In this document: in pieces, positions 1 to 64,000 of the stretch
Layout of the letters: every line of letters starts with the position of its first letter
How positions within the stretch are numbered: the stretch's first letter is position 1
DNA from: Mucilaginibacter sp. cycad4
Lineage (GTDB): Bacteria > Bacteroidota > Bacteroidia > Sphingobacteriales > Sphingobacteriaceae
Direction of reading: 5' to 3'
Assembly: GCF_034263275.1 (NCBI RefSeq)
Contig: NZ_CP139559.1
Span: 6,634,001 to 6,698,000 of the forward strand
Length of the DNA stretch: 64,000 nucleotides
Position numbers and translations under genes: made by a program
Notes under the pieces: model-generated
What the model saw: only the letters and a program-made list of their open reading frames with translations
The model's database searches: none
What the model was told of the DNA's origin: nothing

Positions 1-983
1 TAGCAGGTGGTTCATCAGGCGGTTCGGCTGTGGCCGTACAAGCCGGGATGTGCCATGCTACTTTAGGTACTGATACCGGTGGCTCGGTAAGGCAGCCGGC
101 CTCTTTTTGCGGGGTTGTAGGTTTAAAGCCAACATACGGCACAATTTCAAGGCATGGTATTATTGCTTATGCTTCATCCTTTGACCAGGTAGGGCCAATT
201 ACCAAATCGGTTGAAGATGCTGCATTATTGTTGGAAGTACTGGCCGGGCCGGATGAATATGACAGTACTTTATCGCAAACTCCTCCGCCATCGTCATATA
301 CTAATCTTCAAAAACCGGGCAAAAAGAAGATAGCCTATCTGCAGGAAGCCATATCCAGCCCCGGTGTTGATAATGAAGTAAAGGACAATCTTATACAATA
401 TATTGATAAGCTGCGGGCTGACGGTCACACCGTTACACCAATAGCTTTTGAACTGCTGGAGTACCTGGTACCAACTTACTATATCCTGGCCATGGCCGAA
501 GCGTCATCAAACCTGGCAAGGTACGATGGCGTACATTATGGCTATCGCAGTCCGCTGGCTACAGATTTACAGTCTACTTATAAACGTTCCCGTTCCGAAG
601 GATTTGGTAAGGAAGTAAAGCGCCGCATCATGCTGGGCACTTTTGTACTGAGCGCAGGATACTACGATGCCTACTACGCAAAAGCGCAGAAAGTACGCAG
701 GCTGATCCAGGAAAAAACCAACCAGATACTGGAAGAGTATGATTTTATACTGGTGCCGTCGGCACCCGAACCGGCTTTTGAAATAGGTAAAGAAGAGAAA
801 GATCCGGTGGTAATGTATCTTTCTGACATTTTTACCGTACAAGCGTCATTAACCGGTGTACCGGCCATATCAATACCTACGGGCAATAACAGCAACGGTT
901 TGCCGTTAGGTTTACAGTTATTAACAAAGCATTTTGGCGAACAGCAACTGTTAGATTTTGCCAAATATTTTCTCGATCTGTAA
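1..983 (+). CDS. gatA: GatA, Asp/Glu-tRNA amidotransferase subunit A (5' truncated by window)
   Basis: This is the catalytic amidase subunit of the GatCAB complex, which converts Glu-tRNA(Gln) (or Asp-tRNA(Asn)) to the amide form in the cytoplasm. The reading frame is open from base 3, and the first visible residues are the amidase-signature glycine/serine stretch GGSSGGSA. It is followed by TDTGGSVRQPAS, which carries the nucleophilic serine of the Ser-cisSer-Lys triad. About 327 residues are visible against roughly 480 for the family, so the N-terminal third with the catalytic lysine lies outside the window. An apparent internal GTG start at base 30 sits within the signature and is not a true start. 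A lytic transglycosylase gene follows after 67 bases on the same strand. The identification is secure. Confidence 0.95.
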   Translation, partial: AGGSSGGSAVAVQAGMCHATLGTDTGGSVRQPASFCGVVGLKPTYGTISRHGIIAYASSFDQVGPITKSVEDAALLLEVLAGPDEYDSTLSQTPPPSSYTNLQKPGKKKIAYLQEAISSPGVDNEVKDNLIQYIDKLRADGHTVTPIAFELLEYLVPTYYILAMAEASSNLARYDGVHYGYRSPLATDLQSTYKRSRSEGFGKEVKRRIMLGTFVLSAGYYDAYYAKAQKVRRLIQEKTNQILEEYDFILVPSAPEPAFEIGKEEKDPVVMYLSDIFTVQASLTGVPAISIPTGNNSNGLPLGLQLLTKHFGEQQLLDFAKYFLDL

Positions 984-1050
984 TAAAAATGATATTTTAG
1001 TAAAATGCTGATGCTTTGGGCATTATAAATTAATCAAATCCCTTGAATAA

Positions 1051-2325
1051 ATGAAGAGATTATTTACGCTGACCATTTGCCTCTTATCACTCCAAGTTTT
1101 ACAAGCCGAAACAAACACAACCAATTCGGCAAAGTCAATTAAGCAAATAAACCGGGTAGCCAAATTTAACCCCGATGTTGTAAATGCCGATACTACTATT
1201 TTGCCGGTGCTTAACCAGTCGTTGCCGTTAAGTACGTACGGTGGTTTGTACAAACGCAGGTTAGATTCTATCCGCAAGGATATCCAATTGGATTATAATG
1301 AATATGTGCAGGCTTATATCGACTTGTATATGCATAACCGCGAAGAAATGGGCCAGGTTGCAGGCTTAACCAAATATTACTTCCCCATTTATGAAAAGGC
1401 TTTCCGCGAGGCCGGAATCCCTGAAGAAATAAAATTCCTGTCGATTGTTGAATCAAAGCTTGATCCAAACGCGGTATCAAGGGTAGGGGCGACCGGCCTT
1501 TGGCAGTTTATGGGCACAACAGCAAAGACATATGGCCTAAACATGGACAACTATGTTGATGACCGCCGTGACCCTATCCAGTCGAGCTATGCAGCAGCGG
1601 CCTATCTAAAAGACGCGTACCAGGAATTTGGCGACTGGCTGCTGGCCATTGCCTCATACAATTGCGGTAAAAGTAATGTTGAACGTGCCGTTGAAAAAGC
1701 AGGTGGTGTAACCGATTTTTGGAGCATTCGCCAATATCTTCCTGTGGAAACCCGTGGATATGTACCGGCTTTTATTGCCATGAACTACGTAATGCACTAT
1801 TTTAATAAACATAATATCGTAGCGCAGGCCTGTAACTTCTCTACCCGTACCGATACGGTGATGGTAAAAAGGGTAGTGCCATTAAACAGCGTTGCCCAGG
1901 CGCTTGATGTTAGTTTAAGGGAGATCACCATTCTTAATCCATCGTACCGGATGGCTGTAGTTAATGGCAGTGCCAAAACACCCCGCAGGTTGATCATCCC
2001 CCAAACCGCAAAAGATAATTATGCCGCCTTGTATGCTGTTTTAAATGGAGCCGACGCCCCTGTGCGACCAGCTGCTAAACCGGCTGCTTATGCTGCCGTT
2101 CAATATACACCTGCTAAGCCCGAGCGCAAAATCCCTACCCATCATAAAGTGAAAAGGGGGGAAACACTTGCGTCTATTGCTGATATGTTTGGTTGCGAAG
2201 TGTCAGACCTTAAAGTCTGGAACCATCTCAAAACTAACCGGGCGCCGATAGGGGCCATGTTAAAAGTATCGGCCGGTGAAGTTGCTGCCAACGTGCCGGA
2301 TGATGAGCCGTATTCGAAGAATTAG
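1051..2325 (+). CDS. Secreted lytic transglycosylase with C-terminal LysM (MltD-like)
   Basis: This predicted 424-residue periplasmic enzyme cleaves peptidoglycan glycan strands to anhydromuropeptides. Residues 1-19 form a signal peptide ending near LQAE. An SLT domain spans about residues 110-250, with the likely catalytic Glu134 in IVESKLDP, the conserved GATGLWQFM stretch, and IASYNCG further on. A LysM peptidoglycan-binding module (HHKVKRGETLASIADMFG) occupies about residues 365-412. The domain order is that of MltD-type proteins, although only one clear LysM is seen, so I give no symbol. The ATG at 1051 is followed directly by the signal peptide, which supports that start. The gene stands alone between gatA and a repeat-rich intergenic stretch. 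Confidence 0.92.
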   Translation: MKRLFTLTICLLSLQVLQAETNTTNSAKSIKQINRVAKFNPDVVNADTTILPVLNQSLPLSTYGGLYKRRLDSIRKDIQLDYNEYVQAYIDLYMHNREEMGQVAGLTKYYFPIYEKAFREAGIPEEIKFLSIVESKLDPNAVSRVGATGLWQFMGTTAKTYGLNMDNYVDDRRDPIQSSYAAAAYLKDAYQEFGDWLLAIASYNCGKSNVERAVEKAGGVTDFWSIRQYLPVETRGYVPAFIAMNYVMHYFNKHNIVAQACNFSTRTDTVMVKRVVPLNSVAQALDVSLREITILNPSYRMAVVNGSAKTPRRLIIPQTAKDNYAALYAVLNGADAPVRPAAKPAAYAAVQYTPAKPERKIPTHHKVKRGETLASIADMFGCEVSDLKVWNHLKTNRAPIGAMLKVSAGEVAANVPDDEPYSKN

Positions 2326-2399
2326 TTTGTTTAGTCGGGAAGTGTTTTTTTAGCCTGCTGTAAGATTATTTCGCCACAGAAAGCGTGGGGAAGTGCGAT

Positions 2400-2507
2400 T
2401 CCCCTCTTGAGAGGGGTGGAGGGGTGTGTCTCTGCTTTGATACCCTGATCGCATAAACACACCCCTGCTACCGCGCTTTTTCCATCGCGCCCGCTCTCAA
2501 GAGGGGA
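2400..2507. repeat. Palindromic dispersed repeat, 12-bp arms
   Basis: The arms TCCCCTCTTGAG (2400-2411) and CTCAAGAGGGGA (2496-2507) are exact reverse complements. An inner pair of GGGGTGTG/CACACCCC blocks lies at about 2421-2428 and 2458-2465. The G/C-block style resembles the elements at 5484-5594, inside miaB (18519-18620) and at 29318-29347, so I take these as one loose family. It lies just after the transglycosylase stop and may also help end transcription. Confidence 0.7.
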
Positions 2508-2535
2508 GCTTGAAAGACCCGAAAGTTGAGATCAG

Positions 2536-2674
2536 CTTTCGGATTTGTCTTTAATAGTAGTGTAAGAATCTTTCGGACTTCCGGGCTCCCCGACTTTCGG
2601 ACATAAAAAATTTGTATTTTTATAGATATAAAGTCTTTCCGTGAACATCTTTCGGACTTATGCGGACTTTCGGA
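2536..2674. repeat. Five spaced copies of CTTTCGGA upstream of the DUF1801 gene
   Basis: Exact CTTTCGGA copies start at 2536, 2570, 2594, 2649 and 2667, and the last four continue with C. All have the same orientation, pointing toward the gene that starts at 2688. The spacing is irregular (34, 24, 55 and 18 bases). They could be binding sites of a regulator or simply the remains of a short-word repeat; the sequence does not decide. Confidence 0.6.
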
Positions 2675-2687
2675 CAAAAATATAGCT

Positions 2688-3056
2688 ATGGAAAAGCCAA
2701 AGGAAAATATTGATGAATATATAGCCGGTTTCCCGGAGGATGTTCAGCAAAAACTGCAATTGGTACGTGCTACCATAAAGGCCGCCGCGCCTGATGCTGA
2801 AGAGGCTATTAAATACGCCATCCCAACATTTATTCTTAACGGTAACCTGGTACATTTCGGCGGTTTTAAAAATCACATTGGTTTTTATCCGGCACCGCAG
2901 GGTTTGGAAGAGTTTAAAGAAGAACTTTCGGGATATAAAGGGGCAAAAGGCTCAGTTCAGTTTCCGCTGGATGAACCGCTACCGCTCGATCTCATTACCA
3001 AAATTGTAAAGTTCAGGGTACAGAAAAATATGGAGAAGGCAAAGAAGAAAAAATAG
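2688..3056 (+). CDS. DUF1801 family protein (YdhG-like fold)
   Basis: This 122-residue cytoplasmic protein matches the DUF1801/YdhG pattern. It has an N-terminal helix pair (IAGFPEDVQQKLQLVRATIK), an EEAIKYAIPTF segment, a central HFGGFKNHIGFYP strand pair and a basic C-terminal tail. Family members adopt a frataxin-like fold, and the Bacillus protein YdhG has been named an iron chaperone. The function in Bacteroidota is not established, and I infer none here. The gene is monocistronic, preceded by five CTTTCGGA motifs and followed by a 146-base gap before maeB. The ATG at 2688 is the only reasonable start; an overlapping ORF at 2794 is a shadow. Confidence 0.88.
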   Translation: MEKPKENIDEYIAGFPEDVQQKLQLVRATIKAAAPDAEEAIKYAIPTFILNGNLVHFGGFKNHIGFYPAPQGLEEFKEELSGYKGAKGSVQFPLDEPLPLDLITKIVKFRVQKNMEKAKKKK

Positions 3057-3174
3057 AACATTGCCAAATCCGTTCTTTTAAACACATCTTATCAAAACAT
3101 TAACCATATTTTACCCTCTTTTTAACATAATCGTAAAAAGGGGCTTTTTTATGTCTGTTCCATAAAAAGAATTG

Positions 3175-3182
3175 TAATTTTG
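3175..3182 (+). promoter_or_regulatory. Bacteroidota -7 element of maeB
   Basis: TAATTTTG matches the TAnnTTTG consensus of the Bacteroidota primary sigma factor. It lies 20 bases before the ATG at 3203, so transcription would begin at about 3189. That is inside or after a possible TTG start at 3194, which argues for the ATG. Confidence 0.5.
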
Positions 3183-3202
3183 GGCGCTTCAATTTGAAAA
3201 AA

Positions 3203-5479
3203 ATGAATAAAACTAACCGAAAACAGGACGCGCTGAACTACCACTCGCAAGGCCGTCCCGGGAAGATACAAGTTGTACCTACCAAACCAACAAATTCGCA
3301 GCGCGACTTAACTATGGCTTACTCTCCAGGTGTAGCCGAACCATGTTTAAAGATTGCTGACAATACCGAAGATGTTTATAAATATACCGCCAAAGGTAAC
3401 CTGGTAGCTGTGATCAGCAATGGTACTGCCGTACTTGGCTTAGGCAATATTGGCCCCGAAGCCAGCAAGCCGGTAATGGAAGGGAAGGGCCTGCTGTTTA
3501 AGATCTATGCAGATATTGATGTGTTTGATCTTGAGTTGAACGCCAAAAGTGTAGATGATTTTGTGAACATCGTTAAGGCGCTTGAGCCAACTTTCGGCGG
3601 CGTAAATTTGGAAGATATCTCGGCTCCAACCTGCTTTGAAATTGAGCGCAGGTTAAAGGCCGAAATGAATATCCCCGTAATGCATGACGATCAGCATGGT
3701 ACCGCCATTATATCCGGCGCAGCATTGATGAACGCCTGCGAAATTCAGGGCAAAAAACTGGATAAGATAAAAATGGTGGTTAATGGCGCCGGTGCAGCAG
3801 CCGTATCCTGCTCAAAAATGTACCTGTCATTAGGGGTAAAAAAAGAAAACCTGGTGATGTTTGATATCAATGGCGTGTTAAACCATGAACGCACCGACCT
3901 TGACGAGATCAGGATGGAGTTTGCTACTGACCGCAAAGATGTTAAAACACTGGCCGATGCCATGAAAAATGCCGATGTATTTGTCGGCCTTTCGGCAGGC
4001 AACGTGGTAACGCCCGATATGCTGAAAACAATGGCTAAAAAGCCTATCGTTTTTGCTATGGCCAACCCGGTTCCTGAAATTGATTATGACCTTGCAGCCG
4101 GCACGCGCGATGATATTATTATGGCAACCGGTCGTTCCGATTTTCCTAACCAGGTAAATAACGTGCTCGGTTTCCCTTACATTTTTCGTGGAGCACTTGA
4201 CGTAAGGGCTACCGCTATTAACGAGGAAATGAAGATTGCCGCTACACACGCCATAGCCGAAATGGCTAAAAAGCCGGTTCCGGAAGCCGTTAACCTCGCT
4301 TATAACCTTACTAACCTGAAATTTGGCAAGGATTATATCATCCCGAAACCAATGGATCAAAGATTGATCACCGAGGTATCCATGGCGGTGGCAAAAGCGG
4401 CCATTGCTTCAGGTGTAGCCCGTAAAGTGATCACCGATTGGGATGCGTATGCCGAGGAGCTGAGGGTGCGCCTGGGTACTAATGATAAACTGTTGCGTAA
4501 CCTTACAGCAAAAGCAAAACAAAACCCTAAGCGCGTAGTATTTGCCGAGGCTGATAATTATAAGATCTTAAGATCGGCCCAGATTGTAAAAGAGGAAGGC
4601 ATTGCAACGCCTATTTTGCTGGGCAATGTGGACAGGATTAAAAAGATCATCCATGATAATGACCTTGATTTGGGTGATGTTCATATCATTGATCCGCGGG
4701 AAGGCTGTGAGCATATGGATGAGTATACCGAGTTTCTGTATAACAAACGCCAGCGCAGGGGGATTACCCTGTACGAGGCTAAAAAGCAATTGGTAGACCG
4801 TAACTACTACGGCGCTTGTATGGTGCAGTTTGGCCGGGCCGATGCGCTGATCTCAGGTTTAACCAAAAACTACGTAACCACAGTAAAGCCGGCCCTGCAA
4901 ATTATCGGTACTGAGGAAGGTGTGAACCGTGTTGCGGGGATGTATATGATGATCACGGCTAAGGGCCCTGTGTTTTTTGGCGATACTACGGTGAATGTGA
5001 ACCCATGTGTTAATGACCTGGTTGATATTACCGTGCTGATTGAACGCTCTGTAAAGCAGTTTAACATCAGCCCGAGGATAGCTGTGTTATCGTACTCCAA
5101 CTTTGGGTCGAACGAAGGCGAGATACCGGAAAAAACAAGAGAAACGGTAGCGATTCTGCATGAGAAATACCCTGATATGGTTGTTGACGGTGATATGCAG
5201 GCCAACTTTGCACTGAATGCTGATTTGCTTGATGATAACTTCCCGTTCTCAACACTTAATGGTAAGCCAGCCAATACGCTGATCTTCCCCAACCTGGAGT
5301 CGGGTAATATTGCCTATAAACTTTTACAGGAAATAGGCGGTGCCGAAGCTGTTGGGCCGATATTGGTTGGCTTAAAGAAACCTGTGCATGTGCTGCAGTT
5401 AGGCAGTTCGGTACGCGAAATTGTAAATATGGTTACCATTGCCGTGGTTGACGCCCAGGCAAAAGCTGCTGCCAAATAA
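3203..5479 (+). CDS. maeB: NADP-dependent malic enzyme with phosphotransacetylase-like C-terminus
   Basis: This 758-residue enzyme decarboxylates malate to pyruvate with NADP, linking the TCA cycle to gluconeogenesis and NADPH supply. The N-terminal half (to about residue 425) is a malic enzyme: it shows [12 protein letters not shown] near the start, [17 protein letters not shown] and the nucleotide-binding segment [12 protein letters not shown]. The C-terminal part, from about residue 430, is a phosphate acetyltransferase-like domain ([19 protein letters not shown]), the fused architecture of MaeB, where it acts in acetyl-CoA control rather than as a separate transacetylase. A TTG nine bases upstream would add three residues, but I prefer the ATG at 3203 because of promoter spacing. 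The gene ends in a strong terminator after a palindromic repeat. Confidence 0.95.
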
Positions 5480-5483
5480 GCCA

Positions 5484-5594
5484 AGCCCCCTCTAAATCTC
5501 CCCCTGTAGGGGAGACTTTATGGAAATTTCTTAAAAGCCCTCCCTTCCGGGGAGGGTTTGGGTGGGGCTTGCCGGGGGAGATTTAGAGGGGGCT
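5484..5594. repeat. Palindromic dispersed repeat, perfect 21-bp arms
   Basis: Bases 5484-5504 and 5574-5594 are perfect reverse complements over 21 bp; both contain the CCCTCTAAATCTCCCC core or its complement. The interior holds two further G/C hairpins, around CCCCTGTAGGGG (5501-5512) and CCCTCCCTTCCGGGGAGGG (5538-5556). This is a typical intergenic palindromic element of the loose family also seen at 2400-2507, inside miaB and at 29318-29347. Confidence 0.85.
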
Positions 5595-5635
5595 AAAGAC
5601 GCTGGTATTTAAATGCTTAGCGTCTTTGTTTTTTA
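5595..5635 (+). terminator. Rho-independent terminator after maeB
   Basis: AAAGACGCT (5595-5603) pairs with AGCGTCTTT (5619-5627), and a T-rich run follows at 5629-5634. Confidence 0.8.
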
Positions 5636-5693
5636 AGGTGAGTATCCTGCAGCTTTTTGTTTGTCATTATATAACATAATGACGCCGGAATTT

Positions 5694-5701
5694 TATCTTT
5701 G
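5694..5701 (+). promoter_or_regulatory. Possible -7 element of ruvA
   Basis: TATCTTTG fits TAnnTTTG and lies 67 bases before the ruvA start. The nearest TTTG upstream is too far for a canonical -33 element, so this is only a candidate. Confidence 0.35.
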
Positions 5702-5768
5702 GATAATCACTGTAAGGCTGTTTTGCCATTAACATCATTGTTTAATAAACTTAATAAGGTAATAATAT

Positions 5769-6353
5769 ATGTATGATTATATTAGTGGTAAGCTAATGTT
5801 CAAAAGCCCGTCTTATATAGTGATAGATGCGGGAGGGATAGGGTATCATATCAACATTTCTGTAAATACCTACTCGGGCATTAGTGACGACGAAAAATGT
5901 AAACTCTTTGTGTGGTTACACGTAAAAGAGGATGCGCACACGCTTTACGGCTTTGCTACCGAAGGTGAGCGCAGGTTGTTCTTACATTTAATCTCCATTT
6001 CGGGTATCGGGCCTAATACGGCAAGGATGATGCTGTCATCGATAAGCCCGGCCGAGATTCAGGCAGCTATTGTGAGCGGGAATGTATCGCTGATTCAGCG
6101 GATAAAAGGAATTGGGCCAAAATCAGCACAGCGGATTATTTTGGAGTTGCAGGATAAGCTGCGTAAGGAAGGCCCCGATACCTTAACTGTTGTGCCGGTG
6201 AGCCAGACTGTTAAGGACGAAGCACTATCAGCATTAGTGATGCTGGGTTTTGCGCGTAACGTTGCCGAAAAAGTATTAGACCAGGAGATCAAGAAAAATA
6301 ATGGCGAATTAACGGTTGAAGAACTAATTAAGTTCGCGTTAAAAACGCTATAA
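5769..6353 (+). CDS. ruvA: Holliday junction branch migration protein RuvA
   Basis: RuvA (194 residues) binds four-way DNA junctions as a tetramer and loads the RuvB motor during recombinational repair. The start MYDYISGKLMFKSPSYIVIDAGGIGYHI is the domain I OB fold. Domain II carries the two helix-hairpin-helix motifs (ISGIGPNTARMMLSS and IKGIGPKSAQRIILEL), and the C-terminal domain III helices include DEALSALVMLGFARN. Length is normal for the family. No ruvB or ruvC is nearby. sprA starts 24 bases downstream on the same strand, and ruvA-sprA adjacency is common in Bacteroidota, so the two probably share a transcript. Confidence 0.97.
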   Translation: MYDYISGKLMFKSPSYIVIDAGGIGYHINISVNTYSGISDDEKCKLFVWLHVKEDAHTLYGFATEGERRLFLHLISISGIGPNTARMMLSSISPAEIQAAIVSGNVSLIQRIKGIGPKSAQRIILELQDKLRKEGPDTLTVVPVSQTVKDEALSALVMLGFARNVAEKVLDQEIKKNNGELTVEELIKFALKTL

Positions 6354-6377
6354 TTACGGATAAATATCTACTAACTT

Positions 6378-9300
6378 TTGACCAAAGTATTTACTTATAA
6401 GACACTTATAAGTGTGTTGTTCATTGTGGTGTTCGGGGGGCTGGGGAATGTGTATGCACAACAAAAGCCCTCGCCTGCGGCTAAAAATGATACAACCAAA
6501 TCAAATGCACCGATAAACCTGACCGCGCCACGAAGCCAGCGGATGAGGGAAGGTATTTTCAATACCGACCCGGCAGGTCTGGTACGTACTATTGAATATG
6601 ATCCGGCCACAAACCGTTACATTTTATACGAAAGGGTAGGTAATTTACTTTACCGCCCGCCGCAGTATCTTACGTTTGAGCAATATTTGAAGCTTAAAGA
6701 AAGATCGACCCAACGGGGCTATTTTCAGCAGCTGGCAGATAATTACGCCTATGATTCACAGCAGCCGGGGTTTATACCGCCTATAAAGGTCAGGAGCCGT
6801 ACCTTTGAGCAGATCTTTGGCAGCTCGGTGATTGATATCCGCCCGCAGGGTTCGGCAGAGATGATCATGGCGGGGCAGATAAATAAAAATCAAAATCCGC
6901 TTTTTAATACCCGCCAGCGCAGCCAGTTCAATTTTAATTTTGATCAGCGTATCCAGCTCAACGTAACCGGTAATATAGGCGATAAGTTAAAGATCACCAC
7001 CAATTACAACACCGATGCGCAGTTCCAGTTTGAAAACCAGATTAAGCTGGATTATACAGGCTCGCCGGATGAGATCATTCAAAAGATTGAAGCCGGTACC
7101 GTTAGTATGCCGCTTAACACCACGCTGATTACAGGCAGCCAGGCGCTTTTCGGCGTTAAAACCAAGCTGAAATTCGGTCGGTTGGATGTTACCAGTATTT
7201 TTTCGCAGCAACGTTCACAGTCAAAAACCATCACCATCACTAACGGATCGCAACAGGGTGAGTTTAGGTTAACGCCTGCCGATTATGAGGCTAATAAGCA
7301 CTTTTTCCTGTCGCAATATTTCAGGAATAATTACAACAGGGCGCTGGCCAATATCCCTATTATCAGCTCCAATGTTAATATCACTAAAATTGAGGTTTGG
7401 ACTACCAACCGGACAAATGTAACTACCGATTCGCGCGATATATTGGCTTTTATCGACCTTGGTGAAAATAACCCATACAATAAAACAAGGATTGTAGGCG
7501 GCGGCAGCGCCCTGCCTGCCGGTTTTAAGGGGCCGGGTTTCGCACAGCAATCAAACAACCTGTTAACCGTATTGCCACAAAATGCAAGGCTCACCAATTC
7601 CAATGATGTTGCCAGTTTTTTCCAGGGATCGGGCAGTACGGATAACTATTCAAAACTGACTTACGCCCGTAAGCTTACCGATAAAGAGTATACCCTGCAC
7701 CCGCAATTAGGTTACATCTCCTTAAATTATCCTTTAAATAATGACGAGGTGCTGGCGGTTGCTTACCAGTATACTGTTAATGGTGTGCAATACCAGGTGG
7801 GTGAATTTAGCAGCGATGTTGCAGTTAACCCAAACACCCCGAACGTACTGTTTGTGAAATTGCTGAAAGGCGAGTTGCTGAAAACCAACTTGCCAACCTG
7901 GGATTTGATGATGAAAAACATCTACTCCCTTGGCGCTTTCCAGATAGCACCTACCGATTTTAAATTAACTGTTACCCGCCTGGATGATAAATCGGGCATT
8001 GAAAAAACGGTAATGGAGGAGGGGCAAAATACCAAAGGTAAACTGTGGCTTCAGATAGCCGGGCTCGATAACCTCAACCAGCAAAGTGATAAAAAACCGG
8101 ATGGTTACTTTGACTTTTTAGAGGGGATTACCATCGATTCGCAAAACGGGCGGATTTCGTTCCCGGTGGTGGAACCCTTTGGTTCAGATCTTGCATCAAA
8201 ATTTACCGCGGGCGAGACTGACCTGGTTAAACGATACGTTTATCAGCCATTGTATGACTCAACCAAAACCATCGCGCAGCAATATTTCCCGGCATTAAAC
8301 AGGTATGTGATCAAGGGAACCTATACCTCAACGGGCGGTTCGGAGTACCAGCTGAACGCGGTTAACATTCCTCAAGGTTCAGTAATTGTAACCGCCGGTA
8401 CAGTAAAGCTACAGGAAGGAAACGATTATACCGTTGATTATAACGCAGGGCGGATCAGGATCCTGAACCAGGCGCTATTATCTTCCGGCCAGCCTATTAC
8501 CGTAAAGCTGGAGAATAATGAATTGTTCGGCGTGCAGCAAAAGTCATTGTACGGCACCAGGCTTGATTATCATGCCAGCGATAAGCTTCAGTTAGGTGCT
8601 ACTTTGATGCACCTCACCGAGCAGCCCATCACCCAAAATGAAATTGCCGGCGAAGAATCCATCTCCAATACCATTTGGGGCTTTGATGCCAATTACAGTT
8701 CAAACTCCAGGTTTTTAACAAGATTGGTTGATAAGATTCCCGGCATCCATACCAAGGTGCCATCGTCCATTAATTTTTATGGCGAGTTTGCCAAACTGAT
8801 GCCGGGCAGTCCCGGTGCATTGAATTTTGCAGGTTCCAAAAACGGCACATCCTATCTTGATGATTTTGAGAACAGTCAATCGGTAATAGATATTAAAGGA
8901 GCTAACAGCTGGCAAATTTCAGGAACGCCGCAGCTATTTGGCGAATCGGCTTTGTTTGATAACCTGAGCTATGGTTATAACCGTGCACGGCTGGCATTTT
9001 ATAATATCGACCCTGTATTTTATACCAACACAGGTTCCATCCCCATATCAAGAAGTGAACTTTCCAACCATTACGTAAGGCAGGTGATTGAACAGGAAGT
9101 TTTCCCGTATAAGCAGTCGGCTACCGGGCAGCCGCTTAGTTTGGCTACCCTGAATATGGCTTTTTATCCAACCATCCGTGGTCCGTACAACTATGCTACA
9201 ACCGGTATCAACCCTGATGGTACATTACAAAACCCCAAAACACGCTGGGGCGGTATGTTCCGCAAGCTGGAAACAAATGATTTTGAATCTTTAAACGTAT

Positions 9301-12300
9301 CATACATCGAGTTTTGGATGCTTGATCCGTTCATATACAAACCAAACTCGGCTGGTGGCGATTTGTATTTTAACTTAGGTTCATTATCGGAAGATATCTT
9401 GAAAGACGGCCGTAAAAGCCTGGAAAATGGTTTGCCTGTTGATGGTGATTTGACCAAGGTTGATGAAACCAGCTGGGGCAGGGTATCCAAACTACAGCCC
9501 GTTATAAACGCGTTTGATAACAACCCCGATGCCCGTAAACTGCAGGACGTTGGTTTGGACGGCATGAATGACCAGGATGAGCAAACCAAATTTGCACCGG
9601 TTGTTCAGCAGATAAAAGGGCAACTGAACGCGCAGGCCGCAACCGCCATCGCAGCCGACCCTTCATCGGATGACTATCAGTATTACCAGGGGCCAGCCCT
9701 TGACCAGGCCCGTGCCGGCATCCTTGAGCGTTACAGCAAATACAACGGCACCGATGGTAACTCGAAAACGGCCCAGCAATCGCAGGCCGAACTTGGCTTG
9801 CAAAACTCGGCTTCAACATCTCTGCCCGACGGAGAGGATATTAACCGGGATAACAACATGAGCCAGGAAGATTCGTACTTCCAATACAAAGTATCCATGC
9901 GCCCTGCCGATATGGTTGTCGGCCAAAATTACATCAGTGATAAAGTTACCGCACAGGTAAAACTGCCCAACGGTACAACACAGGCGGTTAACTGGTACCA
10001 GTTCCGCATTCCTATTACCGATTATCAATCAAAGGTGGGCAATATCCAGGATTTTAAGGCAATCCGTTTTATGAGGATGTTCATGACCAATTTCGCTGAT
10101 ACCGCAGTTCTTCGTTTCGCTACACTTGAACTGGTACGTGGTGAGTGGCGTGCTTACAACAGCGAAAAAAATCCGCTGAACGTAATTGCCGATCCTGCAA
10201 TCCAAAACCCGCCGATAGATAATTCGACCATCGACGTGCAGGCGGTAAATATTGAAGAGAACGGTAACCGCACGCCTATACCTTATGTGGTGCCGCCGGG
10301 TATTAACCGTCAGCGCAATTACAATAACCTGCAAACCAATACCAAGCTTAACGAGCAATCTTTATCGCTTAACGTAAAAAGCCTGCGTGATGGGTATTCG
10401 AGAGCAGCTTTCCGTACCTTTTATAATGACCTGCGCAAATACAAACGGATGCAAATGTTTATCCATGCCGAAGGTGATTATTTGAAAGATAATGACCTGA
10501 ACGCGTTTATCCGCCTCGGCGTTGATTACCAGGATAACTATTATGAGTACGAATTGCCTTTGAAAATAACCCAGCCGGGTACCAGCGATGCAGGAGCGAT
10601 ATGGCCCGATGTTAATGAGATGGACCTGGAACTTGATTTGCTGATCCGGGCAAAGCTTGCGCGTAATCACTCTAACGTGGCCTATAACCAGCTTTTCAAA
10701 TATACAGAGGGTGATAAGGTGGTTTATATAAAAGGCCAGCCCGATTTAAGTAAACTACGCACCATTATGCTTGGCGTGCGCAATCCTTATAAAGGTACAA
10801 ATGTGCTTCCGGATGATGGACTGGATAAATCAGGAACTGTTTGGTTTGATGAGCTGCGCCTTACCGATTTTGATCAGCGCGGCGGTTGGGCTGCTACCGC
10901 GAGGATTGATGCCAAGCTTGCCGACTTTGCCGATATCACCGTATCCGGCAGTAAAACAACCATCGGTTTCGGTACGCTTGATTCAAGGCTGAACGACCGG
11001 AGCCAGAGCGATGACCAAACCTATGATGTATCTGCCAATGTTGAGCTAGGTAAGTTTTTCCCGGATAAAAGCGGCATCCATATCCCGGCATATATCAATT
11101 TGTCATCACAAAGGAGCATGCCGCAGTATGATCCCGGTGCGCCGGATGTTGAGCTGAAGGCGTCGCTGGCGGCGGCAACCAGTACCAAAGAGCGCGACTC
11201 TATCAGGAATGCGGCTATTGATATTACCACCCGCAAAAGCATCAACTTTACCAATGTGCATAAGGCACGTACAAACCAAAATGCTATTAACCACATTTGG
11301 GATATTGAAAACTTTAATGCTACTTACGCTTACACCGAATACAATCACCATGATTTTGTGACACAGAATGATGTGGAGAAAACCTATAATCTCACACTCG
11401 CTTATAACTATACCAATCAGCCCAAATACTACAGCCCATTCGCTAAGATCATCAAAAGCAATATGCTGGCTCTGTTCAGGGATTTGAACTTTAGTCTGCT
11501 GCCATCGCGATTGAATTTCAGTATTAACTTCGATCGTTTTTATTCGGAGAATACCCTGCGCGATAATGATCCTAATAATTATATCCCTATCCCGACAACC
11601 ACCTTCAATAAGTATTTCAACATAACCCGTGTATACGGCATAGGCTGGAACCTGTCAAAATCATTACAAATGGATATCGACGCTACCAACCTTTCGGTTG
11701 TGGATGAACCCGCCGGGCGCATAAACGGTTTAAAACGCGATACCCTTTGGGATAACCTGAAAAAGCTTGGCCGCACCACCAACTATAACCATACCATCAA
11801 TTTTAACTATACAGTACCTATCAACAAAATCCCGGGATTGGATTGGGTATCGGCGGTAGCGCGTTACAGTACACACTTTAACTGGCAAACACAGCCGCTG
11901 TTTGCTATTAATAGTACCAACTATGATGTGGGCAACAGTATCCAAAACTCAAGGGCTATCCAGCTTAACCCAACCCTCAATATGGTTTCGCTGTATAACA
12001 AATTCCCTTTTATCCGTAAGGCTAATAATCCTAACAATAAAAAGAGCAACATCCTGATTGGCTTGCTAACCAGTGTTAAAAACCTGAGCGCAACCTATAC
12101 CCGTACACAGGGAACGTTTTTACCGGGATACTTACCGCAGTCGGGCTTTTTTGGTGCAGATGGCAATGCCCCCGGATTAGGCTTTTTATTAGGTAGCCAG
12201 GCAGATATCCGGGCCAGGGCTGTTGCTAACGGCTGGATCACTACCGATACCCTGCAAAATCAGTTATATACTACATCGCTTAATGAGGATATGCACTTCA

Positions 12301-13391
12301 GGGGTATTATTGAACCATTTAAAGATCTGCGGATTGAGCTCAGCGCCTTTAAAACCCAGGACCATAACTACCAGGCTAACTTCAAATACCTGGCCTCAAG
12401 CAATAGTATAGAAACATTAAGCCCGGTTACATCGGGCAACTACAGTGTATCGTTCCTTACCATTGGCACCGCCTTTGAATCGGCAAAAGGAATAAACAAT
12501 GTTTCCGGTACTTTCCAGAAATTTTTGGATGCCCGCGCCGTGATATCGCAAAGATTAGGGCGTACCAATCCAAATTCGGCCGGAGTTGCTGATGGTTATG
12601 CCGATGGTTACGGGCCAAATTCGCAAAACGTATTGGTGCCGGCGTTTCTGGCGGCATATGCCGGTAAAAATGCTTCGGGCAGTAATCTGTCGCAATTCCC
12701 TAAAATTCCTATTCCTAACTGGCAGGTAACGTACAATGGTTTAAGTAAGATCTCCTGGTTCCAGGATATTTTTGATTCGTTCGACCTGAGCCATGGTTAC
12801 CGTTCGTCATATAATGTAAGCGGCTTTACATCGCTGCTGCAATATCGCGAGGCCAATGGAGCTGCCTCCTCGCGCGATTTGAACAATGATTTCCTGCCAT
12901 TGTACCAGTTTTCGCAGGTTACCATTTTTGAGCAGTTTGTACCCTTGTTAGGCGCAAGCGTTCGCTTCAAGAACAGCATGACTGCCAATGCCGAATATCG
13001 CCAAAGCCGTTCGCTGAGCTTAAGTATGCTTAACAGCCAGTTGGCACAGCAAAATGAAAAGATCATCGTTTTTGGCTTTGGTTATCATACCAAAGATTTT
13101 CATTTTCCGTTTGGCTGGTTTGAAGGCATTCAGCATAAGGATGTGAACTTTAAGCTCGATTTTTCATTGCGCGATAATAAAACACTTATTTACCGTGCCG
13201 ATGTTGAATCGGCCGAAATCTCATCAGGTGCGCAAAATATTACCGTAAGGCCATCTGTTGATTATGTGATCAACCAGCGCTTTAACCTGAATTTGTTTTA
13301 CGATTCGAACCTTACCAAGCCCTATACTTCGCAAACGTTTAATACATCATTTACCAATTTTGGAATTAATTTGAAGTTGTTGCTGCAATAA
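6378..13391 (+). CDS. sprA: SprA, type IX secretion translocon / gliding motility protein
   Basis: This 2337-residue outer-membrane protein is the SprA (Sov) family, which forms the giant beta-barrel translocon of the type IX secretion system and is needed for protein export and gliding in Bacteroidota. The size matches the family (about 2,400 residues). A signal peptide occupies about residues 1-27, ending in GNVYAQQ. The remainder is long beta-strand-rich sequence with many Asn/Tyr/Thr residues and a barrel-like C-terminal strand ending in INLKLLLQ. The start is a TTG at 6378: an in-frame TAA lies two codons upstream, and starting later would destroy the signal peptide. The gene follows ruvA by 24 bases. 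No gld or por genes are in this window, so the rest of the system must lie elsewhere. Confidence 0.95.
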   Translation: MTKVFTYKTLISVLFIVVFGGLGNVYAQQKPSPAAKNDTTKSNAPINLTAPRSQRMREGIFNTDPAGLVRTIEYDPATNRYILYERVGNLLYRPPQYLTFEQYLKLKERSTQRGYFQQLADNYAYDSQQPGFIPPIKVRSRTFEQIFGSSVIDIRPQGSAEMIMAGQINKNQNPLFNTRQRSQFNFNFDQRIQLNVTGNIGDKLKITTNYNTDAQFQFENQIKLDYTGSPDEIIQKIEAGTVSMPLNTTLITGSQALFGVKTKLKFGRLDVTSIFSQQRSQSKTITITNGSQQGEFRLTPADYEANKHFFLSQYFRNNYNRALANIPIISSNVNITKIEVWTTNRTNVTTDSRDILAFIDLGENNPYNKTRIVGGGSALPAGFKGPGFAQQSNNLLTVLPQNARLTNSNDVASFFQGSGSTDNYSKLTYARKLTDKEYTLHPQLGYISLNYPLNNDEVLAVAYQYTVNGVQYQVGEFSSDVAVNPNTPNVLFVKLLKGELLKTNLPTWDLMMKNIYSLGAFQIAPTDFKLTVTRLDDKSGIEKTVMEEGQNTKGKLWLQIAGLDNLNQQSDKKPDGYFDFLEGITIDSQNGRISFPVVEPFGSDLASKFTAGETDLVKRYVYQPLYDSTKTIAQQYFPALNRYVIKGTYTSTGGSEYQLNAVNIPQGSVIVTAGTVKLQEGNDYTVDYNAGRIRILNQALLSSGQPITVKLENNELFGVQQKSLYGTRLDYHASDKLQLGATLMHLTEQPITQNEIAGEESISNTIWGFDANYSSNSRFLTRLVDKIPGIHTKVPSSINFYGEFAKLMPGSPGALNFAGSKNGTSYLDDFENSQSVIDIKGANSWQISGTPQLFGESALFDNLSYGYNRARLAFYNIDPVFYTNTGSIPISRSELSNHYVRQVIEQEVFPYKQSATGQPLSLATLNMAFYPTIRGPYNYATTGINPDGTLQNPKTRWGGMFRKLETNDFESLNVSYIEFWMLDPFIYKPNSAGGDLYFNLGSLSEDILKDGRKSLENGLPVDGDLTKVDETSWGRVSKLQPVINAFDNNPDARKLQDVGLDGMNDQDEQTKFAPVVQQIKGQLNAQAATAIAADPSSDDYQYYQGPALDQARAGILERYSKYNGTDGNSKTAQQSQAELGLQNSASTSLPDGEDINRDNNMSQEDSYFQYKVSMRPADMVVGQNYISDKVTAQVKLPNGTTQAVNWYQFRIPITDYQSKVGNIQDFKAIRFMRMFMTNFADTAVLRFATLELVRGEWRAYNSEKNPLNVIADPAIQNPPIDNSTIDVQAVNIEENGNRTPIPYVVPPGINRQRNYNNLQTNTKLNEQSLSLNVKSLRDGYSRAAFRTFYNDLRKYKRMQMFIHAEGDYLKDNDLNAFIRLGVDYQDNYYEYELPLKITQPGTSDAGAIWPDVNEMDLELDLLIRAKLARNHSNVAYNQLFKYTEGDKVVYIKGQPDLSKLRTIMLGVRNPYKGTNVLPDDGLDKSGTVWFDELRLTDFDQRGGWAATARIDAKLADFADITVSGSKTTIGFGTLDSRLNDRSQSDDQTYDVSANVELGKFFPDKSGIHIPAYINLSSQRSMPQYDPGAPDVELKASLAAATSTKERDSIRNAAIDITTRKSINFTNVHKARTNQNAINHIWDIENFNATYAYTEYNHHDFVTQNDVEKTYNLTLAYNYTNQPKYYSPFAKIIKSNMLALFRDLNFSLLPSRLNFSINFDRFYSENTLRDNDPNNYIPIPTTTFNKYFNITRVYGIGWNLSKSLQMDIDATNLSVVDEPAGRINGLKRDTLWDNLKKLGRTTNYNHTINFNYTVPINKIPGLDWVSAVARYSTHFNWQTQPLFAINSTNYDVGNSIQNSRAIQLNPTLNMVSLYNKFPFIRKANNPNNKKSNILIGLLTSVKNLSATYTRTQGTFLPGYLPQSGFFGADGNAPGLGFLLGSQADIRARAVANGWITTDTLQNQLYTTSLNEDMHFRGIIEPFKDLRIELSAFKTQDHNYQANFKYLASSNSIETLSPVTSGNYSVSFLTIGTAFESAKGINNVSGTFQKFLDARAVISQRLGRTNPNSAGVADGYADGYGPNSQNVLVPAFLAAYAGKNASGSNLSQFPKIPIPNWQVTYNGLSKISWFQDIFDSFDLSHGYRSSYNVSGFTSLLQYREANGAASSRDLNNDFLPLYQFSQVTIFEQFVPLLGASVRFKNSMTANAEYRQSRSLSLSMLNSQLAQQNEKIIVFGFGYHTKDFHFPFGWFEGIQHKDVNFKLDFSLRDNKTLIYRADVESAEISSGAQNITVRPSVDYVINQRFNLNLFYDSNLTKPYTSQTFNTSFTNFGINLKLLLQ

Positions 13392-13489
13392 AAGTTGGGT
13401 GCAGTGTGATTCCTAAGAGCTTGTTGCGAAATACGGAGCAAGCCCAAACCATACAGGGCGGCTCTTCAAATGAGGAATTGCTTCCTGGC

Positions 13490-13681
13490 CCCTAAGGGCT
13501 TCTCGCAGATTTAAGCTACCCCATAAAATTATCAACCTGAAATTTTAATAGGAGGCAGCTACGGAGCCAAAAAACGTGCGGACGCCGGCCGAGTCTCCTG
13601 ATCGTGAACTTGCTTTCCGTGCGTTGTTTAGTTCACATTTAGATTTTGTGGATTAACTTAAATCTGCGGGAGAACCTGGGG
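13490..13681. ncRNA. Candidate multi-helix structured RNA or large palindromic element
   Basis: This stretch has no gene on either strand but can fold into a compact multi-branch form. The closing stem pairs 13500-13515 with 13657-13674 (11 exact pairs, a two-base bulge, then 5 more), and CCCC/GGGG blocks lie just outside. Inside are TAAAATT/AATTTTA (13524-13530 with 13541-13547), AGGAG/CTCCT (13550-13554 with 13595-13599) and GTGAAC/GTTCAC (13604-13609 with 13631-13636). The G+C content of its core differs from its surroundings. It could be a housekeeping RNA such as 6S RNA, a mobile palindrome or a regulatory RNA; I cannot assign a family or a strand from sequence alone. Confidence 0.4.
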
Positions 13682-13686
13682 AACAA

Positions 13687-13718
13687 AAAAAGCCCCTGAA
13701 TATATCCAGAGGCTTTTA
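13687..13718 (-). terminator. Terminator after secG
   Basis: AAAAGCCCCTG and CAGAGGCTTTT form a stem with one mismatch. On the minus strand the stem ends in a run of seven T, just beyond the secG stop at 13742. Confidence 0.8.
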
Positions 13719-13741
13719 ATATATCTTAATTAAATACTTTA

Positions 13742-14110
13742 TTATTTTTTGCTGCTGTCGGCTTTAGGAGCTGCCGGTGTAGCAGATGGCGTTAATGCCG
13801 GAGTTGCTGAAGGAAGCGCGTTGCTTGGTTTTGAAGCTTTTTCAATTTGCTCACGCAGCGCAGGATTGTCTGCATTGTTTGATGAGCCTCCTTTTACAGC
13901 AACATTAATAGCCAATGACAATACCATAAGGGTTATAGCTAATGCCCAGGTACCTTTTTCTAAGAAGTCGCCGGTTTTTTGTACCCCCATTAACTGTGAT
14001 GAGCTTGAAAAATTTGATGCCAAACCACCGCCTTTAGGGTTTTGGATAAGTACGATAAGCCCTAACAGAGCACATACAATTACGGTAACAATGATTAAAA
14101 CGATATACAT
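13742..14110 (-). CDS. secG: SecG, preprotein translocase subunit
   Basis: SecG (122 residues) is the small accessory subunit of the SecYEG channel in the inner membrane. The first transmembrane helix lies at about residues 2-22 (IVLIIVTVIVCALLGLIVLI), followed by the conserved cytoplasmic loop QNPKGGGLASNF and a second helix at about 53-72. The C-terminal tail is rich in Ala, Pro, Ser and Lys, a common Bacteroidota extension. The gene is last in a tight minus-strand series with the TPR gene (9-base gap), lptE and the sigma-54 activator, an order I recall as conserved in this phylum. It ends at its own terminator. Confidence 0.94.
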   Translation of the reverse strand: MYIVLIIVTVIVCALLGLIVLIQNPKGGGLASNFSSSSQLMGVQKTGDFLEKGTWALAITLMVLSLAINVAVKGGSSNNADNPALREQIEKASKPSNALPSATPALTPSATPAAPKADSSKK

Positions 14111-14119
14111 TTCTTTATA

Positions 14120-15493
14120 TTAATTAGTTTTCTTCTCTAACTCCTCAATTTGGCTTGCAAAGTAACGGCTTTTTTCCGGGAATTTCAACATCAATTTTTT
14201 GTAAGTTGCAATAGCTTTGTGATATAACATCTGGTCGATGTAAATCTGGGCTAATGTTTCACTTACCAGGTCATTTCTGTCTTCCGAGCTCTTCTTCGCT
14301 TTGTTCTCATTATCGAGCTTATCAATTGATGGCGGCCTGATCTGGGGCTCCTCTTTAATAAATTTCTCAATGATGATATCTTCCTTCCTTTTTATCTCCG
14401 GCACATCAGGCTGAGGGGTTTTCTCCAGCTCTTCCAGAGATTGCGAATGGAAGATATTTTCATAATACTGATGCTGTAATTCATCGGCAGTTTGGTTGTC
14501 GGCGGTTACAGGTGCTTTTGACGGGGCAACAGTTTCAACATTATAAGGCTGATAGGTTGATGCATATTCCTTACGGGTTTTATCTAACCACCACATAAAG
14601 GTATAAGGCATTTTCTCGTCATTGTACTTTGATAAAACCTCTTGCTGTTCAGTAACTTCAACTTCTGCCGGTTGCGGAGCTGACTCCTCCGATATAGCCT
14701 TATCTTCATTTCTTGTGTCAACAACCGAGTTATCAAACAAAAAATAATCTGTCGATGCGATATTACCGATTATCCATTTTTCAGTTACATCGTCCCTTAC
14801 ATCTTTAGCTTCGTCAACAGCAACCGGCGGCTCACCGGTCACCTCTGTTTTATCGCTTATCGCTTCATCGGCATTAATCTCAGCTGCAACAGGTTCATTC
14901 ACATTAGCCTGGCCTATACTTATATTCTCGATGCCAACAATTTCATCATAAACCTCATCATCTATATCATGAGCAGATGCAATATCCTCCCTGCCGGTTA
15001 CAGTTGCAACCGACCCCGAATCAACAACTTCTGCTACCGGTTCTGCAGTTTCCGGTTCATGATCATCGGCATTGATAAAATTAAAGCTGTTTCTATCCTG
15101 GTCTGCGCCAGCGGATAAATCTTCCGGAATAGGCGGCAGGGCATCAGGCACTTCATCAACAGCGGGGCCGATATTGAAATAGTTTTCGGAAGCAGGAGTA
15201 TTGGTTACCGAACCAACATCAACCAGGTCAATTACCTGTGATGAATTTACAGGAGAAAGCCCCTCCGGCTCCTGAATTAATTTATGCAGTAAAACAGGTT
15301 TGTAATAAACGGCCGCGCGCTGCACATCCTTATTGGTACCGGCATGGGCAAGCAAAGCACGCAAAATACCGCTTTGCGGGTAGGCATCAACCAGTTGCTG
15401 CAGGTTATAACCATAAAAAGAACCTGTTTCGGCCGGATTGGCCAACAGTTCATCTAATATTTCGTATTGCCTGCTGTTCAAATATTGATCCAC
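14120..15493 (-). CDS. Acidic protein with C-terminal TPR-like repeat, unknown function
   Basis: I do not recognise a named family for this 457-residue protein. The N-terminal 85 residues look helical ([15 protein letters not shown]). The middle, about residues 90-380, is long, acidic and of low complexity, probably disordered. A TPR-like pair sits at about residues 400-455 ([20 protein letters not shown], then [20 protein letters not shown]). No signal peptide or transmembrane helix is seen, so it is probably cytoplasmic. It lies 9 bases upstream of secG and 21 bases downstream of lptE, almost certainly in one operon, which suggests but does not prove a role in envelope biogenesis as a protein-interaction scaffold. 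Confidence 0.85.
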
Positions 15494-15514
15494 GTGGTTG
15501 AAAATACAAATTGC

Positions 15515-16042
15515 CTACCAATTAGAAAAGGCCTTGTTAAAAATATCATCAATTAATTGCTTATTGATTTGCTGTATCAGGTTTTGCTCCTGCGAAGAAA
15601 TATCTCCCCTATAATCGGCAAACTTAGTAAAACTATCTTCAAAGCTAATTTTTTTATCTGCCGGAGTTTTCGCGGCATCAAATGAAAATTTAACACGAAC
15701 GGTAATAGTAAGCCTGTTAGCGTCAGCAATTGGGGCCACATTATTTGCAGTAGCCTGAATAGATGCCGGAGCGATAGAATAACCGGTAATAGCGCCCGAC
15801 ATGGTTGCATCGGCCTCGCCGCGGACTAAGCTTAGGCTGGTTTGTGTACGGATCCTGTCTTTTAACGCTTCGGTGAAAGTTTGGCTCAGGTTATTTACCA
15901 CCAAAGCTGCGTTATTTTCAAAAAACTGTACATTGATGGTCTTCAAACTGGGCGGGATTGATTGATTTTTGAGCGTATAACATGACGGGCATATAAGTAC
16001 CAGCACACACACTGAAATAATCCCCAAGAGTTTTTTCATCAA
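15515..16042 (-). CDS. lptE: LptE-family LPS assembly lipoprotein
   Basis: This 175-residue protein resembles the LptE family of Bacteroidota. LptE plugs the LptD barrel that places lipopolysaccharide in the outer leaflet of the outer membrane. Residues 1-20 form a lipoprotein-type signal with the likely acylated cysteine in ICPSCYTL; the lipobox is loose, with Cys and Pro at -3 and -2. The mature part shows SLKTINVQFFENNA, the helix VNNLSQTFTEALKDRIRTQT and GEADATMSGAITGYSIAP, all typical of the family. It starts 2 bases after the sigma-54 activator ends, so the two are translationally close. The identification rests on pattern and context. Confidence 0.85.
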   Translation of the reverse strand: MMKKLLGIISVCVLVLICPSCYTLKNQSIPPSLKTINVQFFENNAALVVNNLSQTFTEALKDRIRTQTSLSLVRGEADATMSGAITGYSIAPASIQATANNVAPIADANRLTITVRVKFSFDAAKTPADKKISFEDSFTKFADYRGDISSQEQNLIQQINKQLIDDIFNKAFSNW

Positions 16043-16044
16043 TT

Positions 16045-17301
16045 TTATAAGTTTAGTTCTTTTATTTTCCTGTATAAAGTACGTTCAGAGATCCCCAGTT
16101 CATTAGCGGCAAGCTTACGTTTACCTTTATGTTTTTTCAAGGCTTTACGGATCAGGTCCGATTCCTTTTCAATCAGCGACAGCGATTCTTCCACTTCTTC
16201 GGCATCATGTGTTATATTAAAACCGTCGATAGTGTTGCTATTACTGCTATTGTTTGTAACGGTATTAACGGGTTGTTGTAAAGTAAATTGTGGTTCGTTA
16301 TTACCATGCAGCTCAATATCGCGGTAAAGCTGGTTTAAGGTTTGCGGATTATTGGCATAATGGGGCGAAACACCGCCATGCTCAATAATATCAGCTACCA
16401 GTTTTTTCAACTCCACCATATCCCGCTTCATATCAAACAATACTTTATACAGGATGTCACGCTCGGAAAAGTCTTCTTTAGGCTGATGGTCCAGGCGCAT
16501 TGGCAGGTTCCGCGCGCCGGCCTCGTGCGGGATATAGGTAAGCAGTGTTTGGGCAGTAATGATCCTGTCGCGCTCAAGTACAGCCAATTGTTCGGCCATG
16601 TTTTTCAACTGCCTTACATTACCCGGCCATGAATAGTTGGTTAATACCTGCTGCGCTTCTTCATCCAACTGAATTGGCGGTGTACGGTATTTATCAGTAA
16701 AATCGGCTGTAAACTTGCGGAATAGTAAAAATACGTCTTCCTTCCTGTCGCGCAATGGCGGGATCTTCAGTGGTACGGTGTTTAAACGGTAGTAAAGGTC
16801 TTCACGAAATTTGCCGTTCTTTACCGCCTCATATACATCAACATTAGTAGCTGCGATGACACGCACATTAGTTTTTTCAACTTTTGACGAACCTACTTTG
16901 ATATATTGCCCTGATTCAAGTACCCTAAGCAAACGGGCCTGGGTACCCAGCGGCATTTCGGCAATCTCATCTAAAAATATGGTGCCGCCATTAACGGTTT
17001 CAAAATAACCTTTACGTTCGCCAACAGCGCCTGTATAAGCGCCCTTTTCGTGACCAAAAAGTTCCGAATCGATGGTACCTTCAGGTATCGCGCCGCAGTT
17101 AACGGCAATAAAAGGCCCATGCTTACGCGGGCTCATCTGGTGTATGATATGCGAAAAAACCTCCTTGCCACTACCACTCTCGCCGGTAATCAATACCGAG
17201 ATATCAGTAGGTGCAACCTGGTTTGCTATAGTTATAGCCCGGTTAAGCAATGGCGAATTGCCAATGATCCCGAAGCGTTGTTTTATTTCCTGTACTTCCA
17301 T
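16045..17301 (-). CDS. Sigma-54-dependent transcriptional activator without receiver domain
   Basis: This 418-residue protein is an AAA+ enhancer-binding protein that hydrolyses ATP to open sigma-54 promoters. The Walker A motif is GESGSGKE (residues 40-47), the sigma-54 contact loop is GAYTGA (87-92, a Tyr variant of GAFTGA), and Walker B is IFLDE (108-112). A Fis-type helix-turn-helix forms the C-terminus (LAANELGISERTLYRKIKEL). The AAA+ domain begins almost at residue 10, so there is no receiver or other sensory domain; control must come from elsewhere. A roughly 130-residue linker with an Asn/Ser-rich segment precedes the HTH. It heads the lptE-TPR-secG series. Confidence 0.93.
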   Translation of the reverse strand: MEVQEIKQRFGIIGNSPLLNRAITIANQVAPTDISVLITGESGSGKEVFSHIIHQMSPRKHGPFIAVNCGAIPEGTIDSELFGHEKGAYTGAVGERKGYFETVNGGTIFLDEIAEMPLGTQARLLRVLESGQYIKVGSSKVEKTNVRVIAATNVDVYEAVKNGKFREDLYYRLNTVPLKIPPLRDRKEDVFLLFRKFTADFTDKYRTPPIQLDEEAQQVLTNYSWPGNVRQLKNMAEQLAVLERDRIITAQTLLTYIPHEAGARNLPMRLDHQPKEDFSERDILYKVLFDMKRDMVELKKLVADIIEHGGVSPHYANNPQTLNQLYRDIELHGNNEPQFTLQQPVNTVTNNSSNSNTIDGFNITHDAEEVEESLSLIEKESDLIRKALKKHKGKRKLAANELGISERTLYRKIKELNL

Positions 17302-17413
17302 GTTAAAAAAGATTCAAGAAGTCAAGAGTCAGGAAGCAAGATTTGAGCGGAGAATCCTCTCACCCAAATATAACTTCTTACATACATCTTGTCTTTTATA
17401 TAAGATCATGTTT

Positions 17414-17785
17414 TTATTCATCATCAGAGTTCAAAATGTATTCTCTAAAAGAAAATATCATTTTTTGAACTTCAACAACAAGGTCTAAACATTCCTTTAA
17501 TTTGTCTTTAGAGCCGTAGCCCCTTCGTTCACATATTAATAATTGCGTCTATACCTCAAACGATGAAGTAAGGGACGTTGTTAAGAATTCAGCAAAATGT
17601 GCCTTAGTTCTTTTACCTGAACCTTCCGCTATGTTAGACGGAACCGAACAGGAACATCTGTTTAATTGGTCAATCAGATTATATCTTTCCTCGATAGGTA
17701 ATGCTTTACAATAATCATAAGTTAAATCAGTAAGATCCATCGACTTTTGCCAAATCTTCAAGCTCTTAAAATTATGCCTCATCAT
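17414..17785 (-). pseudogene. Four-helix-bundle (S23/IVP-like) protein gene interrupted by an in-frame TAG
   Basis: The first 78 codons encode the start of a TIGR02436/23S rRNA-intervening-sequence-type protein (FKSLKIWQKSMDLTDLTYDY, then SCSVPSNIAEGSGK). The frame then meets TAG at 17549-17551. Directly after it, in the same frame, the expected C-terminal half continues (TQLLICERRGYGSKDKL, LDLVVEVQKMIFSFREYIL) and ends at TAA at 17414-17416. The family usually has a glutamate at the stop position (FEVETQL), so one G-to-T change explains the break. The joined length of about 123 residues is normal for the family. It sits between miaB and the sigma-54 activator gene. The product might still be made by readthrough, but a fresh pseudogene is the simpler reading. 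Confidence 0.85.
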
Positions 17786-17837
17786 TACTTAATTCTTTTA
17801 CCTTCTTTCTTGATTCCTGTATCTTGACCTCTTGCCT

Positions 17838-19331
17838 CTATACAACCTTCCCTATCAACGTAGCGGTAGTACTACGTTCGATAAGTACGTTAACGTATTC
17901 TCCAGGCTTGTAGCCTTCGCCAACCGGGAAAATCACCATCGCGTTTTGGTCGCTGCGGCCGCAATAATCTTTGTCTGATTTTTTGGAGAAACCTTCTATC
18001 AGCACCCGCTCTACCCTGCCTATGCGGGCCTGCATCCTGTAAAAAGAATACTCCTGCTGTTTGGCTACAATTTCGGTCAGGCGTTTCTGTTTTACCTCTT
18101 CCGGGATATCGTCGGCATAACGTTTTGCAGCCAAAGTGCCGGGCCTTTCGCTGTATTTAAACATGTAGGCAAAGTCATACTTTACATAATCCATCATGCT
18201 TACAGTTTCTTTATGCTCCTCATCGGTTTCGCTGCAAAAGCCGGTGATCACATCGGTTGATATAGCGCAATCAGGGATGATGCGGCGGATAGCGTCGATC
18301 CTGTTGATGTACCATTCACGGTCATAAGTGCGGTTCATCAGATCAAGAATGCGGCTGTTGCCCGATTGTACCGGCAAGTGGATATAATTGCAGATATTAT
18401 CGTATTTATTGATGGTATACAGCACATCATCGGTAATATCCTTTGGATGCGAGGTTGAAAACCTAACCCGCAGATCGGGGTTGATCAAAGCAACCATCTC
18501 CAGCAGGTTGGCGAAGTTGACCCCTCCAACCTCCCCAAGGGGGAGGCTTTTGTCATTTTCAAGACTTGCTTCAACTTGCCCTTCTAAAGCCCTCTCCTTT
18601 GGAGAGGGTTGGGGCGAGGTCCATTTATATGAATCCACATTTTGTCCCAACAAGGTAACCTCACGGTAGCCTCTATCAAACAAATCGCGGCATTCGGCTA
18701 CTATTGATAACGGATCGCGGCTGCGCTCGCGGCCACGGGTAAATGGAACCACGCAAAATGAGCACATGTTATCGCAGCCACGCATAATGGATACAAAGGC
18801 ATTAATGCCATTGCTGTTTAAACGCACTGGACTGATATCGGCATAAGTTTCCTCACGCGATAGCAGCACGTTAACCGCTTTTTGCCCGCCGTCAACCTGA
18901 TCAATCAGGTTCGGCAGGTCACGGTAAGCATCCGGACCAACCACAACATCCACTAATTTTTCTTCTTCCAGGAATTTTGATTTGAGGCGTTCGGCCATAC
19001 AGCCCAACACGCCCACTACCAATCCTGGATTTTTTACTTTGGCAACGGTAAATTCCTTTAAGCGGTTGCGCACACGTTGTTCGGCATTTTCGCGGATAGA
19101 ACAGGTATTGATGAAAATTACATCGGCAATGCTATAGTCGGCAGTAGTTTCAAAACCGCTTTCGGCCAATATCGATGCTACTATCTCACTGTCAGAAAAA
19201 TTCATGGCGCAGCCATAGCTTTCAATATATAGCTTGCGGCCATTATTTTTAGCTGTTTCGGCTTTTAACATTAGCGCCTCACCCTGCCTGCTCTCATCAT
19301 GTGTTTTATCCGGAATAAGCAAATCCATCAT
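17838..19331 (-). CDS. miaB: MiaB, tRNA-2-methylthio-N6-isopentenyladenosine synthase, with 34-residue repeat-derived insertion
   Basis: MiaB is the radical-SAM methylthiotransferase that modifies i6A37 of tRNAs reading UNN codons. The N-terminal UPF0004 domain starts with [20 protein letters not shown] and contains the cluster cysteines in [12 protein letters not shown] and GVLGCMAER. The radical-SAM cysteines are C186, C190 and C193 in [10 protein letters not shown]. The [13 protein letters not shown] and [16 protein letters not shown] segments follow, and a TRAM domain ends the protein. At 497 residues it is about 50 longer than usual. Residues 238-271 (18519-18620), starting [14 protein letters not shown], have no counterpart in the family and are translated from a palindromic intergenic-type repeat. 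The insertion keeps the frame and lies in a variable loop, so the enzyme is probably active. Confidence 0.95.
18519..18620. repeat. Palindromic repeat inserted in frame within miaB
   Basis: The 102 bases hold two hairpins, CCTCCCCAAGGGGGAGG (18531-18547) and CCCTCTCCTTTGGAGAGGG (18590-18608), joined by about 40 bases, with outer GACCCCTCC and GGGGCGAGGTC blocks. This is the same construction as the intergenic elements at 5484-5594 and 29318-29347. Its length is an exact multiple of three and the minus-strand frame used by miaB is open. Confidence 0.85.
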
Positions 19332-19351
19332 TTATATAAAAAATTAGTTTG

Positions 19352-19359
19352 CAAAAATA
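19352..19359 (-). promoter_or_regulatory. Candidate -7 element of miaB
   Basis: On the minus strand this reads TATTTTTG, matching TAnnTTTG, and lies 20 bases upstream of the miaB start at 19331. No clear -33 element is seen. Confidence 0.4.
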
Positions 19360-19423
19360 AACAAAATTTAAATACCTAAATGACATATTGTCAGTATTAA
19401 ATAAAATCTCTGTTTACTTCACA

Positions 19424-19460
19424 AAAAACGAGGCTGTATGATCAGCCTCGCTTTTTTTGA
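19424..19460 (-). terminator. Terminator between the repeat lipoprotein and miaB
   Basis: CGAGGCTGTATGATCAGCCTCG forms a stem flanked by A-run and T-run on both sides, so it could work in either direction. Its most likely job is to end the minus-strand transcript of the lipoprotein gene. Confidence 0.75.
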
Positions 19461-19520
19461 CTTATTCAGATACTTAGGCACTGTATAGTTTTAGGTTGGA
19501 TTGATCCTACTAACAAAAGG

Positions 19521-19615
19521 GGGTTAACAGGGTTAACACAATTTAGGGTTAACATTTATATAATCATCTAACAATCAACCAATTGAGTAGTATTTATCGA
19601 AAAACATGTTAACCC
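19521..19615. repeat. Three direct and one inverted copy of GGGTTAACA
   Basis: GGGTTAACA begins at 19521, 19530 and 19546, and TGTTAACCC lies at 19607-19615. The first and last copies sit in longer AAGGGGGTTAACA/TGTTAACCCCCCTT arms that can pair. The cluster lies about 110 bases beyond the end of the lipoprotein gene, and about 190 bases upstream of miaB. It may be an operator cluster or a small palindromic element. Confidence 0.6.
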
Positions 19616-19725
19616 CCCTTTTTGCATAAATCGGCTAAATTTCAATTCATAGTTAATACAACACCTGGGATGGTCACTTTGATTTATGATACAGCCTCGC
19701 TCAATATATTTAATTGCCTACTCAC

Positions 19726-20583
19726 TTATTGCGTTAAGGCTACCGTATTGGTGTTGTTGATTTGCCATATAGCCGCCCCCGGAGTAGGGAAGCTAACACC
19801 TTTAGTACTGCCTTTAACACCGTTATCCTGGCCAAAGTAATACAGCGGGTGCCCTTTATACACCAGTTGTGTTTGTCCGAATACGGTTATCACGTCAAAG
19901 TCGGCTTTATTTAAAATAGAAGGAACATTCTGAACCGCCGTAACCGCATCGATTGGCCAGTTGGCGTCATGCGCTGCCACACCTGTGCTGAATTTATTTG
20001 TCTTAAACGTATCCTTAGTAAACAGGTACAAAGTACGGCCATTGGCATCAGTGATATATTGCGAGTTTTCGGTGCCGGCAATACCTTTGCTTGTGTATTG
20101 GTTACCATCATGCCCTATCAGTTGCGCGTAGGAAACCATAACAGTGTAATCCGGCTTGGCTATAAACCATGATTTGCCAACCCCATCACCGTTAACATCA
20201 GTAATAGCTACATCTTTTGCATAATAATATAAAGGCCAGCCTTTATAGGTAGTTTGCTTGTTTCCGTCAGTGTTGGTGATAACGCCGAAGTCGGTAGCTG
20301 CCAGGCCGGTACCTATAGATGGATTTTCTTTGTAAAAGGCAGGCCAGGCTACGGCGCATCCACCGGTACAAGTTGAAACATTGGCAGCATCGTCAGAGAA
20401 CAGGTAAAGCGCACGGCCGTTATTGTCTGTTATGATACTGCCAAATGTTGCGTTTGAGGTAAGTTGTACGCCGGTAACAGCTTTAGGTGTGGTTGGATTG
20501 CTGTCGTGATTTTTTTTACACGATGTTGCTAATAAAGTCAAGGCAATTGAGCCCGTCAGGGCTAAGTACATTTTTGTTTTCAT
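19726..20583 (-). CDS. Lipoprotein with secreted repeats (PF03640-like)
   Basis: This 285-residue lipoprotein begins with a signal peptide ending in LLATSCKKNH, with Cys22 as the acylation site. The mature part has copies of the COG4315/Lipoprotein_15 'secreted repeat', each with a YLF(S/T)-D core: GRALYLFSDDAANVSTC, then GWPLYYYAKDVAITDVNGDG, GRTLYLFTKDTFKTN and GHPLYYFGQDNGVKG. CTGGCAVAWPAFY in the first repeat carries a possible disulphide pair. The molecular role of the family is unknown. The gene is monocistronic, with a terminator downstream at 19424-19460. Confidence 0.88.
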   Translation of the reverse strand: MKTKMYLALTGSIALTLLATSCKKNHDSNPTTPKAVTGVQLTSNATFGSIITDNNGRALYLFSDDAANVSTCTGGCAVAWPAFYKENPSIGTGLAATDFGVITNTDGNKQTTYKGWPLYYYAKDVAITDVNGDGVGKSWFIAKPDYTVMVSYAQLIGHDGNQYTSKGIAGTENSQYITDANGRTLYLFTKDTFKTNKFSTGVAAHDANWPIDAVTAVQNVPSILNKADFDVITVFGQTQLVYKGHPLYYFGQDNGVKGSTKGVSFPTPGAAIWQINNTNTVALTQ

Positions 20584-20839
20584 CGGGAGTCTGTTTAGTG
20601 TTAAAAAAGGTTTTTATATAAACATAACGCCCTGAAATCCCCAAGGGTTGCTTAACAGTTAAACAAAACTACAATATCAGTTAACCAACAGCATGCAAAC
20701 CACTTCAGGCACCAACCCTCAAATGATGAATTAAGTATGAGTTTTAATAAAAAAACAATTTACCCGGCTATCAACTGTAACAAAAGTTGCTAACTTGCTG
20801 TTAAAGCATAAAACACAGGTAAAAAGTAACAACCGGTAA

Positions 20840-22642
20840 ATGGCATTAAATTTTTTAAGGCACCAGTGGCAAAAAAAGACTTTCAAATTTGTGCTGATAC
20901 CGGTTATCGTGATACTGCTGCTGGCAGTAGTGGTAAACAGGTATTGGTCGCCCATTTTGGCCGACAAGGTAAAGGATGTGGTATTAAGCAGCAGCGACAG
21001 CCTTTATAAAGCCGATTTTTCGGATGCTGAGCTTCATATCCTGCAGGGTAAGATCATTATTTACAATATAACCCTTAAACCTGATACAACAGTTTATAAT
21101 CAAAAAAAGCGTTTACGCCTGGCCCCAAATACCCTGGTTGAGCTTAAGGTAAAACGGTTGGTACTTAATCACGTGCATCCATTTAGCCTCTATTTTCAAA
21201 AAAAGCTGAATATTGGCCAAATCATCCTCAATGAGCCCCGCCTGAGTGTAAGCTACCAGCTAAACCATACCAGAGATACAGTTGTTAAAGATCGCCGTAC
21301 AGCCTGGCAGCGGATTTCCAAAAGCTTGAAATCGATCCATATCGGCAACATCCTGCTTAATGATGTTAACCTGAACTATGAAGATTACTCGGGCAACAAG
21401 GTGGCCATTTCCAAACTTAAAGAGCTAAACTTAAGTGCAAACGACCTGCTCATAGATTCGGCTACCCAATATGATAAATCGCGCCTGCTTTATTGCAAAG
21501 ACATAATTACTGAACTTAATAACTACGCCGGAGAAACACCAAGCGGCTTGTACACTTATAAGATCAAACATCTTAAACTCTCAACCCTTACATCAAGGCT
21601 AAATATCGAAGGGCTGGCTATGCAGCCGGCAAAATCGGATGTTTTTTTTGATAAAAGCAAGAAAGACCGGCTGGGCTTACTGGCCGATTCTGTGCAGCTA
21701 AACAATTTCGACTATTTAAATTATCACAAATACCGCACTGTTTCTGCTTCGGGCCTAACCATGGCAAATGGCAAAATAACAGCTTTCACCAACCCGGGTA
21801 AAAAACCAGATCATGTAACGGATAAGGTTAAAACGTTCCCCAATATGATGATCAGGAAATTAAATCTTGATTTAAGGATCGATACCATGAAAATCCGGCA
21901 CGTTGATGTGATCTATAACGAGTTCAATAAAAAATCTCAAAAAACAGGCACCGTTACATTTAATAATACAAGCGGGTATATTTATAATATTACCAACAAT
22001 CCATCGGCCATAGCCAAAAACAACATTACCCTTGTTGATCTGACAACCTATTTTATGAACCGCGGGCGGCTCGATGTGCAATTGAAATTTAATTTAAGCG
22101 ATGAAGATGCAGCTTTCAGTTATAAAGGCACATTAGGCCCCATGGAGTTTGGGAGATTAAACCCCGCAACTATGCCCTTGGCCATGGTAAAAATGACATC
22201 GGGCAGTGTGAAAAAATTCAGTTTTGATATCCAGGCCAACAGCAGGGTATTTAAAGGTAAGGTTGATTTTTTATATAACGATTTAAAGGTGGTACTACTA
22301 AAAGCCGATACGGTTAATGATCGTTTTAAAAGAAAATCGATCATGTCGATATATGCAAACCTCTTCGTGATCAGGCGCAGTAATCCTGATGATAAGGGGA
22401 AGCTTACTTCCTCATTAGTGATCTATAAACGGCCTAAAGATTCGCCATTTTTTAAAACTATTTGGAAAACCCTGCTTACGGGGATCAAGCCGTGCATTGG
22501 CCTCGATGAAAAAAGCCAGAAAGCAACAAAAGATCGTATCGATGAGCATCTCGAAAACAAAAAGGAGCGCCTAAAAAACAAAGCAGAACGTCAAAAAAGG
22601 AAAGCGGAGCGAAAGAAACTGATGGATCAGGGTAAGTTTTGA
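20840..22642 (+). CDS. Membrane-anchored AsmA-like protein, unknown function
   Basis: This 600-residue protein has a short cytoplasmic start, one transmembrane helix at about residues 17-33 (VLIPVIVILLLAVVVNRYW) and a large periplasmic part. The periplasmic region reads as alternating beta-strands around phrases such as FSDAELHILQGKIIIYNITL and FSLYFQKKLNIGQIILNEPR, the style of AsmA/TamB-type proteins that help move lipids or assemble the outer membrane. The C-terminal 40 residues are very rich in Lys and Arg. I cannot assign it to a named AsmA subfamily. It is alone on the plus strand, flanked by minus-strand genes, with the ATG at 20840 just before the anchor. Confidence 0.85.
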   Translation: MALNFLRHQWQKKTFKFVLIPVIVILLLAVVVNRYWSPILADKVKDVVLSSSDSLYKADFSDAELHILQGKIIIYNITLKPDTTVYNQKKRLRLAPNTLVELKVKRLVLNHVHPFSLYFQKKLNIGQIILNEPRLSVSYQLNHTRDTVVKDRRTAWQRISKSLKSIHIGNILLNDVNLNYEDYSGNKVAISKLKELNLSANDLLIDSATQYDKSRLLYCKDIITELNNYAGETPSGLYTYKIKHLKLSTLTSRLNIEGLAMQPAKSDVFFDKSKKDRLGLLADSVQLNNFDYLNYHKYRTVSASGLTMANGKITAFTNPGKKPDHVTDKVKTFPNMMIRKLNLDLRIDTMKIRHVDVIYNEFNKKSQKTGTVTFNNTSGYIYNITNNPSAIAKNNITLVDLTTYFMNRGRLDVQLKFNLSDEDAAFSYKGTLGPMEFGRLNPATMPLAMVKMTSGSVKKFSFDIQANSRVFKGKVDFLYNDLKVVLLKADTVNDRFKRKSIMSIYANLFVIRRSNPDDKGKLTSSLVIYKRPKDSPFFKTIWKTLLTGIKPCIGLDEKSQKATKDRIDEHLENKKERLKNKAERQKRKAERKKLMDQGKF

Positions 22643-22658
22643 TTTGGAGTGTTCAAAC

Positions 22659-22787
22659 TTATCTCTGCTTCAACACATCCCTAAATTCAGTACATAGAGT
22701 CAGTTTTCCTTCAATAACCTGCTTTAGTGAGTCTTCAACCTCCCAGATCGCATAATCCGGGTAAAGTCCACTTTTATTTGAGACCAT
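22659..22787 (-). pseudogene. Possible 3' remnant of a lost gene
   Basis: A minus-strand frame of 42 codons from an ATG at 22787 ends at TAA (22659-22661). Its translation (GLYPDYAIWEVEDSL, then FRDVLKQR) has protein-like composition, and the frame stays open upstream until the dispersed repeat at 22863-22940. That suggests the C-terminus of a gene whose front was lost. I do not recognise the family. Confidence 0.3.
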
Positions 22788-22862
22788 GATGGGACACGAG
22801 TTGTTGATTATTAAATATATTTTTTTGATCGATATATAAATATGGGCGTTCCCGTTAGTTAA

Positions 22863-22940
22863 CGGGCCGTGTTATCCGCTCATTCTGCACAAGGCATTAT
22901 CCGCCAGCTGACGGACGGTATCCGCTCCTATCACTAACGC
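22863..22940 (-). repeat. Dispersed repeat, copy 1 (pair with 41305-41378)
   Basis: The minus strand of this stretch aligns with the plus strand at 41305-41378 over about 75 bases with roughly a dozen differences. Shared blocks include GGATAATGCC and TGTCCGTCA-like words, and both have a palindrome around CCGTCAnnTGnCGG. The two copies are 18 kb apart in unrelated contexts. Confidence 0.75.
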
Positions 22941-23056
22941 GGCCCCGCACATCACCGCTAAATGTATTTTATACGGCATCATGATTTTTCCGGCGATTCC
23001 CTGGTGGTTACCCGCAATAACGTTGTGGAGATCGTATTCATGGGGGAACTATAACA

Positions 23057-23088
23057 AAAACGCCCCCGATTTTCGTCGGAGGCGTTTT
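23057..23088 (-). terminator. Terminator after the 112-residue coiled-coil gene
   Basis: AAAACGCCCCCGA pairs with TCGGAGGCGTTTT (one mismatch) around TTTTCG. A T-rich tail follows on the minus strand. Confidence 0.8.
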
Positions 23089-23108
23089 ATTATACAAGGT
23101 AATTCAAA

Positions 23109-23447
23109 TTATAATATCAGGATCAATACCAAAATAATGATGATAATAGCACCTACTGAAAGGTAAATACCGCCGCCGCCAAGGGCATTGGCTTCTTTTT
23201 TCATTGATTTTAATTCGGTACGCAATTCCTTACGCTCTGCTTTTGTAAGCTCCGATTTATCCATCGCTTTAATCTCGTTAACGCGGGCCTTGATCTCCTC
23301 AACACGGGCTTGTTTTTGCTCGGTTGTCATGGTTGCTATTTCTTCCTTGCTTAGCGGGGTAAGCGCGTGGCTATCAGCGGCAAAGGTACTCAACGCTGTA
23401 AATGACAGCAGCATGGTGAGGGCTAATAAATAAACTTTAGTTTTCAT
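23109..23447 (-). CDS. Small exported protein with coiled coil and C-terminal membrane helix
   Basis: This 112-residue protein starts with a signal peptide (MKTKVYLLALTMLLSFTALS, cleavage near TFAADS). A charged, helical, probably coiled-coil region follows at about residues 30-85 (EEIKARVNEIKAMDKSELTK). The end is a glycine turn and a very hydrophobic helix (YLSVGAIIIIILVLILIL). The frame is open for 33 more codons upstream to 23546, but those overlap the neighbouring gene and hide the signal peptide, so I chose the ATG at 23447. No family is recognised. Similar small proteins with a terminal isoleucine/leucine helix are frequent in Sphingobacteriaceae. Confidence 0.75.
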   Translation of the reverse strand: MKTKVYLLALTMLLSFTALSTFAADSHALTPLSKEEIATMTTEQKQARVEEIKARVNEIKAMDKSELTKAERKELRTELKSMKKEANALGGGGIYLSVGAIIIIILVLILIL

Positions 23448-23536
23448 AGTTTTAATATTTAAGTGATTCTTTCTATGAAAGAGAAAAAGTGTGAAAAATG
23501 TTTTACCGAAGTATAAAATTATTGTAACCCCAATGT

Positions 23537-24406
23537 TTATAAGCAAACAAAATAAGCTGATTCAAAAACATGTCCTACACTTAATTTTTGGATAGCTTCT
23601 TTCTCTTTAATGTCGACATGTTTGCCTTCCGTATCGGCGCAGCCAAGCCATGGTTCTATGCAAACAAAATCGGCTCCCGGTTTGGCCCATAAGCCAAGAT
23701 AATTAAAATGAGGAAATTCAAGTGCTAAGGTTTGATCATGTTTATCGCTTTTAATGGTTACCATGCGCGATTTTAGATCTTTAAAAACAAGCGCGTCATC
23801 CTTAAACAAGTCGCGGGTTAAATAAAGTTTTTTGTTGGGCGTTGGTACAGGATGGGTTACACCGTTAAAAAAGCCATCTTTTGATAAAAGGTGGGTGTTA
23901 AAATGTTCTTCGGTTTCAAACTCCAGGTAATAGTCTTCGTAGTTTTCGCCTTTGTTAAAGGGAACATTAAATGCCGGGTGCCCGCCAACAGAAAAATATA
24001 TCGATTTTTTATCAAGGTTGATCACTTTATAGGTAATCCGGAGCGCGTTATCAATAAGATGGTACAATATCTGGAAATCAAATTTAAAAGGATAAACCTT
24101 TAAAGTGTTTTCGCAATTAGGTAACGAATAGCTTGCCGATGTCTCATCCGACTCTAATAAGAAAAATTCCGACTGCCTTGCAAAACCATGGCGCGACATG
24201 GCATACTTTTCACCACCAACCAAAAGTTCATTATTAATGAGGCCGCCAACTACCGGGAAAAGATTGGGGGCATGCCATGGCCATATTTTTTCATCGGCCT
24301 GCCACATATGTTCAATACCTGTTGCCTTGTTGATGAATGAACTCAGCTGAGCGCCTTTGGTGTCAATAGCTACTTTAATGTGGTCGTTTTCTAAATGAGT
24401 AATCAT
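23537..24406 (-). CDS. Aldose 1-epimerase family protein (LacX/YeaD-like)
   Basis: This 289-residue protein belongs to the galactose-mutarotase-like superfamily, whose members interconvert alpha and beta anomers of sugars or sugar phosphates. The diagnostic segments are IDTKGAQLSSF near the start, WPWHAPNLFPVVGGL, the RHGFAR motif with a catalytic-type histidine, and YFSVGGHPAFNVPF. CIEPWLGCADTEGK near the C-terminus completes the pattern of the LacX-type subgroup. There is no signal peptide, so it is cytoplasmic. The specific sugar is unknown. It is followed by a small exported protein gene and preceded by a terminator that ends the YncE/phosphatase gene. Confidence 0.88.
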   Translation of the reverse strand: MITHLENDHIKVAIDTKGAQLSSFINKATGIEHMWQADEKIWPWHAPNLFPVVGGLINNELLVGGEKYAMSRHGFARQSEFFLLESDETSASYSLPNCENTLKVYPFKFDFQILYHLIDNALRITYKVINLDKKSIYFSVGGHPAFNVPFNKGENYEDYYLEFETEEHFNTHLLSKDGFFNGVTHPVPTPNKKLYLTRDLFKDDALVFKDLKSRMVTIKSDKHDQTLALEFPHFNYLGLWAKPGADFVCIEPWLGCADTEGKHVDIKEKEAIQKLSVGHVFESAYFVCL

Positions 24407-24424
24407 AGGTGTATAATTAATGTA

Positions 24425-24457
24425 AAAGCCCGGCTTTATAAATCATAAACCGGGCCT
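24425..24457 (-). terminator. Terminator after the YncE/phosphatase gene
   Basis: GCCCGGCTTTAT and ATAAACCGGGC pair around a short loop, and a TTTT run follows on the minus strand. Confidence 0.7.
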
Positions 24458-24517
24458 TAAACCAATGTATTAAGAATTCGTTAATTGGACAACTTCCGGT
24501 TCAACGAAGTTAACAAA

Positions 24518-26965
24518 TCAATCATCATCCTGTTCTTTTTTAGGTTCTAAAATTACAAAGGCACTCCTTTTTGGTGCAGGCATAACGGATGCTTCGCCTT
24601 TTACGTACTTCCAAACCACTTCATTCAGGTCGATATCGGGTGCGGCGTCTTCCCTGGCAAAATTAAACAGTTCCGAACGTTTGCTGCTCTCGTTTACCGC
24701 TATGTTCCGCTGCTCCAAATCAACCTGTGCGGGTTTGGCCGTATAGGGTGTAAGATCGGGCTTGCTGGTGAAGCAATCATATAACGGCATAGCTGCGGCA
24801 TCATACTGGCTCATCGGCGGTAAACCCAAAATAAGCTCGATAGTACGCAAAACCCCAGAGGTTGAATACATGCCGTGGATCACCGCGTTGCGTTTTACAT
24901 ACGGACCGGCTACAAACACCGGCGAGCGGTGGGCATCAATATGGTCGGGGCCGTTTTGGGCATCATCCTCCAAAATAAAAACTACCGATTCTTTCCAGAT
25001 TGAGCTATGTGATAAATGCTCAATAAACTGGCCTATCGCAAGATCATTATCGGCCACGGCAGCAATGGGGGATATGGCGCCTTTCCGCTGTCCGCTGGTA
25101 TGGTCATTTGAAATGCGCACGGTATTAAAATGCGGTACGGCATTTATAGTTAGTAACGAATCAAAGTCATGGGCCCAGATCTCTGTCCTTTTAACATCTT
25201 TCACATTCAGGTCAAAGCCCGGAGATTTAAGACAAAAATGTCCCTCAAGCGATTTTAAGTTTGCTTTGCCGGGGTTGCCATCACTTACAAACTCGCCGTA
25301 AGTACGGTAACTTACACCTGCGCGTTTGCAATAATCCCATATAAAGCCGTCGCGCGGATAGGCAGCTTTACGGGTACCTTCAAAATCGTAGTTGCCGCCG
25401 CGGCTGCCATAGCTGGTTGGCCAGGTTTTTTCCACAAAATCAGTAGCGTAGGCCGCCATACTCCAGTTGTGGCCGTCGGCACTTACTTCTGCATCAACAT
25501 AAAAATTATCAAGCAACACAAATTCGTTGGCGATGGCGTGATGGTTAGGCGTTACTTTATTGCCGAAGATGCACAGTGAAGTATCGCCATTACCCTGCGG
25601 CATATCGCCTAAAACCTGGTCGTAAGTGCGGTTTTCTTTAATGATATAAAACACGTATTTAATAGGCGACTTTTCGCCCAGCCGGCGGGGGATCGGGTTG
25701 CCTGTTTCGCCTTTGGCTGTTTTCGCAATTTTATCGGTAAACGGCGTGTTGGCATAAACTTGTTTGGTATAAGTTTTCAGTTCGGCATCAGACGGGCCGT
25801 TGATAAATGATAGTGTACCTTTAAACAGGCCGCCGATGTATTGCTCCCGGCTGTTGATGGCCCCCTGCTTGTAACCGCTGTTATCTGTTTTTTTAACAGG
25901 CTGCGGCCCTTTGGGATTGGCCATTGATGAGAAACCTTTACCGTTTGAAACCAGGATTTTACTACCCAGCACTTTTACATTGGTTGGGTACCAGCCTACC
26001 GGGATAAAACCTTTGCTTTTGCTGCTGCCCGGCGTAGTAACATCAAATACGGCAAGGCAGTTATTATCTGCGTTAGCTATATAAAGTGTTTTTCCGTTTT
26101 GTGATAAGGCCAGGCCGTTGCTTGTTGAGCCGGTGAGGCGGGTAGGATAAAGCGCAGTAGAAACAGTTTCTATTATTTTGCGAGTTGAAGTATTTACTAC
26201 CGATACTGCATTATCGTTAGCATCGGCCACGTACAGGAATTTCCCTTTCTTATCTAAAAGTAACTCATTGGGATGGCTGCTGGTTTTAATGGTGCTGAGC
26301 GTTTGCGTAGCGATGTTGTAAAAGCCAAGCATATCACCACCCCATAAAGAGATGTATAGCGTTTTTTCATCGGGCGATAAAATGCAGCTGTAAGCCTCGG
26401 CCGGCAGTTTTACCTGTTTCAGAATATCTTTTTTATCAGGATCGATAATATAAAGGGTACTGTCTTCCTTAGTAACCGAATACAGGCGGCTGTTGCTTTT
26501 ATTGGTTACCATGCCGGTAGGGCATACCTTATTTTTAGGCCATGCATTTGGGGCTAACTTAATGGTATCCGGGGTGCCTAATTTGTTACCGGCTATGTTG
26601 AATACCAAAATCCAGTTGTCATTACCGCCTGAAGCGTACAGCTTTTTTTCATCACGGCTGAAAGCAAGCCCATACCATGATTTTTTAACCACTACCTCAT
26701 CAAGCAGTTTTTCATTTTTAGGGTCGATGAGCTGTACCGACTGGGTGCTTTGGCCGTTATTGGTAACGGCTAATAATTTACCCGATACGGAAAGCTGCAT
26801 GTTCAACGGCAGATCGCCAAGCGGTAAAGACCTGCCCGCGGGACTAAGCTTCCAGCCGTTGGGCAATAATACCTGTCCTGTTTGTTCAATTTTACCCGGA
26901 GTTTGAGCGAAGGATTGTAAGGCCGCACATAAAAGAACAATGCCGACGACGAGTTTTAGTTTCAT
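24518..26965 (-). CDS. Exported YncE beta-propeller / phosphoesterase fusion protein
   Basis: This 815-residue protein has a signal peptide (cleavage near LQSFAQT). Residues about 50-380 form a YncE-like seven-bladed propeller (LLDKKGKFLYVADANDNAVS and similar blades). Residues about 430-760 form an alkaline-phosphatase-superfamily phosphoesterase domain (KYVFYIIKENRTYDQVLGDM at its start, VVFILEDDAQNGPDHIDAHR later). NCBI uses the descriptive name 'bifunctional YncE family protein/alkaline phosphatase family protein' for this layout. The substrate is unknown. The C-terminal tail is polar and acidic. A -7 promoter motif lies 18 bases upstream; the gene appears monocistronic. Confidence 0.88.
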   Translation of the reverse strand: MKLKLVVGIVLLCAALQSFAQTPGKIEQTGQVLLPNGWKLSPAGRSLPLGDLPLNMQLSVSGKLLAVTNNGQSTQSVQLIDPKNEKLLDEVVVKKSWYGLAFSRDEKKLYASGGNDNWILVFNIAGNKLGTPDTIKLAPNAWPKNKVCPTGMVTNKSNSRLYSVTKEDSTLYIIDPDKKDILKQVKLPAEAYSCILSPDEKTLYISLWGGDMLGFYNIATQTLSTIKTSSHPNELLLDKKGKFLYVADANDNAVSVVNTSTRKIIETVSTALYPTRLTGSTSNGLALSQNGKTLYIANADNNCLAVFDVTTPGSSKSKGFIPVGWYPTNVKVLGSKILVSNGKGFSSMANPKGPQPVKKTDNSGYKQGAINSREQYIGGLFKGTLSFINGPSDAELKTYTKQVYANTPFTDKIAKTAKGETGNPIPRRLGEKSPIKYVFYIIKENRTYDQVLGDMPQGNGDTSLCIFGNKVTPNHHAIANEFVLLDNFYVDAEVSADGHNWSMAAYATDFVEKTWPTSYGSRGGNYDFEGTRKAAYPRDGFIWDYCKRAGVSYRTYGEFVSDGNPGKANLKSLEGHFCLKSPGFDLNVKDVKRTEIWAHDFDSLLTINAVPHFNTVRISNDHTSGQRKGAISPIAAVADNDLAIGQFIEHLSHSSIWKESVVFILEDDAQNGPDHIDAHRSPVFVAGPYVKRNAVIHGMYSTSGVLRTIELILGLPPMSQYDAAAMPLYDCFTSKPDLTPYTAKPAQVDLEQRNIAVNESSKRSELFNFAREDAAPDIDLNEVVWKYVKGEASVMPAPKRSAFVILEPKKEQDDD

Positions 26966-26982
26966 AAGAAAACGATTGTAGC

Positions 26983-26990
26983 CAAAATTA
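26983..26990 (-). promoter_or_regulatory. -7 element of the YncE/phosphatase gene
   Basis: The minus strand reads TAATTTTG, a match to TAnnTTTG, 17 bases upstream of the start at 26965. Confidence 0.45.
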
Positions 26991-27072
26991 CAAAATCGTT
27001 TTATTCCGAAAGAGCTGTTAACAGAAACTTAATATGAATAAATTGGACTTTTCTGTGCATTGACTTAGCTCA

Positions 27073-27963
27073 TCAATTTACCAGCTGTTTTTTAAACTGG
27101 TTAGGGCTGATACCCGTTTCTTTTTTAAACAACCGGGAAAAATAGGGTAAGTTCTCAAAACCAAGTTCGTATGCTATTTCAGAAACGCTTTGGTAATCAC
27201 TTTTAAGACGGTTTTTTGCCTCGTTTATAAGATAAATATGGATCAGTTCAATAGCAGTTTTTCCTGTTTCCTGCTTAAGCATATCACTTAGGTAACGGGG
27301 TGATAAATTAAGTTGTGAGGCCAACGCGTTAACAGAGGGCAGTCCCTGGGTTAGCAATAAGCCGTTGGTAAAATAAGCTGCTAACACTTCATTAAATTTT
27401 GATACTGTTTTACCCGAAAGCTCTGTACGGTTAATGAACTGGCGTTTGTAAAACCGTTGCGAGTATTTCAGGATAGAATCAATATGTGTAAGTATAATAT
27501 CGCGGCTGTACTCATCGGTGTTATTGTGATATTCTGCTTCTATCTTGTAATAAAGGTCCCACATGATCTGCTCTTCCGATGGCGAAAGGTGCAGTGCTTC
27601 GTTTGCCTCATAGTCAAAAAAAGCATACTTACTTATTTCGTTATGCAAAAAATGACCATTCAGAAAATCCTCATGAATGAACATGATAAACGCATCCTCA
27701 TCATACTCCACACTGTTAAACTGGATCACCTGCCGGGGTTTGATGAACATCATGCTGCCATTATCGTGATCATATTTGGTACGACCATACATGATCTGGC
27801 CTGCTTTAAGCTTTTTAAACCCGATCATGTAAAAATCAGATGTAAATTCTCTGTCGCCAAACCCACAAGTATGGGTGCACCTATACAAACTGAAAAGTGG
27901 GTTCTCCGGCATCGGGAAACCATTTGAGCGGTGCATATCGGCTAAATTTTTAAAATGCTGCAT
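27073..27963 (-). CDS. AraC-family transcriptional regulator
   Basis: This 296-residue regulator has an N-terminal sensing domain of about 180 residues and a C-terminal AraC DNA-binding domain with two helix-turn-helix units (LASQLNLSPRYLSDMLKQET and VSEIAYELGFENLPYFSRLF), followed by the family signature KKETGISPNQFKKQ. The frame could begin at a TTG two codons upstream, but I use the ATG at 27963 because a -7 element lies 16 bases before it. The gene follows the short-chain dehydrogenase at 28133 on the same strand with a 170-base gap. AraC regulators often control such adjacent dehydrogenases, so that is the most likely target. Confidence 0.92.
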   Translation of the reverse strand: MQHFKNLADMHRSNGFPMPENPLFSLYRCTHTCGFGDREFTSDFYMIGFKKLKAGQIMYGRTKYDHDNGSMMFIKPRQVIQFNSVEYDEDAFIMFIHEDFLNGHFLHNEISKYAFFDYEANEALHLSPSEEQIMWDLYYKIEAEYHNNTDEYSRDIILTHIDSILKYSQRFYKRQFINRTELSGKTVSKFNEVLAAYFTNGLLLTQGLPSVNALASQLNLSPRYLSDMLKQETGKTAIELIHIYLINEAKNRLKSDYQSVSEIAYELGFENLPYFSRLFKKETGISPNQFKKQLVN

Positions 27964-27979
27964 GATCAATAAAGTTAAA

Positions 27980-27987
27980 CAAATCTA
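27980..27987 (-). promoter_or_regulatory. -7 element of the AraC regulator gene
   Basis: The minus strand reads TAGATTTG, matching TAnnTTTG, and places the transcript start just before the ATG at 27963. Confidence 0.4.
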
Positions 27988-28132
27988 CGCCGGAATGCGG
28001 CGTAGATTATGTCAGGCGAATACCATTTATATAGAAGCTGAAAGCAGAATGCTCAAAGCCAAAAGCTAACAGTCTGATATTAATAATAATTAATTGCTTT
28101 GTGCGAAATTAAATAACAGATTCTATATCATA

Positions 28133-28954
28133 TTATTTACCATGTGCAGCGGCAGATACCTCGCTCCAGCTATCCCACTCGGCAGCACGGCCTTCATAAG
28201 TTTGTTTAACCCATGGATGGGCATGTTTACCCAGGAATAAACGCAACGGAGGATTTTCTGTGTCAATCAGCTTAAGCACGGCATCCGTAGTAGCTTCGGG
28301 TACACCGAAAATATCATCGTCGGTTAAACCAGCCTGGAAAGCTGCCCTTACCGCGTCATATTCGGGCATTGCCACGGTTTGCGCGGCAGAAGCACCGGCC
28401 CAGTCGGTTGCAAAGCCGTTAGGTTCAATCAGGGAAACATTTATTCCAAAGCCTTTTACTTCGGCGGCCAGTGTTTCACTTAAACCTTCTACAGCAAATT
28501 TAGATGCATTATAGATGCCCAGCACAGGCAGCGTAACCAGTCCCAGTACACTCGAAAGCTGGATGATATGGCCATATCCTTGCTCGCGCATTACAGGTAA
28601 CACAGCTTGTGATAGCCATAGTAAACCAAAAAAGTTGGTTTCCATTTGTTCGCGTGCCTGCTGCTCGGTAGTTTCTTCAACGCTGCCGAATAAACCGTAA
28701 CCGGCATTATTGATCAACACATCAATGCTGCCGAAATGTTCTTTTGCTTTGCTGATGGCTGCAAAATCAGCAGCGCGATCATTAACGTCCAGTTGCAGCG
28801 GTAAAATATTGCTGCCATATTTATTTACCAGGTCATTCAGTGTGTTCAAATCACGGGCAGTTGCCACTACTTTATCGCCTCTTTGCAGTAATGCTTCGGC
28901 CCATAATTTACCGAAGCCACGTGACGCGCCGGTAATAAAAATTGTCTTTGCCAT
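28133..28954 (-). CDS. Short-chain dehydrogenase/reductase
   Basis: This 273-residue classical SDR is an NAD(P)-dependent oxidoreductase. The cofactor motif TGASRGFG lies at residues 8-15, NNAGYG near residue 86, the active-site serine in IQLSSVLG, and the catalytic YNASK near residues 154-158. The residue after the second strand (ARDLNT) has the arginine often linked to NADP preference. The C-terminal region after residue 190 is longer than in minimal SDRs (DDDIFGVPEATTDAVLKLID), as in the 'classical 2' enzymes close to short-chain oxidoreductases of unknown substrate. It precedes an AraC regulator on the same strand. Confidence 0.92.
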   Translation of the reverse strand: MAKTIFITGASRGFGKLWAEALLQRGDKVVATARDLNTLNDLVNKYGSNILPLQLDVNDRAADFAAISKAKEHFGSIDVLINNAGYGLFGSVEETTEQQAREQMETNFFGLLWLSQAVLPVMREQGYGHIIQLSSVLGLVTLPVLGIYNASKFAVEGLSETLAAEVKGFGINVSLIEPNGFATDWAGASAAQTVAMPEYDAVRAAFQAGLTDDDIFGVPEATTDAVLKLIDTENPPLRLFLGKHAHPWVKQTYEGRAAEWDSWSEVSAAAHGK

Positions 28955-28978
28955 TGTTATTGTTTTTAAATGTTAAGA

Positions 28979-28986
28979 CAAAATTA
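28979..28986 (-). promoter_or_regulatory. -7 element of the SDR gene
   Basis: The minus strand reads TAATTTTG, a match to TAnnTTTG, 24 bases upstream of the start. Confidence 0.45.
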
Positions 28987-29099
28987 GAGTGATTAAAGTC
29001 CGGTGATTTATACAGAAGTGGGGAACAATGATACATTTTTACGCGGGGGCGTTTAATCGGTAATGAAAGTGTCATTAAGCGTAAATATGGACAGAAACT

Positions 29100-29264
29100 C
29101 AGAAGCTGTTTAAAAACGATAGTTTTTGAATGTAGAGACGCATCACATGCGTCTCCCGCATGCAAATTCCTGAACTTAATGACTTACAAAGCGGCTTGTC
29201 CTATGGGAGACGCATGTGATGCGTCTCTACATCTAACTTTCCATTCGTTTTTAAACAGCTTCTG
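29100..29264. repeat. Nested perfect inverted repeat, MITE-like
   Basis: The outer 19-bp arms (29100-29118 and 29246-29264, ending CAGAAGCTG...) are exact reverse complements. The inner 27-bp arms (29131-29157 and 29205-29231, containing GAGACGCATCACATGCGTCTC) are also exact, and each is itself partly palindromic. The loop holds no gene. No obvious target-site duplication is present. The compact size of 165 bp and perfect ends suggest a non-autonomous mobile element or a recently copied palindrome. Confidence 0.85.
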
Positions 29265-29317
29265 GTTATATATAACAAAACCCATCTCCAGGAGACGGGT
29301 TTTGTTTCTATGCTTTA

Positions 29318-29347
29318 AACTCTCTAAAGGAGAGGGCCGGGGTGAGG
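29318..29347. repeat. Half copy of the G/C-block palindromic repeat
   Basis: CTCTAAAGGAGAGGGCCGGGGTGAGGTT-like sequence directly abuts the stop of the GH2 gene (29348). It matches one half of the element in miaB (hairpin with GGAGAGGG, then GGGG(C/T)GAGGT). Confidence 0.65.
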
Positions 29348-31780
29348 TTATTTACTTTTCAGCACCCGTGTAGCACTTTGCAGGCCATCAGCCGAAGCGG
29401 TTAAAGTGATCGTACCTGCTTTTTCTTTTGCCTGAATAATGGCTAAGGCAAGGCCATGAAATACTTTGCGGTAACTGGCTTTGAACGGATCGTGACTAAC
29501 CGGATCGCCGTTGTCAACGCTGGCGATAAAGCCTTCGCCATTGATCTTAAAGTTTACCTTGTTATCAGCATCAGGTACAACGTTACCGTCTTTATCCAAT
29601 ATTTTTACGGTGATAAATGACAGGTCTTTGCCATCGGCCTTGATCTGCGAGCGGTCGACAGTCAGCTCGATTTTTGCAGGAGCTCCGGAGGTATGGATCT
29701 CGCGGGTTAACACGGTTTTGCCGTTTTTACGTGATATAGCTTTCAAGGTTCCCGGCTCATATTTTACACGCCACATCACATGCAGGTCGTCGCCGGTTTT
29801 CTTTTGGATGCCCAATGATTTGCCGTTCAGGTACAGTTCAACCTCATCGGCGTTGTTATAGTATGCCCAGACATCGATCATTTTACCGGGCTGCCAATTC
29901 CAGTGCGGAAAAATGTGGAGCACATTTTTATTGGTCCACTCGCTTTGGTACATATAATATACATCCTTAGGGAAGCCGGCCAGGTCAATGATACCGAAGT
30001 ATGAGCTGCGCGACGGCCATGAGTATGGAGTAGGTTCGCCAAGATAGTCGAAACCTGTCCAGATGAACATGCCCGAAAGGAAGTCGTACTTTTTCATCAC
30101 CTTCCAGGTCATTTCATGCGTTGAGCCCCATGGCGGTCGGGTATTGTCATATGCCGAAACATTGTTGCCTTCCCTTACAAAAGGCTTGTCATAGCTGGTA
30201 GGCCAAACCCTGATGCTATCCGACGGCATTTCATAATAACCACGCGTTTCCAGGCCCGAAGTAGTTTCGGTAGCAATAAACGTTTTACCCGGGTAACGGT
30301 CATGAAACTTAGCGTAATCAAACTGGTGATAGTTATAACCGACAAGGTCAATAGCGCCCGATTTTACGATCTTATTGGTAGTATCCGGGCGGTCATTGGC
30401 TGTGGTGAGCGGGCGGGTTTTATCCAGGCTGTGAACAATGGCAGCCAGTTCCGGGGCAATGCGCAAAGCACTGCTATCGGCCTGTTGAGGGATTTCGTTA
30501 CCGATACTCCAGATCATGATGCTGGGGTGGTTACGGTCGCGTTTGATCTGGTCTTCCAGGTCGCGTTTATGCCATTCTTTAAAATACAGGTGATAATCAT
30601 AAGTAGCCTTTTTCCATTCCCAGCAATCAAAGGCTTCGTCCATCACAATAAACCCCATTTTATCGCAAAGGTCAAGCAGTTCGGGTGCCGGAGGGTTGTG
30701 TGAGGTACGGATACCATTACAGCCCATGGCTTTGAGCATCTGCAACTGGCGCTCCAATGCGCGGTTATTAATAGCTGCACCGAGACTGCCGAGGTCATGG
30801 TGATTACAAACGCCTAAGATCTTCATCGGCTTCCCATTAAGGCTGAAACCTTTATCGGCGTCGAAATTAAAATAGCGGATGCCAACAGTGGTGGTATATT
30901 CATCAACTACTTTTTTGCCTTCAATCAGTTGGGTAACTGCCTTATATAAGTATGGGTTCTCTACCGACCAAAGCACCGGGTTTTTTACCGTAAGGGTATT
31001 GGTTACCGTTAAAGATGCATTTTTATTTTGCGCCGCAGATGTAGCTTCGCCCGCGGCGGCTACCTGTTTACCGGCCGCGTCATAAAGTTTGGTGCTGATG
31101 AGCACCTGCGGCGATGCCTGGTCATTATGCAGTTGCACCTGCACATTTACTTTTGCAGAAGCTTTGCTGATATCAGTTGCAGTTACATATGTGCCCCAAT
31201 GATCAATAGCGGTTTTGTTGGTGGTAACCAGCCACACATGGCGGTAAATACCCGAACCCGAGTACCAGCGTGAGTTTGGCTGAACCGAGTTATCAACTTT
31301 AACAGCAATAACGTTGCTACCGCCAAAGTTTAAGTAAGGGGTAAGCTCATACCTGAACGAGATATACCCGTTTGGCCTGAAACCAAGATGGTGCCCATTA
31401 ATCCACACATCGCTTTTTTGATATACGCCATCAAAATCAATATAAACCAGTTTGCCTTTTGATGAAGCAGGAACAGTAAATGTTTTGCGGTACCAGCCAA
31501 TGCCGCCGGGCAGGGCGCCGCCTTCGGGTGTGGCAGGATTATCTTTTGAAAATTTACCTTCAATACTCCAGTCATGCGGCAAATTGAGCACGCGCCATTT
31601 GCTGTCGTTCAGCGTTGCCTTTTCGCCGTTTTCAACAGCGCCGAGGTTAAAGCGCCAGCTTTTATCAAAATCAAGTTTCTGCCGGTTCTGGGCAAAAGGT
31701 TTAAGCGTGGCCAGCGTCAGGATGGCAAGGATGCATGCAAACTTATAAGCCCCGGCACGGTGTGATTTTATCGATGACAT
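29348..31780 (-). CDS. Secreted glycoside hydrolase family 2 beta-galactosidase-like enzyme
   Basis: This 810-residue exported enzyme (signal peptide, cleavage near LKPFAQN) belongs to GH2, whose members release terminal beta-galactose and related sugars from glycans. The N-terminal sugar-binding domain starts KLDFDKSWRFNLGAVENG and includes WYRKTFTVP and YSGSGIYRHVWL. The central immunoglobulin-like domain precedes the TIM barrel, where the acid/base is probably Glu429 (IWSIGNEIP) and the nucleophile Glu505 (FIATETTSG). The C-terminal part contains the DUF4982/Big-like domains usual in Bacteroidota enzymes (DVWAYYNNADEVELYLNGKS). No susC/susD pair is adjacent, so this is an isolated glycosidase rather than part of a polysaccharide locus. 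Confidence 0.93.
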   Translation of the reverse strand: MSSIKSHRAGAYKFACILAILTLATLKPFAQNRQKLDFDKSWRFNLGAVENGEKATLNDSKWRVLNLPHDWSIEGKFSKDNPATPEGGALPGGIGWYRKTFTVPASSKGKLVYIDFDGVYQKSDVWINGHHLGFRPNGYISFRYELTPYLNFGGSNVIAVKVDNSVQPNSRWYSGSGIYRHVWLVTTNKTAIDHWGTYVTATDISKASAKVNVQVQLHNDQASPQVLISTKLYDAAGKQVAAAGEATSAAQNKNASLTVTNTLTVKNPVLWSVENPYLYKAVTQLIEGKKVVDEYTTTVGIRYFNFDADKGFSLNGKPMKILGVCNHHDLGSLGAAINNRALERQLQMLKAMGCNGIRTSHNPPAPELLDLCDKMGFIVMDEAFDCWEWKKATYDYHLYFKEWHKRDLEDQIKRDRNHPSIMIWSIGNEIPQQADSSALRIAPELAAIVHSLDKTRPLTTANDRPDTTNKIVKSGAIDLVGYNYHQFDYAKFHDRYPGKTFIATETTSGLETRGYYEMPSDSIRVWPTSYDKPFVREGNNVSAYDNTRPPWGSTHEMTWKVMKKYDFLSGMFIWTGFDYLGEPTPYSWPSRSSYFGIIDLAGFPKDVYYMYQSEWTNKNVLHIFPHWNWQPGKMIDVWAYYNNADEVELYLNGKSLGIQKKTGDDLHVMWRVKYEPGTLKAISRKNGKTVLTREIHTSGAPAKIELTVDRSQIKADGKDLSFITVKILDKDGNVVPDADNKVNFKINGEGFIASVDNGDPVSHDPFKASYRKVFHGLALAIIQAKEKAGTITLTASADGLQSATRVLKSK

Positions 31781-32006
31781 AATATCGTTTTGGGATTAAA
31801 TGTATTTTGGACACTAAATTATAAATAATAGGCCAAAAGCAAAGGGAATCCAAAAACAATTGTCAACGGGAAAAGGAACGACTATTCGATATTGTTTATA
31901 TATTTAGGCTTTGGTCGGTGCTGTAAACAATTTCGTATTATTCCAATTCATTCGTTCGTATCGGCTAAATTGGATGGTCCGGTGATGACAACAATAATAA
32001 CAGAAT

Positions 32007-32282
32007 ATGAATAAAAAGATAGTTATAACTTACATTCTAAACATTCCGCTAACGTATATTTTTATATGCGTAATGGGCTGGATATCATATTTCATTTTTA
32101 GCGGAAATCCAACTTTTTTTATTCCTTTACGATATTTACTTTGCGTTTATTTTATATTGTATTTAGGTATGATCATAGTTACTTTAAAATCTCTTAAATT
32201 AAATACGTTAAAAATGTTTCCTATTATGACCCTTGAGTCAGTTGTTGTCTACGTTTCACTTGGAATTTTACTACATGCGTAA
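32007..32282 (+). CDS. Small membrane protein of unknown function
   Basis: The 91-residue product is almost entirely hydrophobic, with three likely transmembrane helices at about residues 5-31 (VITYILNIPLTYIFICVMGW), 40-60 and 70-90. I do not recognise a family. The local base composition is AT-richer than neighbouring core genes, and the gene lies at the edge of a 559-base stretch without intact genes, so transfer or decay is possible. Confidence 0.55.
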   Translation: MNKKIVITYILNIPLTYIFICVMGWISYFIFSGNPTFFIPLRYLLCVYFILYLGMIIVTLKSLKLNTLKMFPIMTLESVVVYVSLGILLHA

Positions 32283-32841
32283 ATAAATTCAAACTGAGAC
32301 ACTACCCCAATTTGATACAAGCTAAAAATATAGTCATTTTTGAGAAGTTACCGCTTTAAGGGAGATCCTGTTAATCGAATCCGAATAATTCCTGTAGGTG
32401 CTGAGTTTGGCCTCTTTTTCAATCTGATCATCTTGGTAATAAAGGTTAAAAGGGATACTTATGCTAAATTTTTAAGTTATATATCAGATTGTCAATTGTT
32501 TTTGAAATAATTGCTTTTTGTCTGTAATCTGAAGTATTATCGAACAACCCAAAGTGTTATGAATGATTTTTTTTGTTGATGGCTCTTTTTTTTAATTGTG
32601 ACTGTCGATTAGATCGGGTGGTGCAGTAATAATTAACCTGGGTGGCAGGCAATTTTTCTTCCATGAGTTGCAAATAAGTATAGTAAGTATGAAATAAAAG
32701 TACTTAGTTATTTTAAAGGCTGGAGATTTATTGGATTAAATAACAAAATGAATCTTCAAACTCGGGTTTCTGTATAATAGCGGAAAATTAATTTCAAATC
32801 ATCTTATACTATTTCCTCTAACATTCCGTTTTCAAAACTCA
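32283..32841. other. AT-rich stretch without an intact gene; possible decayed gene on minus strand
   Basis: No complete ORF with a start is visible on either strand. On the minus strand, bases 32334-32470 give about 45 protein-like codons (IPFNLYYQDDQIEKEAKL, then SLKAVTSQK and a stop). In another minus frame at about 32475-32560 a second protein-like piece (FGLFDNTSDYRQKAIISKT) is seen. Two adjoining pieces in different frames are what a frameshifted, decaying gene leaves. I do not recognise the parent family. Confidence 0.3.
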
Positions 32842-33165
32842 ATGAAAGCAATTGCCTTTATCATGTTAATTTTTATGGTGCTCATTTCCACAATACCAGG
32901 AAAAGCAGAGCCTATGAATAACATGGCCAAAAACTGCTGTCATCACATGGCTAATATGCCGCAGAAACATCATGGCGGCCAAAAAGGATGTGACGGTGGT
33001 ATGTGCGTGACTTTGCTATCGTGCAACAATTGCTGCTTTTTAAAAGTTGAACCTGTCAAGGCCGGGCCTGTTGCCGTTATTATTAATAGCAATGCTCCTT
33101 TGCTTTACCTCGCAGGCAATTTATCCGATTACGCCAACACTTGCTGGAACCCTCCGAAAGCTTGA
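32842..33165 (+). CDS. Exported Cys/His/Met-rich protein, possibly metal-binding
   Basis: This 107-residue protein has a signal peptide of about 22 residues (IAFIMLIFMVLISTIPGKAE). The mature start is dense in metal ligands: NCCHHMANMPQKHHGG, then GCDGGMCVTLLSCNNCCF. A more ordinary C-terminal part follows (PVAVIINSNAPLLYLAGN). The composition suggests copper or other soft-metal binding outside the cytoplasm, but I do not recognise a named family and no transporter or sensor gene is adjacent. A second Cys-rich secreted peptide gene follows after 62 bases, and both probably share the terminator at 33421-33466. Confidence 0.7.
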   Translation: MKAIAFIMLIFMVLISTIPGKAEPMNNMAKNCCHHMANMPQKHHGGQKGCDGGMCVTLLSCNNCCFLKVEPVKAGPVAVIINSNAPLLYLAGNLSDYANTCWNPPKA

Positions 33166-33227
33166 TAAAAAGACATCTGCCTATTTTCAATAGTGTATCT
33201 TTTTATTAAAAATTCAAATTAAAAATC

Positions 33228-33425
33228 ATGAAAAAGTTTCTTTTCATCACCACTGTGATGCTGTTTACCATATTTAATATCTCATTTGCTAATACGCCTT
33301 GCTGCAATAACAAAATGAACCATTGCACCAAATGTGCAAAGTCATGCAACAAGCCAACGTGTTTGGATAACTGCAGCAAATCATGTAAGGCTTCCGGAGA
33401 TTGCAATAAAACCTGTAGCAAATAA
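33228..33425 (+). CDS. Exported cysteine-rich peptide
   Basis: This 65-residue precursor has a signal peptide of about 21 residues (LFITTVMLFTIFNISFA) and a mature peptide of about 43 residues with ten cysteines. They appear mostly as spaced single Cys residues: TPCC, NHCTKCAKSC, PTCLDNCSKSC, GDCNKTC. The pattern suits a disulphide-knotted or metallothionein-like periplasmic peptide. Similar repeats are known to me only as unnamed hypothetical proteins of Bacteroidota. It lies directly downstream of another Cys-rich gene and ends at a strong terminator. Confidence 0.7.
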   Translation: MKKFLFITTVMLFTIFNISFANTPCCNNKMNHCTKCAKSCNKPTCLDNCSKSCKASGDCNKTCSK

Positions 33426-33466
33426 CAAAACGGCCCCCGGTGAAAACCGGGGGCCGTTTTGTTATT
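33421..33466. terminator. Strong bidirectional terminator
   Basis: A near-perfect hairpin with ACGGCCCCCGG and CCGGGGGCCGT arms has A-run and T-run tails on both sides. It separates the plus-strand Cys-rich genes from the convergent minus-strand monooxygenase gene. Confidence 0.9.
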
Positions 33467-33474
33467 TGCTAATT

Positions 33475-33765
33475 TTAATGAACCCTATCGGCTTTATATA
33501 TTCCAAGCGGGCCATCTATAATATCAGTTATTTGCCGGCCGAACAGTCGAAAATGCTCCTGCTTCACATGCTGATCAAGTCCTTCCTGGCTGGCCCAGGT
33601 TTCGTGAAAAATAAACTGGGTTTCATCTGTCGTTGACTGGTATAGCTCGTATTGCAGGCAGGCTTCTTCCTGTCGGGATGCTGCTACCAGCTGATCCAAA
33701 AATGTTTTCATTTGCGCGGTTGTTCCGACCTTACACTTCACTAAGGCTGTTAAGTAAATTTTCAT
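33475..33765 (-). CDS. Putative quinol monooxygenase (YgiN-like, ABM domain)
   Basis: This 96-residue protein has the antibiotic-biosynthesis-monooxygenase fold pattern: an initial strand (LTALVKCKVGTTAQMKTFL), SRQEEACLQYELYQS, FHETWASQEGLDQHVKQEHF. The closest well-known relative by context is E. coli YgiN, a quinol monooxygenase encoded beside the quinone reductase MdaB. Here the start overlaps the end of the quinone-reductase gene by 35 bases, so the pair is cotranscribed. A quinone redox cycle is the likely role. Confidence 0.85.
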   Translation of the reverse strand: MKIYLTALVKCKVGTTAQMKTFLDQLVAASRQEEACLQYELYQSTTDETQFIFHETWASQEGLDQHVKQEHFRLFGRQITDIIDGPLGIYKADRVH

Positions 33766-34369
33766 GGCTTGGGTTGTTTTGGGTAAATAGCTTGTTTAAA
33801 TGATCCTGGTAGCGTTGCAGGTTTTCTTCGATATTAGCGTTTTTCATCACATCATAAAAGTGGATACTTTCTAAGGGTTGCATACCGGTAAAGGCATTCA
33901 TGCGGTGAAAACCAAACAACGGGCCTTCGTCAACACTGCGTTCATTAAAAAACTCGCCGGGTAAGGTGAAAGCGGTGATGGGGGCATTCCACGAGGTGGT
34001 AAGCATGTATTTTTTGCCCTGCATTAAGCCGCCTGTGCCGTAATTAATACCGGGATTTTCGGCTGTGCGGCCATCGCTGCGGTAAATACCATTTTGATAT
34101 CCGGCGGTAAAAACTTCGTCAATATATTTTTTAAAGGCATGCGGTACCTGGAACCACCAAACCGGGGTGTGGTAAATGATCACATCGGCCCATTTATAGT
34201 TTTCGGCCTCCTGCATCGGATCATACTCTTGGTTTATATCGGTTGAACGAACTTCAAAATCGGGGTGACCGGTAAAATAGTGCACGGTTGTATCCAATAA
34301 AGTTTTGTTAAATCGCCCGCCGGAGTGACCGAAGATCTGCCCTCCGTTTATTACAAATATGTTTGTCAT
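33731..34369 (-). CDS. mdaB: NAD(P)H quinone reductase (MdaB-like flavodoxin-fold)
   Basis: This 212-residue cytoplasmic flavoprotein matches the MdaB group: IFVINGGQIFGHSGGRFNK at the start, WADVIIYHTPVWWFQVPHAF in the flavin/quinone site, and GKKYMLTTSWNAPITAF. Family members reduce quinones by two electrons, avoiding radical formation. Its 3' end overlaps the YgiN-like gene by 35 bases. A LysR regulator is divergently transcribed 99 bases away, and the intergenic region holds a palindrome and a -7 motif for each gene. The symbol follows E. coli usage and the specific substrate is inferred. Confidence 0.88.
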   Translation of the reverse strand: MTNIFVINGGQIFGHSGGRFNKTLLDTTVHYFTGHPDFEVRSTDINQEYDPMQEAENYKWADVIIYHTPVWWFQVPHAFKKYIDEVFTAGYQNGIYRSDGRTAENPGINYGTGGLMQGKKYMLTTSWNAPITAFTLPGEFFNERSVDEGPLFGFHRMNAFTGMQPLESIHFYDVMKNANIEENLQRYQDHLNKLFTQNNPSHENLLNSLSEV

Positions 34370-34392
34370 TTATTTTCTTGTTTAATTTTCAT

Positions 34393-34400
34393 CAAAATTA
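34393..34400 (-). promoter_or_regulatory. -7 element of mdaB
   Basis: The minus strand reads TAATTTTG, matching TAnnTTTG, 23 bases upstream of the start at 34369. Confidence 0.5.
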
Positions 34401-34414
34401 CACCGATGTTGCCT

Positions 34415-34428
34415 ACTATTAAAATAGT
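34415..34428. promoter_or_regulatory. Candidate LysR operator palindrome
   Basis: ACTATTAAAATAGT has exact ACTATT/AATAGT arms. It lies between the two divergent -7 elements, upstream of both. That is the usual place for a LysR site that activates the target and represses its own gene. Confidence 0.45.
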
Positions 34429-34436
34429 ATAATTTA

Positions 34437-34444
34437 TACATTTG
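34437..34444 (+). promoter_or_regulatory. -7 element of the LysR gene
   Basis: TACATTTG matches TAnnTTTG and is 24 bases before the ATG at 34469. Confidence 0.5.
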
Positions 34445-34468
34445 TATCATAATTATAATAGATAGACT

Positions 34469-35365
34469 ATGGTAAATTTTGAATGGTTCCGTACGTTTAA
34501 GGCGATTTATGAAACCGGCTCACTAACCGGAGCAGCTGAAGCACTGTTTATTTCCCAGCCGGGAGTAAGCCTGCACCTAAGCTCATTGGAAAGTTATGTG
34601 GGCTACAAATTGTTCGACCGTACCTCGCGCAGAATGGTATCGACAGAACGGGGCAAGATCCTGTATAATTATATTCAGGAATCCATTAGTAAGCTGGAAG
34701 AAGCCGAACGGCATTTTCATAAAAGCACCGAAAAAGATGTGCCTACTATTAGTATAGGCATGTGCTTTGAAACTTTTCAGTTTACGCTTGAACCCTACCT
34801 GCCCACACTGCCTTTTAATGTGATCATCAAATTTGGCGAATATCCCGAAATGCTGGCCGACCTGGACAACGGCATCCTCGACATGATCGTTACGCCTCAT
34901 AAAGGCGATTATAAGGGGCTTGAATATAAACCTTTTTTTAAGGAACGCATAGTGGTGTTGGCCGGGGCGCAAACACCCACCGATGAGTTTAATGAACTAT
35001 TGAAAACTAAAGATCTTACTCAGATTCAAAACTGGCTTAAAGCTCAAATCTGGTACGGCTCATCGGGCGATATGGAACACCTGCGGCGTTTCTGGCATAT
35101 TAACTTCGGGAAGCGGCCTGATTTCAAGCCTAATTTCATCGTTCCTAACATGGGCTCCATTATCCGCTGCCTGAGTAATGGTAGGGGGATAGCCGTGATC
35201 CCTGATTTTCTTTCAAAAAAGGAGCGGGACAGCGGCAATATCAAACTGCTTTGGGAGGGGTACAACCTGATAGAAAATACGCTGTACTTCGGCACACGCA
35301 AAAAATCCATTTACGCTGAACAGGTAGGAATGATCCAGGAGATTTTTGAGCGGGAGATGGTTTGA
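34469..35365 (+). CDS. LysR-family transcriptional regulator
   Basis: This 298-residue regulator has the N-terminal winged helix-turn-helix at residues 3-62 (FKAIYETGSLTGAAEALFIS, LFDRTSRR) and a type 2 periplasmic-binding-like effector domain from about residue 90 (PTISIGMCFETFQFTLEP, then IVVLAGAQTP). It is divergent from the mdaB/YgiN pair with 99 bases between the starts and a palindrome midway, so that pair is the probable regulon. The effector is likely a quinone or electrophile, by analogy with QseR/YwfM-like regulators; this part is inference. Confidence 0.92.
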   Translation: MVNFEWFRTFKAIYETGSLTGAAEALFISQPGVSLHLSSLESYVGYKLFDRTSRRMVSTERGKILYNYIQESISKLEEAERHFHKSTEKDVPTISIGMCFETFQFTLEPYLPTLPFNVIIKFGEYPEMLADLDNGILDMIVTPHKGDYKGLEYKPFFKERIVVLAGAQTPTDEFNELLKTKDLTQIQNWLKAQIWYGSSGDMEHLRRFWHINFGKRPDFKPNFIVPNMGSIIRCLSNGRGIAVIPDFLSKKERDSGNIKLLWEGYNLIENTLYFGTRKKSIYAEQVGMIQEIFEREMV

Positions 35366-35653
35366 GGGGGGCTAATGATAGGAGATAAATAATAGAGACA
35401 GGTGCCGCCCGCTTCCTGGCGAGTGGCAATTATTAAGCGGCCTCTGGGGCTTGTAGTGATAACATAAGCTCGGGTTAAACGAAAACTTTTTGTAACAATT
35501 GATTTTGCCCGGAAACTAATATAAGTGCAAAATGGTTTGCGATTCGGTTTCTAACAATATCTAATAAAAGTAACCGGATCTTTCATGCCAGGTGCAGTAT
35601 TTATATCGCCGGGATAGAAAATTTAGGTATAATAAATCAATAATCTACTGCCT

Positions 35654-36460
35654 GTGAAACGTAGAGAACAATATCAAAAAAGCTGGAAGTATACATTGTT
35701 AATGGTAATGCTGTTCTGTTTTTTTTGCGCGGCTATTCTGATTATCTGTTCTATCCTTTTTAAAGAGATTTCGAAGCCATGGGGGGACATTTTACTGGCA
35801 GGTGCAGCATCCGTTTTGGTCTTTTTATTGACAATCCCTTTTTCAAAATGGTCAAAGTTGTCGCTTAACAATATAGGCGTAATTCCTTCCATGAGATCAG
35901 TTTTTAAAGTTGTACTGGGATTGATAATAGGACTGATAATCTCCGGGATGCATATAGCTGCTATTGCTTTTTTCAGCCATATCTCATTGAGCCGGCTTAA
36001 AGGCACCTCATTTACCATCACAGTAGCCATGTTCCTTCTGTATTTATTGACAGCCCTTCGTGAAGAGCTCGCATTTAGAGGCTATCCGCTGCGCAGTCTT
36101 GCCTTTTCTATTGGCAATTGGAAAGCACAAACGATTATCGCCGTATTTTTTGCTTTAGAGCATTTGGCCGGAGGATATACCTGGGGACAAGCAATTTTTG
36201 GTGCCGGCATAGGCGCTATATTGTTTGGTATCGCCGCCCTTCGGTCCGGAGGCATTGCACTTCCCCTTGGGATGCATACAGCATGGAATTTTAGCCAATG
36301 GTACATGGGGTTTAAACTTGAAAAGGGTATGTACAATGCCGTTGTTCCGGAAGCATTTCAATCTTCAAATCAAATGGTAATCCAGGTTTCATATGTAGTA
36401 ATTATGTTGGGAGCCATAGCAGCCTTTTATTTTTATAAATCGCCCCAACATAAAGTCTGA
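35654..36460 (+). CDS. CPBP-family intramembrane glutamic protease
   Basis: This 268-residue polytopic protein (about eight helices) belongs to the CPBP (CAAX protease/Abi) family of the inner membrane. The catalytic motif EELAFRGYPLR places the two glutamates at residues 137-138 and the arginine at 142. The second and third motifs are FFALEHLAGG (His170) and PLGMHTAWNF (His208, Asn212). All the residues needed for activity are therefore present. Family roles include bacteriocin immunity and prenyl-protein processing, and none can be chosen here. The start is a GTG at 35654 preceded by no closer ATG with the full first helix. The gene is monocistronic. Confidence 0.9.
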   Translation: MKRREQYQKSWKYTLLMVMLFCFFCAAILIICSILFKEISKPWGDILLAGAASVLVFLLTIPFSKWSKLSLNNIGVIPSMRSVFKVVLGLIIGLIISGMHIAAIAFFSHISLSRLKGTSFTITVAMFLLYLLTALREELAFRGYPLRSLAFSIGNWKAQTIIAVFFALEHLAGGYTWGQAIFGAGIGAILFGIAALRSGGIALPLGMHTAWNFSQWYMGFKLEKGMYNAVVPEAFQSSNQMVIQVSYVVIMLGAIAAFYFYKSPQHKV

Positions 36461-36549
36461 TCTGCTGTTGCATTGGATACTTAATAAAGAAGACAGATAA
36501 GGAATGCACTCCTGGTGCCGGCGTACGTGCGCCAGCGAAAGAGATTTGG

Positions 36550-37296
36550 CTACTTAAACCCAAATATTTCTTTATTGAGGTTTCCCGTATACCATCTGCC
36601 ATTAATAAAATAGTATGTTTCCTTGCCTAAAATGATCATCGGAAAAATACCGGCAACTTTTTGTCTGGCTTTGTTTTTTGTGGTGATAAAATGGTCGTAT
36701 AAGTTTTCTTTGACACTATAAAAGGCATTTTGCGCAGTATCAAAAGCCAGAACGCTTTCATTGTTATAAATGTAATTTGTTTCGGGATTGCGTTTTGAAT
36801 TAAGGTCATCATGAACATGCACTTTGAGCCCGTAATTGCCCTCCCTGTTACTGGTGACTATTAATTTGATATTATAGTGTTGTTTTTCATCGCCAGTCTC
36901 ACTATTAATATAGTTCAAAACATGCATGGCTTCATACAAATGAGGCCCGTTTACGCAAATGATCAACGAGTTACCTAATCCTAAGTTTGAGCCACCCCTT
37001 ACGGCATATCTTATTTCGATAAAGCTCTTGTTTAATAAATATGTTTCAGGAGGTACACCCCAAAAATCAGATATGGTTATGTTATCCTTTAGATAGGTTA
37101 CTTTGAGAACGTGTTTTTCATAATCGGGGATGATCTTTACCGTTTGATTTTTACCATCGATGGATACAAGATGATATATTTTTGTATCTCTTTTGGTTGC
37201 TTTTGTCTCAGCGGTTTTTAACCAATCTTGCGCGGATAAATGATCGAAAGAAAGTATGAAAACTAAAGCAATAATTAAGGCGCCGCATTTGCTCAT
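36550..37296 (-). CDS. Exported protein of unknown function
   Basis: The 248-residue product has a signal peptide (ALIIALVFILSFDHLSAQ, cleavage near residue 22) and a mature part with a predicted mixed alpha/beta composition. I see no known motif. Mid-regions include IPDYEKHVLKVTYLKDNITI and GLKVHVHDDLNSK, and the C-terminus ends with VAGIFPMIILGKETYYFING and RWYTGN. The gene is monocistronic, between the CPBP protease (convergent) and an AT-rich repeat-like intergenic stretch. Confidence 0.7.
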   Translation of the reverse strand: MSKCGALIIALVFILSFDHLSAQDWLKTAETKATKRDTKIYHLVSIDGKNQTVKIIPDYEKHVLKVTYLKDNITISDFWGVPPETYLLNKSFIEIRYAVRGGSNLGLGNSLIICVNGPHLYEAMHVLNYINSETGDEKQHYNIKLIVTSNREGNYGLKVHVHDDLNSKRNPETNYIYNNESVLAFDTAQNAFYSVKENLYDHFITTKNKARQKVAGIFPMIILGKETYYFINGRWYTGNLNKEIFGFK

Positions 37297-37747
37297 ACAG
37301 ACAAGGTTTACACGCCAATTTATGCTTTTATTTTACTGTTTTTATTACTAATTCCAAATAAAAATAATGGTGGCGCTATTGTGCAGGTACCTTTTATCGA
37401 AAATAGGATTATTTCAAAAAAGCTCAAAAAATCAAAAAAAAATCAACGTTTCAGATGTGGGTAAAAAAGGCCGGTTCTGAAACGCTGATTTTCTGCTCTG
37501 GGAATTTTTATTGATTGATAATCAATCAGTTAATGGTGTTTCGGGTGAAAAATTAAATTATTGATTATCAGTGTGTTTCATGATTTGTCTGTTTCGGTAT
37601 TTCACATTCAAAAAATGGAACACTTCTCATTTACGGAAAAAGAAACACCGACATTTTTTTAATTTTTTTTCGGGAATCAAAAAATTGGGACACCTTGTTT
37701 GTTACAATGGGTATCAGCGTTTTGAACCTTTTCAATATTAGGCGTGC
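37297..37747. other. AT-rich non-coding stretch with hairpin and GGTGTTTC/GAAACACC words
   Basis: No ORF with protein-like composition is seen. AAAATCAACGTTTCAG (37439-37454) pairs with CTGAAACGCTGATTTT (37477-37492) with one mismatch. A near-palindrome of the form TGATTGATAATCAATCA lies at about 37512-37528. GGTGTTTC at about 37532 and GAAACACC at about 37641 are inverted copies. The stretch may be a decayed insertion or hold regulatory RNA, and I cannot decide. Confidence 0.4.
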
Positions 37748-38140
37748 TTACACCGTGGGCGCTGCTGTAAAAATGCTTGTATAATACTTGCGATAGGCAA
37801 ACAGCAAAAATACCTCTAAAACTATAACCGCCAGTCCAATTGGCAAACCCGCCGGTGCCAAAATGGCATGGAACAGGAATATATTAAGTGAAATAGGCAG
37901 GAGCAATAACACAAACAGCGCCGTATACCGGTTGATAATTAAAAACAGGCCGCTGGTTATTTCAATTACCTTCATGTATTGGAAAAAATAACCTGAACCA
38001 AATAATCCGCCGCTAAATGCCTGTGCCTTATCGCTCATGGGCGGTTGGGCCATATGCAGAAACTGGAAAAAGAAGTTTAAACCAAACACCACGAAGACGA
38101 GGCCCAGCAAAACGCGGGCAATTAATACTGCAATTTTCAT
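37748..38140 (-). CDS. DoxX-family membrane protein
   Basis: This 130-residue protein has four predicted membrane helices and the DoxX pattern: LIARVLLGLVFVVFGLNFFF at the start, the helix with GLFLIINRYTALFVLLLL, and the last helix (GLPIGLAVIVLEVFLLFAYR). DoxX proteins are small membrane subunits linked to redox or thiosulphate metabolism, but most members have no known function. The frame is open 20 codons further upstream to 38200, but that extension is hydrophobic junk and the ATG at 38140 gives a normal-length protein. The divergent neighbour is msrA. Confidence 0.85.
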   Translation of the reverse strand: MKIAVLIARVLLGLVFVVFGLNFFFQFLHMAQPPMSDKAQAFSGGLFGSGYFFQYMKVIEITSGLFLIINRYTALFVLLLLPISLNIFLFHAILAPAGLPIGLAVIVLEVFLLFAYRKYYTSIFTAAPTV

Positions 38141-38233
38141 AATTAATAGGTTTAATATAAGGTTAAACACTAAGTTTAGTAATTTAATTGACATATTCAA
38201 ATCTGCCTCATAGCTAACTATTTAAACAGGCAT

Positions 38234-38241
38234 TACTTTTG
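38234..38241 (+). promoter_or_regulatory. -7 element of msrA
   Basis: TACTTTTG matches TAnnTTTG and is 14 bases upstream of the ATG at 38256. Confidence 0.5.
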
Positions 38242-38255
38242 ATAAAACAGGACAT

Positions 38256-38801
38256 ATGAACATTCAAAAAATAACTTTCGGCAACGGTTGCTTTTGGTGC
38301 ACCGAAGCCGTTTTTCAATCTCTTAAAGGTGTAACATCAGTAACCTCGGGTTATATGGGCGGCAAGGTTTTAAACCCAACCTATGAACAGGTTTGCACCG
38401 GTGCTACCGGCCATGCCGAAGTGATTCACCTGGAGTATGATGCCGACGTGATCTCTTTTGATGAACTGTTGCTGGTATTCTTTAAAACCCATAACCCAAC
38501 AACACTAAACCGCCAGGGCAACGATGTGGGAACACAATACCGCTCGGCTATATTTTATTATACAGATGAACAAAAACAGGCTTCAGAAGCGATGGTCAAA
38601 ACGCTTACCAACGAGCAGGTTTTTGACAATCCTATCGTAACCGAAATAACCCCGGCAAGCACATTTTACAATGCCGAAGATTATCACCAGAATTATTTTA
38701 ATGATAACCCTAATAAGTCGTACTGCGCGTTTGTTATCCAGCCAAAACTCAATAAATTTGCCAAGGAGTTTAAGGATAAAATAAAGCCGGAGCTGTTGTA
38801 A
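38256..38801 (+). CDS. msrA: MsrA, peptide-methionine (S)-S-oxide reductase
   Basis: MsrA (181 residues) repairs oxidised methionine in proteins, using thioredoxin. The active-site motif GCFWC is at residues 11-15 with the nucleophilic Cys12, followed by TSGYMGG and a long conserved stretch including THNPTTLNRQGNDVGTQYRS. The YHQNYF motif is also present. The resolving cysteine is probably in the SYCAFV segment near the C-terminus. There is no signal peptide, so this is the cytoplasmic form. No msrB gene is adjacent. The protein is of standard length. Confidence 0.97.
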   Translation: MNIQKITFGNGCFWCTEAVFQSLKGVTSVTSGYMGGKVLNPTYEQVCTGATGHAEVIHLEYDADVISFDELLLVFFKTHNPTTLNRQGNDVGTQYRSAIFYYTDEQKQASEAMVKTLTNEQVFDNPIVTEITPASTFYNAEDYHQNYFNDNPNKSYCAFVIQPKLNKFAKEFKDKIKPELL

Positions 38802-38817
38802 GCTATACTGTGGTCGT

Positions 38818-38885
38818 CCCGAATTTATTTCGGGATCCCACTTGCATGGTTGCTGAGCGCGTGAGGTGCTGAAACAAGTTCAGCA
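38818..38885. repeat. Two-hairpin dispersed repeat
   Basis: CCCGAATTTATTTCGGG (38818-38834) and TGCTGAAACAAGTTCAGCA (38867-38885) are each perfect or near-perfect hairpins joined by 32 bases. This pairing is a widespread intergenic element in Bacteroidota. A long frame reading through it (MLKQVQHDAC...) is an artefact and not a gene start. Confidence 0.75.
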
Positions 38886-38928
38886 TGACGCCTGTTTGTA
38901 TTTATCGGGAAAAACCTCTCTTAGCATC

Positions 38929-39735
38929 ATGAAAAAAAGCTATAGCTATCTACTATTAGGCCTGTTGTTATTCAGCGCCTGCTCATCTGTTAAAAAAACT
39001 GCCAACCCTAATACAAGCATTACCAACGATGGTAAAATCTGGGCTTCGTTATGGCAGCAACGGGCGGCGGAGTACAAGGCGTTATGTTTTCAGGCCTATA
39101 ATATAGCTAAGCTCAGGGTTGATGAAGCAATGAAGAACCCTGGCGATAAACCGCTGGCTATTGTTACCGACATTGACGAAACCGTACTGGATAACAGTCC
39201 ATATGATGCCCGCCGCGCCTTACAAAATTTAGATTACAGTGATGCCACCTGGAAACAATGGACAGATAAAGCCGTTGCTGATACCGTGCCGGGCGCACCT
39301 GCTTTTTTTAAATACGCTGCATCAAAAGGGATTACGATATTTTATATCACCAACCGCAATGAAAATGAACGGGCAAGTACGCTGAAAAATCTGCAGTTGT
39401 ATGGATTGCCTAATGCCGATGATGAGCACCTGCAGTTAAAAACTACATCATCGAGCAAGGAAGCGCGCCGTCTTAACGTTTTAAAAACACACAACATCCT
39501 GCTGCTTTGCGGCGATAACCTGCCCGATTTTGACCTGCTATATGATAATCACCCCGCCGAAGAAAACAGGACGGCTACTACACAAAGGCTGCAAAAGGAA
39601 TTTGGCAGCAGATATATCGTTATTCCAAACCCTTCATATGGTGATTTTGAAGGAGCGCTGTTCCGGATTAATTATAAGCTTAGTCCGGCCCAAAAAGATT
39701 CGGTGATCAGGGCGAAGATTAAAGCTGATCAATAA
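38929..39735 (+). CDS. e(P4)-family 5'-nucleotidase/acid phosphatase lipoprotein
   Basis: This 268-residue outer-envelope lipoprotein belongs to the HAD superfamily class C acid phosphatases (lipoprotein e(P4)), which dephosphorylate nucleoside monophosphates in the periplasm. The lipobox is LLFSACSS with Cys18. The HAD motif I is DIDETVLDNSPY with the nucleophile Asp81 and general acid Asp83. GITIFYITNRNENER and LLCGDNLPDFD carry the later motifs. The C-terminus is rich in Lys. I chose the ATG at 38929 over the 21-codon-longer frame because the extra codons come from the palindromic repeat at 38867-38885. Confidence 0.93.
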   Translation: MKKSYSYLLLGLLLFSACSSVKKTANPNTSITNDGKIWASLWQQRAAEYKALCFQAYNIAKLRVDEAMKNPGDKPLAIVTDIDETVLDNSPYDARRALQNLDYSDATWKQWTDKAVADTVPGAPAFFKYAASKGITIFYITNRNENERASTLKNLQLYGLPNADDEHLQLKTTSSSKEARRLNVLKTHNILLLCGDNLPDFDLLYDNHPAEENRTATTQRLQKEFGSRYIVIPNPSYGDFEGALFRINYKLSPAQKDSVIRAKIKADQ

Positions 39736-39946
39736 AACTTCTGTAGTTTAACGGTTGGCAAGTGGTAGCCGCCGGGGCATGGTATATAACTTAATTGCCT
39801 GTATTTGCGTATATTTACACGCTGATCCCTCTATAGCTTTGATTGTTTTATATAGCTAAAAGCATTTTACTTAGTTTAATAAAATAATTAAATGTTTGGG
39901 AGATGTCATAATCTTGTGGCAAAATATGCATGAAACGCAAATAAAT

Positions 39947-39958
39947 TGCAAATTTGCA
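39947..39958. promoter_or_regulatory. Palindrome upstream of the DASH cryptochrome gene
   Basis: TGCAAATTTGCA is a perfect 12-base palindrome, preceded by a direct GCAAAT copy at 39937. It lies 33-44 bases before the ATG at 39991, in the promoter region, so it could be an operator. Confidence 0.4.
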
Positions 39959-39990
39959 TACTGCATTATTCAGTTAACCCCTGTTTAACT

Positions 39991-41286
39991 ATGAGTGATA
40001 GAACTATTCTGGTTTGGTTTAGAAATGACTTGCGTATTCACGATAACGAAATTTTGTTAGAGGCTGTACGCAAGGCTGATAAAATACTGCCGGTTTATTG
40101 TTTTGATCCTTATTATTTTCAGCATACCGAAAGCGGGGGTTCAAAAACAGGGAGCTTCAGAGCGAGGTTCCTTTTAGAAGCCGTTGCTGATCTCCGCAAA
40201 AATTTACAGGGTTTTGGTGCCGAATTGATCATCCGTATTGGTAACCCTGCCGAGGTGATCCCGCAGCTTGCCGAAGAATACCAGGTAAATGAAGTTTATC
40301 ATCACCGTGAAGTAGCTTACGAGGAAACCAACATCTCCGAGCAGGTTGAAACGGCCCTGTGGAAAATGAGGCTTAACCTCAAACATTTCATCGGTCACAC
40401 CATGTACCATAAGGAAGATCTTCCTTTTCCAATAAAGGATATTCCTGATAGTTTCGCGGTTTTTAAAAAGAAGGTGGAACGTGACAGTAATGTTCGCCCA
40501 TGCGTGCCAACACCGGATCATATCAGCGTCCCTGAAATTACCGACGCCGGCGAATTGCCAACCTTGCAACAGTTAGGTTTAAATGAGCCTGTTGATGATA
40601 TGCGCGCTACCGAATATTTTCAGGGGGGCGAAACCGCAGCTTTGGTGCAAATGCATAAGTGTTTTGCCAATGTTGATCAGCTCTTAAAACAAAAAAATGG
40701 CCGTAACGGCTCTGATTGCTCTTCAAAACTTTCTCCCTGGATCTCGATAGGGTGTATCTCGCCGCGGCAGGTTTACTGGGAAGTTCAGAAATATGGCAGC
40801 AATAGCAACCTGTTAAAGCTTGAACTGCTATGGCGCGATTACTTCAGGTTCATGTTTAAAAAACACGGACAAAAATTTATTAAAGCTAAAGACGAAACCC
40901 GGGACCTTGCACCGGATGCCGACCTGCTGCTCCGGAAATGGAAAAATGGCGAAACAGGGGTACCCCTCATAGATGCTGCCATGCATGAGCTTAATGCTAC
41001 CGGCTATATCAGTAATCAAAACCGGCAGGTAGTAGCGGGGTATTTAGTAAATACCCTCAAAGCCGACTGGGTACAGGGCGCTGCTTATTTTGAAGAAAAG
41101 CTTATTGATTACTCGCCGGCCAGCAATTGGGGTAACTGGGCCTTTATTGCCGGTGTTAATGATGCTAAAGAAAGCAAATACGCTATAGTCACCAAACTGC
41201 CCAAAGAGCTTGAGGCCAAAACCGATTTTGTGAATACCTGGCAGCCCTCGTCAATTGATGAGGCTGGAGATCTGGTTGGGGTGTAA
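39991..41286 (+). CDS. DASH-family cryptochrome / photolyase
   Basis: This 431-residue protein is a DASH cryptochrome, a flavoprotein that repairs cyclobutane dimers in single-stranded DNA and may act in blue-light signalling. It starts with the photolyase domain (ILVWFRNDLRIHDN), has the FAD-binding segment with WRDYFRFMFKKHG, and ends with NWGNWAFIAGV. The segment ERDSNVRPCVPTP in the middle is characteristic of the DASH group. I used the ATG at 39991 because the 15 extra codons upstream lie in the promoter region. The gene is monocistronic, with no photolyase partner in the window. The symbol phrB is avoided because DASH proteins are distinct. Confidence 0.94.
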   Translation: MSDRTILVWFRNDLRIHDNEILLEAVRKADKILPVYCFDPYYFQHTESGGSKTGSFRARFLLEAVADLRKNLQGFGAELIIRIGNPAEVIPQLAEEYQVNEVYHHREVAYEETNISEQVETALWKMRLNLKHFIGHTMYHKEDLPFPIKDIPDSFAVFKKKVERDSNVRPCVPTPDHISVPEITDAGELPTLQQLGLNEPVDDMRATEYFQGGETAALVQMHKCFANVDQLLKQKNGRNGSDCSSKLSPWISIGCISPRQVYWEVQKYGSNSNLLKLELLWRDYFRFMFKKHGQKFIKAKDETRDLAPDADLLLRKWKNGETGVPLIDAAMHELNATGYISNQNRQVVAGYLVNTLKADWVQGAAYFEEKLIDYSPASNWGNWAFIAGVNDAKESKYAIVTKLPKELEAKTDFVNTWQPSSIDEAGDLVGV

Positions 41287-41304
41287 TTGAAGTTCACTGT
41301 TATT

Positions 41305-41378
41305 GCGTTTTGATAGTAGCGGATGCTGTCCGTCATATGACGGATAATGCCCTGTGCGGTATGAGTGGATAGCACTGG
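41305..41378 (+). repeat. Dispersed repeat, copy 2 (pair with 22863-22940)
   Basis: This stretch matches the minus strand of 22863-22940 over about 75 bases. Shared words include GGATAATGCCyTGTGC and a CCGTCA..TGACGG palindrome. It lies just after the cryptochrome stop. Confidence 0.75.
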
Positions 41379-41402
41379 AAATCAATTATGATAGATCCGT
41401 AA

Positions 41403-41585
41403 TTACCACTGCCGTTCTTCGGCTATATAATTATCAATATCCGTTGTGCTCCACAGTGATGTACCTAAGCCAGATATACCTGACAGTTTTATTTTACTTT
41501 TCTTTTGTTTAGGTTTGCGCTGTGCTTGCTTATCGGGTCGCTCAACCTGTAACAGAATTTCTTTGATATTTAAGTCGGTATTCAT
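41403..41585 (-). CDS. Small antitoxin-like protein without a partner
   Basis: The 60-residue product has a short helical start (MNTDLNIKEILLQVERPD), a basic middle (KPKQKKSKIKLSGISG) and the end LWSTTDIDNYIAEERQW. The end resembles the toxin-binding tail of VapB- or DUF2281-type antitoxins, which commonly reads (D/E)IDEYI.E.R.W. No PIN-domain or other toxin gene is next to it. It may be an orphan or solitary antitoxin. I used the ATG at 41585 and not the TTG three codons earlier. Confidence 0.5.
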   Translation of the reverse strand: MNTDLNIKEILLQVERPDKQAQRKPKQKKSKIKLSGISGLGTSLWSTTDIDNYIAEERQW

Positions 41586-41759
41586 CCTCACCAATTTAAT
41601 AAAAATCTTTATCTAATTATTATTTCTATAAACCATCTATTTAAATAACTGTTGTTCTTTTGCCTCAAAACTCCGTATTTTCCTGTTTAAGGATAAAATA
41701 GGCTCAACAAAGGGTAAATTTCTTTACAATTAATTATGAAGTATATAGGGGTATATGCT

Positions 41760-41767
41760 TACTTTTG
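41760..41767 (+). promoter_or_regulatory. -7 element of sucAB
   Basis: TACTTTTG matches TAnnTTTG and lies 24 bases upstream of the ATG at 41792. It overlaps the alternative TTG start at 41765, which argues against using that start. Confidence 0.5.
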
Positions 41768-41791
41768 TACCGTTTTAAAGATCAGTTTCAC

Positions 41792-44608
41792 ATGGATCGT
41801 CTCAATTATATAAATAGCGGAAACGCTGCCTACATATCTTCCCTATACGAACAGTACAAACAGGAACCGGAATCGGTTGATTTCGGATGGCAAAAATTCT
41901 TTGAAGGATTTGATTTCGGTAAAGATACCGATGTTGCCGGAGCAATTGCACCTGCTGCAGTTGGTGAAGCAACTCCTGAACATTTTTTAAAGGAGATCAA
42001 CGTATTAAACATGATAGATGGTTACCGCTCGCGCGGGCACTTGTTTGCAAAAACAAACCCTGTTCGCGAACGCCGCCATTATTTCCCGGGCAAGGAGCTT
42101 GAAACTTTTGGTTTGAGCGAAGCCGACCTTGATACAGTTTTTAACGCCGGTGTTGAAGTTGGTTTGGGCGCTGCCAAATTGCGCGATATCCGCCAGCTGC
42201 TTGAGGATACCTACTGCCGTTCAATAGGTACTGAATATAAATACATCCGCAACCCTATTAAAATAAAATGGTTTGAAGAGCGGATGGAAAGCCGCCGCAA
42301 TGCACCTTCCTTCACTCTTGATGAAAAGAAGGAAATGCTTAACAAGCTGAATGAGGCCGTAACTTTCGAAAACTTTTTGGGTACTAAATTCCTTGGCCAA
42401 AAACGTTTTTCATTAGAAGGTGCGGAAGCCCTGATCCCTTCAATGGATTCGGTAATTAAAAAAGGGGCCGATCTGGGTATAGAAGAGTTTATCATTGGTA
42501 TGGCGCACCGCGGGCGTTTGAACGTGTTGACCAACATTATGGAGAAAACCTATAAAGAGGTGTTCTCTGAGTTTGAAGGTAAAAACTACGATTCTGAATC
42601 ACCTTTTGGAGGTGACGTTAAATACCACTTAGGCTTTTCAACCGATGTGCATACCAAAAATGGCAAAAAAGTTCACCTGAGCCTTTGCCCTAACCCATCG
42701 CACCTGGAAGCTGTTGACCCGGTTGTAGAAGGTATCACCCGTTCAAAAATCGATTTTAAATATGGTGGTGATCATTCAAAGATCGCTCCGATCCTGATCC
42801 ATGGCGACGCTTCAATTGCCGGTCAGGGTATAGTATATGAAGTTTTACAAATGGAAAAACTGGATGGCTACCGCACCGGCGGCACCATTCACCTGGTTAT
42901 CAACAACCAGATAGGTTTTACCACCAACTATAAAGATGCACGTTCAAGTACCTATTGTACCGACGTTGCCAAAACGGTGCTTTCGCCGGTTTTTCACGTA
43001 AATGGCGATGATGTTGAGGCTTTGGCTTACGTGGTAAACCTGGCTATGGAATACAGGCAGATCTTTAACGAGGACGTATTTATCGATATCCTTTGTTACC
43101 GCCGTTATGGCCATAACGAAGCTGATGAGCCTAAATTCACCCAGCCGCTGTTATACAAAGCTATCGACGCGCACCCTAACCCGTTAAAGATTTACAATCA
43201 GAAACTGATAGATGAAGGCAGTATAGATGCGGAGTTCCTGAAATCTATTGAAAAAACCTTTAAGGATGAGTTACAGCAAAAGCTGGATGAAGTAAAATCT
43301 GAAGAAAGGTTTACCGATACTATTGCCATGTTTGAAGGGGCATGGAGCGGTTTACATTTGGCAAGCCATAAAGAACTGGTAAAAGCTATCGACACATCAG
43401 TAGCCGAAGAAACCATATTGGAAATAGGTAACAAACTAACTGTGCTGCCACCTAACAAAGAGTTTTTCAAGAAAATAGAAAAGCTTTTTGAAGACCGCAG
43501 CGCAATGGTAAACAAAACCAAAGTATTTGATTGGGCCATGGGCGAATTGCTTGCTTACGGTACTTTGTTAAAAGAAGGTTACCCGATCAGGTTAAGTGGT
43601 GAGGATGTGAAACGCGGTACTTTCTCGCATCGCCATGCGGTATTGACGCTGGTTGATTCGGAAGATGAGTTTACACCGCTTGCTGCCATTAACCCCGAAG
43701 CTAAACTGAGCATCTATAACTCTTTATTATCTGAGTATGGTGTTTTAGGTTTTGAATACGGCTATGCCCTTGCAAACCCTAACGCACTAACCATTTGGGA
43801 GGCCCAGTTTGGCGACTTCTTTAACGGTGCGCAGATCATTGTTGACCAGTACATTGCCAGCGCCGAAACTAAATGGCAGCGTGGTAACGGTTTGGTAATG
43901 CTGTTGCCTCACGGTTATGAAGGCCAGGGCCCTGAGCACTCATCTGCACGTGTTGAGCGCTTTCTGGAGCTTTGTGCCGATGATAACATTCAAATTGCCA
44001 ACTGTACTACTCCCGCTAACTTCTTCCATATTTTAAGGCGTCAAATGCACCGCGATTTCCGCAAGCCATTGATCATCTTTACACCGAAGAGCTTGTTACG
44101 TAGTCCTAAATGCGTATCGCCGCTGGAAGATTTTACCAATGGCAAATTCCACGAATTAATAGATGACACTTACGTTGACCCCAAAAAAGTAAAACGTGTG
44201 TTGTTATGTACCGGTAAGGTTTATTACGACCTGCTTGATAAACAACAGGCCGATAACCGCAAGGATGTGGCTATTGTACGTGTAGAGCAGCTTTATCCAA
44301 CTCCGGTTACGCAAATTTTGAAGATCAAAGCCAAATATGAAAAGGCAGAGTTTATCTGGGTACAGGAAGAACCTGAAAACATGGGGGCATGGCCTTACAT
44401 TTGCCGCAAGTTCCATAATGATAAGGTGATTAACCTGAGCGTTATTTCAAGGATAGAAGGCAGCAGTACAGCAACCGGTTTTGCTAAACAGCATGCCGCC
44501 CAGCAGTTATACATAGTTTCAAAAGCTTTTGAGGCCCCCGCCGGCAAAGCGGTTAAAGAAGCTGTTAAAAAAACAACAAAGAAAATGGCTGATGCCGGGG
44601 CCGATTGA
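41792..44608 (+). CDS. sucA: SucA, 2-oxoglutarate dehydrogenase E1 component
   Basis: SucA (938 residues) is the thiamine-diphosphate-dependent decarboxylase of the 2-oxoglutarate dehydrogenase complex, feeding the TCA cycle. The N-terminal motif YISSLYEQYKQEPESVDFGW is the E1o start that binds E2. The ThDP region includes GMAHRGRLNVL and a GDASIAGQG segment. Later blocks are RRYGHNEADEPKF and FSHRHAVL. The tail after residue 920 is Lys/Ala rich. sucB starts 58 bases downstream on the same strand, giving the usual E1-E2 operon. No lipoamide dehydrogenase gene is in the window. The start was set at the ATG rather than a TTG nine codons earlier. Confidence 0.97.
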   Translation: MDRLNYINSGNAAYISSLYEQYKQEPESVDFGWQKFFEGFDFGKDTDVAGAIAPAAVGEATPEHFLKEINVLNMIDGYRSRGHLFAKTNPVRERRHYFPGKELETFGLSEADLDTVFNAGVEVGLGAAKLRDIRQLLEDTYCRSIGTEYKYIRNPIKIKWFEERMESRRNAPSFTLDEKKEMLNKLNEAVTFENFLGTKFLGQKRFSLEGAEALIPSMDSVIKKGADLGIEEFIIGMAHRGRLNVLTNIMEKTYKEVFSEFEGKNYDSESPFGGDVKYHLGFSTDVHTKNGKKVHLSLCPNPSHLEAVDPVVEGITRSKIDFKYGGDHSKIAPILIHGDASIAGQGIVYEVLQMEKLDGYRTGGTIHLVINNQIGFTTNYKDARSSTYCTDVAKTVLSPVFHVNGDDVEALAYVVNLAMEYRQIFNEDVFIDILCYRRYGHNEADEPKFTQPLLYKAIDAHPNPLKIYNQKLIDEGSIDAEFLKSIEKTFKDELQQKLDEVKSEERFTDTIAMFEGAWSGLHLASHKELVKAIDTSVAEETILEIGNKLTVLPPNKEFFKKIEKLFEDRSAMVNKTKVFDWAMGELLAYGTLLKEGYPIRLSGEDVKRGTFSHRHAVLTLVDSEDEFTPLAAINPEAKLSIYNSLLSEYGVLGFEYGYALANPNALTIWEAQFGDFFNGAQIIVDQYIASAETKWQRGNGLVMLLPHGYEGQGPEHSSARVERFLELCADDNIQIANCTTPANFFHILRRQMHRDFRKPLIIFTPKSLLRSPKCVSPLEDFTNGKFHELIDDTYVDPKKVKRVLLCTGKVYYDLLDKQQADNRKDVAIVRVEQLYPTPVTQILKIKAKYEKAEFIWVQEEPENMGAWPYICRKFHNDKVINLSVISRIEGSSTATGFAKQHAAQQLYIVSKAFEAPAGKAVKEAVKKTTKKMADAGAD

Positions 44609-44666
44609 TCTTTCAATTATTATCCGGTAATCCATTAAAGAAATATAAAATCTACAATACTACAAT

Positions 44667-46238
44667 ATGAGCTTAGCGATTAAGGTGCCTACCGTAGGCG
44701 AATCAATTACAGAAGTAACCCTTTCGAGCTGGAAAAAGAAAGACGGCGACCACGTTGAAATGGACGAGGTTATTGCCGAACTGGAATCAGACAAGGCTAC
44801 TTTTGAGCTTACTGCCGAAAAAGCCGGTACTTTAAAAATCGTTGCCAATGAAGGCGATGTATTACCAATTGGCGCTGTTGTTGCCAATATTGAAGATGGC
44901 GGCGCCGAAGTTGCTGCTCCTGCAGCACAGCCACAGCCTGAAGTTGTAGCTAACGCACCTGCTCCGGCACCGGTTGCTGCGGTTCCGGCTGCTGCGTCAG
45001 CATCTGTTGAAATTAAAGTACCACCGGTAGGTGAATCTATTACTGAGGTTACTTTATCACGTTGGATTAAAAAAGATGGTGACGCTGTTGCTATGGACGA
45101 AGCTATTGCTGAGCTGGAATCAGATAAAGCGACTTTTGAACTTACTGCCGAGAAAGCAGGCACATTAAAAACAATCGCTAAAGAAGGCGATGTATTAGCT
45201 ATCGGTGCTGTAGTTTGCACTATTGAAGGTGCAGGCGCATCACAACCGGCCACTACTCCGGTTACCCCGGCGGTTGTTAGCGCTGCTGACGAGTCGCCAA
45301 GGGGCGGTGGAGCTGCCGAAAGTGCTAAAACTTATGCATCAGGCACACCATCTCCTGCTGCTGCCAAAATATTAGCCGAAAAAGGTGTTGATCCAAAATC
45401 AGTTTCAGGTTCGGGTGTTGACGGCCGTATCACTAAAGGTGATGCCCTTGGTGCGCAAGCCTCTGCAGCTAAACAAGCTGCTCCGGCTGCTCAGCCTGCT
45501 GCTGCCGCTCCGGTTGCAACTTCTACAGGTGGTGGTGCCAGGGACGAGAAACGCGAAAAAATGACCTCATTGCGCAAAACCGTTGCTAAACGTTTAGTAT
45601 CGGTTAAAAATGAAACGGCAATGCTTACCACCTTTAACGAGGTAGATATGCAACCGATCATGGAATTGCGCGGTAAATACAAAGATAAATTCAAAGAAAA
45701 ACATGGTGTTGGCTTAGGCTTCATGTCGTTCTTTACCAAAGCTGTTACTGAGGCTTTGAAAGACTGGCCGGCTGTAGGTGCACGTATTGAAGGTGAAGAG
45801 ATCGTATACAGCAATTTTGCTGATATCTCTATCGCTGTATCTGCCCCTAAAGGTTTGGTTGTTCCGGTTATCCGTAATGCTGATAGCATGAGCCTTGCCG
45901 AAATTGAAAAGGCTATCGTGGTACTTGCCGGTAAAGCCCGCGAAAATAAACTCACCATCCCTGAAATGACCGGCGGTACATTTACCATTACCAATGGTGG
46001 TGTGTTTGGTTCAATGTTATCAACCCCTATCATCAATGCGCCTCAATCGGCCATTTTAGGTATGCATAATATCATTGAGCGCCCTGTTGCCGTAAACGGT
46101 CAGGTAGTTATCCGCCCGATGATGTACCTTGCCCTGTCATATGATCACCGCATCATTGACGGCCGCGAATCGGTAAGTTTCCTGGTAAGGGTTAAACAAT
46201 TGCTTGAAGATCCTGCAAGGTTGTTGTTAGGTGTATAA
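44667..46238 (+). CDS. sucB: Dihydrolipoyllysine succinyltransferase (E2o) with two lipoyl domains
   Basis: This 523-residue E2 subunit forms the core of the 2-oxoglutarate dehydrogenase complex and transfers the succinyl group to CoA. It has two lipoyl domains, with lipoylated lysines in ESDKATFEL at Lys43 and Lys154; the two copies are nearly identical. Ala/Pro-rich linkers follow each, then an E1/E3-binding domain ([20 protein letters not shown]) and the catalytic domain from about residue 300 with [15 protein letters not shown]. coli SucB has one lipoyl domain, and two are seen in several Bacteroidota. It is downstream of sucA and ends in a terminator. Confidence 0.96.
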
Positions 46239-46262
46239 CCCTGCAAAAACTTTATAAAAGAG

Positions 46263-46296
46263 ATCCCGGTTGGCTTTTTCCTTCCGGGATTTTTTA
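46263..46296 (+). terminator. Terminator after sucB
   Basis: ATCCCGG and CCGGGAT form a stem followed by a T run (46291-46295). Confidence 0.8.
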
Positions 46297-46392
46297 TGAT
46301 AATATTTTATCGGGATATTGGCAAACCATGAATGGGAGGGTTATAAGCGGTTGAACAACTTGTATATAAGCCTAACCTCCGATCTCTAACCT

Positions 46393-48033
46393 CTAAAACG
46401 AACTCTTCACCACCCTCTTTAGCACTAACAAATTTTGCCCGTTGAGACTATAACCGCTGATGTTGTTTTGGTATAGATTTACCAGTTTATCATAGTATAA
46501 TACTACAATGGGCGATTGCTCCATCATTAGGTTGTCCATTTGGCGATAGAGGGCGAAGCGTTTTTCATCATCTTTTACCTGGTAGGTTTGCTCAAAAAGT
46601 TCATCGAACCTTTTGTTGTTGAACCCGGTGTAATTTGGGCCGAAAGGGATTTTGTTTTTGGAATAAAATACCGAAAGATAGTTTTCGGCATCGGGATAAT
46701 CGGCTATCCACGAACCATAAAAAAAGTTGATGCCGTTCTTGGAGATCAGCTCACGTAAACTTGCACCCTGGGTTATCTCTACATTTGTTTTTATGCCGAT
46801 ACGTTCCAGTTGGCCCTGTACATATTCTATTAAACTGCGGTACCCAACGGTGGTAGCCAGGGTAATTTCGGGCATGTTTTTACCATTGGGATAACCGGCA
46901 TCACGAAGCAGGCAACGGGCTTTTTCCGGGTCGTAAGTATAGCCTTTTACTCCCGTCCCATTAAAACCAGGCATGCCTTCGGGCACAAAACCTTCATAGC
47001 CCGGTGTACCCATACTGTTGCGCAGATATTTGATCATCTTTTCGCGGTCGATGGCGTAGTTGATGGCCTGTCTGATCTTAAGTATTTTTAAAGGGGATTT
47101 TTTTACAATGGGTAAAGTGGTATCCACCAGCATACCCAGGTAAATGGTGTTCAGGTAAGGAGCGGTATTGAGTATAAACTTACCCTTATATTTTTGCGTT
47201 ATCTTGCCTGCTTTGGTGAGGATATCATCGCGATAGCTGCCGTCGATATCATTCAAAAAATCGATATTCTTTTTTACAAACTCCAGGAACGAGGTTTGCT
47301 TATCAGCAATAAAGGTGGAGCGGATAGCATCGAGGTAGGGCAGGCGGTTACCTTTTTCATCCTTTTCCCAGTAATGCTCGTTTTTTAAAAACACCAGTAC
47401 TTCACCTTCTTTCCAGTATTTAAACCTGAAAGGGCCGGTACCTACCGGATGGCTCCTGAAATCCTTGCCATAAAACTCGACTACCTCTTTGGGTACTACA
47501 GAACAATATTGCGCAGTAAGCAAACTTAAAAACGGCGCAAAAGGTTGTTTTAGCCTGATTTGAAAAGTGCTGTCATCGGGCGCCATGAACGCGCTTTTGT
47601 CCTTTACCTTATCGCTGAAGATCCATGAGCCGGATGAGGCCACTTTTGGATCGATCAAACGACCGAAGCTATAGGCAAAATCTGAAGCCACTGCCTTTCG
47701 GCCTATACCATTTGCAAAATGAGGGTCGTCATGAAAATAAACATCATTGCGGAGGTGAAAGGTATAAAGCAAGCCATCTGCCGATGTTTCCCAGCTTTTA
47801 GCTATACAGGGAATGGTTTTTAAACTGTCATTGATCTGTACCAGGCCATTATAAAGCTGGTTATCCATCCATATGGTATAATGGTTACGGCAAAAGGCGG
47901 GATCAAGTGAAGTAAGCCCTTCTTCCAGGTTGATATTAAAAACCGTTTTATGCTGATTGGAAGAGGTATCGGTATGGCAGGCGCAAAGCTGAATTGTGAA
48001 TAACAACAAAAGGTAAGTGATCAGCTTATTCAT
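46393..48033 (-). CDS. Peptide-binding lipoprotein of the ABC transporter SBP_bac_5 family
   Basis: This 546-residue lipoprotein resembles extracellular solute-binding proteins of family 5 (OppA/DppA-like). The signal ends in IQLCACHTDTSS, with Cys19 as the lipidation site. The mature part shows the family features: EEGLTSLDPAFCRNHYTIWM near the start, then DGLLYTFHLRNDVYFHDDPH and HPVGTGPFRFKYWKEGEVLV, and AINYAIDREKMI. No permease or ATPase genes are adjacent, so it may work alone or with a transporter elsewhere. The ligand is unknown. The gene is monocistronic on the minus strand. Confidence 0.88.
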   Translation of the reverse strand: MNKLITYLLLLFTIQLCACHTDTSSNQHKTVFNINLEEGLTSLDPAFCRNHYTIWMDNQLYNGLVQINDSLKTIPCIAKSWETSADGLLYTFHLRNDVYFHDDPHFANGIGRKAVASDFAYSFGRLIDPKVASSGSWIFSDKVKDKSAFMAPDDSTFQIRLKQPFAPFLSLLTAQYCSVVPKEVVEFYGKDFRSHPVGTGPFRFKYWKEGEVLVFLKNEHYWEKDEKGNRLPYLDAIRSTFIADKQTSFLEFVKKNIDFLNDIDGSYRDDILTKAGKITQKYKGKFILNTAPYLNTIYLGMLVDTTLPIVKKSPLKILKIRQAINYAIDREKMIKYLRNSMGTPGYEGFVPEGMPGFNGTGVKGYTYDPEKARCLLRDAGYPNGKNMPEITLATTVGYRSLIEYVQGQLERIGIKTNVEITQGASLRELISKNGINFFYGSWIADYPDAENYLSVFYSKNKIPFGPNYTGFNNKRFDELFEQTYQVKDDEKRFALYRQMDNLMMEQSPIVVLYYDKLVNLYQNNISGYSLNGQNLLVLKRVVKSSF

Positions 48034-48124
48034 TCAGGCTAATATATTAAATATAGCGTTAGCGGTGTAAATGAATAGTTGATTATTACGTGTAGATGAT
48101 ATGGATTGAAAGTGATGATAAAAG

Positions 48125-48922
48125 CTAAAATAAAAAAGTAAAGCCACCGCCTTTTGAGGGCTTTTTCATTTCTTCAAACTTTCCAATTTCCTGATTGATC
48201 AAAAAAGAATACTCGCCTGCCATGAACTCACGAAATACTTCAATATTTTCCTGTTCGCGGGTATCAATCAGCGCCTGGATATAGGCTACTTTATTTTCAC
48301 TCCGTACCATTGCCAATGGAAGATTGTAATAGGCCTGAATGTAGTTCATTAATAATCGCGAAGTACGTCCGTTGCCATCATAATAAGGATGTATGCTTAC
48401 AAGATTGAAATGCGCATCGAAGGATAGGTTGATTTGTTCTGCGATAGACAGGGGGGAACTGATAGACTCGTTAAGCTTATTTACCAATTCATTCGTCAAA
48501 CGTTCTACTTTATCGAAATTAGGAAAATAGGAAATGCCTGCAGTAACATTGCCTTTTCGGAATGCCCCGGTTCGTGAATCAACTGTGCCGAGCATAGTAT
48601 TGTAAACCTTGCCGGTATTTTTCATAACCATTGCATTTATCTCCTTTAACAGAGGTACTGATAATGCTCTTTTTGCTTTTGCATTTTTAATTGTAAAAAG
48701 GAGGGCCGCGTGATGATCTGTTACCATCAGGCTGTCTTCCAACGGCTTGCCGTTGGGAGTACGCCCTTCATTGATCAGCACTTGTGTTTCTACCTCTGTC
48801 AATGTTGAGCCTTCGATCCGTGTGGAGTGATAGTCAATTGAAATAAGGTTAAACCGATCATGGTCAATTACATCGGTTATGCCAAGGTCGTTGTATTTTT
48901 CTATGAGGTTAACTATTTCCAT
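48125..48922 (-). CDS. Fic-domain AMPylase-type protein (class II, self-inhibited)
   Basis: This 265-residue protein has the Fic core HPYYDGNGR at residues 178-186, which fully matches HPFxxGNGR with the catalytic His and the anion-hole/phosphate residues. Fic enzymes usually transfer AMP to target hydroxyl groups. An inhibitory-helix motif, STRIEGS (residues 33-39, [S/T]xxxE[G/N]), lies in the N-terminal part of the same chain, so this is a class II, autoinhibited form. There is no separate antitoxin gene next to it. The target is unknown. The gene is monocistronic on the minus strand, between the peptide-binding lipoprotein and a GH19-like enzyme. Confidence 0.92.
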   Translation of the reverse strand: MEIVNLIEKYNDLGITDVIDHDRFNLISIDYHSTRIEGSTLTEVETQVLINEGRTPNGKPLEDSLMVTDHHAALLFTIKNAKAKRALSVPLLKEINAMVMKNTGKVYNTMLGTVDSRTGAFRKGNVTAGISYFPNFDKVERLTNELVNKLNESISSPLSIAEQINLSFDAHFNLVSIHPYYDGNGRTSRLLMNYIQAYYNLPLAMVRSENKVAYIQALIDTREQENIEVFREFMAGEYSFLINQEIGKFEEMKKPSKGGGFTFLF

Positions 48923-49011
48923 CGTTTCAACAACGCGAAAATACTTATAAGTTTTTGTATAGTGGTTCAGTTGCCTGGCACCGATAAACCTGGCAACTGA
49001 ATTTAACTTTA

Positions 49012-49605
49012 CTACGCATCAATACCAGTCAATCCCTTATAAAAATGTTTGGCATAACCTGCTATCAGCACATCGTGATCATTTCCGTTAATGATGCGGC
49101 GGGCGTTGATCCAGTCGGCATGGGTGACATCAAAGTATTTGCCTAAGCCAACGCCGGTAAACATGCCTTTTGTCATCCCTTCAATCATAATATTGGCTGC
49201 TATATCAGGCTGAAGCGCCAGCTCGGGATGGTTGAGCAGGTCGAGATGTAAATGTTTGCCCATGGCATCATAGTTCTCGTACCAGGTTAATTGCACAAAA
49301 CCGCGACCATAGTAAAGCTGATCGGGCGTTGTATAAGGAATACGGTGACCAGGCCCCCCGCCCATTTTAAATTTTTCGCCATAGGGATGGCCTTTCCCTT
49401 TGCCAAACTCATTTATCGGCTGCATGGTGCCTGCGCATTCATGGTAAACTGTACCCAGCATGTAGGCTACTTTGCGTTGATCGGTAATGCCGGCGTCTGC
49501 TGCGGCTTTTAAAATGGTTTCGATGCCATCGACCTGGCTTTGTGAAATGTGGCCTTTAAATACAGACGCACGAATGGTGTCATAAAATTCTTTTGTACCT
49601 GGCAT
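49012..49605 (-). CDS. GH19 chitinase / endolysin-like hydrolase
   Basis: This 197-residue protein matches the glycoside hydrolase family 19 fold, whose members cut chitin or peptidoglycan glycan. The catalytic-type glutamate is in VYHECAGTMQPINEFG, and YGRGFVQLTWYENYDAMGKH is the conserved substrate-binding helix stretch. There is no signal peptide, as in phage endolysins, but no holin or phage gene is nearby. It might act in cell-wall turnover, or be exported by an unusual route. It is monocistronic, between fic and uvrA, both on the same strand. Confidence 0.82.
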   Translation of the reverse strand: MPGTKEFYDTIRASVFKGHISQSQVDGIETILKAAADAGITDQRKVAYMLGTVYHECAGTMQPINEFGKGKGHPYGEKFKMGGGPGHRIPYTTPDQLYYGRGFVQLTWYENYDAMGKHLHLDLLNHPELALQPDIAANIMIEGMTKGMFTGVGLGKYFDVTHADWINARRIINGNDHDVLIAGYAKHFYKGLTGIDA

Positions 49606-49813
49606 GATAATAAAATTTAGGTATTCGTAATAAAATTAATTGCTGTAAACGAATGTTTCAGATTAAAAAGGTGTGGAAGATTTAGGTAAATATAAATATT
49701 CGCGTTTGGAATACCAAGGCTGATATTCAAAGAGTTGTGATGGGATTTTTAAACGAATTACGAGTGTTGGTTAAAAACCTACATAAAGCGGGATTATGTT
49801 TTATAAAGCAAAT

Positions 49814-49849
49814 TTTAAAGTGCCCGTTTTATTATACAGGCACTTTAAA
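49814..49849 (-). terminator. Hairpin directly after uvrA
   Basis: TTTAAAGTGCC (49814-49824) and GGCACTTTAAA (49839-49849) pair perfectly and directly abut the uvrA stop. The following T-run on the minus strand is short. Confidence 0.6.
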
Positions 49850-52738
49850 TTAAAACCGCTCTTTCAAAAACTTGCCTGTGTAGCTGTCTTTTTGTTTTAA
49901 AAGCTCTTCGGGAACGCCCTCAAATACTACCTTACCGCCACGGTCACCACCTTCCGGGCCAATATCGATAACCCAGTCGGCACATTTGATCACATCCATG
50001 TTATGCTCAATAACAATGATGGTATTGCCATGATCAAGCAATGCATCAAATGATTTCAGCAGTTTTTTAATATCGGCAAAGTGCAAACCGGTGGTAGGTT
50101 CATCAAAAATAAACAATGTTTTATTGGTGTTATTGCCTTTTACCAGGAACGATGCCAGCTTGATACGCTGTGCTTCGCCTCCTGATAGGGTATTTGACGA
50201 CTGCCCCAATTGTACATAACCCAAACCAACATCAACCAACGGTTTTATTTTAGCGATGATCTTAGGCTCTTTGGCAAAAAACTCAACAGCCTCATCAATG
50301 GTCATGTTCAGGATCTCCGATACGTTTTTTTCTTTGTATTGGATATCTAAGATATGCTGCTTAAAACGATGGCCCCCGCAGGTTTCGCAGGTAAGGAAGA
50401 TATCAGCCATGAACTGCATCTCTATTTTGACTTCCCCTTCGCCCTGGCAAACATCGCAGCGGCCCCCCTCAACATTAAAGGAAAACGCCGAAGGTTTTAA
50501 CCCGGCGGCTTTTGCTGCCGGCTGAGCGGCGTACAGGTTGCGGATCTCGTCCCAGGCTTTAACATAAGTAACCGGGTTTGAGCGCGATGAACGGCCTATC
50601 GGGTTTTGGTCGACCAGTTCAACCTGTTCAATTTTGCTGTAATCACCGTCAATGGCATCATATGAGCCCGTTTGTTCGCCCGAATAGTTTCCTAAGGCTT
50701 TTTGAACTGCAGGAGCAAGGATACGTTTTACCAAACTGGTTTTACCCGAGCCGGATACGCCGGTAACAACAGTAAGTACGCCTAACGGAAATTTGGCGTT
50801 TACATGTTTCAGGTTGTTTTCGCGCGCGCCTTTTATTTCAATAAAATCGTGCCATTTGCGGCGGCTTGCGGGGATAGCAATTTCTTCCCTGCCGCTCAGG
50901 TATTTGCCGGTGAGGCTTTTATCGTCTTTTATAATTTCGTTATAGGTACCGGTAAAGATCAGCTCCCCGCCATGGGTACCGGCCTCCGGGCCAATATCAA
51001 TGATGTGGTCGGCAGCTTTCATGATCTCTTCCTCGTGCTCAACAACCAATACCGTGTTGCCTACATCGCGGAGGGATTTTAATACGCTGATCAATCGTTG
51101 GGTATCGCGCGGGTGCAAACCAATGCTTGGCTCATCCAGTACATAAACGGAACCTACCAGGCTGCTGCCCAGTGAAGTAGCCAGGTTAATGCGCTGTGAT
51201 TCACCGCCCGATAATGTATTTGATAAACGGTTGAGTGTTAAATAGCTCAAGCCTACATCATTTAAAAAGCCGAGGCGGTTGGTTATTTCCATCAGCAAAC
51301 GTTTACCGATTTTGGCATCTGTTTCACTGAGTTCAAGTGATTTAAAAAATTCAAACGCTTTATCCAGCGGCATCAGTACCACATCGGTTATCGACTTTTC
51401 GTTGATCTTTACGTAGGAGGCATCCATCCGCAAACGGCTGCCCTTGCACTCCGGACAGGTAGTTTTGCCCCTGTATCGCGAGAGCAAAACACGGTACTGG
51501 ATTTTATAGGTTTGCTCCTCCATCTCCTTGAAAAACTCATCAAGACCACGGAAAAACTTATTGCCTTTCCATAAAAGGCGTTGTTCTTTTTCGGTTAGCT
51601 GATTGTATTGACGGTGGATAGGAAAGTCGAACTTTAAGGCGTGCCTTACCAGTGCATCGTTCCATTCGCGCATTTTTTCGCCGCGCCAGGGGGCAATAGC
51701 TCCCTCGTAAATAGATTTGCTTTTATCCGGAATAACCAGGTCTTCATCAATGCCAATCACCTTGCCATAACCTTCGCATTTTTTGCAGGCGCCGTATGGA
51801 TTATTAAAGCTGAAAAAGTTTGGAGTTGGCTCTTCAAACTTCAATCCGTCTAACTCAAAACGGTCGCAAAAAAAGCGCTCATGTTCGGTATCGCCGTCAG
51901 GTTCCTGGAAGCGGACAAAACAATCGCCTTTGCCTTCAAAGAAGGCCGTTTGTATCGAATCGCCTAAGCGGCTAATAGTTTCGTCTTCTTCATTCTTGGT
52001 AACGCGGTCAACAACTATGCGTACAACGGTTTGCTGGTCTGCTTCCGCAGTTTCCGGGGTGTTTTTTTTTGCTTTCGTTTTTTTGATCTCAACCGCAGGC
52101 TCAGCTGCTACGAGCGGTACGTTTTCCACGGCCTGGTCCTCAAGCAGCGATTCAATGCGCGAAAGTTTGCCGTTATATTCAACACGTACAAAGCCCTTCT
52201 GCATTAATACGGCAAGTTCTTCTTTAAGGCTCCGGTTATTGTGCGGGTGCAGGGGAGCAAGAATGGTTACCTGGGTTTCGTTAGGCAATGAAAGCACAAA
52301 GTTCACCACGTCGGTCACCGAATCTTTCTTCACAATGTTGCCCGATATGGGTGATATGGTTTTACCGATGCGTGAAAAAAGCAGTTTCAGATAATCATAG
52401 ATCTCGGTTGATGTGCCAACAGTTGAGCGTGGGTTTGAAGTAATTACCTTTTGCTCAATGGCTATGGCTGGCGCAATACCCTTAATATAATCAACATCGG
52501 GCTTGTTCATACGGCCCAAAAACTGGCGGGCATATGATGAAAGGCTTTCCACGTAGCGGCGCTGACCCTCGGCGTACAAAGTATCGAAAGCGAGCGATGA
52601 TTTGCCCGAGCCCGACATGCCGGTAACTACCACCAGTTTATTTTTGGGAATAGCCACATCAAGGTTTTTAAGGTTGTGCACCCTTGCGCCTTTTATGATA
52701 ATATGTTTTTGCGGATCTTTTTCTGCTTCTTTACTCAT
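49850..52738 (-). CDS. uvrA: UvrA, excinuclease ABC subunit A
   Basis: UvrA (962 residues) is the damage-sensing ATPase of nucleotide excision repair. The two ABC modules carry the Walker A motifs GMSGSGKSS (residues about 40-48) and GVSGSGKTS, and two signature stretches ([17 protein letters not shown] and [15 protein letters not shown]). Zinc-binding cysteines are visible in [12 protein letters not shown] and [16 protein letters not shown] with [10 protein letters not shown] Lys/Thr-rich insert at about residues 222-248 ([20 protein letters not shown]) is not conserved in the family. Length is close to normal. No uvrB or uvrC gene is in the window. Confidence 0.98.
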
Positions 52739-53244
52739 TCTATTGAATTAGTTCATAGTTGATGGTTGATGGATCATAGTAGGATGCTTTGCAGGTTAGT
52801 GGCAAAATTTATACCATGAACCATGATCTATTAACCCTGAACTTTTGCGAATGCAAAAATCCTAAAATATTTAGCAGAATCCAAATGAGTTTTAATTGTT
52901 TATTGGATTAAACTACGTGAAATATTGGAGTTTACAGTTTGCTGACTTTTTAAAACTTAATGTTGTTTTAACAACTACTTTTTAAAAAATTTATTTTGGT
53001 GAATGATTAAACCTTCGGTATTAAAAATCAGTCTAAAGGAAGTGTGCCAAATAAATGATGGTTTTATAGTTAATTATACCGATTAATAGTAAAGTAGGAC
53101 GCAAAAAAAAAAATTTTATTTGTTTTTTTATCAATAATTTATTTTATTTGAGCAAACAAATCTTTAACCCCTAAGGAGCACGCTATAGAATATACTTTAC
53201 TTTAAAAGGTTTTAACTAAAAATTAAGTTTAAGTAGTACTTTCT
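52739..53244. other. Gene-free AT-rich region upstream of uvrA and the ECF sigma gene
   Basis: The region separates two divergent genes. At 52752-52778 it holds a TCATAGTTGATGGTTGATGG-type word that reappears, inverted, at about 54509-54535 upstream of nth. A long A run followed by T-rich DNA lies at 53104-53135. No ORF with coding character is seen on either strand. The region must contain both promoters, but I see no clear -7/-33 pair. Confidence 0.45.
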
Positions 53245-53829
53245 ATGGATTTTCAATTGAAGAGTGATCAGGATCTAATCCATCTATATGTAGCCGGCGA
53301 TGAAGCCGGTTTGGTAGAATTGATAAGGCGTTACCAATCAAAAATATATACTTCTATTTATCTGCTGGTAAAAGATGAATACCTTGCTGAAGATATTTTT
53401 CAGGATGCATTTATAAAGGTGATTAACACCCTTAAAGCCGGCAAATATAATGAGGAAGGTAAATTTTTGCCTTGGGTAACCCGTATTGCACATAACCTGG
53501 TGATTGACCATTTTCGCCGCGAAAAACGTGCGCCTATGATCAGCAATGGCGATGATTTCGACATTTTTGAAGTGCTTGGTAATTATGATGAAAGTACCGA
53601 GGATAAAATGGTTAGGGACCAAACCCATAAGGATCTTAAAGCGCTGATCCAATTGCTTCCATCCGAACAAAAGGAGGTGCTCATTATGCGCCATTTCGGC
53701 GATATGAGTTTTAAAGAGATTGCCGATATTACTGATGTTAGTATCAATACCGCTCTTGGCCGTATGCGTTATGCCCTTAATAACCTCCGCAAAATGATGC
53801 AGAGCAAAGAGCTTAGCCTGAAAAATTAG
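53245..53829 (+). CDS. ECF-type RNA polymerase sigma factor
   Basis: This 194-residue protein has the two conserved regions of sigma-70-family ECF factors. Region 2 is YQSKIYTSIYLLVKDEYLAE then DIFQDAFIKVINTLKAG and FLPWVTRIAHNLVIDHFRRE. Region 4 is LPSEQKEVLIMRHFGDMSFK then EIADITDVSINTALGRMRYA. No anti-sigma factor gene is directly downstream; a 64-residue protein of unknown function follows after 270 bases. The regulon and signal are unknown. The ATG start gives a normal length. A weak hairpin at 53862-53909 may end transcription. Confidence 0.93.
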   Translation: MDFQLKSDQDLIHLYVAGDEAGLVELIRRYQSKIYTSIYLLVKDEYLAEDIFQDAFIKVINTLKAGKYNEEGKFLPWVTRIAHNLVIDHFRREKRAPMISNGDDFDIFEVLGNYDESTEDKMVRDQTHKDLKALIQLLPSEQKEVLIMRHFGDMSFKEIADITDVSINTALGRMRYALNNLRKMMQSKELSLKN

Positions 53830-53861
53830 TTTTTCGGTATAAGAGATCAGAGATAAAAGGT

Positions 53862-53909
53862 TAGAATATTATTGTTTAGGTTAAACCGGATAATAATATT
53901 CTAACCTTA
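53862..53909 (+). terminator. Hairpin after the ECF sigma gene
   Basis: GGTTAGAATATTATT and AATAATATTCTAACC pair around a loop with a nested GGTTAAACC, and a TTATTTTTT tail follows. It is AU-rich, so its strength is moderate. Confidence 0.6.
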
Positions 53910-54099
53910 TTTTTTGCATGAAATTTTGATATTATTTCGTTAGTTCCTGATATAAAGTTATTTACTGTTGCAATAACCTAATTCATAGCTTCCAGTCGCT
54001 AATTTCTTTAAATAAAAATTTCATTTAATTTTCATTTAACAAAATATTATCTTTAAGCCACCGTTATAAACCATATAAAAATTATAGTAAAATAAGCTT

Positions 54100-54294
54100 A
54101 TGGATGAAACCTTTACAAAAACGTTAAATGCATTAGCTAACGAAGCTGAAATGAACAGGAATGCACAAGAAAATCTGGATGCCGACGAAGTGATTTTTTA
54201 CAATTCAATTCGTGCTGATTTGGACCTGCTGATCAGGAAACCCAAGGTGCAGACCATACACCAGATCCTGGATTATTCAAAAAGCTTACGTTAG
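54100..54294 (+). CDS. Small conserved-looking protein of unknown function
   Basis: The 64-residue product is acidic and predicted to be mostly helical (TLNALANEAEMNRNAQENLD, then FYNSIRADLDLLIRKPKVQT). It has no signal peptide or membrane helix. The codon use looks like that of neighbouring genes. It lies 270 bases after the ECF sigma factor on the same strand, with an AT-rich promoter-like gap of its own, so cotranscription is uncertain. It could be a small regulator of the sigma factor, but nothing in the sequence proves it. Confidence 0.6.
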   Translation: MDETFTKTLNALANEAEMNRNAQENLDADEVIFYNSIRADLDLLIRKPKVQTIHQILDYSKSLR

Positions 54295-54463
54295 TATTTA
54301 TTGCGGATTTCCCCACTGGTTCATAGATCATGATTGTTGAAAAGGTTACCGATGCGAATCGAAAAACCGAAACCCAATAAGTGATTTATGAACCTTTCTA
54401 TTTTTAAGGCGGCCTATGGCTGATGGATCATAGTTCATGGTTTTTTATTGTTGTGAATATCTA

Positions 54464-54471
54464 TACTTTTG
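54464..54471 (+). promoter_or_regulatory. Candidate -7 element of nth
   Basis: TACTTTTG matches TAnnTTTG and lies 70 bases upstream of the ATG at 54542. Confidence 0.35.
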
Positions 54472-54541
54472 AACCGGATCATTATTGTGTTAAGCTGGGT
54501 GCTTCAGCCATGATCCATGAACTATCAACCATGAACTAAAA

Positions 54542-55297
54542 ATGCTAAAAGCCGAACGCTACCGCCATTTTGTTGATTATTTTTCTAAAAACCAGCCTAA
54601 CCCGGTTACGGAGCTGCATTATAATAACCCATTTCAGTTATTGGTGGCCGTTATACTTTCGGCACAGTGTACGGATAAGCGCATTAACCAGGTAACGCCG
54701 GCACTGTTTGAGCGTTTCCCAACCCCGCAAGATTTGGCCGCTGCAACATCCGACGAGGTTTTTGCATACATCCGGTCTGTAAGTTATCCTAATAACAAAG
54801 CCAAACATTTGGTAGGCATGGGCAAAATGCTTGTGGAAGTTTTTAATGGCGAAATACCCTCCGGGATCGAAAACCTGCAAAAGTTACCCGGTGTAGGCCG
54901 TAAAACAGCCAATGTAATTGCCTCTGTTATTTTTGAAGAACCGGCCATGGCTGTTGATACGCATGTTTTTAGGGTGGCCAACCGCATTGGCCTTACCAAT
55001 AATGCCCGTACCCCGCTGGCTGTTGAAAAACAGTTGGTACAAAATATCCCTAAAGAATATATCGGAATTGCACATCACTGGCTTATATTGCACGGGCGGT
55101 ATATTTGTTTAGCGCGAAGCCCTAAATGCGATGTTTGTCCGTTAACGTGGTTTTGCTGGTATTATGAACGTAACAATACTGAAGCCGCGCTGCAACGGGC
55201 CGAAGCTGCTAAAGTTAAGAAAGCCAAAGAAGCTAAAAAGAAAAAGGCACTTAATACTATAAGTAAGGAATTGAAGAAGAGGAGTGTGGAGAATTAG
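54542..55297 (+). CDS. nth: Nth, endonuclease III
   Basis: This 251-residue DNA glycosylase/AP lyase removes oxidised pyrimidines in base excision repair. The helix-hairpin-helix is LPGVGRKTANVIAS, with the catalytic lysine in GRKTAN, and the catalytic aspartate is in AVDTHVFRVANRIGL. The [4Fe-4S] cluster cysteines have the standard C-X6-C-X2-C-X5-C spacing in CLARSPKCDVCPLTWFC. The last 45 residues are a Lys/Ala-rich tail not needed for activity, common in Bacteroidota. recA follows after a 158-base gap. Confidence 0.97.
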   Translation: MLKAERYRHFVDYFSKNQPNPVTELHYNNPFQLLVAVILSAQCTDKRINQVTPALFERFPTPQDLAAATSDEVFAYIRSVSYPNNKAKHLVGMGKMLVEVFNGEIPSGIENLQKLPGVGRKTANVIASVIFEEPAMAVDTHVFRVANRIGLTNNARTPLAVEKQLVQNIPKEYIGIAHHWLILHGRYICLARSPKCDVCPLTWFCWYYERNNTEAALQRAEAAKVKKAKEAKKKKALNTISKELKKRSVEN

Positions 55298-55430
55298 TTG
55301 ATTAAGTGAATGGTTGACTTAGTGAGTAGTTACTATATTTACTAAGTTAACCTAATTAACTATTCACCTAATCAACCACTCACTTAAAAAATAAATTACT
55401 AAAAAAATTAGTAATTGTAAAAAATGTAAT

Positions 55431-55438
55431 TATATTTG
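55431..55438 (+). promoter_or_regulatory. -7 element of recA
   Basis: TATATTTG matches TAnnTTTG and lies 17 bases before the ATG at 55456. A TTG at 55415-55417 upstream is closer than the usual 19-base spacing. No LexA-type box could be recognised. Confidence 0.45.
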
Positions 55439-55455
55439 TTGAAGAAATTAATACG

Positions 55456-56478
55456 ATGGCTAACATAGATAAAAATAGCGCTGATAAATTGAAGGCATTA
55501 CAGCTTACGTTAGATAAGCTGGAAAAATCATACGGTAAAGGTACCATCATGAAATTGGGCGAATCCGTAATTGAACAAACTGAAGTTATATCAACCGGCT
55601 CATTAGGGCTTGATATTGCTTTGGGAGTTAACGGTTTGCCTAAAGGAAGGATCATTGAAATCTACGGGCCTGAATCGTCAGGTAAAACGACTTTGGCTAT
55701 CCATGCTATTGCCGAATCGCAAAAGAACGGTGGTATCGCCGCCTTTATTGATGCGGAGCATGCTTTCGACCGTTTTTATGCCAAGAAATTAGGCGTAGAT
55801 GTTGAGAACCTCCTGATCTCTCAACCGGATAACGGTGAACAGGCGCTGGAGATTGCCGATAACCTGATCCGCTCGGGCGCTATTGATATTTTGGTTATTG
55901 ACTCTGTTGCGGCGTTGGTGCCCAAAGCCGAGATTGAAGGTGAAATGGGCGATTCAAAAATGGGCCTGCATGCACGTTTAATGTCACAGGCATTACGTAA
56001 GCTAACCGGTACCATTAGTAAAACAGGATGTTGCTGTATCTTTATTAATCAGCTGCGCGATAAGATCGGCGTTATGTTTGGTAACCCTGAAACTACAACG
56101 GGTGGTAATGCATTGAAATTTTATGCTTCAGTGCGTTTGGATGTTCGCCGGATCTCGCAAATTAAAGATACCGACGAGGTTTCAGGTAACCGTGTAAAAG
56201 TTAAGATCGTCAAAAATAAAGTTGCTCCGCCATTCCGCATAGCTGAGTTTGATATCATGTTTGGCGAAGGTATTTCAAAAGCAGGCGAGATCATTGACCT
56301 GGGTGTTGAATACAACATTATTAAAAAAGCAGGCTCATGGTTTAGCTATGGCGAAACCCGTTTGGGCCAGGGTCGCGATGCTGTTAAACAACTGATCCTT
56401 GATAATCCTGAGCTACAGGAAGAATTGGAAAATAAGATCAAAGAAACGGTAACCGGCGAAAGCATGGAAGAAGTTTAA
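55456..56478 (+). CDS. recA: RecA recombinase
   Basis: RecA (340 residues) drives homologous pairing and strand exchange and triggers SOS responses where these exist. The Walker A motif is [10 protein letters not shown] near residues 72-80. The Walker B region is [20 protein letters not shown]. Other blocks are [16 protein letters not shown], the L2-like stretch [20 protein letters not shown], and the [14 protein letters not shown] signature. The tail is acidic as expected. Length is standard. It is preceded by nth and ends at a terminator, after which a RAYT-REP unit lies. Confidence 0.99.
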
Positions 56479-56528
56479 TTGGGATTATACTGATGATTGT
56501 GTGATTTCACTGATAAACTAAACTAATA

Positions 56529-56562
56529 CAACAAAAGCCTTTCATGCGGAAGGCTTTTGTTG
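56529..56562 (+). terminator. Terminator after recA
   Basis: ACAAAAGCCTTT and AAGGCTTTTGT pair around CATGCGG, and a T-rich segment follows. Confidence 0.8.
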
Positions 56563-56577
56563 TAAAATATAAAGCTA

Positions 56578-56635
56578 CCGCGGGTTTAGCGCAGCGTAAC
56601 CCGTGGTGTAATATCATTTAAGCTTTCAGCTTAAA
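56578..56635. repeat. Left REP unit of the RAYT module
   Basis: A 30-base G/C-rich palindrome-bearing block (56578-56607, with GGGTTTAGCGCAGCGTAACCC) is followed by TTTAAGCTTTCAGCTTAAA (56617-56635). Both reappear in opposite order and strand on the right side (57218-57275). Confidence 0.9.
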
Positions 56636-56656
56636 TAAAAAAAGTAAACCTAAATC

Positions 56657-57205
56657 ATGAGCCGCAATTATAAATTCCACAATCAGGAGTTTCCCTATTT
56701 TGTAACCTTCACCGTTGTGCAATGGATAGATGTATTTACCAGAATTGAATACAAAGATATCCTTGTTGAAAGCTTGAAATATTGCGTCAAAAACAAAGGG
56801 CTCAAGTTATATGCCTGGATAATCAAGAGCAACCATGTACACTTAATTATCGGAACAACGGATAAACCAATGCAGGATATCTTAAGGGATATCAAAAGGC
56901 ATACTTCTAAAACTATCACCAAAGCCATTGCCGAAAATTTGCAGGAGAGCAGGCGCAAGTGGTTGCTTTGGTTCTTTGAACGGGAGGGAAGGAAGGATCC
57001 TGGCAACGAGCATTACAAGTTTTGGCAATCGGGTAACCATCCAATTGAGTTATTTGGCGATAAAATGATCGATCAAAAGCTTGATTATTTGCATAATAAT
57101 CCTGTTGTGGCTGGTTGGGTTGATCGGCCGGAGCATTTTCTTTATAGCAGTGCGAGGGATTATATCGGTGATAAAGGTTTGATTGATATTGAATTGATGT
57201 GTTAA
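56657..57205 (+). mobile_element. REP-associated tyrosine transposase (RAYT, IS200-like Y1)
   Basis: This 182-residue HUH-fold transposase has HVH at residues 60-62 (IKSNHVHLIIG) and the probable catalytic Tyr144 in DYLHNNPVVAGWV, the diagnostic RAYT motif. It sits between perfectly matching inverted REP sequences, the arrangement expected for a domesticated or semi-mobile RAYT that moves or processes REP DNA. It lies between recA (its terminator ends at 56562) and cfa, both on the same strand. The coding sequence is intact and of normal length. Host maintenance rather than high mobility is the usual interpretation. Confidence 0.93.
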
Positions 57206-57217
57206 TATATAGCATGA

Positions 57218-57305
57218 TTTAAGCTGGAAGCTTAAATCATGCTATACCACGGGTTACGCTGCGCTAAACCCGCGGCAGTAGTGTAACCCGCGCTAAACCC
57301 GCGGC
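57218..57305. repeat. Right REP units of the RAYT module
   Basis: TTTAAGCTGGAAGCTTAAA (57218-57236) and the 30-base block at 57246-57275 are the mirror of the left REP; the 30-base block is an exact reverse complement of 56578-56607. A second, shorter REP copy (GTGTAACCCGCGCTAAACCCGCGG-like) follows at 57281-57305. Confidence 0.9.
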
Positions 57306-57380
57306 AGTACTATGTTAGCAATTGTTCCCGTTTTTCTACAAAAAGAATATCTTTATCACCGCATAAACCGGAAAAAAACT

Positions 57381-58496
57381 ATGGGGTCATCAAAAGAGAT
57401 TGTTACAAATATGTTTGCTGCGGGAGGTATTACCATGAACGGGAATAACCCCTGGGATGTACAGGTACACAACCCTAAATTGTATGATCGCTTGCTGGCC
57501 GGTGGTTCGCTGGGTTTTGGGGAAGCCTATATGGAAGGCTGGTGGGATTGTGAAGCGCTTGACGAATTCTTTTTTCGCGTCCAGTATCACCGGGTTGATA
57601 AAATGATTCCGCGTGACTTAAATACACTTAAATATTTTCTTAAAGCAAAGTTTAGCAATCAGCAAACCAAATCAAAGGCTAAAGAGGTTGCTCATAAGCA
57701 TTATGATATTGGTAACGACCTGTTTGAGCTGATGCTTGATAAACGAATGATGTACTCCTGTGCCTATTGGGAAACGGCACAAACATTGGATGAAGCTCAG
57801 GAAGCTAAGCTTGATCTGATTTGTCGTAAGTTAAAATTGGAACCCGGCATGAGCTTACTTGATATAGGTTGTGGATGGGGCGGGCTTCTTCGATATGCGG
57901 CCGAAAAGTATGGCGTAAAAGGAGTTGGCGTAACCCTTTCAGAAGAGCAGGCTATTATTGCAGAGGAAACTAATAAAGGGTTACCTGTAGAGATTAGGGT
58001 GCAGGATTATCGAGATGTGCATGAAAAGTTTGACAGGATAGTTTCTGTCGGGATGCTTGAACATGTTGGCTATCGTAATTATCGTATCTTTATGGAAACA
58101 GTGAACGAAAATTTAGCGGATGATGGCATTTGTCTGCTTCATACCATAGGCGGTAATTACTCAACTAAAGTTACCGACCCCTGGATTGCGAAATACATAT
58201 TTCCGAATGGGATGTTGCCATCTGCTGCTCAATTATCAACCGCATGGCAGGGCTTATTTATTTTGGAGGATTGGCATAACTTCGGTGTATATTACGACCG
58301 AACCTGTATGGAGTGGCGAAAAAACTTTGAGCAAAGCTGGCCGCAGCTTAGTGCCAGATATGGAGGGACGTTTTACCGCATGTGGCGCTACTATCTAAGC
58401 GCCAGCGCTGCATCTTTCCGTTCAAGGAAAAATCATTTATGGCATATTGTTTTAACCAAACCAAAGCATCTGGGATTATACAAGTCAATAAGATAA
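57381..58496 (+). CDS. cfa: Cyclopropane-fatty-acyl-phospholipid synthase
   Basis: Cfa (371 residues) adds a methylene group from SAM to unsaturated fatty acids in membrane phospholipids, usually for acid and stress tolerance. It has the N-terminal domain with DRLLAGGSLGFGEAYMEGWW, the SAM-binding motif LLDIGCGWGGLLRYAAEKYG, the EKFDRIVSVGMLEHVG stretch, and the bicarbonate-site tyrosine region near the middle (MMYSCAYWETAQTLDEAQEA). The C-terminal helices carry MEWRKNFEQSW. A 23-codon longer frame at 57312 starts inside or next to the REP unit, so I use the ATG at 57381. Confidence 0.95.
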   Translation: MGSSKEIVTNMFAAGGITMNGNNPWDVQVHNPKLYDRLLAGGSLGFGEAYMEGWWDCEALDEFFFRVQYHRVDKMIPRDLNTLKYFLKAKFSNQQTKSKAKEVAHKHYDIGNDLFELMLDKRMMYSCAYWETAQTLDEAQEAKLDLICRKLKLEPGMSLLDIGCGWGGLLRYAAEKYGVKGVGVTLSEEQAIIAEETNKGLPVEIRVQDYRDVHEKFDRIVSVGMLEHVGYRNYRIFMETVNENLADDGICLLHTIGGNYSTKVTDPWIAKYIFPNGMLPSAAQLSTAWQGLFILEDWHNFGVYYDRTCMEWRKNFEQSWPQLSARYGGTFYRMWRYYLSASAASFRSRKNHLWHIVLTKPKHLGLYKSIR

Positions 58497-58624
58497 TCCC
58501 CTCTTCTCACTATTGAATAAATGACGTAAAAGTACGTATTCAATAAGCGTGTTTTTACTTATTTGAAAATCAAGTATTTGGATTTACTTTAAATCTATTC
58601 AGTAAAATCCTAAATGCTTGCTAT

Positions 58625-58984
58625 ATGATGCTATCATATTTGAACCGGCCTTTCCGTTTTTATCGAAAAGGCGTGCCTGCTCTTTTACTCTTGCTATTAT
58701 TAAGCAGCTGTTACACAGCCCGGGTCGAAACCAAAGCGCAAGCCGGCACGGAGGTATCACATCAAAATGTAAACTTCTTTTTTTGGGGGGCTATCCAAAG
58801 CCCAAAAAGAATAGTTACCCCCATATGTGATTCACTTGGCGTTAATGGAATGGCTGAAGTTACAGTGAAGAATAATTTCGGTTACTCGTTACTTACGGTG
58901 GTAACTCTTGGGATCTGGAGCCCTGCAAGGGTAGAGTGGAAATGCGCTAAACCTTGTGCCAAAGAAGGCGTAATTGGAAAATAG
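58625..58984 (+). CDS. Bor-like lipoprotein
   Basis: The 119-residue product has a lipoprotein signal ending in LLLLLLSSCYTA (Cys at about residue 29). The mature portion resembles phage lambda Bor/Iss: VNFFFWGAIQ near the start, ICDSLG and a VVTLGIWSPARVEWKC tail, close to the Bor pattern of VTLGIYTP followed by E and C. Bor proteins are outer-membrane lipoproteins linked to serum resistance in enterobacteria; that role is not transferable here. The stop is followed two bases later by the ATG of a flavin oxidase gene, so these are translationally coupled. Confidence 0.72.
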   Translation: MMLSYLNRPFRFYRKGVPALLLLLLLSSCYTARVETKAQAGTEVSHQNVNFFFWGAIQSPKRIVTPICDSLGVNGMAEVTVKNNFGYSLLTVVTLGIWSPARVEWKCAKPCAKEGVIGK

Positions 58985-58986
58985 CT

Positions 58987-60495
58987 ATGAAAGTTATTAA
59001 AACAGGAGTCAGCAGCTGGGAAAACCGGCACGAAACTTTTACCGAGCAAATTAAAGACCTGTATGAATTGGGCAACGAAGACAATCTTGATGCCCTTGAG
59101 GGTTATAATGACGCTACTAAAGGGCTTCAAAACATAATTAAAGAAGCCATTGAAACTAATACTCCATTGCGATCATTAGGGGCAGGCTGGTCATGGACAA
59201 AAATAGCAACGGTTAAAGATGGCGTGATGCTGGATACAAAACCGCTTAATACCAGGTTTACCATAGCAGATACAGCGGTTAACCCGGCTTATACAGGTAA
59301 CAAGGATCATTTACTTTTTGCACAAAGTGGTAATGGTATCTGGGAGCTCGGCGCATTTTTGAAAAACAGGGGCTTGTCACTTAAAACTTCGGGGGCCAGT
59401 AACGGGCAAACTATAGCCGGTGCAGTTGGTACGGGAACGCATGGCTCGGCTTTTGACTTTGGTGCAACACCAGATTTTGTGGTAGGGCTACACATTGTAG
59501 TAAGTCCCGACAGGCATATCTGGCTGGAAAGGGCTTCGGCACCGGTGGTGGCACAACGCTTTATAGATTTGTTACAGACTGAACTGGTACAGGATGATGA
59601 GCTTTTCAATGCTGCCTTGGTAAGCTTCGGCAGTTTCGGGATTATACATGGTATGCTACTGGAAACAGAACCTCTGTTTTTATTAGAAACTTATGTGCAG
59701 CGACTTCCTTATGATATGGAGCTGCGGGGTATGATGGCGGCACTTGATTTTAGCAATTCCAATAAGCTGCCTTGTGGTAATGAACGCCCGTTTCATTTTT
59801 CGGTATTGCTTAACCCGTATGATCTGGATAAGGGGGCCTTTGTAACCACTATGTATAAGCGCCCGTATCGCACCAACTATCAGCCGCCGGTTGATAATGC
59901 GGCAGGGATCGGTCCGGGGGATGATGCCGCCAGTTTTATAGGTACTATTACTGATGCTGTACCTGCTTTGGTGCCCATTGTGGTAACCAAGGTGTTGAAC
60001 ACCAGCATGACGACCAATACTGATCCTCACTTTGGCACACTTGGCGAAATTTTCAGCAATACTACTTTAAGGGGCAAGTTGCTGAGCTCGGCCATTGGTT
60101 TCCCGGCAGAACTTTCGCCCAAAGTTGCCGACCTGATGCTGAAGATCAATAAAGATATCGGCCCTTTCAGCGGTGTGTTTTCATTCAGGTTTGTTAAGCA
60201 AACCAAAGCAACATTGGGCTTCACCCGGTTTGAACATACCTGCATTATGGAGTTGGATGCACCGCTATCAGACAAAGCGTATAACTTTTATACCCAGGTA
60301 TGGTTGATGCTTGAGCATGAAAATATCCCCTTTACATTTCATTGGGGCAAAGCTAACGAAGTTACTCCGCAACGCATTCAAAGAATGTATGGCGATGCAG
60401 CTACCCGTTGGATCAACGCCAGAAAAACCCTGCTCAATGCTGATTGCCAGAAAGTTTTTACCAATCAAATTACGCAGCAATGGGGGCTGGCCTAA
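58987..60495 (+). CDS. FAD-linked oxidase of the D-arabinono-lactone oxidase type, lacking the covalent-flavin His
   Basis: This 502-residue protein has a PCMH-type FAD-binding domain at about residues 40-215, seen in RSLGAGWSWT and GASNGQTIAGAVGTGTHGS, and an ALO-type C-terminal domain with FTFHWGKANEV and MYGDAATRWINARKTLLN. In aldonolactone and alditol oxidases the first motif contains a histidine that binds FAD covalently (GxGHS); here that position is Trp68 (GAGWS), so the flavin is probably noncovalent. The substrate is unknown. No signal peptide is seen. The gene is coupled to a Bor-like lipoprotein upstream (2-base gap) and to a secreted protein downstream (16-base overlap). Confidence 0.88.
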   Translation: MKVIKTGVSSWENRHETFTEQIKDLYELGNEDNLDALEGYNDATKGLQNIIKEAIETNTPLRSLGAGWSWTKIATVKDGVMLDTKPLNTRFTIADTAVNPAYTGNKDHLLFAQSGNGIWELGAFLKNRGLSLKTSGASNGQTIAGAVGTGTHGSAFDFGATPDFVVGLHIVVSPDRHIWLERASAPVVAQRFIDLLQTELVQDDELFNAALVSFGSFGIIHGMLLETEPLFLLETYVQRLPYDMELRGMMAALDFSNSNKLPCGNERPFHFSVLLNPYDLDKGAFVTTMYKRPYRTNYQPPVDNAAGIGPGDDAASFIGTITDAVPALVPIVVTKVLNTSMTTNTDPHFGTLGEIFSNTTLRGKLLSSAIGFPAELSPKVADLMLKINKDIGPFSGVFSFRFVKQTKATLGFTRFEHTCIMELDAPLSDKAYNFYTQVWLMLEHENIPFTFHWGKANEVTPQRIQRMYGDAATRWINARKTLLNADCQKVFTNQITQQWGLA

Positions 60496-61823
60496 CATAT
60501 GGAAGTTATGGAAAGGTTGTACCGTGCTGCCTGCTATTTTTGTGCTGTGCAATAGCAGAGTTAAAAGCCCAAACCTCCGGGCAAATTATCAATGAGGTAA
60601 AAGCGATCAACAGCAAGATAACCAATTACACTAATAGCGATGGCCAGGGGATGCTGATCTCCAACAAGGCCATGAATATCTTCCTGTCAAAGAAGGCGAG
60701 CTCCTATCTCTCCGGTAATGAAGATCTTTCGTTGTATAAAAATTATGTTAATATCAACGCGGCCGAGGGGATGGTCAGCATCAATCATAACTTTCACCAA
60801 CCGGTTGATGGTGATGATTGGGTAAGATCATTTGTAGTAGTGGGCGCAAGGGTAAATATTGCCAACGCATATTCGGCAAAAAGTGCTAACAGGTATTATG
60901 ATAATCAACTGGGTTTTACCATTCAAAAAACATGGATGGGAAAGCCGAAAACTTATTATGCAGCCAATGGCGATTTCAAAATGGAGATGGATGCTGCCCG
61001 GGCATTAATGGTAAATACAATCGCTCAAAGTATCGACAAAAAAGCCGAAGAGTTTGAGCAATCCCTGAATGCCTTGAAGCAGGATGAAGTGCCCGGACAA
61101 AATTTGAATGAAGTAAAAAGCAAACTCCGAAAAACCTTTTATGCTTCGCTTCGGGCAGATTATTTGCAACAATTTTCCGAACAGCAATCAGAACTATTGG
61201 TTAATACAGGCAATTATAACCTGGTAACCGATACCTGGACAAGCTTAGGGATTTATATCCCGGTTATTCCACAAAAGTTTATGGTAAGCAATGATGTTAA
61301 TACACAGGTTAACAAACATTATAACTACCCGCTCGAATTATTTGTAAGCCATACCCGCTTTTGGGAAAGCCCCAGATTAGGGAGATTCTTTTTAACTTTT
61401 GCCGGTAAGTGCTTTATCAATAACTCGGTACAAAGCGGTTCTCTGTTCAGCGCTGATGTAACAGGGCAACAAGGTGATGACGGGACAAATGCGATCACCA
61501 TAAATAAAGGCGACCGATACATAGGCCAATATAAAAACTTTATAACACCCGTTGCGGCAGGTAAGTTGGTGTATATCCCCGGAACCTCACATGTTGGCAT
61601 TAGTTTCCGGATAGAAAAAAACTGGGGGACTTATAAGGCGCTTAACTCTATTATCGGGATCCCTATTGTATTGATCGATAAAAAAGGTGTGCCCGCCATA
61701 AATTTTGAAGCACAACTTTTGCTTCAGGACATGAATAACTCCTTAAAAGATACCCGACTGCCTTACAATAAAACAGCAATCGGGCTAACGGTGGGGATCC
61801 CGTTTAGTAAAATAGTTTACTAA
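60480..61823 (+). CDS. Exported protein of unknown function, coupled to the FAD oxidase
   Basis: The 447-residue product starts at an ATG inside the last codons of the oxidase gene. Residues 1-31 are a signal peptide (KVVPCCLLFLCCAIAELKAQ). The mature part looks beta-rich, with helical stretches such as SIDKKAEEFEQSLNALKQDE and LRADYLQQFSEQQSELLVNT. It resembles no named family I can place, though the strands and the C-terminal GLTVGIPFSKIVY resemble a porin-like or outer-membrane end. The tight overlap with the oxidase argues for a joint function. Its stop overlaps the convergent DinB gene by four bases. Confidence 0.75.
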   Translation: MGAGLTYGSYGKVVPCCLLFLCCAIAELKAQTSGQIINEVKAINSKITNYTNSDGQGMLISNKAMNIFLSKKASSYLSGNEDLSLYKNYVNINAAEGMVSINHNFHQPVDGDDWVRSFVVVGARVNIANAYSAKSANRYYDNQLGFTIQKTWMGKPKTYYAANGDFKMEMDAARALMVNTIAQSIDKKAEEFEQSLNALKQDEVPGQNLNEVKSKLRKTFYASLRADYLQQFSEQQSELLVNTGNYNLVTDTWTSLGIYIPVIPQKFMVSNDVNTQVNKHYNYPLELFVSHTRFWESPRLGRFFLTFAGKCFINNSVQSGSLFSADVTGQQGDDGTNAITINKGDRYIGQYKNFITPVAAGKLVYIPGTSHVGISFRIEKNWGTYKALNSIIGIPIVLIDKKGVPAINFEAQLLLQDMNNSLKDTRLPYNKTAIGLTVGIPFSKIVY

Positions 61824-62299
61824 ACGAGCCCAGTCATCTCTTCTAAAACCGCTCTTTTCAAAGCCATGATATAGCCAACATGCAAACCATCATGAAATGG
61901 CACAAAGCGGATTGCTTCCTCTATATTGCTCAAGGTAACACCATAACGGGTTGTCATAGGTTGATAGTTTGAGAAAATACCTGTCTGGTAATCTTCCTCC
62001 ATTTTATCAATAGTTGCAATAAGGAGCTCTTTAACTTCGGCTATGTCATCAGCATTAATAAAGCCCTGCGGTTTGGTTTCGGGGCGGTATGGTGTATAAT
62101 ATTTGTCATCAACAACAATGGGTACACCTGCGCGGGTATAGCAAATACCCTGTTGCCCGGAAATCATATGCGCCAGGTTCCAGACCAGGTTGTTGTTGAA
62201 TCCGGCAGGGATATGGTTAAGTTGTTCGGGAGTAAGGTCTTTAACAACATTAAGCAGCATCAGGCGTGGTTTTTTGATAACCTCAAATTCTTGTTTCAT
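61820..62299 (-). CDS. DinB-family protein
   Basis: This 159-residue cytoplasmic protein matches the DinB_2 four-helix fold, a metal-binding superfamily that includes thiol transferases. The three metal-ligand histidines are likely in LVWNLAHMISGQQG, VPFHDGLHVGYIM. The N-terminus (QEFEVIKKPRLMLLNVVKDL) and the TPEQLNHIPAGFNNN stretch are typical. Function is not known in detail for this subgroup. It is convergent with the secreted-protein gene, with stop codons overlapping by four bases. Confidence 0.88.
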   Translation of the reverse strand: MKQEFEVIKKPRLMLLNVVKDLTPEQLNHIPAGFNNNLVWNLAHMISGQQGICYTRAGVPIVVDDKYYTPYRPETKPQGFINADDIAEVKELLIATIDKMEEDYQTGIFSNYQPMTTRYGVTLSNIEEAIRFVPFHDGLHVGYIMALKRAVLEEMTGLV

Positions 62300-62416
62300 T
62301 TTATATCGGAAGGGTTAAGGCTTTACAGCTGCGCTAAATTATGAAGATTGTGGTATGTTTTTCGTCAAATTATCACATCGCCGCCGCCAACGTTTTATGG
62401 CTTATATCTTTTATTA

Positions 62417-62424
62417 TACCTTTG
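62417..62424 (+). promoter_or_regulatory. -7 element of the glycosyltransferase gene
   Basis: TACCTTTG matches TAnnTTTG and is 25 bases before the ATG at 62450. Confidence 0.45.
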
Positions 62425-62449
62425 CCCATTCATTTACTCATCCATTTTA

Positions 62450-64000
62450 ATGCAGGATATCTCTTTAAATAGCACGCCGGTAAAATATAATAAGCCAATA
62501 ATTTATTTTTTACTGCTGTGGGCTTTGCTAAACGCTGTACAGGCATTTACGCTCGAGATCCATGCGGATGAGGCCTACTACTGGGTGTATTCCCGATTTT
62601 TAGATTGGGGATATTATGATCACCCTCCTATGGTGGCCGTTTTTATTAAGGCAGGCTACAGCATGATGCATAATGAATTTGGCCTGAGGTTTTTTACGGT
62701 GATTAGCACCACAGCGTCCTTGTACCTGATGTGGATGATGTTAAAGCGGTATAAAGTTGATGCCATTAACTTTATACTGGTGATTTCGGGCATCTTCGTG
62801 TTCCATATTTACGGCTTTACCACTACGCCCGATGCACCCCTGTTGTTCTTTACAGTGCTGTTCCTTTATTTTTATCAGCAGTATATTGAAGAGGATAGCT
62901 TAAAACTGGCCGTTATATTGGGAGTTGTGATTGCCTGCCTGTTGTATAGCAAATATCACGGCATTTTGCTGGTTGCTTTCACGCTGGCATCCAACATTAA
63001 ATTACTTAAGCGGGGATCTTTTTATGGTATTGTATTACTGGCACTGGCTTTATATGCACCGCATATCATTTGGCAGGCAAAGCACGGCTTCCCGTCATTA
63101 AGTTACCACTTATCCGAACGCTCAAACGAGCAATATAACTTTGAATATACTTATGTGTACCCTTTGGGGCAGTTGCTGATGGCCGGTCCGCTGATTGGTT
63201 GGCTATTATTTTATAAGGGATTTACTGCAAAAGTTCAGGATACTTTTACCCAGGCCCTTTTAGTTAACGCTATTGGGATCCTGGCATTCTTTTTCCTTAC
63301 GTCGTTTAAAGGTGAGGTTCAACTGCATTGGACACTTATCGCTTACGTTCCGCTGGCTATGGTGGTGCTTATCCGTTTTACACAGCCCGGGGCAAAACCT
63401 AAATGGTTTAACCGCTTGGCTGTGATGAATATTGGTATGATAGTTATCTTACGTGTAGCGCTCATAATTGCCTTTCCTCCCTTGTTAAAAGTTGATGCCA
63501 TGCGCAGCTTTTTTGGTTTTAAAGATTGGGCCCATCTTATTCATGAAAAGGCCGGAGGTAACTATGTGATTTTTAACGAGGGGTTCCAGAACCCGTCGAA
63601 ATATAATTTCTACAACAATACTACACGCGGGTTTGATTACGATGCCCGTTACTATCGCCGTACCCAGTATGATATCTGGCCTATTGAGGATAGCATTCAG
63701 CATAAAAGGGTTTATGTGGTAAACAATACCTATCCGGATCGCGCCATTAGTACCGATTCTATGAAAATTTACGCAGGTACCTGGTATGGTGGCTGGGTTG
63801 ATGATGTCCGCACCTATCAGAAGATCGATTTTCAGGTGGAATCTTATAAAGAAATCCTGGCGCCCGGACAGAAAAAAGATTTTGATCTCACTTTCAAAAA
63901 TCCATATCCTTTTCCTATCAGTTTTACTAATACCAACCAAAAACACAAGGTGTTTTTAGAGGCATGCTTTTTCAAGAGTATCAACCAGGTAGGCATGCAG
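62450..64000 (+). CDS. GT39/ArnT-like membrane glycosyltransferase (3' end outside window)
   Basis: An open frame from the ATG at 62450 runs 517 codons to the end of the window. It begins with an N-terminal membrane helix (PIIYFLLLWALLNAVQAF) and the catalytic-loop motif HADEAYYWVYSRFLDWGYYD, with Asp40 and Glu41 being the acidic pair of the PMT_2/GT39 family. HPPMVAVFIKAGY, YGFTTTPDAPLLFF and further hydrophobic helices follow. This family moves sugars from polyprenyl donors to lipids or proteins in the inner membrane. The start is supported by a -7 motif 25 bases upstream. The C-terminal soluble part continues beyond base 64000. Confidence 0.9.
   Translation, partial: MQDISLNSTPVKYNKPIIYFLLLWALLNAVQAFTLEIHADEAYYWVYSRFLDWGYYDHPPMVAVFIKAGYSMMHNEFGLRFFTVISTTASLYLMWMMLKRYKVDAINFILVISGIFVFHIYGFTTTPDAPLLFFTVLFLYFYQQYIEEDSLKLAVILGVVIACLLYSKYHGILLVAFTLASNIKLLKRGSFYGIVLLALALYAPHIIWQAKHGFPSLSYHLSERSNEQYNFEYTYVYPLGQLLMAGPLIGWLLFYKGFTAKVQDTFTQALLVNAIGILAFFFLTSFKGEVQLHWTLIAYVPLAMVVLIRFTQPGAKPKWFNRLAVMNIGMIVILRVALIIAFPPLLKVDAMRSFFGFKDWAHLIHEKAGGNYVIFNEGFQNPSKYNFYNNTTRGFDYDARYYRRTQYDIWPIEDSIQHKRVYVVNNTYPDRAISTDSMKIYAGTWYGGWVDDVRTYQKIDFQVESYKEILAPGQKKDFDLTFKNPYPFPISFTNTNQKHKVFLEACFFKSINQVGMQ

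Follow-up and report, generated by a model that had tools for sequence, protein, structure and literature searches.

A RAYT/REPIN system of a known kind, probably a long-standing and vertically inherited resident between recA and cfa in Mucilaginibacter: REP anatomy, decay and loss

Between recA and cfa in Mucilaginibacter sp. cycad4 lies a transposase gene enclosed by inverted repeats, and the question is whether it is a transposon that has just jumped there, a gene taken over by the host, a fossil, or a resident REP-associated tyrosine transposase (RAYT) accompanied by its REP sequences. The window that we analyzed is a stretch of 64,000 nucleotides from this genome (G000), which is a single contig of 7.11 Mb. 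In all probability the locus is a REPtron of the Bacteroidetes type, with a single-copy, vertically inherited RAYT held in an inverted pair of composite REPs and long settled between recA and cfa. The RAYT/REPIN system found here is old, vertically inherited and of a known kind; what we add is the anatomy of its REPs and a series of gain, decay and loss.

The left neighbor is recA (an open reading frame at 55456 to 56478, plus strand), with one recA-type match per genome in 94 of the 100 genomes of the genus. A perfect 15-bp inverted repeat picked up by the repeat search between recA and the unit (56527 to 56564, plus strand) is probably the recA terminator. For the unit itself, the first-pass annotation had described a perfect 30-bp inverted pair with palindromes on its inner side and an intact HUH/Y1 transposase in between, and all three elements are there. 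Positions 56578 to 56607 are the exact reverse complement of 57246 to 57275, with mismatched bases flanking them on either side; the inner palindromes are TTTAAGCTTTCAGCTTAAA (56617 to 56635) and TTTAAGCTGGAAGCTTAAA (57218 to 57236); and the gene (56657 to 57205, plus strand) has 182 codons without a stop and matches Y1_Tnp (PF01797, 6.2e-07). Allowing up to 10% mismatch lengthens the arms to 62 nt (56575 to 56636 and 57217 to 57278), at 90% complementarity. Each arm holds a long, bulged hairpin of about 30 nt (H1) and, some 10 bases further in, a second hairpin (H2). On the left (plus strand), H1 spans 56576 to 56607 and H2 56617 to 56635, both seen in DNA folding and covariation, and H1 in the repeats as well. 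On the right (minus strand), H2 (57218 to 57236, from the inverted repeat and DNA folding) lies inside a palindrome at 57208 to 57246, and H1 covers 57246 to 57277 (from the repeats and DNA folding). As single-stranded DNA each arm folds far more strongly than its shuffles (z of -5.1 and -7.5), and the H1 core pattern occurs twice in the window versus 0.02 times expected from shuffles.

To the right of the unit, an extra REP had also been annotated; REP sequence is indeed present at 57290 to 57309 (minus strand, a direct repeat), but it amounts to the outer 20 bp, that is, the outer half of one H1, and not to a full REP. Similar stubs occur at some other REPs (G000 positions 382163, 4850714 and 6457453, and the RAYT arms L052R, L070R and L073R), laid out as an outer H1 half that ends near the loop, about 5 to 20 bases outside a complete REP and in the same orientation. 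Stubs accompany 5 of 61 REPs in G000, weakly above the 2.2 that the farther flanks would predict; among the arms they were counted at 9 of 57, a tally without a control. The right neighbor is a cyclopropane-fatty-acid synthase-like gene, cfa (57381 to 58496, plus strand; PF02353, 4.3e-89), whose start we place at the ATG at 57381, in a start region common to the sequences of relatives; the mechanical ORF call begins at 57312.

The protein passes the NCBI model for REP-associated tyrosine transposases (NF047646, 93.8 bits against a cut-off of 80), which, together with REP copies throughout the genome, supports the annotation of a RAYT with cognate REPs. It carries the HUH pair (H60-V-H62, in NHVH), W123-Q and one catalytic tyrosine in a Y-x3-NP context (Y144, in YLHNNP), aligned with those of 4ER8. 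Degraded catalytic residues, raised in the annotation as a possible objection, were not seen: the residues are intact, and all of the 30 RAYTs compared, from the genus and from more distant loci, have H60, H62, W123, Y144, N148 and P149 in common. The structure 4ER8, the E. coli TnpAREP-REP hairpin complex (PDB 4ER8), is the top sequence-profile match (1.3e-05) and also the top fold match, the latter serving as support only, given the low quality of the AlphaFold model (mean pLDDT 58.8). Subclass 2.6 of TnpAY1 is defined in Table 1 of PMC6006769 by NH[LIV]H, WQ, YIH[QN]NP and a length of about 179 aa; with NHVH, WQ, YLHNNP and 182 aa, our protein fits this subclass, or RAYT group 5 of the Bacteroidetes, by motifs and length, with L for I at one place of YIH[QN]NP, where many aligned relatives have I. 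Its nearest named relatives belong to Mucilaginibacter. An IS200/IS605 identity was considered and rejected: the score against the IS200 transposase model NF033573 lies below the cut-off (24.1 bits versus 55), and the genome holds no near-identical copies of the gene, the close copy being single and the next relative 61% identical. A separate Y1 transposase of the same genome (L006, genome coordinates 6973047 to 6973391), its best Y1_Tnp match at 93.8 bits, looks like a true IS200-type enzyme and not a RAYT.

The structure of the REPs was examined in the arms of RAYT relatives, picked by their loop sequence, so that stems and H2 played no part in picking; loop conservation in the alignment is by construction, because the loop was the search anchor. 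Of the 57 arms extracted, 53 were aligned; one duplicate was removed, and L057R, L059L and L061L were left out because they resembled a REP by half or not at all. The loop search gave no arm for L053L, L072L, L073L, L074L, L074R and both sides of L046, L047 and L048, and L042 to L044 were skipped as coming from the same genomes as L050, L051 and L054. Over the 53 arms, the two-helix structure is paired in 95.9% of cells, versus only 27 to 42% for versions slid along the alignment, and the double-change cells number 107 against 29.9 ± 4.8 in shuffles, none of 500 of which reached as high. Compensated changes are found in both helices, for instance G-C or A-U at columns 10 and 31 (43 and 10 sequences) and U-A or G-C at columns 47 and 63 (32 and 18 sequences). 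Both hairpins are thus supported by covariation. Directly outside H1, a CT is conserved, with T in all arm sequences and C in at least 90%. Since C|T is where the TnpAREPs studied in PMC8266576 cut, the CT at the foot of H1 is a plausible candidate cut site.

How many such REPs does the genome hold? The RAYT is flanked by REPs that recur elsewhere, and the genome-wide count proposed in the first-pass annotation, for which a lack of further copies had been named as the adverse outcome, gave at least 69 in G000 at E ≤ 0.01 with a covariance model of the arms, these two arms included. The count is a minimum, because scoring covered 150 of the 3277 candidates from the first look. The 5 to 9 copies returned by an exact-pattern search were set aside as too low, since stems that vary through compensated changes make such a count misleading. 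Neighboring REPs less than 700 bp apart form 25 pairs, 22 of which are ordered as in the RAYT unit, with the H2 sides inward (p 5.8e-11 versus equal odds for the four possible orders); one of the others is ++, two are -- and none faces outward. Because these 22 have the inward-facing layout of the gene unit, we take them to be REPINs. Two of the 22 enclose a RAYT, namely, the recA-cfa unit and the 61% identical paralogue at 4.85 Mb. By their stems, the REPs belong to family A (CTGCCGCGGG, that of the recA-cfa RAYT) at 32 places and to family B (CTGGTCGAAG, that of the paralogue) at 27, as read in 61 of the 69 REPs, 2 of them ambiguous and 8 more being without sequence. The canonical GT[AG]G was not found directly 5' of the hairpin; GTGG occurs in family A only within the 3' side of the H1 stem, and family B is without it. 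The paralogue (L134, genome coordinates 4849843 to 4850784) is a second REPtron with its own family B REPs and an extra REP behind it. Three further RAYTs of G000 (L007, L008 and L011) are each bordered on both sides by different double hairpins, judged by eye, and since the hairpins differ, each of the five RAYTs examined has its own repeat family.

Across the genus, relatives of the RAYT protein were found in 88 of 100 genomes. With the same covariance model and at most 50 candidates scored per genome, the median number of REPs was 25 where a close RAYT is present (29 genomes), 2 where there are distant ones only (59) and 0.5 where there are none (12), although single genomes of the last group still had up to 12 REPs; the cut-off for a close RAYT (1e-75) was set after the data had been seen. 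The rank correlation between REP count and RAYT was 0.66, and 0.58 after accounting for genome size, with kinship ignored; the counts are not independent of phylogeny, and some of the genomes counted had also contributed arms to the model.

The intact frame and near-perfect arms would agree with a recent, autonomous IS-like transposon, in which the RAYT and its 62-nt arms had newly jumped between recA and cfa, and an active or recently active unit inserted at this site is what the first-pass annotation had proposed. The comparison of relatives leaves this proposal unsupported. A RAYT lies between recA and cfa in six species, open in four (G000, G074, G031 and G068) and broken in two, by stops in G071 and by a start out of frame in G017; G027 retains a broken remnant after recA. 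In the RAYT tree the sequences from this locus group together as a single clade, and so do their hosts in the recA tree, there with a support of just 61. The position common to the six species refutes recency at the site. Nucleotide identity to the relatives is merely 79 to 84%, and the lack of close copies and the score against the IS200 model given above also speak against a recent transposon, which we regard as very improbable. The annotation had also suggested looking in relatives for an empty site. Two gene-free sites do exist, in G013 and G091, where the gap between recA and cfa is short and contains a single H1 hairpin and the outer CAG of the other arm; however, both genomes are nested beside G031 in the recA+cfa tree (support 99 and 100), so their state is a loss and not a pre-insertion site. 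A precise excision made by the transposase is not claimed for them, because a simple deletion at the 9-bp repeats found in both arms, AACCCGTGG/AACCCGCGG, also agrees with the junction. Judged by these trees, the unit appears to have arrived at recA-cfa before the split of the six sampled species and is not a fresh insertion. Since then, it has been inherited, eroded or deleted there, with REP scars left behind by decay or loss.

Other loci give a second view of the same units. Sorted by their flanks, 30 related units form 14 groups, with eight genomes at one locus (locus B), six at recA, then four and two and ten singles; this number of groups is an upper bound, because contig ends and local rearrangement inflate it. 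Locus B shows a decay series: the unit is present in G006, G004 and others, G080 has a REPIN there, and G044, G020 and G067 have a single right-hand REP, with no REP in the stretch read of G071, G068, G056 and G089. Recombination between REP copies in direct orientation, of which G021 has an extra one, could account for the right-hand REP that survives in G044 and G067. The single REP of G067 (L232), a genome without a RAYT match, sits exactly at locus B and is very well conserved (86.6 bits). In G089 (L063), a genome with 12 protein matches, a second, partial RAYT follows a RAYT and is itself followed by another REP. The unit was relocated in G044 (L062, L233), since its RAYT occupies a site gene-free in G006 (L242) and G021 (L243), and locus B of G044 is without the gene. 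The new site is bordered by a 17-bp direct repeat, TTGCTAAATAAG(C/T)TTAA, a single case inside a REP cluster that hints at a possible target duplication. Both the scatter of 30 relatives over 14 flank groups and the G044 case are points in favor of the IS-like transposon considered above. RAYT and host distances are correlated (Mantel r 0.54, 0 of 2000 permutations as high), which argues for movement within lineages and not for frequent transfer between them. A wider proposal, which we put forward tentatively and hold to be possible more than likely, is that Bacteroidetes group 5 RAYT units end in composite two-hairpin REPs and change places within lineages as complete units, taking the gene along. 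If this were true, the relocation would depart from the published view of RAYTs as vertically inherited genes that do not copy themselves (as stated in PMC8049555, citing Bertels 2017); these REPtrons would then be slow transposons and their REPINs gene-less derivatives, as in G080, with a REPIN where eight relatives hold the gene unit.

The open RAYTs of the recA locus have pairwise dN/dS values of 0.046 to 0.097 at dS of 1.1 to 2.2, approximate because dS is near saturation, and the gene there is under purifying selection. A dN/dS of about 0.05 over so long a divergence, in a single-copy gene inherited vertically at recA-cfa, is also what would be expected if the RAYT were purely a host gene, co-opted for a cellular job (for example, on single-stranded hairpins at stalled forks), with the hairpins as regulatory elements or remnants. 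However, any such job is dispensable, because G071 and G017 have a broken gene and G013 and G091 have lost it by deletion; the neighborhood of recA is not general, since 8 of the 30 related units occupy a different locus and 16 are found at further ones; and REPs are more numerous where close RAYTs are present. A pure host gene seems unlikely to us for these reasons. In the short run the number of REPs can be maintained in the absence of the recA-cfa RAYT, since G013 and G091, which lack it, have retained 38 and 37.

The age of the REPs themselves was followed at orthologous sites. When the flanks of 16 G000 REPIN sites were searched in seven relatives chosen for closeness, most carried the element in several of them, and among the matches listed, read by eye, most of the sites checked appear common to relatives at about 85 to 90% identity. 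Four sites were aligned: one is empty in G013 and G091 and has a decayed trace in G068, at another the empty genomes are G074 and G068, and the remaining ones differ in length. These four gave presence/absence differences and no clean recent REPIN insertion, and no movement of REPs between close strains was caught. Such shared and old sites would suit a fossil, in which gene and REPs are inactive and the REPs are kept after genes as transcription-stop or mRNA-stabilizing hairpins; so would the covarying stems and the gene contexts of the REP sites in G000, of which 19 are tandem, 13 convergent and just 2 divergent (34 of 35 fetched sites, classified with a crude ORF finder). However, four species keep dN/dS at 0.05 to 0.10 and all catalytic residues, unexpected of a fossil, and the order of the REPIN pairs is far from random, which a terminator role does not predict. 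We therefore consider a fossil improbable and return to a resident REPtron.

By analogy with better-studied systems, the protein of this REPtron would bind H1, perhaps with H2, as a single-stranded hairpin, and H2 may aid recognition. The cut beside H1, probably at the conserved CT, would be made by Tyr144 with the help of a metal bound to the two HUH histidines. The strands would then be rejoined, so that over long times gene-less inverted pairs (REPINs) may occasionally be copied or moved in trans.

Several features of the unit have counterparts elsewhere. PMC6006769 describes "atypical secondary structures" on the flanks of subclass 2.6 genes, which recur elsewhere in the genome and show no consensus GT[AG]G; our unit resembles them in NH[LIV]H, WQ, Y(I/L)HNNP, about 180 aa, the Bacteroidetes host and the atypical flanking structures. 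The text of that paper on subclass 2.6 does not give the REP anatomy and genomic count reported here, and beyond it we resolve the two-hairpin composite, show REPINs and follow loss at orthologous sites. With E. coli TnpAREP and its REP/BIME, as described in PMC8266576 and in 4ER8, the unit shares the HUH/Y1 fold, REPs on both sides, inverted pairs, the bulged long hairpin and a CT adjoining it. It differs from that system in having no GTAG guide and a second hairpin, H2, per REP, and the similarity is remote (the profile match at 1.3e-05). In Pseudomonas fluorescens, too, as described for its REPINs and RAYTs in PMC3116915, the unit is an inverted REP doublet, each REP class goes with one distinctive RAYT, copies are single and loss leaves an asymmetric footprint. 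However, our genome holds tens and not hundreds of copies with another REP sequence and structure, and the losses that we report are evolutionary and not sequenced excision events. TIRtrons, as presented in PMC3733652, also place a tyrosine transposase inside long inverted repeats, some of them double-palindromic, in moderately abundant families; most TIRs there are described as unrelated to REPs, whereas each arm here is REP-like and forms REPINs.

A search of open-licence PMC found no biochemistry of subclass 2.6 and no prior description of Mucilaginibacter REPs or of the structure of subclass 2.6 REPs, of which the supplements of PMC6006769 may list some. RAYT/REPIN systems are a main example of transposases tamed by bacteria, and the work that we found on them is nearly all on Proteobacteria. 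Here, a single genus offers natural experiments, with intact, broken, deleted and relocated units that have left readable scars. Single strands carrying H1 and H2 offer a simple, testable substrate for a subclass whose REPs were noted merely as "atypical".
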